The notes under the pieces were generated by a model. The model made no database searches and was not told where the DNA came from. It saw nothing but the letters and a program-made list of their open reading frames with translations. The position numbers were made by a program, and so were the translations under genes. Shown here one piece after another: positions 1-51,837 of a stretch of 51,837 bases of DNA (positions within the stretch are counted from its first letter, which is position 1; every line of letters begins with the position of its first letter). This DNA is from Methylophaga sp. (GTDB taxonomy: Bacteria; Pseudomonadota; Gammaproteobacteria; Nitrosococcales; Methylophagaceae), in NCBI GenBank assembly GCA_002696735.1, contig NZSL01000012.1:259042-310878 (forward strand), read 5' to 3'.

Positions 1-599
1 GTGATTGCCTGTATTACGGAAGGTATTCCGGTACTGGACATGTTGCGGGTAAAGCACGCGCTGAAATCCTATGATGCCAGATTAATTGGGCCAAACTGCC
101 CAGGCCTGATCACGCCGGGCGAATGCAAAATTGGCATTATGCCTGGCAGTATTCATTTGCCTGGCAAAATTGGTATTGTCTCGCGATCCGGTACCCTGAC
201 TTATGAAGCGGTTTATCAAACCACCCAGAATGGTCTGGGGCAAAGTACCTGTGTCGGGATTGGTGGTGATCCAATACATGGCATGAATTTTATTGATTGT
301 CTGGCGTTATTTGAAGCAGATCCACTGACTGAAGGCATCGTTATGGTCGGTGAAATCGGCGGTCAGGCTGAAGAGGAAGCTGCCGAATACATCAAACAAT
401 ATGTGACCAAACCGGTTGCGGCCTATATTGCAGGTTTAACCGCTCCAGCAGGGAAACGTATGGGACATGCCGGTGCCATCATCAGCGGTGGACAGGGCAC
501 TGCCAAAGCCAAACTCGCAGCGCTGGAAGCAGCCGGCGTGGCGATTGCAGGTTCACCGGCAGAAATTGGTTCAACCATGCTGCAACTGATGGAAAATTA

Positions 600-600
<1 letters not shown>
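1..600 (+). CDS. sucD: Succinate-CoA ligase alpha subunit, 3' part (5' end outside window)
   Basis: This is the C-terminal 199 residues of the ADP/GDP-forming succinyl-CoA synthetase alpha subunit, which makes succinyl-CoA <-> succinate + NTP in the TCA cycle. The family is about 290 residues, so roughly 90 N-terminal residues, including most of the CoA-binding Rossmann fold, lie before the window. The GTG at base 1 is an internal codon. Visible hallmarks are [13 protein letters not shown], the SRSGTLTYE segment, and the phosphohistidine loop [10 protein letters not shown] with the active-site His at fragment residue 156. sucC is expected just upstream. The stop overlaps the nadE start (TAATG), so the two are probably translationally coupled. 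Confidence 0.96.
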
Positions 601-2590
<1,990 letters not shown>

Positions 2591-2604
2591 ACAACTAATT
2601 TCAG

Positions 2605-2635
2605 AGACGACGCTGTTACTCTACCAGCGTCGTCT
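2605..2635. terminator. Bidirectional hairpin between glnB and bamD
   Basis: A perfect 11-bp inverted repeat (2605-2615 and 2625-2635) has a 9-base loop. It lies between the converging glnB and bamD genes and overlaps the last codons of bamD. There is no long T run on either side, so termination strength is uncertain. Confidence 0.6.
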
Positions 2636-3398
2636 TACGTACCTCTGCTACCCCTGGATGTCCCGGGTAGTTTGCTTCCAAAACGCGTAAAGCATCTTCT
2701 GATAAATCATTTAGCTCCAGGATCTTATAGGCTTTTGCCATTACCACCAGAGCATCTGGCATGGCCGGAGTACGTGGATAATTCTCAATAACATACTTAG
2801 CGCGATTGGCCGCTGCGAGATAGGAAGCTCGGCGCATGTAATAACTTGCCACGTGCAATTCATGCTGGGCAAGGCGATTTCGTAGATACACTACACGTTG
2901 AGCTGCATCATCACTGTAGCGACTAGTGGGAAAGCGGTTGACCAGCGTGGTGAAATCACGCAGCGCCTGCAATGCTGATCCAGGATCCCGTTGAGTCTCA
3001 TCACGTGGAATATATTTTTCCAGGATCCCCATATCACGGTTAAAGTTAATCAGACCTCGCAGATACATTGCATAATCAATGTTTTCGTTAAGCGGATACA
3101 CTCGCATAAAGCGGTCCAGAGTGGCGATAGCCGTTTCAGGCTCGTCTGTTTTGTAATAAGCATAAGCAGAATCCAGTAAGGCTTGCTGCGCATACTCACC
3201 AAACGGGAAGCGTGCTTCAAGTTGTTCGTAATATTCGATTGCCGTGCGGTAATCATTAATATTCAGGGCTGCTTTAGCTTCGGCATAAACGCGCTCTACA
3301 GTCCAGCTTTCTTCAGCAACCACCGGGTCTCTACCTGAAAAGAAGGAGCACGCGGTAAGTGTGAATAACAGGAACAACGGCAGAATGTATTTCATCAT
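2616..3398 (-). CDS. bamD: Outer membrane assembly lipoprotein BamD (ComL)
   Basis: A 260-residue lipoprotein subunit of the BAM complex that folds beta-barrel proteins into the outer membrane. The signal peptide MMKYILPLFLLFTLTAC ends in lipobox LTAC, with Cys17 as the lipidated residue. The rest is TPR-like helices with the typical segments YEQLEARFPFGEYAQQALLDSAYAYYK and LVNRFPTSRYSDDA. Length matches the family (about 245-265). It is transcribed alone on the minus strand, with a repeat element directly upstream at 3472-3841. Confidence 0.95.
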   Translation of the reverse strand: MMKYILPLFLLFTLTACSFFSGRDPVVAEESWTVERVYAEAKAALNINDYRTAIEYYEQLEARFPFGEYAQQALLDSAYAYYKTDEPETAIATLDRFMRVYPLNENIDYAMYLRGLINFNRDMGILEKYIPRDETQRDPGSALQALRDFTTLVNRFPTSRYSDDAAQRVVYLRNRLAQHELHVASYYMRRASYLAAANRAKYVIENYPRTPAMPDALVVMAKAYKILELNDLSEDALRVLEANYPGHPGVAEVRKTTLVE

Positions 3399-3471
3399 GG
3401 GCTTCTATCTGTATAAAACAAAAAATTCACAGCCTGCGATTGTAGACTGTTTAAGCGGGCAAATCATCACT

Positions 3472-3784
3472 AGGGTCTGTTAATCTTTCATAACCACCAC
3501 TGCTGGTGGCAATTTTTTTGTCCAACAAGGCGGTAATGATACGACGTAGTCATTCTACATAAGTTATTACCAACGCCGTAGGGCGGAAAAATAGCCCCAG
3601 CCCTACGGGTTGCGGCTGAAAATGCACCACTCTTCGTGGCCTACATGGATGTAGGTCAGGGGCGTAAGCAGGATGCGGAAGCTTTGCTTGTCATTTATTT
3701 AGAGTGACTAAACTTCACTCCTCGCGTCTTGATTGGTGCATTCTCAGTCACAACAGAGGCGGTTATGAAAGATAAACAGACCCT
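3472..3784 (+). repeat. Interspersed inverted-terminus repeat, copy 1 (about 313 bp)
   Basis: The left end reads AGGGTCTGTTAATCTTTCAT and the right end is its near-complement (ATGAAAGATAAACAGACCCT). Inside are short palindromes such as CCTACATGGATGTAGG. The same organisation recurs at 5078, 27789, 44074 and 50217. There is no coding sequence inside, so it looks like a non-autonomous MITE-like element. Short ORFs read across it are artefacts. Confidence 0.85.
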
Positions 3785-3841
3785 GAGCTTGTTAATCTTT
3801 CATAACCACCACTGCTGGAGACTTTTTATTCGTCAAGCAAG
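3785..3841 (+). repeat. Left-end fragment of the interspersed repeat, copy 1b
   Basis: Immediately after copy 1, bases 3787-3818 repeat the left-end sequence (GCTTGTTAATCTTTCATAAC, then CACCACTGCTGG). The match then decays. This is a second, truncated insertion in tandem with copy 1. Confidence 0.75.
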
Positions 3842-3849
3842 ACCCAGTA

Positions 3850-3878
3850 GTAACAGTTTTCGCGGAACATTGTACAAT
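3850..3878 (+). promoter_or_regulatory. Candidate sigma70 promoter of the L,D-transpeptidase gene
   Basis: GTAACA (3850-3855, 4 of 6 to TTGACA), a 17-bp spacer, then TACAAT (3873-3878, 5 of 6 to TATAAT). It lies 39 bases upstream of the ATG and just outside the repeat fragment. Confidence 0.45.
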
Positions 3879-3916
3879 AGCCGCTGTTTATTCACTCTTA
3901 ACTCTATAGGTTTTTA

Positions 3917-5080
3917 ATGATTAGTCGTTTATTTATCGGTTTGGCGAGCGGTTTATTGATGCTGCCAGTCGGTGCTACAACGTTTGAATTAGCTGATGAA
4001 GAAGCGCGTGTCATTGGACACAACCTTATTGTCTACAGCCGGCATGAAGATACGTTACTGGATATTGGTCGTAAATTTGATTTGGGCTATACCGATATGG
4101 TGGAAGCAAATCCAAATCTGGACCCGTGGTTACCCGGTGATAATCAACCGGTATTAATCCCCAACCGTTTTATTATTCCTGACGCGCCGAGAAAAGGTGT
4201 GGTAATTAATATCCCGGAGATGCGCTTATATTATTTTTTGCCAAAACAAGGTGATCAATTACAAAGAGTAGTGACGCATCCCATCGGCATTGGTCGTGAG
4301 GGTCGCGATACACCATTAGGGAAGTTATCGATTATTCAAAAACGCGAGAACCCATCATGGACGCCTCCGGAGTCCGTTCGTAAGGAACATGCTGCGCAAG
4401 GCGATATCCTGCCTGCTGTTGTACCGCCAGGTCCTGATAATCCCCTTGGCACACGAGCTATGAGACTATCTAACCCCAGTTATCTGATTCACGGTACAGC
4501 CAAGCCATATGGTGTTGGTTTACGGGTGAGCAGTGGTTGTATTCGTTTATATCCTGAAGATATTGAACATCTGTATAGCCTAGTCTCTTTAAATACCCAA
4601 GTGAATATTCTGCATCAACCTTATAAGGCTGCCGTAGCGAATGGAAAGCTGTTTTTGGAAGCGCAGAAGCCCATACCTGAAATGTATGATGGTGTGAGCG
4701 GGAATATGACACCGATGGTGATGGCCGTTTTGGATGCTCAGGATTCAGTATTGTCAGAGCAGGACTGGCCATTTGCTGAAGAGATTGTGATGACCTCAGA
4801 TGGTGTGGTTAAACAACTCAATCAGCAGGAAGAAAAGATCGTTGATAATGTCTGGTTTGTTCACGGCGGCTTAAAGCTGGAAACCGGAGCAAAAATGCGA
4901 AAGGCATTAGAAGCTTTGAATATGCAGGACAAATTCTGGCCGTTGCAAAATAAGGCTGTAGATGAAGTAGTGGTGGGCCCATTTGACACGTTGGAAGCCG
5001 CGCGTGAAGCGGCAGATAAAATTTCGGCTGCGGCAGGTATTCCTGTTTGGCCAGCGCATTTATCGGAAGAAATGTTTTAG
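3917..5080 (+). CDS. L,D-transpeptidase (YkuD/ErfK family) with LysM and SPOR-like ends
   Basis: A 387-residue exported protein. Residues 1-21 form a signal peptide. Residues about 35-95 look like a LysM-type peptidoglycan-binding unit (LIVYSRHEDTLLDIGRKFDL, then LIPNRF). Residues about 97-235 form the YkuD catalytic domain, with HGTAKPYGVG and the nucleophile Cys in VSSGCIRLYPED. The C-terminal 70 residues (VVVGPFDTLEAAREAADKI) resemble a SPOR domain. The family makes 3-3 cross-links in murein or attaches Lpp-type lipoproteins through a C-terminal Lys. An OprI/Lpp-like lipoprotein ending in Lys is encoded just downstream at 5488-5787, so Lpp attachment is an attractive but unproven role. The TAG stop lies inside the terminus of repeat copy 2. 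Confidence 0.88.
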   Translation: MISRLFIGLASGLLMLPVGATTFELADEEARVIGHNLIVYSRHEDTLLDIGRKFDLGYTDMVEANPNLDPWLPGDNQPVLIPNRFIIPDAPRKGVVINIPEMRLYYFLPKQGDQLQRVVTHPIGIGREGRDTPLGKLSIIQKRENPSWTPPESVRKEHAAQGDILPAVVPPGPDNPLGTRAMRLSNPSYLIHGTAKPYGVGLRVSSGCIRLYPEDIEHLYSLVSLNTQVNILHQPYKAAVANGKLFLEAQKPIPEMYDGVSGNMTPMVMAVLDAQDSVLSEQDWPFAEEIVMTSDGVVKQLNQQEEKIVDNVWFVHGGLKLETGAKMRKALEALNMQDKFWPLQNKAVDEVVVGPFDTLEAAREAADKISAAAGIPVWPAHLSEEMF

Positions 5081-5407
5081 GGCTTGTTTATCTTTCAGAT
5101 CCACCACTGCTGGCGGCTAGTTTTCCGCCCTGCGGGTTGTGACTGAAAGAGCGCCACTATGCGTGGCCTACATGGATGTAGGTCAGGGGCGTTAGCACAG
5201 GATGCGGAAGCTTTGCTCGTCACTTATTTAGGATAACTACAAAAACGTCAGGACAAGCAATGTTCCAGACATTGCTATTGCATACACTCCATCCATGGAG
5301 ATAAACGTTTTTGAGCGCAGGCCCCTTCGGGGTGAGATACATGGATGTATCTCACGAAAGGCGCTCTTCGTGCCTTGATGGGCGTTTTTTCAACTCACAA
5401 CCCCTAG
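5078..5407 (+). repeat. Interspersed inverted-terminus repeat, copy 2 (right end deleted)
   Basis: It starts TAGGGCTTGTTTATCTTTCA, and the first TAG is the stop codon of the upstream gene. The internal palindromes (CCTACATGGATGTAGG, GAGATACATGGATGTATCTC) match copy 4. Near the right end it jumps from CTCACAAC straight to CCCTAG. The usual inner part of the terminal repeat (about 25 bases, AGAGGCGG...AACAAG) is missing. Confidence 0.85.
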
Positions 5408-5424
5408 CATTACAAACTGCACAA

Positions 5425-5454
5425 CCAAAAAAGCCGGGATAAATCCCGGCTTTT
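5425..5454 (-). terminator. Rho-independent terminator of the lipoprotein gene
   Basis: An 11-bp stem (AAAAGCCGGGA 5429-5439 and TCCCGGCTTTT 5444-5454) has a TAAA loop. On the minus strand it is followed by a T-rich tract. It lies 34 bases past the lpp stop. With T's on the right as well, it could also stop plus-strand transcripts. Confidence 0.85.
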
Positions 5455-5487
5455 CTGTTTTTAAGCTTTGAAAAATAATTGTTTAGA

Positions 5488-5787
5488 TTATTTGCTCATT
5501 GCTTTTTCAAACATACGATCGATTTTTGCACAGCAAGCATCAACTTGTGCTTGTGCATCTTCAGCCGCTTTTTGTGCATTCATTGCAGCCAATTCAGCGT
5601 CAGAAGCTGTACGTTGTGCAGTATCAGCAGTACTTTGCGCGTTGCGAGCTGCAACTAAAGCAGAATCAGCTGTTGATTGTGCAGATTCTACTGAACCTTT
5701 TAATGCTTCCATTTCAGCAGTATTTGCACATGCAGTCAGTAATGCCAACGGCAGGATAACGGCGCTCAGTTTAGCTAATGATTTCAT
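5488..5787 (-). CDS. lpp: Lpp/OprI-type alanine-zipper murein lipoprotein
   Basis: A 99-residue abundant outer-membrane lipoprotein type. The chosen ATG at 5787 follows AAGGAG with 6-base spacing. A longer in-frame start at 5829 lacks a site and would bury the signal peptide. The signal peptide ends in LLTAC, with lipid Cys20. The mature part is an alanine-rich heptad coiled coil (repeated SAQSTADSAL/NAQSTADTAQ), ending in KIDRMFEKAMSK. The C-terminal Lys is the residue that L,D-transpeptidases link to murein in Lpp. An adjacent Cys pair (DACCAK) near the C-terminus is absent from E. coli Lpp. The neighbouring L,D-transpeptidase at 3917-5080 could be the attaching enzyme. Confidence 0.88.
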   Translation of the reverse strand: MKSLAKLSAVILPLALLTACANTAEMEALKGSVESAQSTADSALVAARNAQSTADTAQRTASDAELAAMNAQKAAEDAQAQVDACCAKIDRMFEKAMSK

Positions 5788-5922
5788 TTGTATCTCCTTA
5801 AAGTGTTCTAGGGTTGGTAGCATTTCCATTTCGTTTGTAAATGCAAGCCTGTTAAAAGGCTAGCAGGAAATATTTATGCTGTCTATTGCCACAAATTTAA
5901 ACTGCGAACCGATGGCGATAGT

Positions 5923-5931
5923 TGGTATAAT
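5923..5931 (+). promoter_or_regulatory. Extended -10 promoter upstream of suhB
   Basis: TGG immediately followed by TATAAT (5926-5931) forms an extended -10 element. No good -35 is visible, which is usual for this class. It lies 80 bases before the suhB ATG in the divergent lpp/suhB gap. Confidence 0.5.
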
Positions 5932-6011
5932 TATGCTCTCTTTTTTTAGACTGGAATAGTATCTTGCTATTTCTGTCGCATTCTTTTTTTTGCTCTGGAA
6001 AAATTTGTTCT

Positions 6012-6806
6012 ATGCATCCGATGCTTAATATAGCCGTACGTGCGGCTCGTCAGGCAGGTAGCCTGATTATGCGCTCTTTACAACACGTCGATCATTTGGA
6101 AATTACCGCTAAAGGTTTGAATGATTTTGTCACTGATGTTGACCGCCTTGCGGAACAGGAAATCATTAATACAATTAAAAAGTCCTATCCCGAACACGCA
6201 ATTATGGCCGAAGAGTCAGGTGAAACAGGACAAAATGATGTTGTCTGGATCATCGATCCGCTGGATGGCACAACAAATTATCTGCATGGTTTTCCGCATT
6301 ACTGCGTATCAATTGGTGTCATGGTTAAAGGCCGTATTGATCATGCAGTGGTATTTGATCCGATGCGCGATGAACTGTTTACTGCCAGCCGCGGTGAAGG
6401 CGCCAAACTGAATGACCGTCGTCTGCGCGTCAGTAAACGTAAAGATCTCAACGGGGCATTGATTGCTACCGGCTTTCCTTTCAAATATCCGCAACATATT
6501 GATGCTTATATGCAAATGTTTGCCGCGGTTTTTCCTAAAGTAGCGGATATTCGCCGTGCCGGTTCAGCAGCACTGGATCTGGCATATGTTGCAGCCGGAC
6601 GAGTCGATGGTTATTGGGAAATCGGCTTGGAAAACTGGGATTTGGCCGCCGGTAAACTGTTGGTTGAAGAAGCGGGGGGGGCGGTAACGAACTTCACCGG
6701 CGGTGACAAGGTTTTAGATAAAGGGCACGTTGTTGCGGGCAATTTATCACTCCATGCTCATCTGCAAAAAAGTATTGCCCCGTTTGTGGTGGATAATCTG
6801 AAGTGA
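6012..6806 (+). CDS. suhB: Inositol-1-monophosphatase family protein SuhB
   Basis: A 264-residue Mg2+-dependent phosphatase (FIG superfamily). In E. coli SuhB also joins the rRNA antitermination complex. Metal-binding motifs are clear: EES in MAEESGETG, DPLDGTTNYLHGFP, and ENWDLAAGKLLVEEAGG. I chose ATG 6012 (MHPMLNIAVRAARQAG) because it aligns with the family N-terminus. The 16 extra upstream codons look non-coding. ATG 6021 is a possible alternative. It is a monocistronic-looking gene upstream of typA. Confidence 0.95.
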   Translation: MHPMLNIAVRAARQAGSLIMRSLQHVDHLEITAKGLNDFVTDVDRLAEQEIINTIKKSYPEHAIMAEESGETGQNDVVWIIDPLDGTTNYLHGFPHYCVSIGVMVKGRIDHAVVFDPMRDELFTASRGEGAKLNDRRLRVSKRKDLNGALIATGFPFKYPQHIDAYMQMFAAVFPKVADIRRAGSAALDLAYVAAGRVDGYWEIGLENWDLAAGKLLVEEAGGAVTNFTGGDKVLDKGHVVAGNLSLHAHLQKSIAPFVVDNLK

Positions 6807-6870
6807 TTGTGGTCCCCAACGGGACATTTTTTAACAGCGCATGCCAGCCATGCCTTAATGAACTGATTTT

Positions 6871-8703
6871 ATGAGTAATAATTCTAGAGATATAAACAAA
6901 CTACGTAACATAGCCATCATCGCGCACGTTGACCATGGTAAAACAACCCTGGTCGATCAGTTGCTGCGTCAGTCCGGTACCTTCAGTGAACATGAAGAGT
7001 TACAGGAAAGGGTAATGGACTCCAATGATTTGGAACGTGAGCGTGGTATTACCATCCTTTCCAAAAATACAGCGATCCGCTGGAATGACTACCGCATCAA
7101 TATTGTGGATACACCAGGCCATGCCGATTTTGGTGGCGAAGTTGAACGTGTTTTGTCGATGGTTGATTCAGTGTTGTTGTTGGTTGACTCTTCAGAAGGT
7201 CCGATGCCGCAAACGCGTTTCGTGACTCAAAAAGCGTTGGCATTAGGTCTTAAACCGATCGTCGTCATCAATAAGATTGATAAACCAAGTGCTCGTCCAG
7301 GTTGGGTTTTGGATCAAACATTTGATCTGTTCGCCAATCTAGACGCCACCGATGAACAATTGGATTTTGATGTCATTTACGCCTCTGGATTGAACGGTTT
7401 TGCCGGTATGGAAGATACGGTTCGTGAGGGTGATATGACGCCTTTATTCCAACTGGTTGTGGATAGAGTGAGTCCTCCTGCGGTTGACCCTGAAGGTCCT
7501 TTCCGTATGCAGGTAACTTCACTTGATTACAATAGTTATGTTGGTGTTATCGGTATCGGCCGTATTGAGCGCGGTAAAGTGAAAACCAATATGCCGGTTA
7601 CCGTAGTTGATCCGCAAGGCAAAAAACGCAATGGTCGCGTTATGCAGGTTATGGGATTTATGGGACTACGCCGTGAGGAAGTAGAAGAAGCACATGCCGG
7701 CGACATTATTGCGTTTACCGGTCTGGACCCACTGAATATTTCTGATACGTTATGTGACCCTAGTGCTGTTGAAGCATTACCACCGTTAAGTGTTGACGAA
7801 CCTACCGTCACCATGACCTTTCAGGTCAACAATTCCCCGTTTGCCGGTAAAGAAGGCAAGTTTGTTACTACCCGACAAATCCGTGAACGTCTGGATCGCG
7901 AGTTAATCCATAATGTGGCATTAAAAGTCGAACAGTTGGTGGAAGATCCGGATAAATTCCGTGTTTCCGGTCGTGGTGAATTACATCTTTCCGTATTGAT
8001 TGAAAACATGCGTCGCGAAGGTTTTGAGATGGGTGTTTCACGTCCTGAAGTGATTATTCGTGAAGTGAATGGCACCAAAGAAGAACCATACGAAGCGGTA
8101 ACCATTGATGTTGAAGATACACATCAGGGTACAGTGATGGAAAAAATGGGTACTCGTGGCGGTGAGTTGAAAGATATGGCACCAGATGGCAAAGGTCGTG
8201 TCCGTCTCGACTTTATTATTCCATCACGTGGTTTGATTGGTTTTCGTACTGAATTTTTGACTGCTACCCAGGGTACAGGGTTAATTTACAGCGTATTTGA
8301 TCATTATGCTCCAGTGAAACCGGGCACCTTTGGCAAACGCCAGAATGGCGTGTTAATCGCCAATGGTGTTGGTAAAGCAGTTGCTTTTGCTATCTTTAAC
8401 CTCCAGGAGCGTGGCCGTATGTTTGTTGGCCATGGTGATGAAGTTTATGAAGGTATGGTTATCGGTATTCATTCACGTGATAACGATTTGGTGGTTAATG
8501 CCCTGAAAGGTAAACAGCTAACCAATGTTCGCGCTTCTGGTACGGATGAAGCAATTGCTCTGGTTCCGCCAATTCGTATGAGTTTGGAACAGGCGCTGGA
8601 ATTTATCGGTGAAGATGAATTGCTGGAAGTCACGCCTAAATCTATCAGAGTACGGAAAAAACTTCTGCTGGAGCACGAGCGTAAACGCGCTTCACGCGGC
8701 TAG
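6871..8703 (+). CDS. typA: Ribosome-associated GTPase TypA/BipA
   Basis: A 610-residue translational GTPase linked to 50S assembly, stress and cold adaptation. Domains in order: G domain ([10 protein letters not shown], switch [27 protein letters not shown]), a beta-barrel domain II, two EF-G-like alpha/beta domains, and the BipA-specific C-terminal domain ([28 protein letters not shown]). Full length for the family. A hairpin with a T tract follows. Confidence 0.97.
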
Positions 8704-8723
8704 TTCTATCGTTAACTGATCAA

Positions 8724-8757
8724 GAAAGGGTATCCTATATCGGATGCCCTTTTTTTT
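8724..8757 (+). terminator. Rho-independent terminator after typA
   Basis: The arms AAAGGGTATCC and GGATGCCCTTTT form a stem with one wobble pair, followed by a run of eight or more T. It sits 11 bases before the next gene's ATG, so that gene's ribosome site overlaps the T tract (GAGGTAAAAC). Confidence 0.8.
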
Positions 8758-8767
8758 GAGGTAAAAC

Positions 8768-8986
8768 ATGCGAATTTTAATCCTGCTGGCGATAGGCCTG
8801 TTGTTATATCTAATCTTTCGGAATTTATACCGGCGGATAAAAAGTGAAAAACAAATCGAACAAGCTGAGAAAATGGTGCGCTGTGAACAATGTGGTTTGC
8901 ATTTACTGGAACAGGAAGCCATTCAGAAAAATCAGCATTTTTTTTGTACTACAGAGCATCTTGAGGCTTATCAGCAACAAAAATAA
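8768..8986 (+). CDS. PP0621-type small membrane protein with zinc-finger-like Cys motif
   Basis: A 72-residue protein with an N-terminal membrane helix (residues 2-19, ILILLAIGLLLYLIF). A short charged linker leads to a treble-clef-like region with CEQCG and a later Cys/His pair (FFCTTEH). This matches small PP0621-family proteins often found next to pilS. The function is unknown to me. GAGG precedes the ATG, and its TAA overlaps the pilS ATG (TAATG), which indicates translational coupling with the sensor kinase. Confidence 0.8.
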   Translation: MRILILLAIGLLLYLIFRNLYRRIKSEKQIEQAEKMVRCEQCGLHLLEQEAIQKNQHFFCTTEHLEAYQQQK

Positions 8987-10581
8987 TGGCTGGAGAATAC
9001 TTTACCACCAGTAAATCAGAGCAGGATCAGGCTTCCTGGCGTGCTCTGACATTATTTTCCGGCTACCGCCTATTTCTCGCAGCGATTCTGTTTGTTGTTT
9101 TTTATCTGGAGTTAGCCCCAGAGTTCATCGGTAATAAATATCCCTTATTACATCACTTTGTCAGCCTCAGTTATCTGATGGTCGCTGTATTGCTGATGAT
9201 ATTTTCCAGTCGACACTGGGGGGTATTTGTCACGCAATGCAGCATTCAGCTGATTATAGATATCATCGCGCTGGCATTAATTATTCATGCTGCTGGCGGC
9301 TTACAAAGTGGATTGGGTGCATTGCTGGTTGTAGTAGTGGTTGCCGGTGGTGCTTTAATCCCAGGCCGATTGGCTGTATTTATTGCTGCCATAGCCACAT
9401 TATCGGTTTTGCTTGAAGCCGTTTATGCGGAGTTCATTGGAATGGGGCAAAGCCATTTTGCCCAAGCCGGAATGTTGGGGGCGATATTTTTTATTACCGC
9501 CGTTTTAGCGCAGTTACTTTCCCGAACCATGCAACGCTCACAATTGCTGGCAGAACAGCAGGCTCAGGATCTGAATAAACTGGCGAGCCTGAATCAGCAC
9601 ATTATCAGTCGCATGCAGGTCGCTGTATTAGTGTTGGATGATCAAGGCAGGGTTTCACTTTGTAATCAGTCAGCCTCGCAGTTTATGGGAATCGAAAACG
9701 TCCCTTCACAATTTTTACTCAAACAGTATATTCCTGAGTTGGCTGAACAAATCTGGCGCTGGAAACAGCATCTACCCGATCCATTTGAACCTTTTCATGC
9801 CCGAGCTGATTTACCTGAACTACTGGCCCGTGCAACCCAGTTGGATTCAGGTGAAGTTCTAGTATTTATTGAAAATACCACGGCAATGGCACAACAGGCG
9901 CAACAATTAAAATTAGCCTCCTTAGGTCGTTTAACAGCCAGTATTGCCCACGAAATACGCAATCCCTTAAGTGCTATCAGTCATGCCAGTGAGTTGTTGG
10001 CTGAATCCTTGCGCGATGATGATTCTGTCAGCAAGCTGACCGGGATTATTCAACGACATAGTGTTCGGATGAACAATATCATTGAAACCATTCTGGAAAT
10101 GAGCCGACGCAAAAATGTCGAGCCAACGGTGGTGGTATTAAGCCCCTGGCTGGAAAAGCTGGTGGATGAATATTGTGAAATTAAACACATCCCGCCTCAT
10201 CAAATAGTACTGACCTCATCAGCACCGTTGGCCCGCATCTGTACCGATGAAGAACAATTGCACCAGGTAATATGGAATTTGATTGATAATGCATGGCACT
10301 ATGCGGATAAAGAACAGGAAATGCCCATTGAAATCCGTATTACTCTGCAATCCGAAAATATTCATATCGATGTGATTGATAACGGTGCAGGCGTAAGTCC
10401 TCAAGCCATGGAACATCTGTTTGAACCATTTCATTCGGAACGCACAGGTGGCACCGGGTTAGGGTTATATCTGGCTCGTGAGCTATGTCAGGCCAATGGT
10501 GCAAGGTTAAGCTACCTGCCGGAGTTTGGCAGCTGTTTCAGAATTAGTTTTCCACTGCAAAGACAAGAGTTTATCCAATGA
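8986..10581 (+). CDS. pilS: Type IV pilus sensor histidine kinase PilS
   Basis: A 531-residue membrane kinase. About six transmembrane helices span residues 25-185 with no large periplasmic loop. A PAS-like segment follows (MQVAVLVLDDQGRVSLCN, about 208-240). The dimerisation domain has phospho-acceptor His322 in SIAHEIRNPLSAISH. The ATPase domain shows NLIDNAWHYA, DNGAGVSP and GTGLGLYLAREL. This architecture is that of PilS, which senses pilin in the membrane and phosphorylates PilR. It overlaps pilR by ATGA. The pilA target is not in this window. Confidence 0.92.
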   Translation: MAGEYFTTSKSEQDQASWRALTLFSGYRLFLAAILFVVFYLELAPEFIGNKYPLLHHFVSLSYLMVAVLLMIFSSRHWGVFVTQCSIQLIIDIIALALIIHAAGGLQSGLGALLVVVVVAGGALIPGRLAVFIAAIATLSVLLEAVYAEFIGMGQSHFAQAGMLGAIFFITAVLAQLLSRTMQRSQLLAEQQAQDLNKLASLNQHIISRMQVAVLVLDDQGRVSLCNQSASQFMGIENVPSQFLLKQYIPELAEQIWRWKQHLPDPFEPFHARADLPELLARATQLDSGEVLVFIENTTAMAQQAQQLKLASLGRLTASIAHEIRNPLSAISHASELLAESLRDDDSVSKLTGIIQRHSVRMNNIIETILEMSRRKNVEPTVVVLSPWLEKLVDEYCEIKHIPPHQIVLTSSAPLARICTDEEQLHQVIWNLIDNAWHYADKEQEMPIEIRITLQSENIHIDVIDNGAGVSPQAMEHLFEPFHSERTGGTGLGLYLARELCQANGARLSYLPEFGSCFRISFPLQRQEFIQ

Positions 10582-11933
10582 ACCCACAAGCATTGATTGT
10601 CGATGATGAGCCGGACATTCTCGATTTACTGTCCATGACGCTGTCAGGCATGTCGATAGACTGTGTTACTGCAGAGAGCATTGCTGAAGCGGAAAGACTT
10701 CTGGCTCAGCAATCGTTTGATTTATGTTTTACCGATATGCGATTACCTGATGGTGATGGCTTAGAGCTAGTAAAAAAAATACAGGTCAGTTATCCGGAAT
10801 TACCTATCGCGGTGATTACTGCCTATGGCAATATGGATTTAGCGGTCTCTGCATTAAAATCCGGCGCCTTTGATTTTGTCTCTAAGCCATTGAAACTGCA
10901 GGTTTTACGTGAGCTTGTGGATGCAGCTTTGAAATTGTCACCCAATCGGCCACATAAAAATGACCGGCGTTCACGTGATCGTTTATTGGGTGAAACCGAA
11001 TTGATGCGTGAATTACGGGGCAAGGTCGCTAAACTGGCCCGTAGTCAGGCCCCGGTTTATATCAGTGGTGAATCAGGGACAGGCAAGGAGTTGGTTGCCC
11101 GATTGATTCATGATCTCGGCGCACGGTCGGATAAAGCGTTTGTGCCGGTAAACTGTGGGGCGATACCCAATGAATTGGTAGAGAGCGAGTTTTTCGGTCA
11201 CAAAAAAGGCGCCTTTACCGGCGCAGTTGCCGATAAACAGGGATTATTCCAGCATGCTCATGGTGGCACGTTATTTCTGGATGAAGTTGCCGATTTACCC
11301 TTGATGATGCAGGTAAAACTGTTACGGGCAATACAGGAAAAAGCTATTCGCCAGGTGGGGGGGAATGAAGAGATAAATGTGGATGTCCGAATCTTATCGG
11401 CAACACATAAAAACCTGGCAGAGTGTGTCGATAATGGCACCTTCCGGCAGGATTTGTTTTACCGGTTGAATGTAATTGAATTGCAGGTGCCGCCATTACG
11501 TGAGCGCAAAGCCGATATCCCCATTCTGGCAGAGCATATTCTGCTGAAACTGGCAGGTAAAACCCATTCGGACGTCATAACATTAACTGCTGAAGCCCTT
11601 GCTTCATTAGAACAATATCCTTTTCCGGGCAATGTACGAGAACTGGAAAACACGCTTGAGCGTGCGTTGACATGGGCTGAGGGAACGCAAATAACAGCAG
11701 AAGACCTGATGTTGCCAGTGACCAATCAGATAAATCATGCTGTTCCCAAGGTGTCAGAGCTATCAATGCCTGTGTTGAATCAGGATTTGGAAACCCATCT
11801 GGAAGAGCAGGAACGGGCCATTATTGAAAAAGCACTGAATGAGACCCGCTGGAATAAAACAGCTGCTGCCAAACGGCTTGGAATTACATTCCGGGCTTTA
11901 CGATACAAACTTAAAAAGCTGGACTTGGACTAA
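10578..11933 (+). CDS. pilR: Sigma54-dependent response regulator PilR
   Basis: A 451-residue NtrC-type activator. The receiver domain (residues 1-120) has acidic pocket DDEP and phospho-Asp53 in FTDMRLPDGDG. The central AAA+ domain has Walker A GESGTGKELVARLIH, the sigma54-contacting GAFTGA loop and a Walker B-type LFLDEVADLP. The C-terminal Fis-type helix-turn-helix is WNKTAAAKRLGITFRALRYKL. With PilS it normally switches on pilA from a sigma54 promoter. Its stop is followed immediately by an isolated repeat end, which fills the whole gap to the converging ygfZ. Confidence 0.93.
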   Translation: MNPQALIVDDEPDILDLLSMTLSGMSIDCVTAESIAEAERLLAQQSFDLCFTDMRLPDGDGLELVKKIQVSYPELPIAVITAYGNMDLAVSALKSGAFDFVSKPLKLQVLRELVDAALKLSPNRPHKNDRRSRDRLLGETELMRELRGKVAKLARSQAPVYISGESGTGKELVARLIHDLGARSDKAFVPVNCGAIPNELVESEFFGHKKGAFTGAVADKQGLFQHAHGGTLFLDEVADLPLMMQVKLLRAIQEKAIRQVGGNEEINVDVRILSATHKNLAECVDNGTFRQDLFYRLNVIELQVPPLRERKADIPILAEHILLKLAGKTHSDVITLTAEALASLEQYPFPGNVRELENTLERALTWAEGTQITAEDLMLPVTNQINHAVPKVSELSMPVLNQDLETHLEEQERAIIEKALNETRWNKTAAAKRLGITFRALRYKLKKLDLD

Positions 11934-11950
11934 AAGATCAACAAGCCCTA
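11933..11950 (+). repeat. Isolated end of the interspersed repeat (17-18 bp)
   Basis: AAAGATCAACAAGCCCTA matches the right terminus of copy 4 (44437-44453) over 17 bases. It starts at the last base of the pilR stop, and its CCCTA end contains the ygfZ stop codon (TAG on the minus strand). The rest of the element is absent. Confidence 0.7.
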
Positions 11951-12856
11951 AACGTAAGCATGCACCGATTCAATCGCGGTGCCATCACTCAAATACAAAT
12001 CCTGATTGGCTCCATCAAGCTTTAAACTGAGCTGCAGAAACAGCTGGTTTTCATCACCGTGAATAGCATTAACAACATGGCCAATCACGGCTTTTTCCTT
12101 ATCCACAATGGTCTCACCAATTTCAGGCAGGGTATCTGTTTTGGCTATGGCCTGAAACAAACGACGTTTGGGTTCACCAAGATAATGCAAACGCGCGACA
12201 ACTTCCTGTCCGGGGTAACAGCCTTTACGGAAACTCACACCACCTATTAAATCCAGATTGAGTTGTTGTGCGGTGAACAGCTCACGACTTGACGGAAAAA
12301 TGACCGGAATCCCACTTTCAATCTCTGTGATAAACCAACTGGCTTCTGCAGCAAGCTGCCACCCTTTGCTCATCAGATCTTCCAAATCAGAAGTCATCTG
12401 GTCAACGGAGGCGATCAGCAAAGCACGGGATTGTGAAGGTAGAGGGATTGCCGAAGTCGATGGATCGTTACCTTGCAGCCCACATACCTGTAGAGTTTCG
12501 CTGCAGTCTGCAATCTCAACTTTGCTTCTCAATTTGAACATTTGCAGCCGCTGTGCCAGGAAAGCACACTGGCTCTGAGGTAATACCAGCTGATACCCAC
12601 TCTCTGTTTTAACCAGCAGAAAAAGCGCCAGCAAACGACCTTTTGGGTTACACATAGCCGTAATCTGCGAAGCTTGTTGTTCCAGTTGCTTGACATCATT
12701 GGTCAGGAGATTTTGCAAAAAGTTGGCAGCTTCTTCACCCGTTACTGTTATTACGCCATAACTCGGTAATGGAATCAGGTAATGGTTTTCATCATTTCTT
12801 GTTGCCAATGGAGCTGATGCCTGTTGTTGCAAAATGGATTGATAGTCAGCGGTCAT
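11948..12856 (-). CDS. ygfZ: Folate-binding protein YgfZ (tRNA-modifying / Fe-S cluster maintenance)
   Basis: A 302-residue GcvT-related protein. In E. coli YgfZ binds tetrahydrofolate and supports Fe-S enzymes such as MiaB. The diagnostic motif KGCYPGQEVVARLHYLG, with its essential Cys, is present near residue 222. The N-terminal TGEEAANFLQNLLTNDV is also typical. Length is slightly short of E. coli (326) but complete in structure. The ATG at 12856 is preceded by an AAAGAG-like site. It is divergent from ygfX, and its TAG stop lies in the isolated repeat end. Confidence 0.93.
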   Translation of the reverse strand: MTADYQSILQQQASAPLATRNDENHYLIPLPSYGVITVTGEEAANFLQNLLTNDVKQLEQQASQITAMCNPKGRLLALFLLVKTESGYQLVLPQSQCAFLAQRLQMFKLRSKVEIADCSETLQVCGLQGNDPSTSAIPLPSQSRALLIASVDQMTSDLEDLMSKGWQLAAEASWFITEIESGIPVIFPSSRELFTAQQLNLDLIGGVSFRKGCYPGQEVVARLHYLGEPKRRLFQAIAKTDTLPEIGETIVDKEKAVIGHVVNAIHGDENQLFLQLSLKLDGANQDLYLSDGTAIESVHAYV

Positions 12857-12926
12857 GAATTTACTCTTTAGCTTAAAGGATTAGTACCGTGCAATTGTAA
12901 CAGGCCCTCAGTTTGGGAGAACAAGG

Positions 12927-13370
12927 ATGAAGGAGCAGAAAAAAGGATTTTATCTCCCATTAGGGAGATCACGACTTTTACTGATTTACAGCCTGCTTGC
13001 ACATATGCTGGCAGTGATAAGTATAGTTTTATTAACTGTTATACCAGTCGTTAAAATAGTATTTATTACAGGGGTTTTTATATGTCAGTTTTTGCATATC
13101 CGTCGGTTGGGTTATCTCCGGGAATACAGGAAACGGCCTGTCACACTGATAAACACTATGAATGAATATTGGCAGATAGGGTATGCCGACAGTTCAAAAA
13201 CAGCGGATTTATTACTCGAATCTGCGTGGGTCAACCGGTTCGCCGTCATTATCCATTTCAAATCATTGAACAAAAAACGTCTTTCACTTCTTATCCCGAA
13301 CGATTCGGTTGATCAGGAACATTTTCGACAATTACGCGTGCGGCTCAGATTGGCTTTTTTCCAGCAATAA
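12927..13370 (+). CDS. ygfX: YgfX/CptA-like inner-membrane protein
   Basis: A 147-residue protein with two membrane helices near the N-terminus (about residues 17-60) and a short soluble C-terminal half with the family-like [17 protein letters not shown]. YgfX of E. coli has been described as the toxin of an SdhE/YgfX pair. Position between ygfZ and nadB is the usual place for sdhE-ygfX. Here only 70 bases separate ygfZ from this ATG, so sdhE is not in its expected slot. GGGAGA lies before the ATG. The last 26 bases overlap the 3' end of nadB on the other strand. Confidence 0.72.
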
Positions 13371-14946
13371 TACTGTTACTGGCGGTTTTATCCGATGTCT
13401 CCGGATAATCAAGCGTGTAATGCAGACCACGACTTTCTTTACGCTGTATCGCTGATTCGATGATCAATTCCGCTACATCAGCCAGATTACGCAATTCCAG
13501 CAAATCATTGCTTATATGGTGCTGACTGTAAAACTCATCAATTTCCTGTTGCAACAGGTACAAACGCTGGCGGGCGCGATTAAGTCGCTGAGTACTGCGA
13601 ACAATGCCTACGTAATCCCACATAAAGCGACGTAATTCATCCCAGTTATGACTTATCGCAACAGCTTCCTTGGCAGGGTGCACACGGCTTTCGTCCCAAT
13701 GCGGAATATTATCAGGCAAAGTAATTTTGGGGCGATTCAATATATCGCGTGCTGCCGCATCGGCAAATACCAGGCATTCCAGTAATGAATTACTGGCCAT
13801 TCGATTGGCACCATGCAAACCCGTATGAGCGGTTTCGCCAATCGCATACAGGCCGTCAATGTCCGTTCTTCCTCGCATATCCGTCATAACACCGCCACAG
13901 GTATAATGAGCTGCAGGGACTACCGGAATGGGTTCCTTCGCCATATCCACACCGAATTGCAGGCAGCGTTTATAGATAGTAGGAAAATGCGTGGTAATAA
14001 ATTCTTTGGACTGATGACTGATATCGAGATAAACGCAATCCTGGCCGAGACGTTTCATTTCATGATCAATTGCGCGCGCCACAATATCCCTTGGGGCCAG
14101 TTCAGCCTGCGGGTGAAATGCCGGCATAAACCTTGTGCCATCTGCTAACTTCAAGGTGGCACCTTCACCGCGCAACGCTTCAGAAATTAGAAAAGATTTG
14201 GCTTTGGGATGAAATAAGCAGGTTGGGTGAAACTGTATAAATTCCATATTGGCAATTCGACAGCCGGCGCGCCAGCCCATGGCAATTCCGTCCCCGGTCG
14301 ATACGTCTGGATTACTGGTGTATAAATACACTTTTCCGGCACCGCCAGTGGCGAGCACAGTGACTGGAGCCAAAAAGGTTTTGGGTTGATCCTTTTTGAT
14401 ATCCAGCACGTAACAACCCAGACAACTATTCTCTTCAGTGGCAAGGTGTTTGTGGGTCGTAATCAGATCGATACCGATATGATAAGGAAACAACGAAATA
14501 TTCGGATGCGCTTTGGCTTTATCCAGCAGTGTTGTTTCCACCGCCCGACCGGTTGCATCAGCCGAATGAATAACCCTCCGATGACTGTGACCACCCTCCT
14601 GTGTCAGATGATATGTCTCGGTGGTCATATCATCACGGGTAAAAGAAACACCCTGTTCAATCAGCCACTCGACACTTTCTCGCGCATGTTCAACCGTAAA
14701 ACGAACGACATCCTCGTCGCATAATCCGCCGCCGGCGCGCAAAGTATCATCAATATGGGATTGCAAAGAATCGGCTTTATCGAGTACAACTGATATGCCG
14801 CCTTGAGCATAAAGTGAAGCACCTTCCTCAAGCTGGCTTTTGGATAGAACGGCAACACGGGCCTTGTCTGCCATCTTTAAAGCCAGGGTCAGACCTGCTG
14901 TTCCGCTGCCGATAATCAGCAGATCAAAATGATGAGTTGTCGTCAT
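13345..14946 (-). CDS. nadB: L-aspartate oxidase
   Basis: A 533-residue FAD enzyme that oxidises L-aspartate to iminoaspartate, the first step of de novo NAD synthesis. The FAD-binding [15 protein letters not shown] is close to the N-terminus. Other family signatures are [45 protein letters not shown] and [20 protein letters not shown] start at ATG 14946 ([15 protein letters not shown]), which matches family length. The longer frame begins at a TTG 54 bases upstream. Divergent from rpoE, as in many gammaproteobacteria. Confidence 0.95.
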
Positions 14947-15074
14947 GGGTCCTGTTAAAGGTAGAATGCCAACAATTATTGTGCACTGATTGTGGAACAA
15001 AAATAAATGACATTGGTCAATCTAGCATTAAACAGAAATTGTCTCCGGCTTGTCGGAGTAGGCCGGATATATAA

Positions 15075-15650
15075 ATGAACGTGGATCAGGAATTAGTTCA
15101 GCGGGTACAGGCGGGCGACAAAAAGGCGTTTGATCTGTTGATAATGAAGTACCAACAGCGAATCATACATGTGATAACCGGATTTGTGCATGACCCAGTT
15201 GAAGCAATGGATGTAGCGCAAGAAGCTTTTATTAAAGCTTATCGTGCGTTGCCGAACTTTCGCGGGGACAGTGCGTTCTATACGTGGCTTTATCGTATCG
15301 CTATCAATACCTCTAAAAATCATCTTACTGCCAGTTCGCGGCGACCACCAATGAGTGATGTCGATGCTATGGATGCAACAAATTATTACGATGCGCCCGA
15401 ACTTAAGGAATTTGAGACCCCTGAAAACAGTCTCATGTGTGTAGAGTTGGAAGAGGCTATCCAGCAAGCAATTGAAGATTTGCCGGAAGATACCGCTACA
15501 GCTATCAAGTTGCGAGAATTTGAAGGTATGAGTTACGAAGAAATCGCGGAAGCGATGGACTGTCCGATCGGCACCGTCCGGTCAAGAATATTCAGGGCTA
15601 GGGAAGCTATCGATAAACAAGTTAAGTCAGTGATGGGTGAAGAGGAATAA
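15075..15650 (+). CDS. rpoE: RNA polymerase sigma factor RpoE (AlgU/sigma24)
   Basis: A 191-residue ECF sigma factor controlling the envelope-stress regulon. Region 2 spans about residues 10-95 (YQQRIIHVITGFVHD, DVAQEAFIKAYRALPNFRGD, FYTWLYRIAINTSKNHL). Region 4 spans about 130-185 (LPEDTATAIKLREFEGMSYEEIA, CPIGTVRSRIFRAREAI). The start is clear and full length. First gene of rpoE-rseA-rseB-rseC-mucD with gaps of 2, 2, 5 and -1 bases. I could not identify a convincing sigmaE-type self-promoter in the 128-base gap to nadB. Confidence 0.97.
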   Translation: MNVDQELVQRVQAGDKKAFDLLIMKYQQRIIHVITGFVHDPVEAMDVAQEAFIKAYRALPNFRGDSAFYTWLYRIAINTSKNHLTASSRRPPMSDVDAMDATNYYDAPELKEFETPENSLMCVELEEAIQQAIEDLPEDTATAIKLREFEGMSYEEIAEAMDCPIGTVRSRIFRAREAIDKQVKSVMGEEE

Positions 15651-15652
15651 CA

Positions 15653-16219
15653 ATGGCAATTAATCATCTCGAATTAGTGTCTGCTTTGGTTGATGGCCAG
15701 CTGACCGGTAGTGAACTCGAACAGGCGTTGGAATTAGTTAACAATGACAGCAGCGTCCGTGAAGCATTTATGCGATTTCAGCAGGCAAGCGATATCCTGC
15801 ATGGATATACGCGAAGCATTACACAAGCACCGTTAGAGCTAACAACGCGCATTTCTGCTGCGCTGGAAGCTGAACCGGTTTATTCAATTCCTACTCAAAA
15901 TAAACCTACCGCAAAATTATTGCGTTTTCCAAAAAACTTCTGGAAACAGGCAACAGGTCTGGCAATGGCTGCATCCGTTGGAGCACTTGCTGTGGTCGGC
16001 GTTGTACAGCAGCAAACAGGATTCAACGGCGTGCCCGTAGCCAGTGTCGTGGCGAATGAATCACCAGCGACTATGGTTAGTCAATCTAATCGCTGGACTG
16101 TCGCCGAACCGGAAATTGAAGACAGACTTAATAATTATCTGGTGGATCATAATGAATATGTTGGCACATCAGGGATGTTTTCTTACGGTCGCGTCGTTTC
16201 TTATGGCACGGAGCAATAG
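15653..16219 (+). CDS. rseA: Anti-sigma factor RseA (MucA)
   Basis: A 188-residue single-pass inner-membrane protein. The cytoplasmic N-terminal domain (LELVSALVDGQLTGSELEQALELV) is the sigma-binding RseA/MucA fold. The membrane helix lies near residues 105-124 (LAMAASVGALAVVGVV). The periplasmic tail ends at YGRVVSYGTEQ. In the family, DegS/RseP-type proteolysis of this protein frees RpoE. It lies two bases after rpoE and two before rseB. Confidence 0.92.
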   Translation: MAINHLELVSALVDGQLTGSELEQALELVNNDSSVREAFMRFQQASDILHGYTRSITQAPLELTTRISAALEAEPVYSIPTQNKPTAKLLRFPKNFWKQATGLAMAASVGALAVVGVVQQQTGFNGVPVASVVANESPATMVSQSNRWTVAEPEIEDRLNNYLVDHNEYVGTSGMFSYGRVVSYGTEQ

Positions 16220-16221
16220 GA

Positions 16222-17193
16222 ATGTTCCAGCGATTTCGTTTTTGCGTTGCGTTGCTGGTGTTGTTTGTTCCGGCAGTTCAGGCAGGATCCGCTTCGATTG
16301 AATTACTCGAGCGAATGAGCCAGGCAGCAAAGCAACTCAATTATGAAGGCGTTTTTGCCTATCAAAGTGGTAAAACTTTCCAGTCAGTGCGTATTTATCA
16401 TCGTAATGATGATGGCAATGAATCTGAAAGACTGGTTTCACTGAATGGTTCAGCTCGTGAAGTCCTCCGTTCCAATGATACGGTTACCTGTATCAACCCG
16501 GATGGGAAGCAAGTTAACGTCAGTCAAAGACCTTTAGGCCGTGGATTTCCCAGTGATCTCCCTCGGCGATTGCGTTCAGCGACTCCCTTTTATGAATTAA
16601 AACTCGGTGGAGAAGACCGCATTGCGGGTAAATTAACGCAGCGACTTGATATCAAACCGGTTGATAATTATCGATATGGCTATCGACTGTGGATGGATAA
16701 AGAAACTGATTTATTACTCAAATCAGAATTAATCGGTGAAAATAATGAGGTGCTGGAAACCTTTGAATTTACGGATATTGAAACTGGAATTGAGATAGCA
16801 GATGCTGAGCTGGCGCCGCAGATGTCGGGCAACGAAATGATCTGGCATCGTACCGAGCCCGGTGAAATGACTACCCAGGATTTAGTCGCATTCTCCCATT
16901 GGCAGTCAAAATGGTTACCGGATGGTTTTACCCTTGTTGCCCATCAAAATCGTCTGCGAGCCAACAATGGTGCACATGTTGAGCAGCGGGTCTACAGTGA
17001 TGGATTGAGTTCAGTATCGGTATTTATTGAAAAAATGCTTGCCCAACATAACCATTTTCATGGAGGGTCTCACATGGGAGCCGTAAATGCATTTGGTAGC
17101 GTGATACATTCGCATTTTGTGACAGTTGTAGGTGAAGTACCTGCTGTAACAGTCGAAAAAATTGGTGCAGCAATTGAATATGCTGGTCCATAA
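16222..17193 (+). CDS. rseB: Periplasmic regulator RseB (MucB)
   Basis: A 323-residue exported protein that binds the periplasmic part of RseA and protects it from proteolysis. The signal peptide (residues 1-19) ends VPAVQAG. The N-terminal LolA-like domain begins LLERMSQAAKQLNYEGVFAY. The C-terminal domain includes FSHWQSKWLPDGFTLVAHQN and VSVFIEKM. Length and layout match MucB/RseB. Confidence 0.93.
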   Translation: MFQRFRFCVALLVLFVPAVQAGSASIELLERMSQAAKQLNYEGVFAYQSGKTFQSVRIYHRNDDGNESERLVSLNGSAREVLRSNDTVTCINPDGKQVNVSQRPLGRGFPSDLPRRLRSATPFYELKLGGEDRIAGKLTQRLDIKPVDNYRYGYRLWMDKETDLLLKSELIGENNEVLETFEFTDIETGIEIADAELAPQMSGNEMIWHRTEPGEMTTQDLVAFSHWQSKWLPDGFTLVAHQNRLRANNGAHVEQRVYSDGLSSVSVFIEKMLAQHNHFHGGSHMGAVNAFGSVIHSHFVTVVGEVPAVTVEKIGAAIEYAGP

Positions 17194-17198
17194 CCAAG

Positions 17199-17621
17199 AT
17201 GATTGAACAAAAAGCTACAGTTCTACGTACAGATGAATCAACTATCTGGTTGCAGGCCGAACGACAATCTACCTGTGATAAATGCCAGGTAAAAAAAGGA
17301 TGTGGTACCGGTTTGCTAAGTGAACATGTAGGTAGGCGTTTTTCAACCATTGCCGTACCCAAGACGCAAGCCGTAGAGCCTGGTCAGCAAATGAATGTTT
17401 CTATTCCGGAAGAAGCGCTTTTGCACGGTGCTTTCATGATGTATCTGCTACCGATTTTATTTATGTTCGCGGGCGCAGTCATCAGTCGATTTATCTTTGC
17501 AAATGAATTGCTGGAAATTATTGGTGGATTGGCTGGTCTGATATTTGGCTTTTATTGGGTCAAAACTCGACTCAAAAATCAAAAAGTGGCCATTGAAACT
17601 CAAATCATAGAGGAAAAATAA
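17199..17621 (+). CDS. rseC: Sigma-E regulatory protein RseC (MucC)
   Basis: A 140-residue inner-membrane protein. The N-terminal region has a cysteine cluster (CDKCQVKKGCGTG) typical of RseC. Two membrane helices follow (about residues 72-95 and 103-122). The family is a modulator of the sigmaE response and of Rnf/Rsx-type redox complexes, and its exact job is unclear. The stop overlaps the mucD ATG (TAATG). Confidence 0.9.
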   Translation: MIEQKATVLRTDESTIWLQAERQSTCDKCQVKKGCGTGLLSEHVGRRFSTIAVPKTQAVEPGQQMNVSIPEEALLHGAFMMYLLPILFMFAGAVISRFIFANELLEIIGGLAGLIFGFYWVKTRLKNQKVAIETQIIEEK

Positions 17622-19051
17622 TGACGCAATACAAAACAACAGGTGCAATGGTAATGGCATTGCTGATGTGGTTAATGTTGAGTTCAGCCGTTCAGGCACG
17701 GGGGGGGTTACCCGAATTTACTGAATTGGTGGCTGAAAATGGCGATGCGGTCGTTAATATAAGTACCACAAGTAAGCCAAAAGAAATGGCCTCATCACAA
17801 CAACTTCCACCAGGCATGGAAATGCCTGAAGGAACACCATTTGATGATTTTTTTAAACGTTTCTTTGGTGACCCTTCACAACCACGTGCCCCCCAACCAA
17901 ACTCACTGGGGTCTGGTTTTGTTCTTTCTGAGGATGGATTTATTCTGACAAATCATCATGTCATTAAAGACGCTGATGAGATAATTGTCCGTTTCAGTGA
18001 CCGTACTGAGCTGGTGGCAGAATTGTTAGGAAGCGACGAACGCAGTGATGTTGCTTTATTGAAAGTTGATGCCGAAGGCATGGATCTGAAAGCCGTTAAG
18101 CTCGGCGATTCCAACGATTTACAAGTTGGCGAGTGGGTGTTGGCAATTGGTTCACCTTTTGGATTTGATTATTCGGCTACAGCAGGTATTGTCAGTGCGC
18201 TGGGGCGTAGCCTGCCAAGTGATAGCTATGTGCCATTTATTCAAACGGACGTGGCAATCAATCCGGGTAACTCTGGAGGGCCATTATTCAACCTGGATGG
18301 TGAGGTTGTTGGTATAAATTCACAAATTTACAGCCGCACCGGTGGTTTTATGGGGGTTTCATTCGCTATTCCGGTTGATACTGTGATGAATGTGGTCGAG
18401 CAGATTAAAGAGCAAGGTTATGTGAGTCGCGGCTGGTTAGGTGTTGTTATTCAGGATGTTACACGTGAATTGGCAGAATCCTTTGGGTTAAGCAAACCAC
18501 GTGGTGCGTTAGTTTCCCGTGTTGTTGCGGGAAGTCCTGCTGAGAAAGCTGGATTTGAAGCGGGTGACGTGATTCTGAAATTTGATGATCGCATTGTGGA
18601 TAGTTCATCGGATTTACCGCCAATTGTTGGTCGTACTGAAATCGGTAAAAACTCCACAGCCGAGATCATGCGTAATAACAAGAAAATGACGCTCTCGGTG
18701 GTCGTGGAAGAACTTCCTGAAGATGAGCAAGTTGCTAGTGGTGCAGCGCCTCGTACAGGTGAATTTTACAATAGTCGTCTAGCAATTGAAGTCACCGACC
18801 TGACAGCAGAGCAACGTGCTGAGTTAGGGCCCAATCAGTCTGGTGTTGAAGTCAGAAAAATTGAATCAGGTCCAGCGGCACTAGCCGGTATTGTTCCTGG
18901 AGACATATTGCTAAGCATAAACAATCAAAAGATTGTCGATGCAAAACAATTTATGGAGTTGGCTGAACAGTTGCCTACTAATAAAGCGATACCTGTACTC
19001 GTTCAGCGTTCTGGTGCATCACAGTTCCTGGCGTTAAAAATTCCAGAATAG
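17621..19051 (+). CDS. mucD: Periplasmic serine protease of the DegP/MucD family
   Basis: A 476-residue HtrA-type protease and chaperone. The signal peptide (1-27) ends VQARG. The trypsin-like domain has the triad His113 (TNHHVI), Asp143 (RSDVALLK) and Ser218 (NPGNSGGPLF). Two PDZ domains follow, with GWLGVVIQDV near residue 272 and IVPGDILLSIN in the second. As in Pseudomonas, it closes the rpoE-rse operon. There it degrades misfolded envelope proteins and dampens the sigma response. A strong terminator follows. Confidence 0.95.
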   Translation: MTQYKTTGAMVMALLMWLMLSSAVQARGGLPEFTELVAENGDAVVNISTTSKPKEMASSQQLPPGMEMPEGTPFDDFFKRFFGDPSQPRAPQPNSLGSGFVLSEDGFILTNHHVIKDADEIIVRFSDRTELVAELLGSDERSDVALLKVDAEGMDLKAVKLGDSNDLQVGEWVLAIGSPFGFDYSATAGIVSALGRSLPSDSYVPFIQTDVAINPGNSGGPLFNLDGEVVGINSQIYSRTGGFMGVSFAIPVDTVMNVVEQIKEQGYVSRGWLGVVIQDVTRELAESFGLSKPRGALVSRVVAGSPAEKAGFEAGDVILKFDDRIVDSSSDLPPIVGRTEIGKNSTAEIMRNNKKMTLSVVVEELPEDEQVASGAAPRTGEFYNSRLAIEVTDLTAEQRAELGPNQSGVEVRKIESGPAALAGIVPGDILLSINNQKIVDAKQFMELAEQLPTNKAIPVLVQRSGASQFLALKIPE

Positions 19052-19082
19052 ATTTTAATTAAGTAATTCTGGTTGATACCAC

Positions 19083-19120
19083 AAAAGCAGCTGATGGAAA
19101 TCCATCAGCTGCTTTTTTTT
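19083..19120 (+). terminator. Rho-independent terminator of the rpoE-mucD operon
   Basis: A 16-bp perfect stem (19083-19098 and 19101-19116, core GCAGCTGATGGA) with an AA loop runs into T8. It is among the strongest terminators in the window. Confidence 0.93.
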
Positions 19121-19175
19121 GTTCGATAGGTGGACTTAAAAAACAAAATTTCTTATTGAATCATTTTGCTTTATC

Positions 19176-19194
19176 ATTAATGATAATTATTATC
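19176..19194 (+). promoter_or_regulatory. Fur box upstream of the iron two-component system
   Basis: ATTAATGATAATTATTATC matches the 19-base Fur consensus GATAATGATAATCATTATC at 16 positions by eye. It lies 26 bases before the response-regulator ATG, so it should repress this operon when iron is plentiful. Confidence 0.8.
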
Positions 19195-19219
19195 ATCTAG
19201 ATAGAAAGTCCTGCATTAC

Positions 19220-19924
19220 ATGTTCAACAAAAATAAAATTTCCAACAGCATTCTGATTATTGAAGATGATTTAGTGCTAAATCATCAGCTAAAACAGCTG
19301 CTGGAAAAACAGCGTTTTATCGTTTCTCAATGCTTTGATGGTGAACATGGATTGCTTGCTGCGGTTAGTGAGCATTACGATCTGATTTTGCTTGATATCA
19401 GTCTGCCTGAACGAGATGGTTATTCTGTTTTAAATACGCTACGACAAACTCGTAAAACGCCTGTCATTATTCTTACCGCTCATGGTGCTGAAGAAGAGCG
19501 CATTCTGGGTTTTAAAAATGGGGCAGATGATTATTTGCCAAAACCATTTAATTTTACTGAATTGGTGCTCCGCATTGAGGCAATTCTCAGAAGAGCCTGC
19601 ACAACCAGCTATCAACAGTTGAATTGGTCTGTTTTACAACACGAAGGTTTGACGCTGGACAGGCAGAAACAGCAGGTTTTTTTTCATGAGCATGCAGTGC
19701 AGCTGACGCCCATCCAGTTCAAGTTGCTGTGGACGCTAATGCAGCACGCTAATCATCTGCTCAGTAAACCACAGCTTTATCGTCTGGTGATGGAGCGCGA
19801 CTTCAGTCGATATGATCGAAGCCTTGATATGCATATGAGTCGGGTCCGACGAAAATTAATCGATGTTGGCATGCCGGTTGACCGGCTGCAAACAGTCCAT
19901 GGGGCGGGCTATATCCTGTTATGA
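19220..19924 (+). CDS. OmpR-family response regulator, Fur-controlled
   Basis: A 234-residue regulator. The receiver domain has acidic pair EDD (15-17), phospho-Asp59 (LLDISLPERDGY) and a Lys in LPKPFNF. The C-terminal winged-helix domain carries LTPIQFKLLWTLMQHA and SLDMHMSRVRRKLIDVG. It overlaps the kinase gene by ATGA. A Fur box upstream and a TonB-receptor gene downstream resemble the PfeR-PfeS-PfeA layout of Pseudomonas, where the pair senses a ferric siderophore. The inducer here is unknown. Confidence 0.9.
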   Translation: MFNKNKISNSILIIEDDLVLNHQLKQLLEKQRFIVSQCFDGEHGLLAAVSEHYDLILLDISLPERDGYSVLNTLRQTRKTPVIILTAHGAEEERILGFKNGADDYLPKPFNFTELVLRIEAILRRACTTSYQQLNWSVLQHEGLTLDRQKQQVFFHEHAVQLTPIQFKLLWTLMQHANHLLSKPQLYRLVMERDFSRYDRSLDMHMSRVRRKLIDVGMPVDRLQTVHGAGYILL

Positions 19925-21270
19925 AAAGGCGCTTGTTATGGAAACTGTCCCTGACTATTACGCTTGGAACAATTGCCTTGTTCTGGATAATCCATCATTT
20001 AATTCTGCAGACCGAGCAGCATATGAGTTTTATTGATAAACAGGATCAGCAGCAGTTAATTGATTATGCAAGACATGCTGAAATGCTGTATCTGCAAGGT
20101 GAGGATGAAAAACTGGCAAATTGGATCAACTATATAAAGCATCAGGAAGATACCTGGGTTGCACTGATCCGTTCAAAGCTCACACCACTGGCAGGTAGTG
20201 AGATGGATGACTATTTTGTCGAAAATTTTGCATTGGGTAGAGATATCAGTTGGAAGATCCATTTATATTTTGCTCAAAATCCGATTATGGATATTACCTT
20301 TGCAGATGGGCATACCCATTTTCTGATTCGTCTGCCACAACGTATGCGACCCGGAGGCTATTGGACCTATACCAGTCTGTTACTACAAATTGCTTTACCG
20401 ATGCTCTTGCTGGCTATCTTGAGTGTGGTGATTTATCGGCACGTCATGTCACCATTAAGACAACTCGAAACCGCCACTAAGCAATTCAGTGAGGGTGATT
20501 ATCAAGTGAGAGTGCGTGATGACCTTGGCAAACGCAATGATGAAATAGCGGCTTTAGCCAGTACTTTTGACAGCATGGCAGAAAGAATTGGTACACAAAT
20601 CCAGACCCAACGTCATCTAACCTCCGATTTATCACACGAATTAAGAACCCCGTTAACGCGCGTTGAACTGGCATTAAGTATCGCTGAACAATCCACTCCA
20701 GACGATGAATCATTGCAACGTATCCGTCATGAATGCCAGCAAATGCGTGAGTTAGTGGAAGATACTTTAACCCTGGCCTGGTTAGAGAATGAGCAACCAT
20801 CGTTACAAAATGCATCACTGGACTTGACCGACTTGATTGACAGCATTGTAGAGAATGCCCGATTTGAATTCCCCCGGCACGTCATTACTGTTCATACACC
20901 GGAAACAGCTTATCTTCAGCAAAGCAGTGATCGTGCTTTAGGACATGCGATTGAAAATATATTACGTAATGCTCTTTCGCACACACCGCTAAAAGGAACG
21001 GTGAGCTTAACGCTGAAACGATACCAAGACCGTTACAATTTACAGATTGATGATCAGGGAGCTGGTGTCGCCAGAGAACAACTGCAAAATATCTTCAAAC
21101 CGTTTTACCGTATAAAGGGATCTCAATCTGAAACCTATAAAGGGTTCGGGGTAGGTCTCGCACTTGCAAGACGTCAAGTCGAAGCGACAGGCGGAAAGTT
21201 ATGGGCACAGATTCATGAGCACGGTGGATTAACAATGATCATGGAATTGCCGCTGACCTCCAAAAGTTAA
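19921..21270 (+). CDS. Membrane sensor histidine kinase paired with 19220-19924
   Basis: A 449-residue kinase. TM1 (residues 8-30) is followed by a periplasmic domain of about 120 residues. TM2 (LLLQIALPMLLLAILSVVIY) ends near residue 170, followed by HAMP and the phospho-acceptor His239 in SDLSHELRTPLTRVEL. The ATPase domain has NILRNALSHTP, DDQGAGVARE and GFGVGLALARRQ. EnvZ/PfeS-like layout. It probably detects an iron-loaded ligand or its receptor state in the periplasm and controls the adjacent TonB receptor. That target is inferred from position. Confidence 0.9.
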   Translation: MKRRLLWKLSLTITLGTIALFWIIHHLILQTEQHMSFIDKQDQQQLIDYARHAEMLYLQGEDEKLANWINYIKHQEDTWVALIRSKLTPLAGSEMDDYFVENFALGRDISWKIHLYFAQNPIMDITFADGHTHFLIRLPQRMRPGGYWTYTSLLLQIALPMLLLAILSVVIYRHVMSPLRQLETATKQFSEGDYQVRVRDDLGKRNDEIAALASTFDSMAERIGTQIQTQRHLTSDLSHELRTPLTRVELALSIAEQSTPDDESLQRIRHECQQMRELVEDTLTLAWLENEQPSLQNASLDLTDLIDSIVENARFEFPRHVITVHTPETAYLQQSSDRALGHAIENILRNALSHTPLKGTVSLTLKRYQDRYNLQIDDQGAGVAREQLQNIFKPFYRIKGSQSETYKGFGVGLALARRQVEATGGKLWAQIHEHGGLTMIMELPLTSKS

Positions 21271-21357
21271 ACCTACTCAAGTTCAATTAATTGTAACAAT
21301 TGTAAATTTGGTTTTAATCTCCGTTCACACTGACTAGAATGCGAATCTGTTCTATTT

Positions 21358-21376
21358 GATAATGATTATTATTCGC
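21358..21376 (+). promoter_or_regulatory. Fur box upstream of the TonB-dependent receptor
   Basis: GATAATGATTATTATTCGC matches the 19-base Fur consensus at 14 positions, including the whole first half. It ends 9 bases before the GTG start. It covers codons of the longer frame that begins at TTG 21356, which argues against that start. Confidence 0.72.
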
Positions 21377-21385
21377 GAGGTTGGT

Positions 21386-23404
21386 GTGAGTATAAAACGG
21401 AGTATTGTAAGTCGTCCGACGATTTTAACATTGGCAATAGCTTCTGCTTTGGCAGGTCAGGTTGTTTGGGCAGAAGAGAGTGAAAGTATTGAACTAGATG
21501 TCGTTAAAGTGACGGGGAATACTATTACCCCAGAGCTCAATAGCGTCACAGCAGAACAAATTGAAAAACTACAGGCAACTGATTTGCAAGATCTCTTCAG
21601 TCAGTCGCCTGAAGTGACAATTGGCGGTGGTCCTGGGTTTGCCCAAAAACTCTATGTTCGTGGTATTGAAGATCAGCTGTTAAATATCACTATTGATGGT
21701 GCACAGCAGGCGACTCGTCAATTTCACCACGCAGGTCGAATCAGTATTGAACCTGAATTATTAAAACGCGTTGAAGTCAATGCGGGGGCAGGAAATGCGT
21801 TGTCAGGTCCAGGAGCATTAGGCGGTTCAGTTAAATTTGTGACCAAAGATCCAGAAGATATGCTGAAGCCGGGTGAAAACTTCGGTGGTCTGGTAAAAGG
21901 CATGTTCTCCAGCAATACTGATAGTTTTAAAACGAGTACTACTCTGTTTGGGAAATTGACCGAAGACTGGAGCGGCATGGTTTCTTATACGCAATCAGAT
22001 GTCGACAATTACGAAGATGGAAATGGTGATGAAGTATCAGGTACAGAAGCTGATCAAGAGTATCTGTTTGCAAAAGTTGTCGGACACTTGACTGACAGTC
22101 AAACAGTACGTCTGAGTTACGAAAACCATAAAGATGAGGGCGATAGAACCCAGCGTCCTCAATGGATATTTAGTCCTCCACCAGCAGGAGCACCAGCTAA
22201 CCGAGGGAATCTGATATACCCAATTGATAGTGACAGGAAAACAGCCACTTTCAATTATGAGCTGAACCCCCTTGATAATGCTTATGTGGATCTGGCACTG
22301 ACTCTTTACAATACCGAAACAGAGTTTTTTCAGGACGGATTTTTCGGTCCCTTCACCGGCACAGGCGAGAGTACTGGTTTTGATTTACGTAATACATCTA
22401 TCTTGGGTATGCATGAAATCACCTATGGAGTTGATTATCGTAAAGATGAGTCTAGCGCCGATGGGGATGGCGAGAATTACAAAGATGAGTCAAAGGTCAA
22501 GGGTGTTTATCTTCAAGATGATATCCAGTTAACCGATGCATTATTGTTAACCGCGGGTCTTCGTTACGATGACTATGAATTAGATACAGATTTTGGAAAT
22601 ACATCTCATAATGAAAGTGATCTCAGTTCTAATGTGGGTCTAAATTTTCACTTTACCGATAATTGGAGTGTGTTTGCTTCTTATGCTGAAGCCTTTAAAG
22701 GTCCTTTGGCACAGGATGCGTTTAAACTCGGCTTTACAACGCAAGCCGTGGATTTGAAACCCGAAAAGGCAGAGAATATCGAATTCGGTGTTGCCTATGA
22801 CTCAGCAACATGGTTTGGTTCTGCCAAAGCCTATAGAAGTGAAATCAAAGACGTTATTGGCGTTTCAGGAACGGTAGGCCCAGCCAGAAATATCTTTGAT
22901 AATTTGGGTGATTTAGAGTCAGATGGTTATATTCTGGAAATAGGTCATCGCTGGGATAGCTTAATGGCGAGAGTCAGCTATCACTACAACGATGCCGAAG
23001 TGGATGGTGTGGAAGCGAATGCTTATGATCATAACGGTATAGCTAATACGGTTCGTGACACATTCATTGCTCAACTTGATTACCAACTTAATTCACAATG
23101 GAATTTTGGTTGGAATGCGCGTTTTGTGAAAGGCCGTGATGATATTGATTTTGTGGCTCAAACCACATTTCCAGATGCAGAAATTGACCAGCCTGGCTAT
23201 GGCATCCATGACTTTTATACGCAATGGAGACCGTCATTATCAGAAGATGTACGGATAACGCTTACGGTACAGAATATTTTTGATAAAAATTATATTGATC
23301 ATGCGAGCGTAGCCGATTTCACTGGCTTACCAGGTTATGGTTTAGTGAGAGGCTACAATGAACCCGGACGTGATGTTCGTCTGAGCGTGGCCTGGCAATT
23401 CTAA
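21386..23404 (+). CDS. TonB-dependent outer-membrane receptor, probably for ferric siderophore or heme
   Basis: A 672-residue protein with a signal peptide ending VVWAEE. The plug domain spans about residues 40-150 (LQDLFSQSPEVTIGGG, KLYVRGIEDQLLNITIDG, VEVNAGAGNALSGPGALGG). The rest is a 22-strand beta-barrel ending in the outer-membrane signature LSVAWQF with terminal Phe. I chose GTG 21386 because GCGAGG lies 5 bases before it and a Fur box occupies the upstream region. The ligand cannot be read from sequence. Fur control and the neighbouring two-component system indicate iron. Terminated by a hairpin at 23447. Confidence 0.88.
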   Translation: MSIKRSIVSRPTILTLAIASALAGQVVWAEESESIELDVVKVTGNTITPELNSVTAEQIEKLQATDLQDLFSQSPEVTIGGGPGFAQKLYVRGIEDQLLNITIDGAQQATRQFHHAGRISIEPELLKRVEVNAGAGNALSGPGALGGSVKFVTKDPEDMLKPGENFGGLVKGMFSSNTDSFKTSTTLFGKLTEDWSGMVSYTQSDVDNYEDGNGDEVSGTEADQEYLFAKVVGHLTDSQTVRLSYENHKDEGDRTQRPQWIFSPPPAGAPANRGNLIYPIDSDRKTATFNYELNPLDNAYVDLALTLYNTETEFFQDGFFGPFTGTGESTGFDLRNTSILGMHEITYGVDYRKDESSADGDGENYKDESKVKGVYLQDDIQLTDALLLTAGLRYDDYELDTDFGNTSHNESDLSSNVGLNFHFTDNWSVFASYAEAFKGPLAQDAFKLGFTTQAVDLKPEKAENIEFGVAYDSATWFGSAKAYRSEIKDVIGVSGTVGPARNIFDNLGDLESDGYILEIGHRWDSLMARVSYHYNDAEVDGVEANAYDHNGIANTVRDTFIAQLDYQLNSQWNFGWNARFVKGRDDIDFVAQTTFPDAEIDQPGYGIHDFYTQWRPSLSEDVRITLTVQNIFDKNYIDHASVADFTGLPGYGLVRGYNEPGRDVRLSVAWQF

Positions 23405-23446
23405 TTCATAAAGCAGGTTTTCCCTGAAAATGCTTGATGAGCTTTG

Positions 23447-23477
23447 GCCGGATGTTGCAATGACATCCGGCTTTTTT
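23447..23477 (+). terminator. Rho-independent terminator after the TonB receptor gene
   Basis: A 9-bp perfect stem GCCGGATGT / ACATCCGGC with a 7-base loop, followed by T6. It lies between the converging receptor and MATE genes. Confidence 0.88.
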
Positions 23478-23488
23478 CTATATTTAGG

Positions 23489-24844
23489 TTAACTTTTTTT
23501 CTCAATAATATTGCTGGGAGAATATTTCCAGCAAAGCACCAGAGCCAGAATAAAAGTCAGCCATTCGGCCAGCGGAAGGGCAATAAGAAACTGTTTATCT
23601 GGCAACCATGTGACAAACAATAATAATAAAGCTGCAGGCAGTAGTAAGCCTCGGGTTAAAGCAACTAACATAGATGGTAGCGGCTTTTGCATAGCGGTTA
23701 AATACACGGATAACGTGACATTCAGTCCATTGACAACAAATAACGGCCAAACCAGCATAATAAACTGGGCAGATAACTGCTGGCTTTCCACGGCATTATC
23801 CTGCAAAAACAATTGTATCAACCACTGTGGATAAAGCAGTAAAACACTAATTAATAAAAGTGATAAAACCAGTACCAATGACATAGCGGTGATTAAAAAG
23901 TCTCGAATCCGCTTTGCCTGAGCAGCACCATGATTTTGACTGATTAATAAATGCAGAGCATCTGCTATACCGTAATAAATCATCAGACTGATGAAAATAA
24001 GATAGTTAATCACTGCAAACGCCGCTAAACCATTGACCCCCTGATAGATAATCAGTAGCCAGTTAAGCAATAAAATCACCATTCCACCGGAAAGCTCATT
24101 CACAAATTCTGATAGCCCGTTGTAAGCGACTTTAGTCACTTCCGACCAGTTTCCCGGCATTAAAAGTAACCTTAAGCGTCTATTTTTGCTGAGAAAATAC
24201 GTTGAAAGAATCAGCATCTGTACGATCTGTGCTGCAAGAGTTGCCAGAGCCGCACCCTTTAACCCCATTTCCAGGCTGATAATGAATAGCGCATCAAGTG
24301 CAATGTTTATTAACGCCCCGGCAACCAAAGCGAATGTCCCCAGTTTTTGGCGGTTATCCAGCCGGATAAAGTAATACAGCACCATGCTGGTCACTTGTAG
24401 AACCAGTACCACACAAATAATATGAAAATAAGGCAGAACCAACGTTATCAATTCATCCGGCGCACCCAATAACGTTAGTATTTGTCGATCCAAAATGAGT
24501 GAAAACCCCATAAACAGCAGACTGACAATTAAAATACTTATCAGGCATTTACTGAACACGGTAGCAGCGGCTTCGATATTGTTTTGCCCCAAATAACTAC
24601 CGGCACGAACAGCCCCACCAATGGAAAACATCAGAGCAATAGCAAAAATCAGCGTAAAAAATGGAATCAACAACGTTATGGCGGCCAGACCCGCCGAACT
24701 GACAAACTGCCCGATAAAAATTCCGTCGACTATGCTGGCGGTGGTAATCGCCAACAAGCCCAGAATGGATGGAATGGCAAAGCGGAGAAAAGTGGAAATA
24801 ATCGGACCGTTGAGGACGTCATTGTCGGTGTGGCTAGCCTGCAT
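23489..24844 (-). CDS. MATE-family efflux transporter
   Basis: A 451-residue protein with about twelve membrane helices in the two-bundle MATE pattern, starting PIISTFLRFAIPSILGLLAI then SIVDGIFIGQFV. MATE proteins export organic cations or drugs against Na+ or H+. Next to an iron-uptake receptor it might export a siderophore or similar small molecule, but no biosynthesis genes are present, so this is speculation. Converges on the TonB receptor. The 265-base gap to lepA carries only the divergent promoter region. Confidence 0.88.
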   Translation of the reverse strand: MQASHTDNDVLNGPIISTFLRFAIPSILGLLAITTASIVDGIFIGQFVSSAGLAAITLLIPFFTLIFAIALMFSIGGAVRAGSYLGQNNIEAAATVFSKCLISILIVSLLFMGFSLILDRQILTLLGAPDELITLVLPYFHIICVVLVLQVTSMVLYYFIRLDNRQKLGTFALVAGALINIALDALFIISLEMGLKGAALATLAAQIVQMLILSTYFLSKNRRLRLLLMPGNWSEVTKVAYNGLSEFVNELSGGMVILLLNWLLIIYQGVNGLAAFAVINYLIFISLMIYYGIADALHLLISQNHGAAQAKRIRDFLITAMSLVLVLSLLLISVLLLYPQWLIQLFLQDNAVESQQLSAQFIMLVWPLFVVNGLNVTLSVYLTAMQKPLPSMLVALTRGLLLPAALLLLFVTWLPDKQFLIALPLAEWLTFILALVLCWKYSPSNIIEKKS

Positions 24845-24988
24845 TTGGTTTCCATTTTCAAAGAAGTAGGGTCGGGGATCGCTGAATGCTAATAATTCTT
24901 TTTATTTTAGCAGCGCTCTTTTCACCGGAGCACATCAAAACGATTGAGTAATGCGGTATTTATTATCGTTATAACTCAGTTAAGTGCG

Positions 24989-24994
24989 TATAAT
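24989..24994 (+). promoter_or_regulatory. Possible -10 element of the lepA operon
   Basis: A perfect TATAAT 115 bases before lepA within the 265-base lepA/MATE gap. The -35 region is poor, so this is a weak call. Nothing else is recognisable in the gap. Confidence 0.35.
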
Positions 24995-25109
24995 ACCGGG
25001 TCATTTGTTCGATGCGTGTTTCGCGTTGGCAACACATTTTAAAACATGGAGCTGAACACATTTTGCAACACGTCATTTCAACCTCCGACACGTTCATAAT
25101 CGCTATTCA

Positions 25110-26906
25110 ATGAAAAATATCAGAAACTTTTCAATCATTGCTCATATTGATCACGGTAAGTCCACCATAGCAGACCGCTTTATTCAAATCTGCGGCGGTC
25201 TGACTGCACGTGAGATGTCGCAACAGGTGCTTGATTCGATGGATATCGAAAAAGAGCGCGGCATTACCATCAAGGCGCAAAGTGTTTCATTGGATTACAC
25301 GGCAAAAGATGGTGAAACCTATCACCTCAACTTTATCGATACGCCGGGCCACGTAGACTTTTCCTATGAAGTTTCCCGCTCACTGGCTGCCTGTGAAGGT
25401 GCTTTGCTGGTCGTTGATGCTGCTCAAGGGGTTGAAGCGCAAAGTGTGGCCAACTGTTATACCGCTATCGATCTTGGCCTTGAAGTTCTGCCCGTGTTAA
25501 ACAAAATTGATTTACCTGCTGCAGAACCCGATCGAGTCGCTCAGGAAATCGAGGATATTATAGGTGTGGATGCACTGAATGCCGTACGCTGCAGTGCCAA
25601 AACGGGTGTCGGTATTGATGAAGTCCTTGAAGAGTTGGTTGCGCGTATTCCGCCACCACAAGGCGATCCAGAAGGTCAATTAAAAGCACTGATTATTGAT
25701 TCCTGGTTTGATAGCTATGTCGGTGTTATCTCTTTGGTGCGAATCAAACAGGGCAGACTGAAAACCCGCGATAAAATCAAAGTTATGTCCACCGGACAGG
25801 AATATCAGGTTGACGAAGTCGGCGTATTTACGCCCAAGCGCAGTAAACGCACTGCTTTAAATTGTGGTGAAGTGGGTTATGTTATTTCCGGGGTCAAGGA
25901 AATTGATGGTGCGCCGGTAGGGGATACCTTAACGACAGCTCAACATGGTGCGACGGAAATGTTGCCGGGCTTTAAATCGGTAACGCCGCAGGTTTATGCA
26001 GGTGTATTTCCTGTTAGCAGTGATGATTACGATGCATTTCGTGAAGCACTGGGCAAATTACGATTAAACGATTCATCACTGTTTTTTGAACCGGAAAACT
26101 CTCAGGCTTTAGGCTTCGGTTTTCGCTGTGGTTTCCTCGGTCTTTTGCATATGGAAATCATCCAGGAACGCCTGGAACGTGAATATGATCTGGATCTGAT
26201 TACCACGGCTCCGACCGTGGTATTTGAAGTGGTCACCAAAAAAGGTGATGTAATTAAGATCGAAAATCCGGCCTCATTACCTGATGCCGGTTCCGTTGAA
26301 GAAATCCGTGAACCTATCGTAGCGGCTGACATGCTGGTGCCGCAGGATTATCTTGGAGCGGTCATTACCCTGTGTGTAGAAAAACGTGGCGTACAGAAAT
26401 CCATGCATTACATGGGCAAACAGGTTGCACTGAGTTACGAATTGCCAATGAATGAAGTGGTGATCGATTTCTTTGATCGCATCAAATCGGTCAGCCGCGG
26501 CTATGCCTCATTGGACTATCATTTTATCCGCTTTCAGGCGGCACCTCTGGTGAAACTTGATGTGTTGATTAACGGCGAAAAAGTTGATGCTTTGTCAATG
26601 ATAGTGCATAAAGATCAAAGCGTTTCTCGTGGTCGTCAGTTAGTTGAAAAAATGCAAGAGCTGATCCCGCGACAAATGTTTGATGTCGCCATTCAGGCCG
26701 CTATTGGCGGACACATTATTGCGCGCTCAACAGTCAAGGCAATGCGGAAGAATGTTTTGGCAAAATGTTACGGAGGCGACGTTTCTCGTAAACGTAAATT
26801 GCTTGAAAAACAAAAAGCCGGTAAAAAACGAATGAAATCCATCGGCAAAGTGGATGTGCCGCAGGAAGCATTCTTGGCGGTATTGCAGTTATCCAAGAAA
26901 TCTTAA
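25110..26906 (+). CDS. lepA: Translation elongation factor 4 (LepA)
   Basis: A 598-residue translational GTPase acting on stalled ribosomes and 30S maturation. The G domain has [26 protein letters not shown] and [13 protein letters not shown]-like domains II, III and V follow, then the LepA-specific C-terminal domain ([26 protein letters not shown] split by family Lys-rich residues, ending AVLQLSKK). Full length. No strong ribosome site is visible before the ATG. It is followed by lepB after 13 bases. Confidence 0.97.
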
Positions 26907-26919
26907 TAAGGAGCGTCAA

Positions 26920-27681
26920 GTGAGTTTCCCAGCAATAATGGTGTTACTGGTCGCGATAACCGGTCTGATATGGTTGGTGGACCGCTTTTGGTTAGCACCT
27001 AAACGTAAAGTAAATGACAATGAACCGGCGATTGTTGAATACGCCAAATCATTTTTCCCCATTCTGTTGCTGGTGTTGGTGATTCGCTCGTTTATCGCTG
27101 AACCGTTCCGCATCCCGTCAGAATCTATGTTGCCGACTTTGCATGTCGGCGATTTTATTTTGGTGAACAAATTTTCCTATGGCGTTCGGCTGCCGGTCAT
27201 TAACACTAAAATTCTCGATACCGGTTCGCCGGAACGCGGTGATGTGATGGTATTCCGTTATCCCAAACAACCTGAAATTGACTATATCAAACGGGTAATT
27301 GGCTTACCGGGCGACAAAGTTGGTTATTTCAATAAAACGTTGTACATAAATGGTCAGGAAGTTAAAACCGAGGTAGTTGATAAACCAGTAGAAATGCTGG
27401 GTATCATTGCGCCGCGAGTACAGCTGAAGCATGAATTTCTGGACGCTGAACCTCATGAAATATTTTTGGATCCGCAACGTCAATCAATGGAAGGTGAGGT
27501 TACAGTTCCGGAAGGCCATTATTTTGTTATGGGTGATAACCGCGACAATAGTAATGACAGCCGTGTGTGGGGAACTGTGCCGGAAGAAAATCTTGTCGGC
27601 AAAGCCTTCTTTGTCTGGATGAGCTGGGATTGGGACCAGGGTGGTTTGGTCTGGTCAAGGGTGGGAAGCTCTATTAACTAA
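26920..27681 (+). CDS. lepB: Signal peptidase I
   Basis: A 253-residue inner-membrane protease that removes signal peptides from exported proteins. I chose GTG 26920 because AAGGAG lies 6 bases before it. A longer in-frame ATG at 26854 would lie inside lepA. Two N-terminal membrane helices (about 5-22 and 42-60). Box B holds nucleophile Ser69 in PSESMLPTLHVGDF, box D has Lys124 in DYIKRVIGLPGD, and box E is GDNRDNSNDSRVWG. Standard partner of lepA in this order. Confidence 0.96.
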   Translation: MSFPAIMVLLVAITGLIWLVDRFWLAPKRKVNDNEPAIVEYAKSFFPILLLVLVIRSFIAEPFRIPSESMLPTLHVGDFILVNKFSYGVRLPVINTKILDTGSPERGDVMVFRYPKQPEIDYIKRVIGLPGDKVGYFNKTLYINGQEVKTEVVDKPVEMLGIIAPRVQLKHEFLDAEPHEIFLDPQRQSMEGEVTVPEGHYFVMGDNRDNSNDSRVWGTVPEENLVGKAFFVWMSWDWDQGGLVWSRVGSSIN

Positions 27682-27788
27682 GAGCGAGTTTTTCCATTGG
27701 AAATGATTTTAGAATCTAATACATCATTTCCACCTTGTTTGATGAAAGGAGCCTCCAGCAGTGATGGGGAGGGAAGATAATTAGACTC

Positions 27789-28058
27789 TAGGGCTTGTTT
27801 TATCTTTCATATCCGCCTCTGTTGTGAGCTGAAAAAGTGTAAATCAAGGCACGAGGAGCGCCTTTTAGTTATTCTAAATAAGCGACGAGTAACGCAGAGT
27901 GACGCTTTTTCAGTCACAACCCAAAGGGCTGGGACTATTTTTGCGTCCGACTGCGTTGTGAATAACTTATGACGGAAGGCAACATTGCGTGCTTTCGGCC
28001 TTGGTGGATACAAAAATAGTCGCCAGCAGTGGTGGATGTGAAAGATAAACAAGACCTA
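27789..28058 (-). repeat. Interspersed inverted-terminus repeat, copy 3 (about 270 bp, inverted)
   Basis: It starts TAGGGCTTGTTTTATCTTTC and ends GATAAACAAGACCTA. The CGCCTCTGTTGTGAGCTG next to the left end and the CAGCAGTGGTGG next to the right end show it is reversed relative to copies 1, 2 and 4. It is inserted between lepB and the DUF4845 gene, which are normally adjacent. Its right edge abuts the downstream ribosome site. Confidence 0.85.
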
Positions 28059-28068
28059 GGAGTGCATC

Positions 28069-28455
28069 ATGAAAAAACAACAGGGAATGACACTAATCAG
28101 TTGGGTGATAGTACTGGCAATCATCGCATTTTTTGCCACTTTAACCATGCGATTGGTACCGATGTACCAGGAATACTATGGTGTTTTGCAAATCATGAAG
28201 TCTATGGAAACCGAATTAAAAAACAATAAGCTGAGCAATCAACAAGTAATGTTACTACTGAGTAAAAGGTTTAATACCGGTTATATCTCCAGTGTGAAAA
28301 AAGAAAATATCGAATTATTCCGTGGCAGAAGCAATGCCTATGTCACCAAAATAGTGCTTGATTATGAAGTGCGGAAGCCGTTTTTTGCCCACATTGATTT
28401 AGTTGGGCATTTTGTGACAGAAGTGGATGTGGAACCGGAACCGACAAATCGATGA
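28069..28455 (+). CDS. DUF4845 single-pass membrane protein
   Basis: A 128-residue protein. The N-terminus MKKQQGMTLISWVIVLAIIA resembles a pilin-like membrane helix (residues 7-29). The rest is a small soluble domain with YYGVLQIMKSME and a basic/aromatic tail. DUF4845 proteins regularly sit between lepB and rnc, as here. Their function is not known to me. AGGAG lies 6 bases before the ATG, partly formed by the repeat terminus. It overlaps rnc by ATGA. Confidence 0.85.
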   Translation: MKKQQGMTLISWVIVLAIIAFFATLTMRLVPMYQEYYGVLQIMKSMETELKNNKLSNQQVMLLLSKRFNTGYISSVKKENIELFRGRSNAYVTKIVLDYEVRKPFFAHIDLVGHFVTEVDVEPEPTNR

Positions 28456-29135
28456 CAAGCATCAAACAGAAAAAACTCTGCCAGCAACTTGGCATTCAAT
28501 TTAAAAATGAAACATTGTTATTGCAGGCACTGACACATCGCAGTGCTGATCCAAAAAATAATGAACGGCTGGAATTTCTGGGCGATGCGATTTTGAGTTT
28601 CGTGATTGCCGAAGAACTGTTTAATCGTTTTCCCCAAGCCAAGGAAGGCAAGATGAGTCGCCTGCGTGCCAGCCTGGTGAAAGGGGAAACCCTGGCGGAA
28701 ATAGCCCGTGAACTCAAATTGGGTGATGTGTTAATCCTCGGACAGGGGGAATTGAAGAGTGGTGGTTTCCGCCGTGAGTCAATTCTGGCCGATGCCTTAG
28801 AAGCCATTCTAGGTGCACTGTTTCTGGATAGTGGCATTGATATCGTCAAGCCGTTGATTCTGCGTCTTTATGATGAACGGCTGGATTCTATTGATGTTAC
28901 TGAAACCATAAAAGATCCCAAAACCCGCTTGCAGGAATTACTACAAAGCCGCAAATTACCTTTGCCGCTATACAGTGTGAGAGAAATTGAATCCGCTGAT
29001 AAACAGCCTGTTTTTGAAGCCTCTTGTCAGGTAAGTTTGCTGAATAAATTAGTGGTGGCTCAGGGAAGCAGTCATCGTAAGGCTGAGAAAAAAGCCGCTG
29101 AACGCGCCCTGACGCTAATCGAGTCAAAATTATGA
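28452..29135 (+). CDS. rnc: Ribonuclease III
   Basis: A 227-residue double-strand RNA endonuclease for rRNA and mRNA processing. The catalytic signature NERLEFLGDAILSFVIAE is at about residues 37-54, with a second acidic site DALEAILGALFLD near 115. A C-terminal dsRNA-binding domain follows (DPKTRLQELLQSRKLPLP, SSHRKAEKKAAERAL). It overlaps both neighbours, so the DUF4845-rnc-era genes are tightly coupled. Confidence 0.97.
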   Translation: MTSIKQKKLCQQLGIQFKNETLLLQALTHRSADPKNNERLEFLGDAILSFVIAEELFNRFPQAKEGKMSRLRASLVKGETLAEIARELKLGDVLILGQGELKSGGFRRESILADALEAILGALFLDSGIDIVKPLILRLYDERLDSIDVTETIKDPKTRLQELLQSRKLPLPLYSVREIESADKQPVFEASCQVSLLNKLVVAQGSSHRKAEKKAAERALTLIESKL

Positions 29136-30037
29136 ATGATCAACCTGCTTTTCGCAGTGGCTATGTAGCCATTATAGGCCGTCCCAATGTCGGCAAATCC
29201 ACCCTGATTAATCGGGTGTTGGGTCAAAAGTTATGTATTACCTCGCGTCGCCCGCAAACCACCCGTCACCGCATTCTGGGGATTAAAACTTCGGAATTGG
29301 GACAGTTCATTTACGTTGATACACCTGGTATCCACAGTGATGGCAAACGGGCCATGAATCGCTATATGAACCGTGCTGCAGCCGCTTCCGTTGAAGATGT
29401 GGATGTGGTGGTGTTTGTAATCGAAGGTATGAAATGGACTGAGGAAGATGAGCGGGTTTTGCAAAAACTGCAGGGGACCAGCAAGCCAGTCATTTTGGTG
29501 ATGAACAAAATAGATAAACTGGAAGATAAAGCTACTTTGTTTCCACAGGTAGAAAAGCTTGCTGCATTGTTTAAATTTACTGATATCGTGCCATTATCAG
29601 CCCGCAAAGGCATCAATCTGGAATCTCTTGAAGAATCGATATATAAATTAATGCCAGAAGGCGAGATGATCTTTGATGAAGATCAGCTCACCGACCGTAG
29701 CTCACGTTTTCTGGCCGCTGAAATGGTTCGTGAAAAACTGTTCCGTCATTTAGGCCAGGAATTACCGTATTCACTAACTGTAGATATCGAACAGTTTGAA
29801 GATGATAACGGCATGTACCGTATCAGCGCTGTTATCTATGTAGAACGCAGTGGTCAGAAATCCATTGTTATTGGCAAAAAAGGTGAGTTACTCAAGCAAG
29901 TCGGTAAAGATGCCCGAGAAGATATGGAAAAGTTATTTGACTGTAAGGTGTTCTTGCAATTATGGGTCAAAGTGCGTGAGGGCTGGTCTGATAACGAGCG
30001 CATGCTCAGAAATCTGGGCTATAACGACGATCTCTGA
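29132..30037 (+). CDS. era: Ribosome-assembly GTPase Era
   Basis: A 301-residue GTPase that binds the 3' end of 16S rRNA. G1 GRPNVGKSTLINRVLGQK, the switch region ITSRRPQTTRHRI, G3 DTPGIH, G4 NKIDKLEDK. The C-terminal KH domain contains IVIGKKGELLKQVGKDAREDM. Full length. The ATG overlaps the end of rnc. Confidence 0.97.
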   Translation: MNDQPAFRSGYVAIIGRPNVGKSTLINRVLGQKLCITSRRPQTTRHRILGIKTSELGQFIYVDTPGIHSDGKRAMNRYMNRAAAASVEDVDVVVFVIEGMKWTEEDERVLQKLQGTSKPVILVMNKIDKLEDKATLFPQVEKLAALFKFTDIVPLSARKGINLESLEESIYKLMPEGEMIFDEDQLTDRSSRFLAAEMVREKLFRHLGQELPYSLTVDIEQFEDDNGMYRISAVIYVERSGQKSIVIGKKGELLKQVGKDAREDMEKLFDCKVFLQLWVKVREGWSDNERMLRNLGYNDDL

Positions 30038-30049
30038 TTAGGCATTACG

Positions 30050-30769
30050 GTGGAATTCACCCAGGCATTTGTTTTACACCAACGTCCTTATCGGGAAACC
30101 AGTTTTTTGCTGGATGTATTTACTGAAGATTATGGTCGATTAAGCTTGGTAGCCCGCGGCATGCGCCAAAACAAACGCCGTCACAACAACCCACTCCAAT
30201 TATTCCAACCGCTTTGGGTAAACTGGTTTGGAAGAGGTGACTTACTGACAATAAGCAAAATTGAAACGACCAGCGCACCTTATTGGTTGCAGGGTCATGC
30301 TGCTTTATGCGGTCTTTATATCAATGAATTATTAGTCAGATTGTTAACCCAGCAGCAAGAAGAACCAATGGTGTTTGATGCATATCAAAAAGCTTTGGAT
30401 GGCTTACAGCAGGCTGAGAAGGCTGAGCAAGTGTTAAGACTTTTTGAAAAGCGATTGCTGGAAGCGTTAGGTTATGGGCTGGACCTGAACAACGATAGTC
30501 AGGGTGAGCCAGTGTCCGATGAACAGCATTACAGTTATCAGCCGGAGCTTGGGTTGCAACCTTGTCTGGCAAATGACAGAAAAAGGATTATTTCAGGAGC
30601 CAGTTTGTCACAGCTACAGCAGGAAAAACTGAGTGATCCGGTTAGCCTCAATGAAACAAAACACTTAATGCGTTTGATAATAAACTATCATTTGGATGGC
30701 AAACCGCTGAAAAGCCGGCAGTTGTTTGCTGAAATGCAACGTTATGCCGGCCCTAAAACAGCGAATTAA
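30050..30769 (+). CDS. recO: DNA repair protein RecO
   Basis: A 239-residue RecFOR-pathway protein that loads RecA at gaps. The N-terminal OB fold begins AFVLHQRPYRETSFLLDVFTE with SLVARGMRQNK. A helical C-terminal domain follows (LCGLYINELLVRLL, MRLIINYHLDGKPLKSRQLF). The start is GTG with only a weak AGG upstream, which suggests modest translation. Position between era and pdxJ is canonical. Confidence 0.95.
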   Translation: MEFTQAFVLHQRPYRETSFLLDVFTEDYGRLSLVARGMRQNKRRHNNPLQLFQPLWVNWFGRGDLLTISKIETTSAPYWLQGHAALCGLYINELLVRLLTQQQEEPMVFDAYQKALDGLQQAEKAEQVLRLFEKRLLEALGYGLDLNNDSQGEPVSDEQHYSYQPELGLQPCLANDRKRIISGASLSQLQQEKLSDPVSLNETKHLMRLIINYHLDGKPLKSRQLFAEMQRYAGPKTAN

Positions 30770-30781
30770 TTAAGGAACATC

Positions 30782-31513
30782 ATGTCGATTTATCTTGGCG
30801 TTAATATTGATCATGTGGCCACGTTAAGACAAGCCCGCGGTACCCGTTACCCCGATCCGATTCAGGCAGCTATTGAAGCCGAACAAGCCGGTGCTGACAG
30901 TATTACGCTGCATTTACGCGAAGATCGCCGGCATATTCAGGATCGCGATGTCAGAATGCTGGCCGATATTCTGCAAACCAAAATGAATCTGGAGATGGCG
31001 GTAACCGAAGAAATGCTTGGCATCGCTGAACTATACCGTCCAGCTGATTGCTGTCTGGTACCGGAACGCAGAGAAGAGTTAACCACGGAAGGTGGGCTGG
31101 ATGTTGCCGGACAACAATCCAGAATGCATGACGCCTGTTCGCGATTAGCAGAAGCCGGCATTACTGTTTCATTATTTATTGATCCAGAAATGAAACAAAT
31201 TGAAGCTGCTGCGGCCTGTGGTGCGCCGGTCATTGAGTTACATACCGGTCGTTATGCAGAGGCCAGTTCAGCGGCTGAAGCCCAGCATGAGCTGAAAATC
31301 ATTCGTCAAGCTGCTGAAAAAGCCCATGCTATGGGCTTGCAGGTGAATGCTGGTCATGGTTTGCATTATCACAATGTAAGACCCATCGCAGAGATTAAAG
31401 AGCTGGTGGAGCTGAATATCGGCCACGCCATTGTGGCACGATCATTCTTTACCGGCTTTCAGGAAGCCGTCCGGGAAATGAAAAAACTGATGTTAGGTGC
31501 ACGACATTCATGA
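30782..31513 (+). CDS. pdxJ: Pyridoxine 5'-phosphate synthase
   Basis: A 243-residue TIM-barrel enzyme joining 1-deoxyxylulose-5-phosphate and 3-amino-2-oxopropyl phosphate into pyridoxine phosphate (vitamin B6). Signatures: [20 protein letters not shown] at the N-terminus, [51 protein letters not shown] precedes the ATG. It overlaps acpS by ATGA. Confidence 0.97.
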
Positions 31514-31890
31514 TTAGTGGTATTGGCACGGATTTAGTGCATATTCCCCGTATCGCAGAAATGTTAAAAAAGTACGGCGATAAAGCCGCACAGCGTATTC
31601 TGGATGTGAGCGAATTCGAGCAGTTTCAAAAAAACCAGCAACCTGCCGCATTTCTGGCTAAACGGTTTGCTGCAAAAGAAGCCACGGCCAAAGCCCTGGG
31701 CACAGGCTTTCGGGATGGGTTAAGCCTGCAACATATCGCCGTTCGCAATAATAGTCTGGGCAAACCGGAACTGGTCTTTAATGCTTATGCCGAACAGTTA
31801 TTGTCAGAAAAAAATATCCAGACAGCTATGCTCAGTCTGAGTGACGATGGTGATTATGCCACCGCCTATGTTGTCCTGGTGGAAGGTTAG
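31510..31890 (+). CDS. acpS: Holo-[acyl-carrier-protein] synthase
   Basis: A 126-residue 4'-phosphopantetheinyl transferase that activates acyl carrier protein. The Mg-binding [12 protein letters not shown] is at the N-terminus, and the second signature [15 protein letters not shown] is near residue 52. Standard length. Last gene of the lepA-acpS series. cysM begins 1 base after its stop. Confidence 0.96.
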
Positions 31891-31891
31891 A

Positions 31892-32779
31892 ATGTCACAA
31901 TATCCCACCATTGAATCCTGCATAGGCAATACACCTCTGGTCCGTTTACAGCGATTGCCCGGCAATACCAGTAATACGATTTTGGCTAAGCTGGAAGGTA
32001 ATAACCCTGCCGGATCGGTTAAAGATCGGCCGGTTGCCAGCATGATTCGCCATGCTCAACTGAGAGGTGATATTGAGCCTGGCGATACGCTGATAGAGGC
32101 GACCAGTGGCAATACCGGTATTGCGCTGGCAATGGTCACCGCTATTCTGGGATATCGGATGATTCTGATTATGCCGGAAAATATGAGTTCGGAACGGCGG
32201 GCTTCAATGCGGGCTTATGGTGCCGAAATTATTTTAACCGATGGAATGGAATCCGCACGTGATTTGGCGCTGCAGATGCAGGCGATGGGGGAAGGCAAAG
32301 TTCTGAATCAGTTTGGTAATTTTGATAATCCATTAGCGCATTATGAAACGACCGGACCTGAAATCTGGCGGGATACCAATGGAGAAGTAACCCATTTTGT
32401 CAGCGCCATGGGAACAACTGGCACCATTATGGGGGTTTCCAGATATTTGAAACAACAGAATCCAGCAGTTCAGATAGTCGGGGTTCAACCCGTCGAAGGC
32501 TCAAAAATACCGGGTATCCGACGCTGGTCAGCTGCTTATCTGCCAGAAATCTTTGAGCCGGAACGAGTAGATATGACGCTTGATGTAGAACAGGAAGTTG
32601 CTGAAGACACCATGCGCAAACTGGCCAGTGATGAAGGCATCTTCTGTGGCGTTTCATCAGGTGGCAGTGTTGCTGCTGCGTTACGATTATCGGAAACGGT
32701 TTCCAATGCTGTTATCGTTTGCATTATTTGTGATCGTGGTGACCGCTATCTTTCTACAGGTGTGTTTCCGGCAGACTAA
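31892..32779 (+). CDS. cysM: Cysteine synthase B
   Basis: A 295-residue PLP enzyme making cysteine from O-acetylserine and sulfide or thiosulfate. IESCIGNTPLVRLQRL lies at the N-terminus, PLP-Lys in NNPAGSVKDRPVASM, and the asparagine loop in EATSGNTGIALAM. The CysM type is favoured by the short length and the GVQPVEGSKIPGIRRW segment. I chose ATG 31892 (GGAAGG upstream). The longer frame runs into acpS. The stop overlaps the start of the next gene (TAATG). Confidence 0.95.
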   Translation: MSQYPTIESCIGNTPLVRLQRLPGNTSNTILAKLEGNNPAGSVKDRPVASMIRHAQLRGDIEPGDTLIEATSGNTGIALAMVTAILGYRMILIMPENMSSERRASMRAYGAEIILTDGMESARDLALQMQAMGEGKVLNQFGNFDNPLAHYETTGPEIWRDTNGEVTHFVSAMGTTGTIMGVSRYLKQQNPAVQIVGVQPVEGSKIPGIRRWSAAYLPEIFEPERVDMTLDVEQEVAEDTMRKLASDEGIFCGVSSGGSVAAALRLSETVSNAVIVCIICDRGDRYLSTGVFPAD

Positions 32780-34836
32780 TGTTAGCCAGGACTCTAGTCT
32801 TATTGGTTTTATTACTGGTAGCGACCTCCCAGTTACATGCAATAGAACAGGCAGCTATTCAGATCGGCTCCTGGTCAAGCGAGCAAGTCGACATCACTGA
32901 TTTGCAAGTTGAAGTCAATTTACAATCCACCGGATTAGCGCTTACTGCCACAGCCAAACAATTACAGTTAACAGCACCAGTAGGTCTGTTAAAAAATGTC
33001 AGACTGCGCTGTGAAACCTTACGCTGGTTATCCGGGCAAATAGATTGTCAGTCTGGTCAACTGGACTTCACCCATGCTATTTGGGGCAACCAAAAAATAG
33101 CATTCAATATTAAATCTCGTGCAGAAGAAGAAAATTATCAACTGACTTTAACAGGTATCCAGCTGGATCAAGGCAGCATGGATGTTCAGGCGGATTACCA
33201 ACAGGGTCAATGGCAAGCTCAGGTGGCCGGGGAAAATGTTGCGTTAAAGAGTTTGGTTAAATTTATCGGTCCATACGTTAATGAAAAGCAACTGGAATTA
33301 CTTTCGCAATGGAATATCAATGCCCTAATGGATATTGATGCAGAACTTACCGGTAATCAAACACGCTTAGCCTCGGCAAACGTTTCCGGAAAACTAAGAG
33401 ATGTAATGTTTGCTGATCCCAGCGGAAGTTATGCTGGCGAAGCTCTGGCGGCCCAAATACAACTGGCACTGCAAATCGAAAATGATCGCTGGTCATGGCA
33501 GCAAACGCTGACTATCGATGAGGGCCAGACCTACTTTGAACCGATCTTTTTGGATTTGGCTGAACACTCTGTCACGTTAAGCAGTGAAGGACAATTCAAT
33601 AATGCCAACAAAACATGGCAGATAAATGATGTTGAATTTTCACAAAGCACTTCCATTTCAGCCAATGCAGAGTTAAATGGTAAGGCAACGCAATTAACAC
33701 ATCTGCAAATGGACCTCCGTAGCACTGATTTAGCACAATTATATAAAGACTGGTTACAACCATTTATTCCAGGTTCGTCCCTGAGTCATTTGCAAACCAG
33801 CGGGGAGTTAACAGCCAGTTTGCAATGGCAGCCAGAGCAATATCTGTTTCAAATGAATTTACAGTCGGTCACTATAGTCGATGATGCTGGACGGTTTGCT
33901 ATTGATAACCTTGAAGGAAAACTGGGATGGACTAACCAGGAGTCAGTGATACCGATTGATTTACGCTGGAACTCGGCTTCTATTTTATCCTTGCCATTGG
34001 GTGGCTCAACCTTACAGGCAGAAGCGAGTCAGAATCAGATTCAATTTTCCAATTTGTCAGTACCTATTCTGGATGGAGCATTATCACTGAATGACTTTCA
34101 ATTAAGTCTTGATGAAGAGCAGGGAAGAAGCTGGCAGTTTGAGGGATTATTAAGCCCGATTTCAATGGATCAATTAAGTCCTTTACTGGGCTGGCCAACG
34201 CTTCAAGGTAAATTGTCCGGCATGATCCCCAAAGTCAGTTATGCTGATGAAGAGATCACTGTCGATGGAGCATTGTTACTGAAATTATTTGATGGCACGA
34301 CGGTGATTAGAGATCTCCGTTTACAACAGCCATTCGGAAGCCTGCCTCAGTTGTATGCCAATATCGATATTAACCGTCTGGATCTACAGACGCTCACCAA
34401 TACTTTCGATTTTGGTAATATAAGCGGCAAATTAGATGGTCGTATCCATAATTTACGCTTATCAAACTGGCAACCGGTGCAATTTGATGCATTATTTGAG
34501 ACACCAGAAGAGGATCCAGGTCGGCGGCGAATAAGTCAGCGTGCCGTCAATAATCTTTCGCAGATTGGTGGTGGTCCGGCTGCCATTTTATCGCGTGGGT
34601 TTATGGGCCTGTTTGAAGATTTTTCCTATAGCAAAATTGGTCTAAGTTGTCGTTTGATGAATTCTGTCTGTCAGATGGATGGTATAGAACCTGCTGAGCA
34701 AGGGTACTATATTGTTAAAGGTGGCGGCCTGCCACCATGGATTAATGTGATTGGCTATAACCGTGAGGTGGATTGGCCAGAATTAATCGCCAGATTAAAA
34801 GCGGTCAGTCAAAGCGACGGGCCAGTTATTCAATAA
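32779..34836 (+). CDS. ydbH: YdbH-family AsmA-like envelope protein
   Basis: A 685-residue protein with a hydrophobic N-terminus (residues 3-22) that acts as signal or anchor. A long, mostly beta region with repeated amphipathic strands follows. The C-terminal part (about 520-685) matches the YdbH type: FDFGNISGKLDGRIHNL, NNLSQIGGGPAAILSRGF, FSYSKIGLSCRL and a final GYNREVDWPELIARL. In E. coli, YdbH works with TamB and YhdP in moving phospholipid between the inner and outer membranes, with partner YnbE. This protein is shorter than E. coli YdbH (about 880). The next gene supplies a YdbL/YnbE-like lipoprotein, supporting the assignment. Confidence 0.82.
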   Translation: MLARTLVLLVLLLVATSQLHAIEQAAIQIGSWSSEQVDITDLQVEVNLQSTGLALTATAKQLQLTAPVGLLKNVRLRCETLRWLSGQIDCQSGQLDFTHAIWGNQKIAFNIKSRAEEENYQLTLTGIQLDQGSMDVQADYQQGQWQAQVAGENVALKSLVKFIGPYVNEKQLELLSQWNINALMDIDAELTGNQTRLASANVSGKLRDVMFADPSGSYAGEALAAQIQLALQIENDRWSWQQTLTIDEGQTYFEPIFLDLAEHSVTLSSEGQFNNANKTWQINDVEFSQSTSISANAELNGKATQLTHLQMDLRSTDLAQLYKDWLQPFIPGSSLSHLQTSGELTASLQWQPEQYLFQMNLQSVTIVDDAGRFAIDNLEGKLGWTNQESVIPIDLRWNSASILSLPLGGSTLQAEASQNQIQFSNLSVPILDGALSLNDFQLSLDEEQGRSWQFEGLLSPISMDQLSPLLGWPTLQGKLSGMIPKVSYADEEITVDGALLLKLFDGTTVIRDLRLQQPFGSLPQLYANIDINRLDLQTLTNTFDFGNISGKLDGRIHNLRLSNWQPVQFDALFETPEEDPGRRRISQRAVNNLSQIGGGPAAILSRGFMGLFEDFSYSKIGLSCRLMNSVCQMDGIEPAEQGYYIVKGGGLPPWINVIGYNREVDWPELIARLKAVSQSDGPVIQ

Positions 34837-34847
34837 AGGAAAATCGA

Positions 34848-35447
34848 ATGGGTTTATTAAAATGGTTAACGGGCACTACCGCAGGGTTAATGCTGATTTC
34901 CTGTGTGACAATCAATATCTATTTTCCGGCAGCGGCTGCTGAAAAAGCTGCAGATCGAATTATTGAAGATGTATGGGGACGCGAAAACCCGACGCAGCCA
35001 CAACCGACTGAATCGGAAGACAGTACTAGTGCTTTAAAACAGAATATGCCGCTTGCAATGCAGGTATTGAACTGGTTGGTCTCACCGGCGCAGGCAGAAG
35101 CCAATTTGAATATTAATTCGCCGGCAATTAATGCTTTGCAGGCAAAAATGAAACAGCGCCATGAGAAACTGCATCCTTTTTATCAAACCGGTGCGGTGGG
35201 ATTAACCAGTAATGGTCTGATTACCTTGCGTGATGCCTCTGCAGTGCCATTAAAAGATCGTAATACAGTAAATACTCTGATCGCTGAAGAGAATCAGGAT
35301 CGTAACGCCTTATACGCTGAAATAGCCCGTGCTAACGGGCATCCTGAATGGGAATCTGATATCCAGGAAACCTTTGCCAGACGCTGGATAAGCAATGCAG
35401 CCAAAGGTTGGTGGTATCAGCAAGGCGGCAGCTGGAAGCAAAAATAA
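34848..35447 (+). CDS. ydbL: YdbL/DUF1318 lipoprotein with YnbE-like N-terminus
   Basis: A 199-residue lipoprotein, starting at ATG 34848 with AAAGGA upstream. The signal peptide ends LMLISC, with Cys19 as lipid site, followed by VTINIYFPAAAAEKAADRII. A Pro/Gln/Thr-rich linker spans residues 45-80. The C-terminal DUF1318/YdbL domain is LITLRDASAVPLKDRNTVN and continues to AKGWWYQQGGSW. In E. coli, ydbH, ynbE (a small lipoprotein) and ydbL (a periplasmic DUF1318 protein) are separate neighbours. Here no separate ynbE exists, and one polypeptide seems to combine both roles. Confidence 0.8.
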   Translation: MGLLKWLTGTTAGLMLISCVTINIYFPAAAAEKAADRIIEDVWGRENPTQPQPTESEDSTSALKQNMPLAMQVLNWLVSPAQAEANLNINSPAINALQAKMKQRHEKLHPFYQTGAVGLTSNGLITLRDASAVPLKDRNTVNTLIAEENQDRNALYAEIARANGHPEWESDIQETFARRWISNAAKGWWYQQGGSWKQK

Positions 35448-35463
35448 TTTTTCAATCAAGTTT

Positions 35464-35500
35464 AAGTCCGGTTATGCAAAAGCATGACCGGACTTTTTTT
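35464..35500 (+). terminator. Rho-independent terminator after the ydbH-ydbL pair
   Basis: A 14-bp stem (35464-35477 and 35482-35495) with one wobble pair and an AAAA loop, core AAGTCCGGT / ACCGGACTT, runs into T7. It ends the long lepA-to-ydbL series. Confidence 0.9.
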
Positions 35501-35528
35501 ATGTAATTTTCGTTTAAAGGTTTAACAA

Positions 35529-36857
35529 ATGGCACGACGTAATCACAGAAAACGGCTCCCTACAGAAGCTGTTCAGGCAACTATAGAGAGTCTTTCTCAT
35601 GATGGTCGTGGCATTGCCCGAATTGAGGGTAAAACCGTCTTTGTCGACGGTGCGTTGGCGGGTGAAAATGTGTCGTTTAAATATACCCGGCTGCATAAAA
35701 AATATGATGAGGCCAAAGTAATCTCGATTGAGTCTGCCTCCAAGGATCGCGTTGAAGCAAAATGCCAACATTTTGGTGTGTGTGGTGGGTGCAGTTTGAT
35801 GCATATGTCACCAGAAGCTCAGTTAAGCCTGAAACAAGACACCTTAAAGGAACAGCTTTCGCACTTTGGACAACTGACACCAGAGAATTGGTTAGCACCG
35901 TTAACTGGCCCTCTGTGGGGCTATCGACGTAAAGCTCGTTTAGGTGTCCGTTATGTGACCAAAAAAGAAAAAGTGCTGGTCGGCTTTAGAGAAAAAGGGT
36001 CACCTTATCTGGCTGAGTTAACGCAATGTGAAGTATTGGATCCACGCGTTGGATTACGCCTGGAAGAGCTAGGGGAAATGATTGCCAGCCTTGAAGCCTA
36101 TAACCGAATCGCACAAATAGAAGTGGCGATGGATGATGCCAATACAGCTCTGGTTTTCCGGAACATGGATCCATTGTGTGAAACAGATAAGCAAAAATTG
36201 ATTAACTATGGTCAGCAAAAGGATTTGTGGATCTATCAACAACCAGGCGGGCCGGATACCGTCAGTCCATTATGGCCTGAAGCACCACAATTGCATTATG
36301 CACCTGAAGAAGGTCTCAGACTGGAATTTGCCCCGGGCGACTTTACTCAGGTCAACGCCGCTATCAACCATAAAATGATTGCCAAGGCGATTGAGATGCT
36401 TGATTTGCAGGAAACCGATCGGGTACTGGATCTGTTTTGTGGTTTGGGTAACTTTACCCTGCCTTTGGCAAAACGTGTCCGAAGTGTGATTGGGGTAGAA
36501 GGGGATAAATCTCTAGTGGCACATGCACAGAGAAATGCCGGGATGAATGGTCTGGACAACGCTGTATTTGAAATGGCTGATTTAACGATAACACAATTGA
36601 AAGATTATCCTTGGGCACAGGAAGGTTTCACAAAAGTATTACTGGATCCTCCCAGAAGCGGCGCGTTTGAAGTGCTGGGTCAGATTGCTGATCTGGGCGC
36701 CAAAACCATTGTTTACGTTTCCTGTAACCCCGCTACTCTGGCCCGTGATGCCGGTGAACTGGTGAATCAATATGGATATACGCTTGTACAAACCGGCATC
36801 ATGGATATGTTTCCTCATACCAGTCATGTTGAATCGATCGCATTATTTCAAAAATGA
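35529..36857 (+). CDS. rlmD: 23S rRNA (uracil-1939-C5)-methyltransferase RlmD
   Basis: A 442-residue SAM-dependent enzyme (RumA). The N-terminal TRAM domain spans about residues 12-70 (IESLSHDGRGIARIEGKTVF). The [4Fe-4S] cysteines are in CQHFGVCGGCS, with a later Cys in TQCEVLD. SAM site VLDLFCGLGNFTLPLAK. Catalytic Cys in VYVSCNPATLARDAGEL, and DPPRSG. C-terminal MFPHTSHVESIALF is characteristic of m5U methyltransferases. The RlmD assignment over RlmC rests on the N-terminal TRAM domain and length. Confidence 0.94.
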   Translation: MARRNHRKRLPTEAVQATIESLSHDGRGIARIEGKTVFVDGALAGENVSFKYTRLHKKYDEAKVISIESASKDRVEAKCQHFGVCGGCSLMHMSPEAQLSLKQDTLKEQLSHFGQLTPENWLAPLTGPLWGYRRKARLGVRYVTKKEKVLVGFREKGSPYLAELTQCEVLDPRVGLRLEELGEMIASLEAYNRIAQIEVAMDDANTALVFRNMDPLCETDKQKLINYGQQKDLWIYQQPGGPDTVSPLWPEAPQLHYAPEEGLRLEFAPGDFTQVNAAINHKMIAKAIEMLDLQETDRVLDLFCGLGNFTLPLAKRVRSVIGVEGDKSLVAHAQRNAGMNGLDNAVFEMADLTITQLKDYPWAQEGFTKVLLDPPRSGAFEVLGQIADLGAKTIVYVSCNPATLARDAGELVNQYGYTLVQTGIMDMFPHTSHVESIALFQK

Positions 36858-36941
36858 TGGGAAAATATTTCTAGTAGTTTTAAATGGTTCACAAAGTACT
36901 CGGAAATTGAAGTTAAAAAAGTTCCCTATTTAGTACCAAGG

Positions 36942-37008
36942 TACAATAGTTTTAGGAAATTTTTCCTTTAATATAGGCACCATTGCTCCAGGAATGAACC
37001 GGAGCAAT
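36942..37008 (+). promoter_or_regulatory. Putative promoter and leader hairpin ahead of the riboswitch
   Basis: TACAAT (36942-36947) is a plausible -10 box with a poor -35. Downstream, an 8-bp inverted repeat ATTGCTCC / GGAGCAAT (36982-36989, 37001-37008) forms a hairpin in the leader without a T tract. It could be an extra leader structure or an overlapping operator. Confidence 0.35.
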
Positions 37009-37021
37009 ACTAAATATTTGA

Positions 37022-37090
37022 GTGCCAACCTTGGTGTGAGCCAAGAGACGGAAAGCCACGGGTCTTCCTTAATAAGATAGCCGGGTTGCA
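37022..37090 (+). ncRNA. c-di-GMP-I (GEMM) riboswitch
   Basis: The core reads GAGACGGAAAGCCACGGGTC, then a small loop, then AGATAGCCGGGTTGC. This follows the GEMM-I consensus. P1 pairs TGC-c-AAC (37023-37029) with GTTGCA (37085-37090), with a single-base bulge where the family has A. P2 is CTTGGT/GCCAAG (37030-37035, 37040-37045) capped by a GTGA tetraloop of the GNRA class. P3 pairs TCTT with AAGA. The ribosome site AGGAAGGAAA lies directly after P1, 13-20 bases downstream, so control is probably at translation. It precedes a PEP-CTERM gene. Confidence 0.88.
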
Positions 37091-37110
37091 TTTTCAGGAA
37101 GGAAATGTAA

Positions 37111-37701
37111 ATGAAATTATTAACACCAATCTTTGCCGCGACACTTTTGATGTTAGGTTTTTCTACAACTGCATCAGCCACTTTTTATCATCCTAAACCA
37201 CATTACTGTGATAATGGTGATCTCTGTGATAATAGCCAGCCTTTCTCAACTACCTTGACGACTGGCGATATTAATAACAGTGGAAAATACGCTTACTGGG
37301 GTTTCGATAGTATCGATGTAGCTGATTTGACAATTGAATCAGCAACTTTAACTGTAAAATCTAATGCTGATAACTTTTTTATTTTCGGGTGGGATAAAAT
37401 TTTCGCTTATACAGATAATTGGTATGGCACTGGACTTGAGCATATTGGCTGGCTAGATGGCGGTTACGATGTTTTTTCATTAAGCTCTAGTCTTTTTGAT
37501 GAAATTATTGATGGTTTATCACTGAAAGCGCTTTTCACCGATAATTCAGAAGACGTTTTTTGGTCAAAACTGGAAGTTTCTGGCGTCTACTGTCCGCCTA
37601 TTAGTGAGGTTCCTTTACCAGCAGCGGTATGGTTGTTCGGTTCAGGTTTAATGGGCTTTATGGCTGTTCGCAGAAGAACAAAAGCAAACCAACAAGCTTA
37701 A
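37111..37701 (+). CDS. PEP-CTERM (VPLPA-type) exported surface protein
   Basis: A 196-residue protein. The signal peptide (1-22) ends TASAT. The mature region is Asp/Asn/Phe-rich with few Lys and two N-terminal Cys (HYCDNGDLCDNS), a predicted secreted beta domain without a family I recognise. The C-terminus is a sorting tail: EVPLPAAVWLFGSGLMGFMA followed by VRRRTK. Such tails are cut by exosortase (EpsH/XrtA type) and usually occur on proteins of the biofilm matrix. No exosortase gene is in the window. The c-di-GMP riboswitch upstream fits a biofilm-linked role. Terminated by a UUCG hairpin. Confidence 0.88.
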   Translation: MKLLTPIFAATLLMLGFSTTASATFYHPKPHYCDNGDLCDNSQPFSTTLTTGDINNSGKYAYWGFDSIDVADLTIESATLTVKSNADNFFIFGWDKIFAYTDNWYGTGLEHIGWLDGGYDVFSLSSSLFDEIIDGLSLKALFTDNSEDVFWSKLEVSGVYCPPISEVPLPAAVWLFGSGLMGFMAVRRRTKANQQA

Positions 37702-37723
37702 CTCTCTCGTAATACCGTAAAAT

Positions 37724-37757
37724 AAAAACCGTGGCTTTCGAGCCACGGTTTTTTTAT
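37724..37757 (+). terminator. Rho-independent terminator of the PEP-CTERM gene
   Basis: A 13-bp perfect stem (37724-37736 and 37741-37753, core CCGTGGCT / AGCCACGG) with a TTCG tetraloop, continuing into T7. A's on the left arm make it symmetrical. Confidence 0.92.
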
Positions 37758-37781
37758 GTCTGAAAAAAAGAGTGAGTTGAA

Positions 37782-38924
37782 ATGGCAAAGTCTGATCCGT
37801 TAGCTGAATCGCCCCCAGCTTTATTAAAAGATCATATAAATGCCAATTCTATCGATGTGTTAGCAGGATTAATCAAAGGCTATCAACCGGATTTTCCTGA
37901 CGATAAGTTCAGGGTTATGGCAATGTCACAGTTGGAATCCATGCCACTTAAAACCCGCGTCAACCATCTTAGTAACGTTTTGGCAGTATTACTGGTTGAG
38001 GATTTCTCTGTGAATGCCAAATGGTTGAAGCAGGTTGCCGCGCACTGGCCCAATCAGGAGCCCAGTAAAGGTTGGCATAGTTTTATGGCATGGCCATTAA
38101 TTGACTATGCTGGAAAGCAAGGGCTGCAGCAGCCGACAATCGCACTGGATGTGTTAAAGCATCTCACACCATTGTTTACTGCAGAATTTGCTATCAGACC
38201 CTACATAGAACAACATTTTGAGCTGACCTTCAAAGAATTATTGCGATGGTGTGATGATGAGAATGAGCATGTCCGGCGACTGGCATCAGAAGGGATGCGG
38301 CCAAGATTACCTTGGGGAGGGCATTTAAAGGCATTAAAACAAGACCCGCAGCCGGTATTTGAAATACTGAGTCAGCTCAGAGATGACAAAAGTAAATATG
38401 TCCAAAAATCTGTTGCCAATAATTTAAATGACATTAGTAAAGACCATCCACAGCGAGTAATCGATATCTGTCGTGATTGGTTGAAAAATTCCACACCTCA
38501 ACGTCGCTGGATTATCCGTCACGGGCTTCGCAGTCTGATTAAGGCAGGTGAGCCAGCTGTATTCCCATTACTGGGTTATAGTGACCACCCAGCCGTTGAG
38601 ATAGACTTTGATTTAACTGAGCAAGATGTGACATTGGGTCAAAAATTGGAAATGTTGTTGTCTATCCATTCTAAAACCAGTCAGGCTCAACAATTGGTGG
38701 TGGATTATCGTGTCTGGTATGTCAAAAACAACGGCAAGACCACCGCGAAAGTTTATAAATGGAAAAACATCGCTTTACCGGCCAAGGAAAGTATCTATCT
38801 AAAGAAGTCACACGGATTTTTAAAACTGACTACCCGGCAATACTATGGTGGCCAACACACTATTGAAATACTTATCAACGGCGTGGTTCATAACCAGGCG
38901 ACGGTGAATCTAGTACTTGATTGA
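37782..38924 (+). CDS. alkC: AlkC-like DNA alkylation-repair glycosylase (HEAT repeats plus Ig-like domain)
   Basis: A 380-residue protein. Residues about 30-265 are helical HEAT-like repeats with the AlkC/AlkD signature RRLASEGMRPRLPWGGHL near 170 and RRWIIRHGLRSLIKAG near 250. The last 95 residues are beta-rich (VDYRVWYVKNNGKTTAKVYK, GGQHTIEILINGVVHNQATV) and look like the Ig-like domain that distinguishes AlkC from AlkD. AlkC removes 3-methyladenine and 3-methylcytosine lesions. The ATG lies 8 bases after GAGTGAG. It is a single gene, flanked by terminators on both sides. Confidence 0.85.
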   Translation: MAKSDPLAESPPALLKDHINANSIDVLAGLIKGYQPDFPDDKFRVMAMSQLESMPLKTRVNHLSNVLAVLLVEDFSVNAKWLKQVAAHWPNQEPSKGWHSFMAWPLIDYAGKQGLQQPTIALDVLKHLTPLFTAEFAIRPYIEQHFELTFKELLRWCDDENEHVRRLASEGMRPRLPWGGHLKALKQDPQPVFEILSQLRDDKSKYVQKSVANNLNDISKDHPQRVIDICRDWLKNSTPQRRWIIRHGLRSLIKAGEPAVFPLLGYSDHPAVEIDFDLTEQDVTLGQKLEMLLSIHSKTSQAQQLVVDYRVWYVKNNGKTTAKVYKWKNIALPAKESIYLKKSHGFLKLTTRQYYGGQHTIEILINGVVHNQATVNLVLD

Positions 38925-38962
38925 ATTAAAGATACTACCAAATAAATTATCAACAGAAATAG

Positions 38963-38990
38963 AATGAGCCCCGGAGGGCTCATTTTGTTT
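38963..38990. terminator. Terminator shared by alkC and ppsA
   Basis: A 9-bp perfect stem AATGAGCCC / GGGCTCATT with a CGGA-type loop, followed by TTTGTTT on the plus side. It lies between converging alkC and ppsA. Confidence 0.8.
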
Positions 38991-39009
38991 GGTGCAAATT
39001 TAATCGATT

Positions 39010-41367
39010 TTACTGTTTAGCTAACGCCTGCCAGGTACTGACCACCGTATCCGGATTTAGTGAAATACTGCTGATTCCACGTTCAAGCAGCCATGCTGCT
39101 AAATCAGGATGATCCGAAGGTCCTTGTCCACAGATACCGACGTATTTATCTGCTTTGTGACAGGCATTAATCGCCATCTCCAGCATCGCCAATACCGCTG
39201 GATCACGTTCATCAAATGCTGCGGCAATTTGTGCAGAATCCCGGTCGAGCCCCAATGTCAGCTGAGTCATATCGTTAGACCCGATTGAAAAGCCATCAAA
39301 GAATTCCAGAAATTGATCTGCCAGTACTGCATTGGAAGGTAATTCACACATCATGATCAACCGCAGGCCATTTTTACCGCGTTCCAGACCATTCTTTTTC
39401 AAAATTTTGATGACGGCTTCAGCTTCACTCAACGTCCGTACAAAAGGAATCATGACTTCAACATTGGTTAAACCCATGACATCACGGACACGCTTGATCG
39501 CTTCACATTCCAATTCAAAGCAGGCCTCGAATTCCGGAGAGCTGTAGCGTGCTGCACCACGGAAACCAATCATGGGATTTTCTTCGTGTGGTTCAAATTC
39601 AGCGCCACCAACGAGGTTGCCATATTCATTCGATTTAAAATCGGACATACGCACAATCACTTTGGATGGATAAAATGCCGCAGCAATAGTCGAAACACCT
39701 TCCGTAATACGGCTGATATAAAACTCAACCGGGTCGCCATAAGCAGTAGTTTTTTCGCGGATAACCTGTTGTACTTCCGCATCCATTTTATCGGCGGCCA
39801 TCAATGCTTTCGGATGAATACCGATCATATTATTTATAATGAATTCCAGCCGAGCCAGACCAACACCGTCATTAGGGAGTTGTGAAAAGCTGAATGCACG
39901 GTCAGGATTCCCCACATTCATCATAATTTTGACGGGTAACTCAGGCATTTGGTCCAAAGACTGAACCCGATGTTCAAACTCAAGCAGTCCCTGATAAATA
40001 TAACCTTCATCGCCTTCGGCACAGGAAACTGTGGCTGAAATGCCTTCAGCAACTTTTTCAGTAGCATCGCCACAGCCTACTACAGCCGGGATACCTAATT
40101 CACGTGCAATGATAGCGGCATGACAGGTGCGACCACCACGATTAGTAATAATCGCCGCCGCTTTTTTCATGATCGGTTCCCAATCAGGATCCGTCATATC
40201 TGTTAGTAATACATCGCCCGCTTCAAATTGATCCATCTGATCGAGGCTGCTCAGAATCCGAACCCGACCACTGCCAATTTTCCTACCAATGGCGCGACCA
40301 CGGGCCAACAATTCACCTTTATCTTTTAAAATGAATTGCTCAGTAACATTTACACTGCGGCTTTCAACCGTTTCCGGGCGAGCCTGAACAATGTAAATCT
40401 GGCCATCGTTACCATCTTTTGCCCATTCGATATCCATTGGTCTTTGGTAATGCTTTTCAATAATCATCGCCATGCGGGCCAATGATTCAATTTCTTCATC
40501 ATTCAGACAAAAATGCAATCGTTCTTCGGGATCGACATCAACGGTTTTAACCGGTGATTTTGCATCACCTGAGTAAACCATTTTAAGCGCTTTCTGGCCC
40601 AGAGTTCTGCGTAATACCGCAGGACGATCAGCAGTTAATGTGGTTTTATGCACGTAAAACTCATCTGGATTAACCGCGCCTTGTACCACCATCTCGCCAA
40701 GACCGTAACTGCCAGTGATAAAGACCACATCACGAAAACCGCTTTCAGTATCCAGGGTAAAAGCCACACCGGCAGAAGCAATGTCAGAGCGCACCATCTT
40801 CTGGATACCGGCAGACAAAGCCACTTCGCTGTGTTCAAATCCTTGGTGATCGCGATAGGCAATCGCTCGATCGTTAAACAGTGATGCAAAGACTTCTCTG
40901 ATAGCAAACTTGATATGGTCTAAACCGGAAACATTCAGAAAGGTTTCCTGTTGTCCGGCAAACGATGCATCGGGTAAGTCTTCTGCGGTGGCAGATGAAC
41001 GTACCGCCCAGCTGGTAGAAGTACCGTATTCTTCTACTAGCTTTTCATAAGCTTCATCAATTGCGGCTTCCATTTTTTCCGGATAAGGAATGGTCATGAT
41101 CCATTCACGGATGGTTTTACCCGCTTTCTGAAGTGCAACGACATCGTCAACATTCAGTTCACGTAATAATTCGTTTATCTGGTCTTGTAGTCCGTCATGC
41201 TTTAAAAACTCTCTGTAAGCATCTGCCGTAGTCGCAAAACCGCTTGGAACAGCTACACCCAACGGTGCTAAATTCTGCAACATTTCACCTAAAGAAGCAT
41301 TTTTCCCACCAACTCTGCCGACATCATTCATGCACAACTTATCAAGTGGAATTACATATTCGGTCAT
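39010..41367 (-). CDS. ppsA: Phosphoenolpyruvate synthase
   Basis: A 785-residue enzyme: pyruvate + ATP + H2O -> PEP + AMP + Pi, the entry to gluconeogenesis. The N-terminal ATP-grasp region has [11 protein letters not shown] and [18 protein letters not shown]. The swivelling domain has phosphohistidine in [19 protein letters not shown]. The C-terminal PEP-binding barrel has [10 protein letters not shown] and [17 protein letters not shown]. Full length. It lies 5 bases downstream of ppsR on the same strand, so kinase/phosphorylase control and enzyme are probably co-expressed. Confidence 0.97.
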
Positions 41368-41372
41368 GACTA

Positions 41373-42263
41373 CTACCTTAAATTTTTAGTTTTATTAAAT
41401 GTAATGGTTGATTCGCGGATGCGCTCACGCGCGAGGCCCATAGAGCGAACAACACGGCTGGATATTTCCTCAATAGAAGTATTTGTAGTATCAAATACCG
41501 GAATATTCACTTTCTCAAACATAATCATCGCTTTGTCTAATTCTGCCTGACAGATTTCCAAAGAGGAATAATTACTATCAGGGCGGCGTTGTCGGCGAAT
41601 TCGACTCAGCGGCACCGGTTTAATAGTTAAGCCGGCAAGTTTATGTTGATGAATTTTAAGATACTCAGGTAGTTCTTCTGCTTCCAAATCTTCAACGGTT
41701 AACGGATAGTTAGCCACTTTGAGGGAGAAGTTCATTGCTAAATACAAACTGGTGGGTGTTTTACCACATCGTGAAACACCGACTAAAATGATATCAGATT
41801 CTTCATACTGATCGGGACGAATACCATCATCATGCGTCAGCGCATAATCTATGGCATCCAGACGTTTCTGATAAGTGGTATCGCTAATTGAAATTCGCGA
41901 TACACCGAGTTTCTGTGATGATTCAATATTCAGAAATTTTTCCATCGAACCGATGAACTGATGAAATAAACTGATTACAAATCCATCACAGTCTTCGATA
42001 ATCTCTTGGGCTTCGTTATTCACTAAGGTGCTGAAAACCAGTGGGGGCAAATGCGATTCGGCACAAAGCGCATTAATTTGCTCGCGTGCTTCCTCAGCTT
42101 TTTCTTTAGTGTCGACAAAAGCCAGAGTAATTGTTTCGAATTCAATATCAGGAAATTGCGCCAATAGACATTTTCCGTAAGATTCTGCGGTCAAACCGGT
42201 CCGATCTGATACAAAAAATACGTTTCTGATTTGTTGAGTATTATTTTCGGTTACATCGTTCAT
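41373..42263 (-). CDS. ppsR: PEP synthase regulatory protein (DUF299 kinase / pyrophosphorylase)
   Basis: A 296-residue bifunctional ADP-dependent kinase and Pi-dependent pyrophosphorylase that switches PpsA off and on by Thr phosphorylation. Signatures: [23 protein letters not shown] at the start, DYALTHDDG, and the P-loop-like [19 protein letters not shown] chose ATG 42263 (MNDVTENN). The frame extends to a TTG at 42332 but family length favours the shorter form. In E. coli the gene is divergent from ppsA. Here it is the upstream gene of a tandem ppsR-ppsA operon. Confidence 0.92.
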
Positions 42264-42896
42264 TAGATAATGATGTGCTGAAATGGCTGTATTGATCAAC
42301 AAAAAGTTTGTTGCAGGAAGAGATAAGCTCAAATATCAATTTCGCTCAATTGATGGTAACGCTTTGTATGGTAATTTATCAGCCGGTATCGCCGTTCATC
42401 CTGCACCGATAGAACACTAAAAATTCAACTCTGTAGTATTGCACTTAGAAAGCTGATTTAGCGACGTTCAGAAAGCTAAATAAAGTTATCTGGTACTTTC
42501 AAAACTGGCGTATTAGAGCCTATTAAAGGACGTTGGCAGGGTTACACCAAATTTGTTCATTTGACAATGGAGGCATAATAAGGTGTTTTATTTAATGCAT
42601 AAAAAATGCTTCAGCATTTAATGGAATATGCCGAATAATAACTAAGTTTTAACAAACTGGATATTGATTGTTTTAGCTTGAAACGGACATCCAATATTCC
42701 ATCAGACACCAAAACGTAAACTGAAACGTATTCAGTATTTTGATACCCGGCCCTACATAAAGATGTGACCCCGAAACAATCTTTCAGCCAGCAATCCGAT
42801 AAAGCAAATTAAGTTTTATTATCAGATACTAAACTGTAACCGGAATTATTACCTCTAAAGACTCCAGCTCTTTAATGTATAAACAGAGTGGTCTAT
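42264..42896. other. 633-base stretch without a supported gene
   Basis: I see no ORF with a ribosome site. There are loose repeats: ATCAGACACCAAAACGTAAA near 42701 against a similar ATCAGATACTAAACTGTAAC near 42824. There is also a small palindrome AAATGCT-TC-AGCATTT near 42606. A 29-codon open stretch ending at 42420 has no start or known family. The region upstream of ppsR must hold its promoter. Confidence 0.5.
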
Positions 42897-43001
42897 TCAG
42901 GACATGAATAAACCAAATGCTACCAGGCCAATACAGACCACTGAAATAAATACAATAAACTCAATGAAGTGCTCCATCAGCCATTCTTCTAACTTGTGCA
43001 T
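42897..43001 (-). CDS. 34-residue single-pass membrane miniprotein behind an FNR-type promoter
   Basis: The translation begins MHKLEEWLMEHFIEFIVFIS and ends in GLVAFGLFMS. A short amphipathic head precedes one membrane helix (residues 12-33). AAGGAGG lies 7 bases before the ATG, one of the best ribosome sites in the window, which strongly supports a real gene. It is paralogous to the 36-residue protein at 43133-43243: both have M-x-K, an acidic E/D-E-W/F-LM stretch and an identical GLVA followed by G-x-F. The promoter upstream carries a perfect FNR/Anr site, so expression should respond to low oxygen. I do not recognise a family. A small subunit or regulator of a membrane oxidase or reductase is one possibility. 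Confidence 0.78.
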   Translation of the reverse strand: MHKLEEWLMEHFIEFIVFISVVCIGLVAFGLFMS

Positions 43002-43048
43002 GATAATCCTCCTTAACAACGTTGCTTAATAACAAGTTTTCGTTGTTG

Positions 43049-43090
43049 ATTATCGTGCTGGCTGGGCTAGAAGACATTGATCTGGATCAA
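43049..43090 (-). promoter_or_regulatory. FNR/Anr-type class II promoter of the 34-residue miniprotein
   Basis: TTGATCTGGATCAA (43077-43090) is a perfect TTGAT-N4-ATCAA site. On the minus strand, exactly 22 bases separate its end from GATAAT (43054-43049). This puts the site at about -41.5 from the predicted start near 43042, the class II activation geometry. The gene's ATG is about 48 bases downstream of the -10 box. Confidence 0.82.
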
Positions 43091-43132
43091 ATCAAACCAG
43101 TGTTGTTTTTTTTCACTAAAAAGCAGTTGTAA

Positions 43133-43243
43133 CTATTTAGACAAAAACCACCCGATAGCCACTAACCCCAACCAGAAAGCGGTGAAGAGTAAGATGATAT
43201 GTGGAAATTTTTGCATCAAAAATTCATCAATTTTTTTGAACAT
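43133..43243 (-). CDS. 36-residue single-pass membrane miniprotein, paralog of 42897-43001
   Basis: The translation begins MFKKIDEFLMQKFPHIILLF and ends in WLGLVAIGWFLSK. One membrane helix (about residues 14-34) follows an amphipathic, Lys-rich head. ACGAGG lies 6 bases before the ATG. The match to the 34-residue neighbour runs the full length: the LM at residues 9-10 is in the same register, GLVA-x-G-x-F is shared, and Ser is near the end in both. Its promoter has an extended -10 box rather than an FNR site, so the pair may be made under different conditions. No family recognised. Confidence 0.75.
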   Translation of the reverse strand: MFKKIDEFLMQKFPHIILLFTAFWLGLVAIGWFLSK

Positions 43244-43296
43244 GATTACCTCGTAGCAATTCATTTTTAACTGGAAACGATATCATTTGCGCGGAG

Positions 43297-43305
43297 ATTA
43301 TACCA
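43297..43305 (-). promoter_or_regulatory. Extended -10 promoter of the 36-residue miniprotein
   Basis: On the minus strand TGG is followed directly by a perfect TATAAT (43302-43297), 53 bases before the ATG at 43243. Confidence 0.6.
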
Positions 43306-43374
43306 GTTCAAATAAACTGTTTTTCTACGTTTTCAATGATATGGCGACTACGCACGATAAATGACAGATTTTGC

Positions 43375-43403
43375 TTGTATTTAAGAAGAAGATTCTCTAT
43401 ATT
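43375..43403 (+). promoter_or_regulatory. lexA promoter
   Basis: TTGTAT (43375-43380), 17 bases, TATATT (43398-43403). The spacer and start region hold an AGAAGA ... TCTTCT imperfect inverted repeat, a possible operator. I see no CTG-N10-CAG SOS box in the lexA/miniprotein gap. Confidence 0.5.
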
Positions 43404-43441
43404 TTCTCTTCTCGGTATGTTCTCTCGCTAGGGGAAAATTT

Positions 43442-44044
43442 ATGTTAACTAAAAGACAGCAAGATACGCTCAACTTTATTCGCCATTACATTGAAGAAAA
43501 TGATGAAGCACCTTTGGTTACCGAAATTGCCGAAGGGTTAGGAATCAAATCACAAGGCACCACGCACAGATACATTCAGGCGTTGATTGACGGGGGATAT
43601 CTGGAGCGATTATCGGGAAGAACTCGGGGCTTACAGTTAACTGAGCAGGAGGGGGCCGATCAATCGCTTATTCTCCCCATGATGGGAAAAATTGCAGCAG
43701 GCAGATTGATAGAGGCCGTAGCCGACGAATCAGAAATTGATCTTGGCATCATGTTTAAAGGCAAGGGTAGATATGTCCTGAAAATCAGCGGTGAATCGAT
43801 GATTGGCAAAGGTATTATGCCGGGCGATTATGTGGTGATTGAATCAACCCGGCAGGCCAGACATGGAGACATGATTGTGGCTTTAGTCGATGGTTTTGAT
43901 GCGACCCTGAAAACCATGCTGGTCAACCAGGATGGAACGATTACCTTAATGCCAGCGAATGACGAATTTGAGCCTGTTACGATCGATGCAAAGCGACTCA
44001 GCATCCAGGGCGTTGTGGTAGGTCAGTTACGCACCTATCCCTGA
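43442..44044 (+). CDS. lexA: LexA-type self-cleaving repressor
   Basis: A 200-residue SOS-type repressor. The N-terminal winged helix spans about residues 1-65. Auto-cleavage site Ala86-Gly87 is in GKIAAGRL. The catalytic dyad is Ser119 (SGESMIGKGIMPGD) and Lys157 (FDATLKTML). C-terminal dimer segment IQGVVVGQLRTYP. The recognition helix reads KSQGTTHRYIQAL where E. coli LexA has RSPNAAEEHLKAL, so the operator probably differs from the enterobacterial CTG-N10-CAG. Such divergent forms include LexA2 proteins controlling imuAB-dnaE2 cassettes elsewhere, but none is adjacent here. GGGGAAAA precedes the ATG. Confidence 0.9.
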   Translation: MLTKRQQDTLNFIRHYIEENDEAPLVTEIAEGLGIKSQGTTHRYIQALIDGGYLERLSGRTRGLQLTEQEGADQSLILPMMGKIAAGRLIEAVADESEIDLGIMFKGKGRYVLKISGESMIGKGIMPGDYVVIESTRQARHGDMIVALVDGFDATLKTMLVNQDGTITLMPANDEFEPVTIDAKRLSIQGVVVGQLRTYP

Positions 44045-44073
44045 ATACTGATGAAAGTTGCCAAAAACTGAAC

Positions 44074-44454
44074 TAGGGCTTGTTGATCTTTCATATCCAC
44101 CACTGCTGGCGGCTATTTTTGTGTCCGACAAGGCGGAAAGCACGCAGTGTAGCCATCCTACATAAGTGATTGACAACGTAGGCGGCCGCAAAAATAGTCC
44201 CAGCCCTTCGGGTTGTGACTTAAAAGCGCCACTCTGCGTGGCCTACAAGGATGTAGGTCAGGGGCGTGAGCAGGATGCGGAAGTTTTGCTCGTCGCTTAT
44301 TTAGAACAACTACAAAAACGTCAGGAACGTTTTTGAGCGCAAGCCTCTTCGGGGTGAGATACATGGATGTATCTCACAAAAGGCGCTCCTTGTGCCTTGA
44401 TTGACGCTTTTTCAGCTCACAACAGAGGCGGAGATGAAAGATCAACAAGCCCTG
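44074..44454 (+). repeat. Interspersed inverted-terminus repeat, copy 4 (about 380 bp, most complete)
   Basis: The left end AGGGCTTGTTGATCTTTCAT and the right end ATGAAAGATCAACAAGCCCT are exact complements. The terminal repeat extends to at least 24 bases with one mismatch. Flanking TA is present on the left (TG on the right). Internal palindromes include CCTACAAGGATGTAGG and GAGATACATGGATGTATCTC. It lies between lexA and galU, in the orientation opposite to copy 5 at the other end of the osmolyte operon. Confidence 0.9.
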
Positions 44455-44478
44455 GGCCGCTGGCTAAAAACAGCGGCC
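44455..44478 (-). terminator. Hairpin after galU, possible terminator of the osmolyte operon
   Basis: An 8-bp perfect stem GGCCGCTG / CAGCGGCC with an 8-base loop lies 16 bases beyond the galU stop. No T tract follows on the minus strand, so termination may rely on the adjacent structured repeat or on Rho. Confidence 0.45.
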
Positions 44479-44493
44479 TAGTTTACTAATTAA

Positions 44494-45342
44494 TTACGAA
44501 CCATACTGCTTATTAAAGTAATAATTGGTAGCTTCAACATAACCGGCGATGCTGCCGCAATCAAAACGGTGTCCTTTAAATTTAACTGCCAGGACCGGTT
44601 TATCCTGCGCCATGGCCCGAATAGCATCGGTTATTTGCACTTCACCGTTAGCACCTGGGGGCGTTTTACGTAAATAATCGAAAATATCTGGAGTCAGAAC
44701 ATAACGGCCGATAATCGCCAGATTACTGGGCGCATCTTCAGGTTTTGGTTTTTCTACCATATCGGTAATGCGATATACATCCGGTTCAATTTCATCGCCT
44801 GAAATCACACCGTAGCTACCTGTTGCCTCGGCCGGAACTTCTTCAATTGCCACAATGGAACACTGGTGTTTCTGAAACAGATCAACCAGTTGGCCCAATG
44901 CCCGTTTGCCACCTGATTCTGGTGTTGCACATAGGTCATCTGCCAACAAGACTGCGAAAGCTTCATTACCGATAATTGGTTCACCGGTCAAAATGGCATG
45001 GCCCAACCCCAACATCGCGCGTTGACGCATAAAAATAAAATCACAGGAATCCATCACATTACGAATGTCATCCAGATGTGATTCTTTACTGGTTCCCTGA
45101 ATCTGATGTTCAAGTTCAAAGCTGGTATCAAAGTGATCTGCAATAGCTCTTTTACCTCGCCCAGTAATAAATCCCATACTGCGCAGGCCAGCCTCCATCG
45201 CTTCTTCAACACCATATTGAATTAATGGTTTATCAACTATGGGCAGCATTTCTTTAGGCATTGCCTTGGTTGCAGGCAAAAAACGTGTCCCATATCCGGC
45301 GACGGGAAACAGACATTTACGGATAGAAACGTTTGCTGTCAT
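44494..45342 (-). CDS. galU: UTP-glucose-1-phosphate uridylyltransferase
   Basis: A 282-residue nucleotidyltransferase making UDP-glucose from glucose-1-phosphate and UTP. The N-terminal activation loop FPVAGYGTRFLPATKAMPKE and the substrate region PLIQYGVEEAMEAG are present, with VLLADDLC as the metal-binding loop and GEVQITDAI. Full length. AAGGAT precedes the ATG. Last gene of the minus-strand operon kinase/phosphatase-gpgS-GH13-galU, where it turns glucose-1-phosphate released by the phosphorylase back into the sugar donor for GpgS. Confidence 0.95.
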   Translation of the reverse strand: MTANVSIRKCLFPVAGYGTRFLPATKAMPKEMLPIVDKPLIQYGVEEAMEAGLRSMGFITGRGKRAIADHFDTSFELEHQIQGTSKESHLDDIRNVMDSCDFIFMRQRAMLGLGHAILTGEPIIGNEAFAVLLADDLCATPESGGKRALGQLVDLFQKHQCSIVAIEEVPAEATGSYGVISGDEIEPDVYRITDMVEKPKPEDAPSNLAIIGRYVLTPDIFDYLRKTPPGANGEVQITDAIRAMAQDKPVLAVKFKGHRFDCGSIAGYVEATNYYFNKQYGS

Positions 45343-45378
45343 GAATAATAATCCTTATGTTTTATTAGGTGGCATAAA

Positions 45379-47136
45379 TCAGCGATTACTCAACCATACG
45401 CACTGATAAGGCGTTAGCTGAATTTCACTTTGCCAGGAGTCAGTTGCACGACCACTGATGAGATCATGCCATTCATCTGTCGCAACCAGATTGAGATCGG
45501 CAACGCGTAATGTTTGTGGCTGATCACTGATATTAAATATACAGAAGATGCTTTGATGACGATCAATACTTTGTCGCCAGAAGCCAAATAATGTATCACC
45601 GAGTTGCAAGGTAAATTGCGTTGCATTGGGATGAAAAGCTGGCTGCTCCATACGCAGCTTAATCAGTTCGGTCATTTTATGATAAATCTGATAATGGTTA
45701 TTGGCGGTATGCGTTAATGCTGCACGAATGGCCGCATCATCCCATTGATGACGGTTAATGGCGCGGTTATGTTGATGTTGTTCAAGTCGTTTGTAGTCGT
45801 TTCCTGTGGCTAGCAGGCTATGAATATAGATTCCGGGAATACCTTCCAGAGCGAGCATAATCGCATGGGCACAGATAAACCGTTCTTGTTGCCATTTATC
45901 AGGACCTTTAACGGTTCCTTGTAGTGCATCAAATAGCGCAATATTTATTTCATAAGGTTTCTTGATATTGTTTTCAGCCGCGCGCCAGGAGATTTCCCCC
46001 CCGAACCCCTGCATAGTGGAAATCAATGAGGCTATTTCACTATCGGTCAATAAACCCTCGGCGGGTCTTAAACCAATGCCATCATGTGATGCAATAAAGT
46101 TAAAATAGGCTGTGCCGTTTTGAGCCGGCGGCATACTCATTAACCATTGACGTAAATAACTGCAATTTCCGGTTAAAAGTGTATTCAATAAAAGCGGTGG
46201 TAACGAAAAGTTATAAATCCAGTGTGCTTCATTGGCATTACCGAAATAACTGAGGTTTTCCCGATTTGGGATATTGGTTTCCGTGATAATGACGGCATCA
46301 CTTTTAGCCTGTTCGATCAGTAAACGTAATAGCCTGACCAATTCATGTGTCTGGGGCAAATTAAGACAATTGGTCCCAGCCTGTTTCCATAAAAAAGCCA
46401 CAGCATCCAGACGAAACAGACAGATCCCCTGATCCAGATAAAACCGAATAATCTTTACAAAGGTTTTGAGTACCTCGGTGTTACGAAAATCAAAATCCAC
46501 TTGCTCATGACTGAAAGTGCACCAGACATTTTTAATCCCGTCTGCAGTCTCAGTCTCTCTCAACAACGGCGAGGTACGTGGACGAACCACTGAAGAAATA
46601 GGGGTATCAGACTCACAGGTATAAAAATAATCATGGCCCTCACCATGCCCGGCAATAAAGTTCTTAAACCACTGACTGCTGCTTGAACCATGATTAATGA
46701 CCAGATCCGCCATCAATCGATAATCTTTGGCGATAGCCTTGATATCTTCCCAGTCACCCAACTCGGGATTTACCTGGAAAAAATCCTTAACTGCAAAACC
46801 ATCGTCACTGCAAAAAGGAAAAAACGGCAGGATATGCACACTATTAATGTAGCCAGCAAAATAATCATCCAGAAACCGCTTGAGTGTCTGCAAGGGCGGT
46901 TCATCATTCTTCAATATGCTATTACCATAGGTAATCATAGTGATATCAGAGGCATGCCATTTATTCTGATGCGGTTGTGGCGCTGGTGCATCTGGATTTA
47001 CCCGCATAGTAGCCAGTAATTCATGTGCTAAAGAGGCTAGTACTTTGGGTTCAATAAAATCGCCATACACCTTGTTCAGGTGATAAAGCACATTTTGGAA
47101 AACTGCCGGGCGTTCAGATGTTTGTGTCATAACCAT
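45379..47136 (-). CDS. ggaP: GH13 sucrose-phosphorylase-like enzyme, probably glucosylglycerate phosphorylase
   Basis: A 585-residue glycoside hydrolase of the sucrose-phosphorylase subfamily (GH13_18). Barrel signatures: INSVHILPFFPFCSDDGFAV, ADLVINHGSSSS, nucleophile Asp in FRLDAVAFLW, acid/base Glu in VIITETNIPN, and SHDGIG. Relatives such as E. coli YcjM phosphorolyse glucosylglycerate to alpha-glucose-1-phosphate and D-glycerate. Position between gpgS and galU points to this substrate rather than sucrose. It begins 2 bases after the gpgS stop. ATG 47130 is an alternative start. Sucrose or glucosylglycerol remain possible substrates. Confidence 0.85.
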   Translation of the reverse strand: MVMTQTSERPAVFQNVLYHLNKVYGDFIEPKVLASLAHELLATMRVNPDAPAPQPHQNKWHASDITMITYGNSILKNDEPPLQTLKRFLDDYFAGYINSVHILPFFPFCSDDGFAVKDFFQVNPELGDWEDIKAIAKDYRLMADLVINHGSSSSQWFKNFIAGHGEGHDYFYTCESDTPISSVVRPRTSPLLRETETADGIKNVWCTFSHEQVDFDFRNTEVLKTFVKIIRFYLDQGICLFRLDAVAFLWKQAGTNCLNLPQTHELVRLLRLLIEQAKSDAVIITETNIPNRENLSYFGNANEAHWIYNFSLPPLLLNTLLTGNCSYLRQWLMSMPPAQNGTAYFNFIASHDGIGLRPAEGLLTDSEIASLISTMQGFGGEISWRAAENNIKKPYEINIALFDALQGTVKGPDKWQQERFICAHAIMLALEGIPGIYIHSLLATGNDYKRLEQHQHNRAINRHQWDDAAIRAALTHTANNHYQIYHKMTELIKLRMEQPAFHPNATQFTLQLGDTLFGFWRQSIDRHQSIFCIFNISDQPQTLRVADLNLVATDEWHDLISGRATDSWQSEIQLTPYQCVWLSNR

Positions 47137-47138
47137 TC

Positions 47139-48362
47139 TTATGCAGAAAATTCCTGATAGTCTTCTTCAACGGCTTGATAAATTCGCTCGAAGATATCCG
47201 GTAAGGCACTTTGCACACGATTCCAGCTAGGAATAAATGGCGTCTCCATCGGGTTGTCCAGAAAAGCCTGACCAGCATCCATGATGTTACGGGCAAACAT
47301 TTCCACAGAGGCTTCTTCCTGATGAATATCAAATTGCAAACCGTTCATCACCGCATCATTTCGATAGGTTTCCACGAAATCCAGAGCAATCCGATAATAG
47401 GTCGCTTTAATACTGCGGAAATGCTCGGGACTGAATACGGTGCCTTTGGTCGCGAGTTTTCGAAATAATGCCTTGGAAATATCTATCGACATTTTCGACA
47501 AACCGCTGTGTTGATCATCGGATGAGAGATCCTGATGTTTGTGATCGTAAATATCAGCAATATCCACCTGACATAGACGGTTGTTCGCATAATTACGGTG
47601 CATTTCTGATAGCACGCCAATTTCCAGACCCCAGTCGCTGGGAATACGAATATCGTTTAATACATCACGGCGAAACGAAAACTCACCGGCCAATGAATAG
47701 CGAAAACTGTCCATGTAATCCAGATAATCACTTGGTCCCATGACCGATTTGAGAGCACGTAACAGGGGGGTAATTAATAGACGATTCACCCGGCCATTCA
47801 TTTTCCCGCCGGCGACCCGCGCATAATAACCTTTACAGAACTCATAATTAAACATGGGATTGGCAACAGGATAAATCAGTCGAGCCAACAGTTCGGTACT
47901 GTAGGTGGTAATGTCGCAATCATGCAGGGCAATTGATTCTGCTTTTCCAGAAGCTAAAATATAACCCATGCAATACCAGACATTACGCCCCTTACCGGCC
48001 TGATGAGGGGCAAGATTCAGGGCCTGTAACTCTGCATCAATAGCACTTAACCGTGGTCCATCGTGCCACATGATTCGATGATGTTGTGGGAGATCCGCGA
48101 AAAAGCTCAACGCATGTTTATACTCATCAGCACTGGCTCTATCCAGTCCAATCACAATTTCTGATAAATATGGCACTGTTTTCAATTGTTGAACAATTGC
48201 TGGAAGCGCCTCTCCCTGCAGTTCTGAAAATAATGAGGGTAGCAATAATCCCATTGGACGCTGTTGACTGAAATGTACAAGATCCTGCTCTAAATCAGCC
48301 AGATGACGATGCGTAAGATTATGTAATGTTGTGATAATACCGTTCTGATGAAAATCTGCCAT
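47139..48362 (-). CDS. gpgS: Glucosyl-3-phosphoglycerate synthase (GT81)
   Basis: A 407-residue GT-A glycosyltransferase that joins NDP-glucose and 3-phosphoglycerate. Seen: EIVIGLDR, GKGRNVWYCMGYILASG, the metal-binding LHDCDITTY, VNRLLITPLLRAL, and SLAGEFSFRRDVLNDIRIP followed by WGLEIGVLSEMHRN, which parallels the SGEY...GVEIGLL region of mycobacterial GpgS. AGAGG precedes the ATG. It lies 17 bases after the kinase-phosphatase gene, whose C-terminal domain should remove the phosphate from its product. Confidence 0.92.
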   Translation of the reverse strand: MADFHQNGIITTLHNLTHRHLADLEQDLVHFSQQRPMGLLLPSLFSELQGEALPAIVQQLKTVPYLSEIVIGLDRASADEYKHALSFFADLPQHHRIMWHDGPRLSAIDAELQALNLAPHQAGKGRNVWYCMGYILASGKAESIALHDCDITTYSTELLARLIYPVANPMFNYEFCKGYYARVAGGKMNGRVNRLLITPLLRALKSVMGPSDYLDYMDSFRYSLAGEFSFRRDVLNDIRIPSDWGLEIGVLSEMHRNYANNRLCQVDIADIYDHKHQDLSSDDQHSGLSKMSIDISKALFRKLATKGTVFSPEHFRSIKATYYRIALDFVETYRNDAVMNGLQFDIHQEEASVEMFARNIMDAGQAFLDNPMETPFIPSWNRVQSALPDIFERIYQAVEEDYQEFSA

Positions 48363-48379
48363 GTGAGCCTCTTGTGATT

Positions 48380-50143
48380 TTAATGCACTATTGCTGTGCT
48401 TATATGGAGCTGCTTCAAGACTTGTTGTACGCCTTCAGCCCAACCTCTTGGGCCGCAATGTGTTGCCTTCATAACATCATGATGGCGAGTTAATTTGGGT
48501 AATGAATTTACCGGTGAAGGGATCAAGAGGGCCATGTCGGCTGTTTCCAGCATGGCCACATCATTTTGACTGTCTCCAATCGCCAGGCTGGTAAAGCGTT
48601 TATCCGGGCAAAAATGTTCGTAAACCTGTTTAAGCCATTCGATAGCACGACCTTTGTCGCACTGACCAGAAACGTGTAAAAAGCGGCCACCGATTAATAC
48701 CTGGGCGCCCCGTTTACGGACTTCTTCAATAAATTGTTTTTGTTTACCGGGATTGCCATGCCAGGCCAGCGCTTCGCCATATTGTCTTCTGGCAGCACGC
48801 GCAGCTGCATGAACATCCAGGCCGGTCATGGCAATGATGCCATCTATACCTGCCTGCGCAAATGTAGTGAAATCATCACTAAATAAAGGTTTCACTGATT
48901 TGATAATCGACTGCCAATGTGCGCGGGGCTGAACAAATTCTTTTACCCAATATTGACCACTTGTTTTGGTATCGGCTGGTTGCTCAGGAAAATAATCAAC
49001 CGGAATAAAAATAGCGGCGCCATTTTCACAGATAAAAGGATGAGGGTTATCCAGAGAAACATTTATCTGTTCAATTTCCGACTGGGTTTTGCTACTGACC
49101 GGAATCAGCGGGATTTGTAACTGTTTGAGATTTTGTAACACGGGATCCGCCTCATCATGCCGGTAGTTATGATGATCCAGAAGACTGCCATCCAAATCAG
49201 TAAAAACCAGTAAGGATGCTTTGGGGCAGGTAACTGAAGGAGGCGATTTTTTCGGACGTTTCAAGGCCACAATTTCTCTTTCCATATTGAGTTCAAAAAC
49301 ATAATCCATTTGCTCCGGTAAAGTTTCCAGACAATGTTGAGTGATACGTTGGTAATACTGAATAAAACGCGAAATATCCTCAGCAGTCATAATTTTGTTG
49401 CTTACTGTAGCTGCTGTTTGTTGCAGTTTTTCTTCCTGTTCCAGTCGCCAGTTATAAACGCAATCAAAATTAGGGGCCTTAAGCATGATCCAGCTATCAA
49501 CGCGCTGAAAAAGGGCAGGGTAGTCCTGTTCCAGCTTTTGATTCACATAACGTCGCCAATAGGCATCTGGATCATCATTATGTTCCAAAGCATTTACCGG
49601 CAGCGTTAACAATTCATCCGATTGTGGACAGGCCCCCATGCACCAGCCTTCCAGAATAATAAACTTGGGCGCAGCCTCTAATACCGGCCATTGTTCTACA
49701 GGAAATCGATCATCATGCGCTTTATCAAACCGTGGAATCGCAATGTTTTTTCTTTCCGAGAGCAATTTATCGAGGGTCGTCAATGCCAGTTCAATATCAT
49801 GTGTTCCCGGCACCCCACGAGTCGCTAATAAAGGATGAACTGAATTCGCTAAATCAATGCGTTGCTGATGGGTGAGATAAAAGTCATCGAGAGAGAGGGC
49901 AATGGCAGTCTGATGGTGTTTAGTGATGAGTAACTGCACCAGACATTCGGCTAAGGTACTTTTTCCGGACCCTTGCGCACCATGAATGCCGATGATTATA
50001 GGGCGCTTCGCTCTTTTTTGGTGCAATATAAAATCATCAGTAATGTCTGAAAACCAGTGATCAATCTGTTGAGCATATTTAGCTGAGAGCTGATGCGCGC
50101 TCAGGAAATTCTGAATGTTTGTAGAGGGATTGACCATCACCAT
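48380..50143 (-). CDS. Fused D-glycerate 3-kinase (GLYK) and glucosyl/mannosyl-3-phosphoglycerate phosphatase (HAD)
   Basis: About 587 residues in two domains. Residues about 1-300 resemble plant-type glycerate kinase GLYK: P-loop GIHGAQGSGKSTL, LSLDDFYLT, RGVPGTHDIEL, IPRFDKAHDDRFP, and IILEGWCMG. Residues about 315-575 form an MpgP-type HAD phosphatase: motif I VFTDLDGSLLD, motif II PVSSKT, ICENGAAI, GGRFLHVSG and motif IV AIGDSQND. Predicted reactions are D-glycerate -> 3-phosphoglycerate, and glucosyl-3-phosphoglycerate -> glucosylglycerate. ATG 50143 has GGAACAGG upstream. ATG 50137 and TTG 50155 are alternatives. First gene of the operon. Confidence 0.88.
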   Translation of the reverse strand: MVMVNPSTNIQNFLSAHQLSAKYAQQIDHWFSDITDDFILHQKRAKRPIIIGIHGAQGSGKSTLAECLVQLLITKHHQTAIALSLDDFYLTHQQRIDLANSVHPLLATRGVPGTHDIELALTTLDKLLSERKNIAIPRFDKAHDDRFPVEQWPVLEAAPKFIILEGWCMGACPQSDELLTLPVNALEHNDDPDAYWRRYVNQKLEQDYPALFQRVDSWIMLKAPNFDCVYNWRLEQEEKLQQTAATVSNKIMTAEDISRFIQYYQRITQHCLETLPEQMDYVFELNMEREIVALKRPKKSPPSVTCPKASLLVFTDLDGSLLDHHNYRHDEADPVLQNLKQLQIPLIPVSSKTQSEIEQINVSLDNPHPFICENGAAIFIPVDYFPEQPADTKTSGQYWVKEFVQPRAHWQSIIKSVKPLFSDDFTTFAQAGIDGIIAMTGLDVHAAARAARRQYGEALAWHGNPGKQKQFIEEVRKRGAQVLIGGRFLHVSGQCDKGRAIEWLKQVYEHFCPDKRFTSLAIGDSQNDVAMLETADMALLIPSPVNSLPKLTRHHDVMKATHCGPRGWAEGVQQVLKQLHISTAIVH

Positions 50144-50216
50144 TGCCTGTTCCAATCGATATTAAATCAGCCTGACGCAAGTTTCATACCGGGATAGTGA
50201 AAAACTCCATTCACAC

Positions 50217-50406
50217 TAGGGCCTGTTGCTCTTTCATAGCCACCTCTGTTATGACTGAAAATGTGCCAATTAAGTCGCGAGCAGAGCATTTTGTGAGATA
50301 CATCCATGTATCTCACCCTTTTGGGGCTTGAGCCCAAAAACACTCCCGGCGTTTTTATGGTCATTCTAAATAAACGCAGAGTGGTGCATTTTCAGCCTCA
50401 ACCCTA
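50217..50406 (-). repeat. Interspersed repeat, copy 5 (about 190 bp half element, inverted)
   Basis: It starts TAGGGCCTGTTGCTCTTTCA followed by CCACCTCTGTTATGACTG, the reverse of the usual right half. It includes the palindrome GAGATACATCCATGTATCTC. It stops at CTCAACCCTA, which corresponds to the internal GGGTTG point of full copies. It lies 73 bases upstream of the osmolyte operon. Confidence 0.8.
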
Positions 50407-50928
50407 ACGATAAAGCCATCTTGATGAACTAAAGCCGAAGGCTAAGATAAATGTAAACTTCCTAGATCAGATGATTGTTATGAAGAATTATTAGAAGTTT
50501 TTCCACAAAGACAGCTTTGAGTGGAAAAATTTACTTGGTTTTGTGATGAAACATTTTAAAACCATTAAAACTTTAGAGAATAACAAAAGGGCAAAAAAAA
50601 AGGGTAAACCCGAAGGTTTACCCAAAGCTCAGCACGCAGCGAGAGAGAACGAACATGCACTGAAGAAAACTACAATTGTGTTATTGCATGAAGGATGCCA
50701 AGATTGTAGTTACAATAAAAACAATGACTTATGAATTTATCAAAAAATTTAAGTCCATTTTTCGCACCACAAAACAGCAGTCGTGCACCTCAGCAGCGCA
50801 TCTCCAGGGCTGTAGATCTTTTCTAACCACGTTGTACAAAATTAAACTCCAGAAAAAGTATCTCTGAAAGATCAACTGACCCAAGTGCTCAACAAAGGAA
50901 TTTTTCCTGACTCATTGTTGGTCAATAC
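50407..50928. other. Intergenic stretch with no supported protein gene
   Basis: Short ORFs here lack ribosome sites. It contains an imperfect 12-bp hairpin (50495-50506 / 50521-50532, TTTTTCCAC / GTGGAAAAA) and the minus-strand terminator described separately. A/T-rich, with no recognisable promoter on either strand. Confidence 0.5.
50592..50623 (-). terminator. Orphan rho-independent terminator on the minus strand
   Basis: A 9-bp perfect stem GGGTAAACC / GGTTTACCC. On the minus strand it has a TTCG tetraloop and is followed by T9. No minus-strand gene lies within at least 1.2 kb upstream of it, so it probably ends a non-coding transcript. Confidence 0.8.
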
Positions 50929-50990
50929 TAGGGCTTGTTTGTCTTTCATCTCGGCCAGCAGTGGTGGTTATGAAAGATAAACAAGCCCTA
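50929..50990. repeat. Miniature copy 6: 62-bp palindrome made of both repeat ends
   Basis: TAGGGCTTGTTTGTCTTTCA and TATGAAAGATAAACAAGCCC join through about 20 bases (TCGGCCAGCAGTGGTGGT). It forms a near-perfect hairpin of about 20 bp with TA at each outer edge. This is the smallest form, with the whole interior of the element lost. Confidence 0.85.
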
Positions 50991-51022
50991 ATACGTTTGA
51001 GTAACAAAGCGAGTTTGTCCGA

Positions 51023-51388
51023 ATGAATCGAATCAGTGTTTATCTCTTTTTAATGGTTTCATCGCCAGTCATTGCTGCCGATATGCAAAACTCTCAAAGT
51101 CTGATCAAAGATTGTTATCAGGAGTGGCAAAGTCGTGGCTGGACATTAGGTGAAGATCGTCGACCCGCTGACAGTGTAGCCGGCTTCCGTGATGGAATTA
51201 TGCGAATTTGTGAAGTCCGAACAGAACTCTTTCTGGAGGATCAAGAGATTTCTCCCTATATTCAGGGAGGTCTTCGAGAACTGGCACCATACGTTTTTAC
51301 CGCCACTAAAGAAGACATGAAGCAACGTATTCTGCAGGTGAAGGATCGAACTGGTTATCCAATCGGATCAGACCGTTTATCCGAATAA
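51023..51388 (+). CDS. Small exported protein of unknown function
   Basis: A 121-residue protein with a signal peptide (1-19, ending PVIAAD). The mature part is about 100 residues, acidic and helical, with two Cys (IKDCYQEW and MRICEVR) that could form a disulfide. A GFRDGIMRICEV segment and a charged C-terminus follow. I do not recognise a family. No good ribosome site is visible. The gene is enclosed by repeat sequences: the 62-bp palindrome ends 32 bases before the ATG, and an isolated repeat end overlaps the TAA stop. Confidence 0.65.
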   Translation: MNRISVYLFLMVSSPVIAADMQNSQSLIKDCYQEWQSRGWTLGEDRRPADSVAGFRDGIMRICEVRTELFLEDQEISPYIQGGLRELAPYVFTATKEDMKQRILQVKDRTGYPIGSDRLSE

Positions 51389-51398
51389 CAAGCCCTAG
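51387..51398 (+). repeat. Isolated end of the interspersed repeat on a stop codon
   Basis: AACAAGCCCTAG equals the right terminus of the family. Its first two bases are the end of the TAA stop codon of 51023-51388. Short, so the match could be partly chance, but the same arrangement is seen at 5078 and 11933. Confidence 0.5.
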
Positions 51399-51499
51399 AG
51401 CATAGGCTATAATCTTTTAATTAATCCAAAACGCTAGCCATTTAGTGGTTGAAGTGTTGGTATGGTTACTCATAATTTTTAATTCAAGAACACTGAACA

Positions 51500-51837
51500 A
51501 TGCGCCGAACCTTTTTTTCAAACGTTTCATTACCTTTCATTGGGCTATGCCTATTGTTTATCCTGTCAGCGTGTTCGGAAAAAACGGAAACCGAATCTTC
51601 AGCCATGTTCAGAGCTGATATACAGCGCAGCGGAAATTTCCAAACGACAGGACCACAGACAAAACCCGAAATTCTCTGGCGTTATCATGCAGAAGTAGGT
51701 GCCTCATCCTCGCCAGTCAGTAGCGGTAACCTGATATTTTCCGGACGTTTTGATGGCTTGATGCTGGCGTTGAATAATCAGACGGGCGAAGAAAAATGGC
51801 GATTTGTCACTCAGGCGGGGATCTTTTCAACACCGGC
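51500..51837 (+). CDS. PQQ-like beta-propeller lipoprotein, 5' part (3' end outside window)
   Basis: The first 112 residues of a lipoprotein. The signal peptide ends LFILSAC, with Cys25 as lipid site. After a linker, the N-terminal MFRADIQRSGNF and GSNLIFSG-type strands (VSSGNLIFSGRFDGLMLALN, GEEKWRF) are PQQ/quinoprotein-like propeller blades. BamB shares this fold, but the MFR-x-D-x-QRSG opening fits the broader PQQ-repeat group better, so I do not call it BamB. The ATG is preceded by only a weak GAACA site. Confidence 0.8.
   Translation, partial: MRRTFFSNVSLPFIGLCLLFILSACSEKTETESSAMFRADIQRSGNFQTTGPQTKPEILWRYHAEVGASSSPVSSGNLIFSGRFDGLMLALNNQTGEEKWRFVTQAGIFSTP

Follow-up and report, generated by a model that had tools for sequence, protein, structure and literature searches.

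Genes for glucosylglycerate phosphorylase (GGaP) are often accompanied by genes for glycerate kinase, GpgS or GpgP, and the enzyme has been proposed to act as a regulator or sink of the solute (section 2.2 of a 2020 review, PMC7178133). According to that section, the metabolic function of GGaP is without experimental confirmation. A glucosylglycerol phosphorylase together with a fused synthase/phosphatase is described in Marinobacter (PMC10873239), and mycobacterial glucosylglycerate has been tied to nitrogen starvation and recovery (PMC11009771, PMC11768025).

Here, we describe a four-gene operon within a 51,837-nucleotide stretch of DNA (the window) from Methylophaga sp. (contig NZSL01000012.1), probably a methanol-eating marine bacterium. 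Based on protein families, motifs and upstream signals, it is likely that this one operon both makes and reclaims the anionic solute 2-O-alpha-glucosylglycerate, and that sigma54 RNA polymerase transcribes it, with activation in nitrogen starvation, most likely by NtrC.

Gene order and the predicted glucosylglycerate loop

The four genes lie on the minus strand (50143–44494) in the order kinase/HAD fusion, gpgS, GH13_18 and galU:

48380–50143, minus strand: fusion protein, D-glycerate 3-kinase (GLYK-type) followed by HAD-IIB phosphatase (MpgP/GpgP type); 587 aa from the ATG
47139–48362, minus strand: GpgS, glucosyl-3-phosphoglycerate synthase (full-length NF040724 match, weak match to solved GpgS)
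45379–47136, minus strand: GH13_18 phosphorylase, most likely GGaP (TETN and loop-A Glu)
44494–45342, minus strand: GalU, UTP--glucose-1-phosphate uridylyltransferase, one of two genomic copies (over the TIGR01099 cut-off)

The open-frame listing (minus-strand frames 48380–50155, 47139–48362, 45379–47136 and 44494–45342) gives gaps of 17, 2 and 36 bases from fusion to GpgS to GH13 to GalU, exactly the order and spacing of the original prediction. The first frame opens with TTG and has an in-frame ATG at 50143.

The order kinase-HAD-GpgS-GH13 is consecutive and on one strand in all 23 same-family loci with the stretch complete (L031–L050, L052, L053 and the window as L062; the incomplete L051 and L054–L058 were left out), which is more than chance would give. 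The order phosphatase-GpgS-GH13 is likewise found in 80/80 of the best-matching named loci, and the cluster core is common among the Gammaproteobacteria examined. What is particular to the lineage is the kinase/phosphatase fusion, which recurs elsewhere, and the second galU behind GH13, seen in Methylophaga only. The fusion is a single open frame in 20 of the 21 genus loci, the window included; in the remaining one, L047, a stop interrupts the kinase.

We infer each of the five activities from family and motif. The kinase domain would convert D-glycerate to 3-phosphoglycerate, to which GpgS would join glucose from UDP-glucose, and the HAD domain would take off the phosphate to leave glucosylglycerate. 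With phosphate, the GH13 enzyme would convert glucosylglycerate to glucose-1-phosphate and D-glycerate, and the dedicated GalU would turn glucose-1-phosphate into UDP-glucose. A closed loop is thus chemically plausible, and it is allowed rather than proven, because 3-phosphoglycerate, glucose-1-phosphate and UDP-glucose are common to central metabolism and because five steps running simultaneously would amount to a futile cycle.

The shared intermediates also fit two one-way routes, with synthesis drawing on central 3-phosphoglycerate and UDP-glucose, catabolism running via the kinase and phosphorylase into glycolysis, and GalU only supplying UDP-glucose for synthesis. This is a serious possibility, which we hold to be somewhat short of even. 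In most relatives the cluster does without the closing steps: of the 79 named clusters holding the upstream side, 26 have no kinase, and of the 75 named loci with 1000 bases downstream, only 1 has GalU after GH13. On the other hand, local recycling is favoured by the fusion of kinase to phosphatase and by the entry of galU into the operon within the genus, where it follows GH13 in 20/20 loci with a downstream side (L031–L048, L054, L062) and in 0/5 sister-genus loci (L049, L050, L052, L053, L058). The operon GalU is also separate from the genome's other copy (G000:C7:312057-312881; 77% identical), which lies in a polysaccharide-type cluster and adjoins genes resembling galE and manC by eye.

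A non-homologous glycerate kinase was considered as a stand-in where the kinase is missing, and was rejected: in 12 of the 26 kinase-less loci, the closest long plus-strand frame ahead of the phosphatase was read by eye, and none resembled such an enzyme. In four of these 12 (L140, L144, L173, L191), the frame did not look gene-like.

Upstream sigma54 and NtrC-like signals

The region upstream of the operon holds two sigma54-type elements, a putative small RNA gene and a pair of candidate NtrC sites:

50176–50191, minus strand: putative sigma54 (-24/-12) promoter element of the operon, CGGTATGAAACTTGCG (genus conservation)
50594–50674, minus strand: putative small RNA gene, about 80 nt, with an intrinsic terminator (50623–50602 plus a T run); 5' end placed from the promoter
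50686–50700, minus strand: sigma54 promoter element of the small RNA, TGGCATCCTTCATGC (TGGCA....T..TGC invariant in 20 aligned copies)
50763–50800, minus strand: two NtrC-box-like dyads, TGCGCTGCTGAGGTGCA (50800–50784, 11/12 match) and TGCTGTTTTGTGGTGCG (50779–50763, 9/12 match)

For comparison, the E. coli NtrC box is TGCACCAnnnTGGTGCA (PMC8743547). The operon element is kept as CGGTAYGANNNYTGCR in 21/21 genus loci (window included), with diverged flanks. Its support is this conservation and not its score, as it matches the sigma54 consensus at 8/12, a score that 175 of 964 control frames also reach. The best NtrC box within 350 bases of the element likewise matches at 8/12, and better ones lie about 600 bases away, at the small RNA promoter. 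A simple sigma70 scan found no excess (7 sites, compared with 16.0 on average in shuffles), and both rpoN and ntrC are present in the genome.

Similar signals recur outside the genus, among 119 loci with 300 bases upstream each (5 from the sister genus, 38 from across the class and 76 named). Sigma54 scores of at least 10/12 occur in 26/119 loci, compared with 6/1190 shuffles, 3/119 reverse strands and 9/482 upstream regions of other genes. NtrC-like dyads of at least 10/12 occur in 41/119, compared with 52/1190 shuffles, 0/95 in-operon windows and 15/482 other genes; P values for these enrichments are too optimistic because the loci are related. A sigma54 score of 9 and a dyad of 10 are reached together in only 17/119 loci, and 55/119 reach neither. 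The signal is weaker in the 38 loci spread evenly over the class (NtrC-like 6/38, sigma54 2/38), and neither reaches 10/12 in Alteromonas (9 loci) or Glaciecola (5 loci). One phosphatase-first group has its NtrC-like palindrome downstream of the promoter and ahead of the start codon, where an RNA hairpin is another possible reading.

The small RNA-like gene, with its sigma54 element and NtrC-box-like sites, adjoins the operon in 20 of the 21 genus genomes having gpgS, and its terminator stem covaries. An Rfam identity was rejected: the search gave three matches at E ≤1 (best E 0.066), all under the gathering score. Two models of the RNA were used, R1 in the family's genomes and the fetched loci, and R2 also in 274 class genomes. 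At glucosylglycerate loci from 77 sources outside the genus (39 class, 33 named, 5 sister-genus), R1 gave two matches only (E 0.41 and 0.98); a further 46 named loci gave two more, one of only 48 bases in Marinobacter (L198; E 0.0017) and one at E 0.53. At E 0.001, R2 matched only two of the 274 class genomes, and these two belong to the genus of the window. Weak hits of R2 in other parts of the family (about 40 bits; L269 and similar), whose copies, where read, have no sigma54 element, were left out of the counts, as was an R1 match in G005 (L244). We found no description of this small RNA in the literature.

The upstream signals could instead act for the small RNA or for other neighbours, with no bearing on the operon. 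Four sister-genus genomes do carry relatives of the small RNA elsewhere than beside the operon, and two of the four (G024 and G010) have no gpgS; direct pairing of the small RNA with the operon's start sites was rejected, as mean duplex energies for the four genes (-15.5 to -22.2) are no stronger than controls (mean -21.0). We regard this explanation as unlikely, since a separate conserved element stands directly before the operon, and the sigma54/NtrC-like enrichment extends to glucosylglycerate operons of other families, where the small-RNA model gives nothing convincing.

Our own reading is that these signals act on the operon, and we infer that it is under nitrogen-starvation control. The original prediction had guessed at nitrogen shifts without remarking on the upstream sigma54/NtrC-like signals, which lend that guess independent, if indirect, support. 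Under such control, nitrogen-containing glutamate would be swapped for nitrogen-free glucosylglycerate, and the solute reclaimed once nitrogen returns. More tentatively, and with a little less than even confidence, we propose that marine gammaproteobacterial glucosylglycerate operons form part of the nitrogen-starvation regulon of NtrC and sigma54. In Methylophaga, two sigma54 promoters, those of the operon and the adjacent small RNA, would share a single NtrC enhancer cluster, so that nitrogen limitation would turn on a nitrogen-free potassium counter-ion and at the same time retune other genes via the RNA. We found no published description of nitrogen-starvation (sigma54/NtrC) control of glucosylglycerate operons.

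If such control is real, a scarcity of glutamate leads the cell to build an anion free of nitrogen, and the return of nitrogen lets it recover glucose-1-phosphate from that anion, with the energy of the glycosidic bond kept. Compatible-solute metabolism would then be tied to nitrogen status in many marine bacteria through one ordinary regulatory switch. If the loop is under NtrC/sigma54 control, its purpose also becomes directly testable.

Enzyme assignments

Profile and solved-structure matches, together with motifs, uphold the five enzyme assignments first proposed for the operon. The kinase domain is a P-loop kinase closest to solved D-glycerate 3-kinase (7xpc, E 3.9e-24, versus 1.1e-4 for pantothenate kinase 3tqc). 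The HAD domain is an MPGP-family phosphatase, judging by TIGR01486 (203.5 bits, cut-off 164.75; a score that does not fix substrate preference) and solved MpgP 3ztw (6.2e-26). GalU scores 389.8 bits with TIGR01099, above the cut-off of 326.8.

GpgS, which we take to be of the GT81 type, matches NF040724 with 372.4 bits over residues 3–405 of 407; this is below the curated cut-off of 700, so it is graded as working like GpgS and not as a member of NF040724. It matched no Pfam family at E 0.001 and solved protein 3ckj only weakly. With solved 7pdo (profile E 6.9e-7), its GKG and D-x-D are in register, the His region less clearly so; the GKG, D-x-D and HKH stretches are invariant in the 20 sequences of alignment A1.

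The GH13 protein is most likely a GGaP. Residues 285–288, in strand beta-5, read TETN, and loop A reads KPYEIN, with Glu instead of Gln, in keeping with the (T/S)ETN motif and loop-A Glu named as marks of strict GGaPs (PMC7178133). In an alignment of 60 rows (the window present twice, as win and L062), TETN is found in 57 of the 58 rows holding the region (L112 has VEAN) and the Glu in 59/59. Residues D244, E286 and D352, presumably the GH13 catalytic Asp, Glu and Asp, align with solved 7qqj and 7xdq. An assignment as sucrose phosphorylase was rejected on the motifs and on TIGR03852 (213.3 bits, cut-off 334.4); action on sucrose only, named at the outset as a case that would overturn the loop, is disfavoured by the GGaP signature.

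The reversibility of the GGaP reaction (PMC11009771) raises the idea of a phosphorylase running backwards, as a further synthetic enzyme that makes the solute straight from glucose-1-phosphate and glycerate. A complete UDP-glucose route adjoins the GH13 gene, which argues against it. Levels of phosphate in the cell also usually push towards phosphorolysis, and we consider this role very improbable. Mannosylglycerate as the solute, or a sucrose or glucosylglycerol phosphorylase as the GH13 enzyme, would agree with the mannosyl-3-phosphoglycerate phosphatase names of the HAD domain's top-scoring models and with the best solved GH13 relatives, which are phosphorylases of those two kinds, but is very improbable given TETN and the loop-A Glu where 7qqj and 7xdq have PEIH/PEVH and YQ (Gln in loop A), a synthase that resembles GpgS, and the frequent tolerance of MPGP-family phosphatases.

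Comparison with known systems

NtrC/sigma54-dependent small RNAs known from other bacteria include NrsZ and NalA of Pseudomonas. Like these, the putative RNA stands behind a sigma54 promoter with NtrC-type sites; it differs in that no Rfam model scores it at its gathering threshold.

The operon resembles the GGaP neighbourhoods of section 2.2 of PMC7178133 in placing GGaP beside glycerate kinase, GpgS or GpgP genes, and differs in that kinase and phosphatase form one protein, galU is the fourth gene, and sigma54/NtrC-like signals, which that section does not mention, lie upstream. The original prediction had ranked this as the least familiar system in the window. The fusion, which recurs elsewhere, and the operon galU are particular to the lineage; the core set was already known in outline, and the novelty is lower than claimed because GGaP with kinase, GpgS or GpgP has been reviewed (PMC7178133) and the core is common.

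The Marinobacter glucosylglycerol system (PMC10873239) shares fused enzymes and a make-and-break logic for a related glucoside, although its solute and fusion partners differ. Mycobacteria reclaim glucosylglycerate by a hydrolase (PMC11009771, PMC11768025), whereas the enzyme predicted here is a phosphorylase, with sigma54/NtrC-type signals upstream.

Operon layout and enzyme assignments

The operon had been predicted as four minus-strand frames separated by gaps of 17, 2 and 36 bases, and a frame listing confirmed this layout (positions 50143 to 44494). Based on similarity, the frames are assigned to a glycerate-kinase/HAD-phosphatase fusion, GpgS, a candidate glucosylglycerate phosphorylase (GGaP) of family GH13_18, and GalU. 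The kinase half of the fusion resembles solved D-glycerate 3-kinases (7xpc, E 3.9e-24), while the HAD half resembles solved MpgP (3ztw, E 6.2e-26) and scores above the TIGR01486 cut-off. GpgS aligns from end to end with NF040724, scoring 372 bits, below that model's cut-off of 700, and matches solved GpgS structures weakly. GalU scores above the TIGR01099 cut-off, and the GH13 protein falls below the cut-off for sucrose phosphorylase.

Strict GGaPs have two marks, a (T/S)ETN motif and, in loop A, a Glu residue, according to the available text of PMC7178133, and the GH13 protein of the window has both. Solved sucrose and glucosylglycerol phosphorylases have PEIH/PEVH and YQ at these two sites. 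In a 60-row alignment that includes the window twice, TETN occurs in 57 of the 58 rows holding the region, and the loop-A Glu in all 59 rows holding that loop. The one exception to TETN is a GH13 relative adjoining gpgS (L112:4444-6651), which has VEAN, possibly reflecting a changed specificity.

The best reading of these assignments is that the operon can both make and reclaim glucosylglycerate, with the GalU and kinase steps closing the loop, round which we infer flux. Were all five steps to run at once, ATP and UTP would be wasted, so control would be needed.

A search of the family covered 57 genomes: 24 from the genus (the window's own included), 29 from a sister genus (g3), and four from two further genera. 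gpgS was present in 27 of these (21, 6 and 0, respectively). Among the matches listed in a scan of named organisms, which may omit the window's own record, the closest relative is Methylophaga muralis, with a 95% identical GpgS. This makes Methylophaga the most probable source genus. A MITE-like repeat, with copies of up to ~190 bases, lies on both sides of the operon (50215-50407 and 44294-44453). Taken as a whole, the 867-base upstream region gives 74 genomic matches at E <= 0.001, a number that includes the region itself and short end repeats.

A small-RNA-like gene and a promoter-like element

The following feature lies upstream of the operon and is kept across the genus:

50594-50800, minus strand: small-RNA-like gene with a sigma54 promoter and NtrC-like sites (promoter to terminator, 50700-50594)

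The gene consists of an invariant promoter (TGGCA....T..TGC), a pyrimidine-rich middle, and a terminator. It is preceded by two NtrC-box-like dyads, the best of which matches at least 10 of 12 consensus positions in 18/22 copies, versus 141/4400 random windows of the same loci, windows that may overlap the dyad sites themselves. The window's RNA folds more stably than dinucleotide shuffles (z -4.2). The terminator stem covaries, with both sides changed in 36 cells, compared with 16.0 +/- 3.1 in shuffles (0/500 as high). Two other measures for the stem are unexceptional, namely the number of pairs showing a double change (5, a value attained in 37/500 shuffles) and that of further pair types (10, attained in 470/500).

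Strong matches (at least 80 bits) to R1, a search model for this gene, occur in 20 of the 24 genus genomes. Of the other four, G039, G042 and G051 have no gpgS either, and the G040 contig begins inside the small-RNA-like gene. The RNA lies on the operon strand in 19 of 20 genus loci (window included) and has the inverted orientation in L046. Two copies stand in tandem in L035 and in L036. In L042 (1730-3795 and 4127-5191), it sits between formate-dehydrogenase-like genes, by eye NuoE/NuoF-type subunits, and a cation-efflux-like gene that parts it from the operon.

When a second model, R2, was run with strict filters on 274 genomes from across the class, only the two of the window's genus matched at E 0.001. 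R1 was also run on 123 sources of glucosylglycerate loci from beyond the genus and yielded four matches, all weak, the strongest of them in a Marinobacter locus (E 0.0017). In four g3 genomes, of which G024 and G010 lack gpgS, relatives of the RNA lie apart from the operon or on a different contig, and pairing of the RNA with operon start sites was no stronger than in controls. Both observations argue against a purely operon-specific role.

A second RNA-like element in the window's genome (L269, G000:C3:589368-589493) has TTCAGCTTC, TTTCTCTCTCC and a terminator in common with the small-RNA-like gene. Elements of this type lie downstream of a response-regulator-like gene, have no sigma54 element in the copies read, and give weak R2 matches in G038, G040, G041, G045 and others.

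Directly before the operon, alignment of the 130 bases preceding the kinase start revealed a CGGTAYGANNNYTGCR block kept in 21/21 genus loci, with diverged flanks. Its GG-N10-GC spacing is that of sigma54 promoters, for which the available text of PMC8743547 gives the consensus TGGCACnnTTnTTGC. The window's element matches 8 of 12 positions, a score that is unremarkable alone, as 175/964 control frames reach it.

Sigma54 and NtrC-like signals at other glucosylglycerate operons

Similar signals were sought ahead of the operon's first gene at 119 loci from other genera, each with 300 bases on that side. A sigma54 score of at least 10/12 occurs in 26 of these, versus 6/1190 shuffles, 3/119 reverse strands, and 9/482 regions preceding other genes of these loci. 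NtrC-like dyads at the same threshold occur in 41, versus 52/1190 shuffles, 0/95 intra-operon windows, and 15/482 regions upstream of other genes. Fisher tests give 4e-20 for dyads and 7e-13 for sigma54, values that overstate the case because the loci are related. When the count is limited to the 38 loci drawn evenly from the class, six have dyads and two have sigma54 elements at this threshold. Just 17/119 loci combine a sigma54 score of at least 9 with a dyad of at least 10, and 55/119 have neither.

Dyads were tallied by genus for named loci assignable to a group, leaving out other MAGs, within the best 80 of 596 matched stretches. They occur, for example, in Shewanella (3/3), Microbulbifer (3/3), Vibrio, Thalassotalea and Amphritea (2/2 each), and Colwellia (1/3), and in none of the Marinobacter (0/4), Alteromonas (0/9) or Glaciecola (0/5) loci. 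At some phosphatase-first loci, the dyad falls downstream of the promoter and ahead of the gene, where it might function as RNA.

The window's genome has both ntrC (729 bits) and rpoN (504 bits). Together, the upstream signals suggest that the operon is under sigma54/NtrC control. Such control would agree with the link between glucosylglycerate and nitrogen limitation described in the available text of PMC11009771.

Gene set, fusion and galU compared with known systems

All 80 named loci, the best of 596 matched stretches, carry phosphatase, GpgS and GH13 genes in that order on one strand. A kinase was seen in 53 of them. Of the 79 loci that either show a kinase or extend 1100 bases or more ahead of the phosphatase, 26 have none. 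Within the same best 80, a one-frame kinase-phosphatase occurs in five (two Methylophagaceae, and one each from Glaciecola, Oleiphilaceae and Pseudoalteromonas), and GalU follows GH13 in one of the 75 with 1000 bases downstream (Methylophaga). The fusion also occurs once among 40 class loci (L094) and in three g3 loci, with two frames in two others (L049, L055). The fusion is thus recurrent.

Placement of galU after GH13 is confined to the window's genus among the loci compared (20/20 genus loci with the downstream side, 0/5 g3 loci). Two genomes from other families have GalU-like domains close to the operon (L091:1692-2651, L117:4133-6190), one of them at the C-terminus of a 686-aa frame, which suggests other ways to add the GalU step. 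The window's genome has a second galU, 77% identical to the operon copy, with neighbours that by eye are galE- and manC-like. Next to this polysaccharide-type cluster lie five adjoining small secreted-looking proteins (L062:15221-19268), with PEP-CTERM-like tails.

The operon had been put forward as the least familiar system in the window. However, the available text of PMC7178133 already describes GGaP genes accompanied by those for glycerate kinase, GpgS or GpgP, so the basic parts list of the loop was known. The part worth pursuing is the operon's regulation, the gene set being a variant of a known one.
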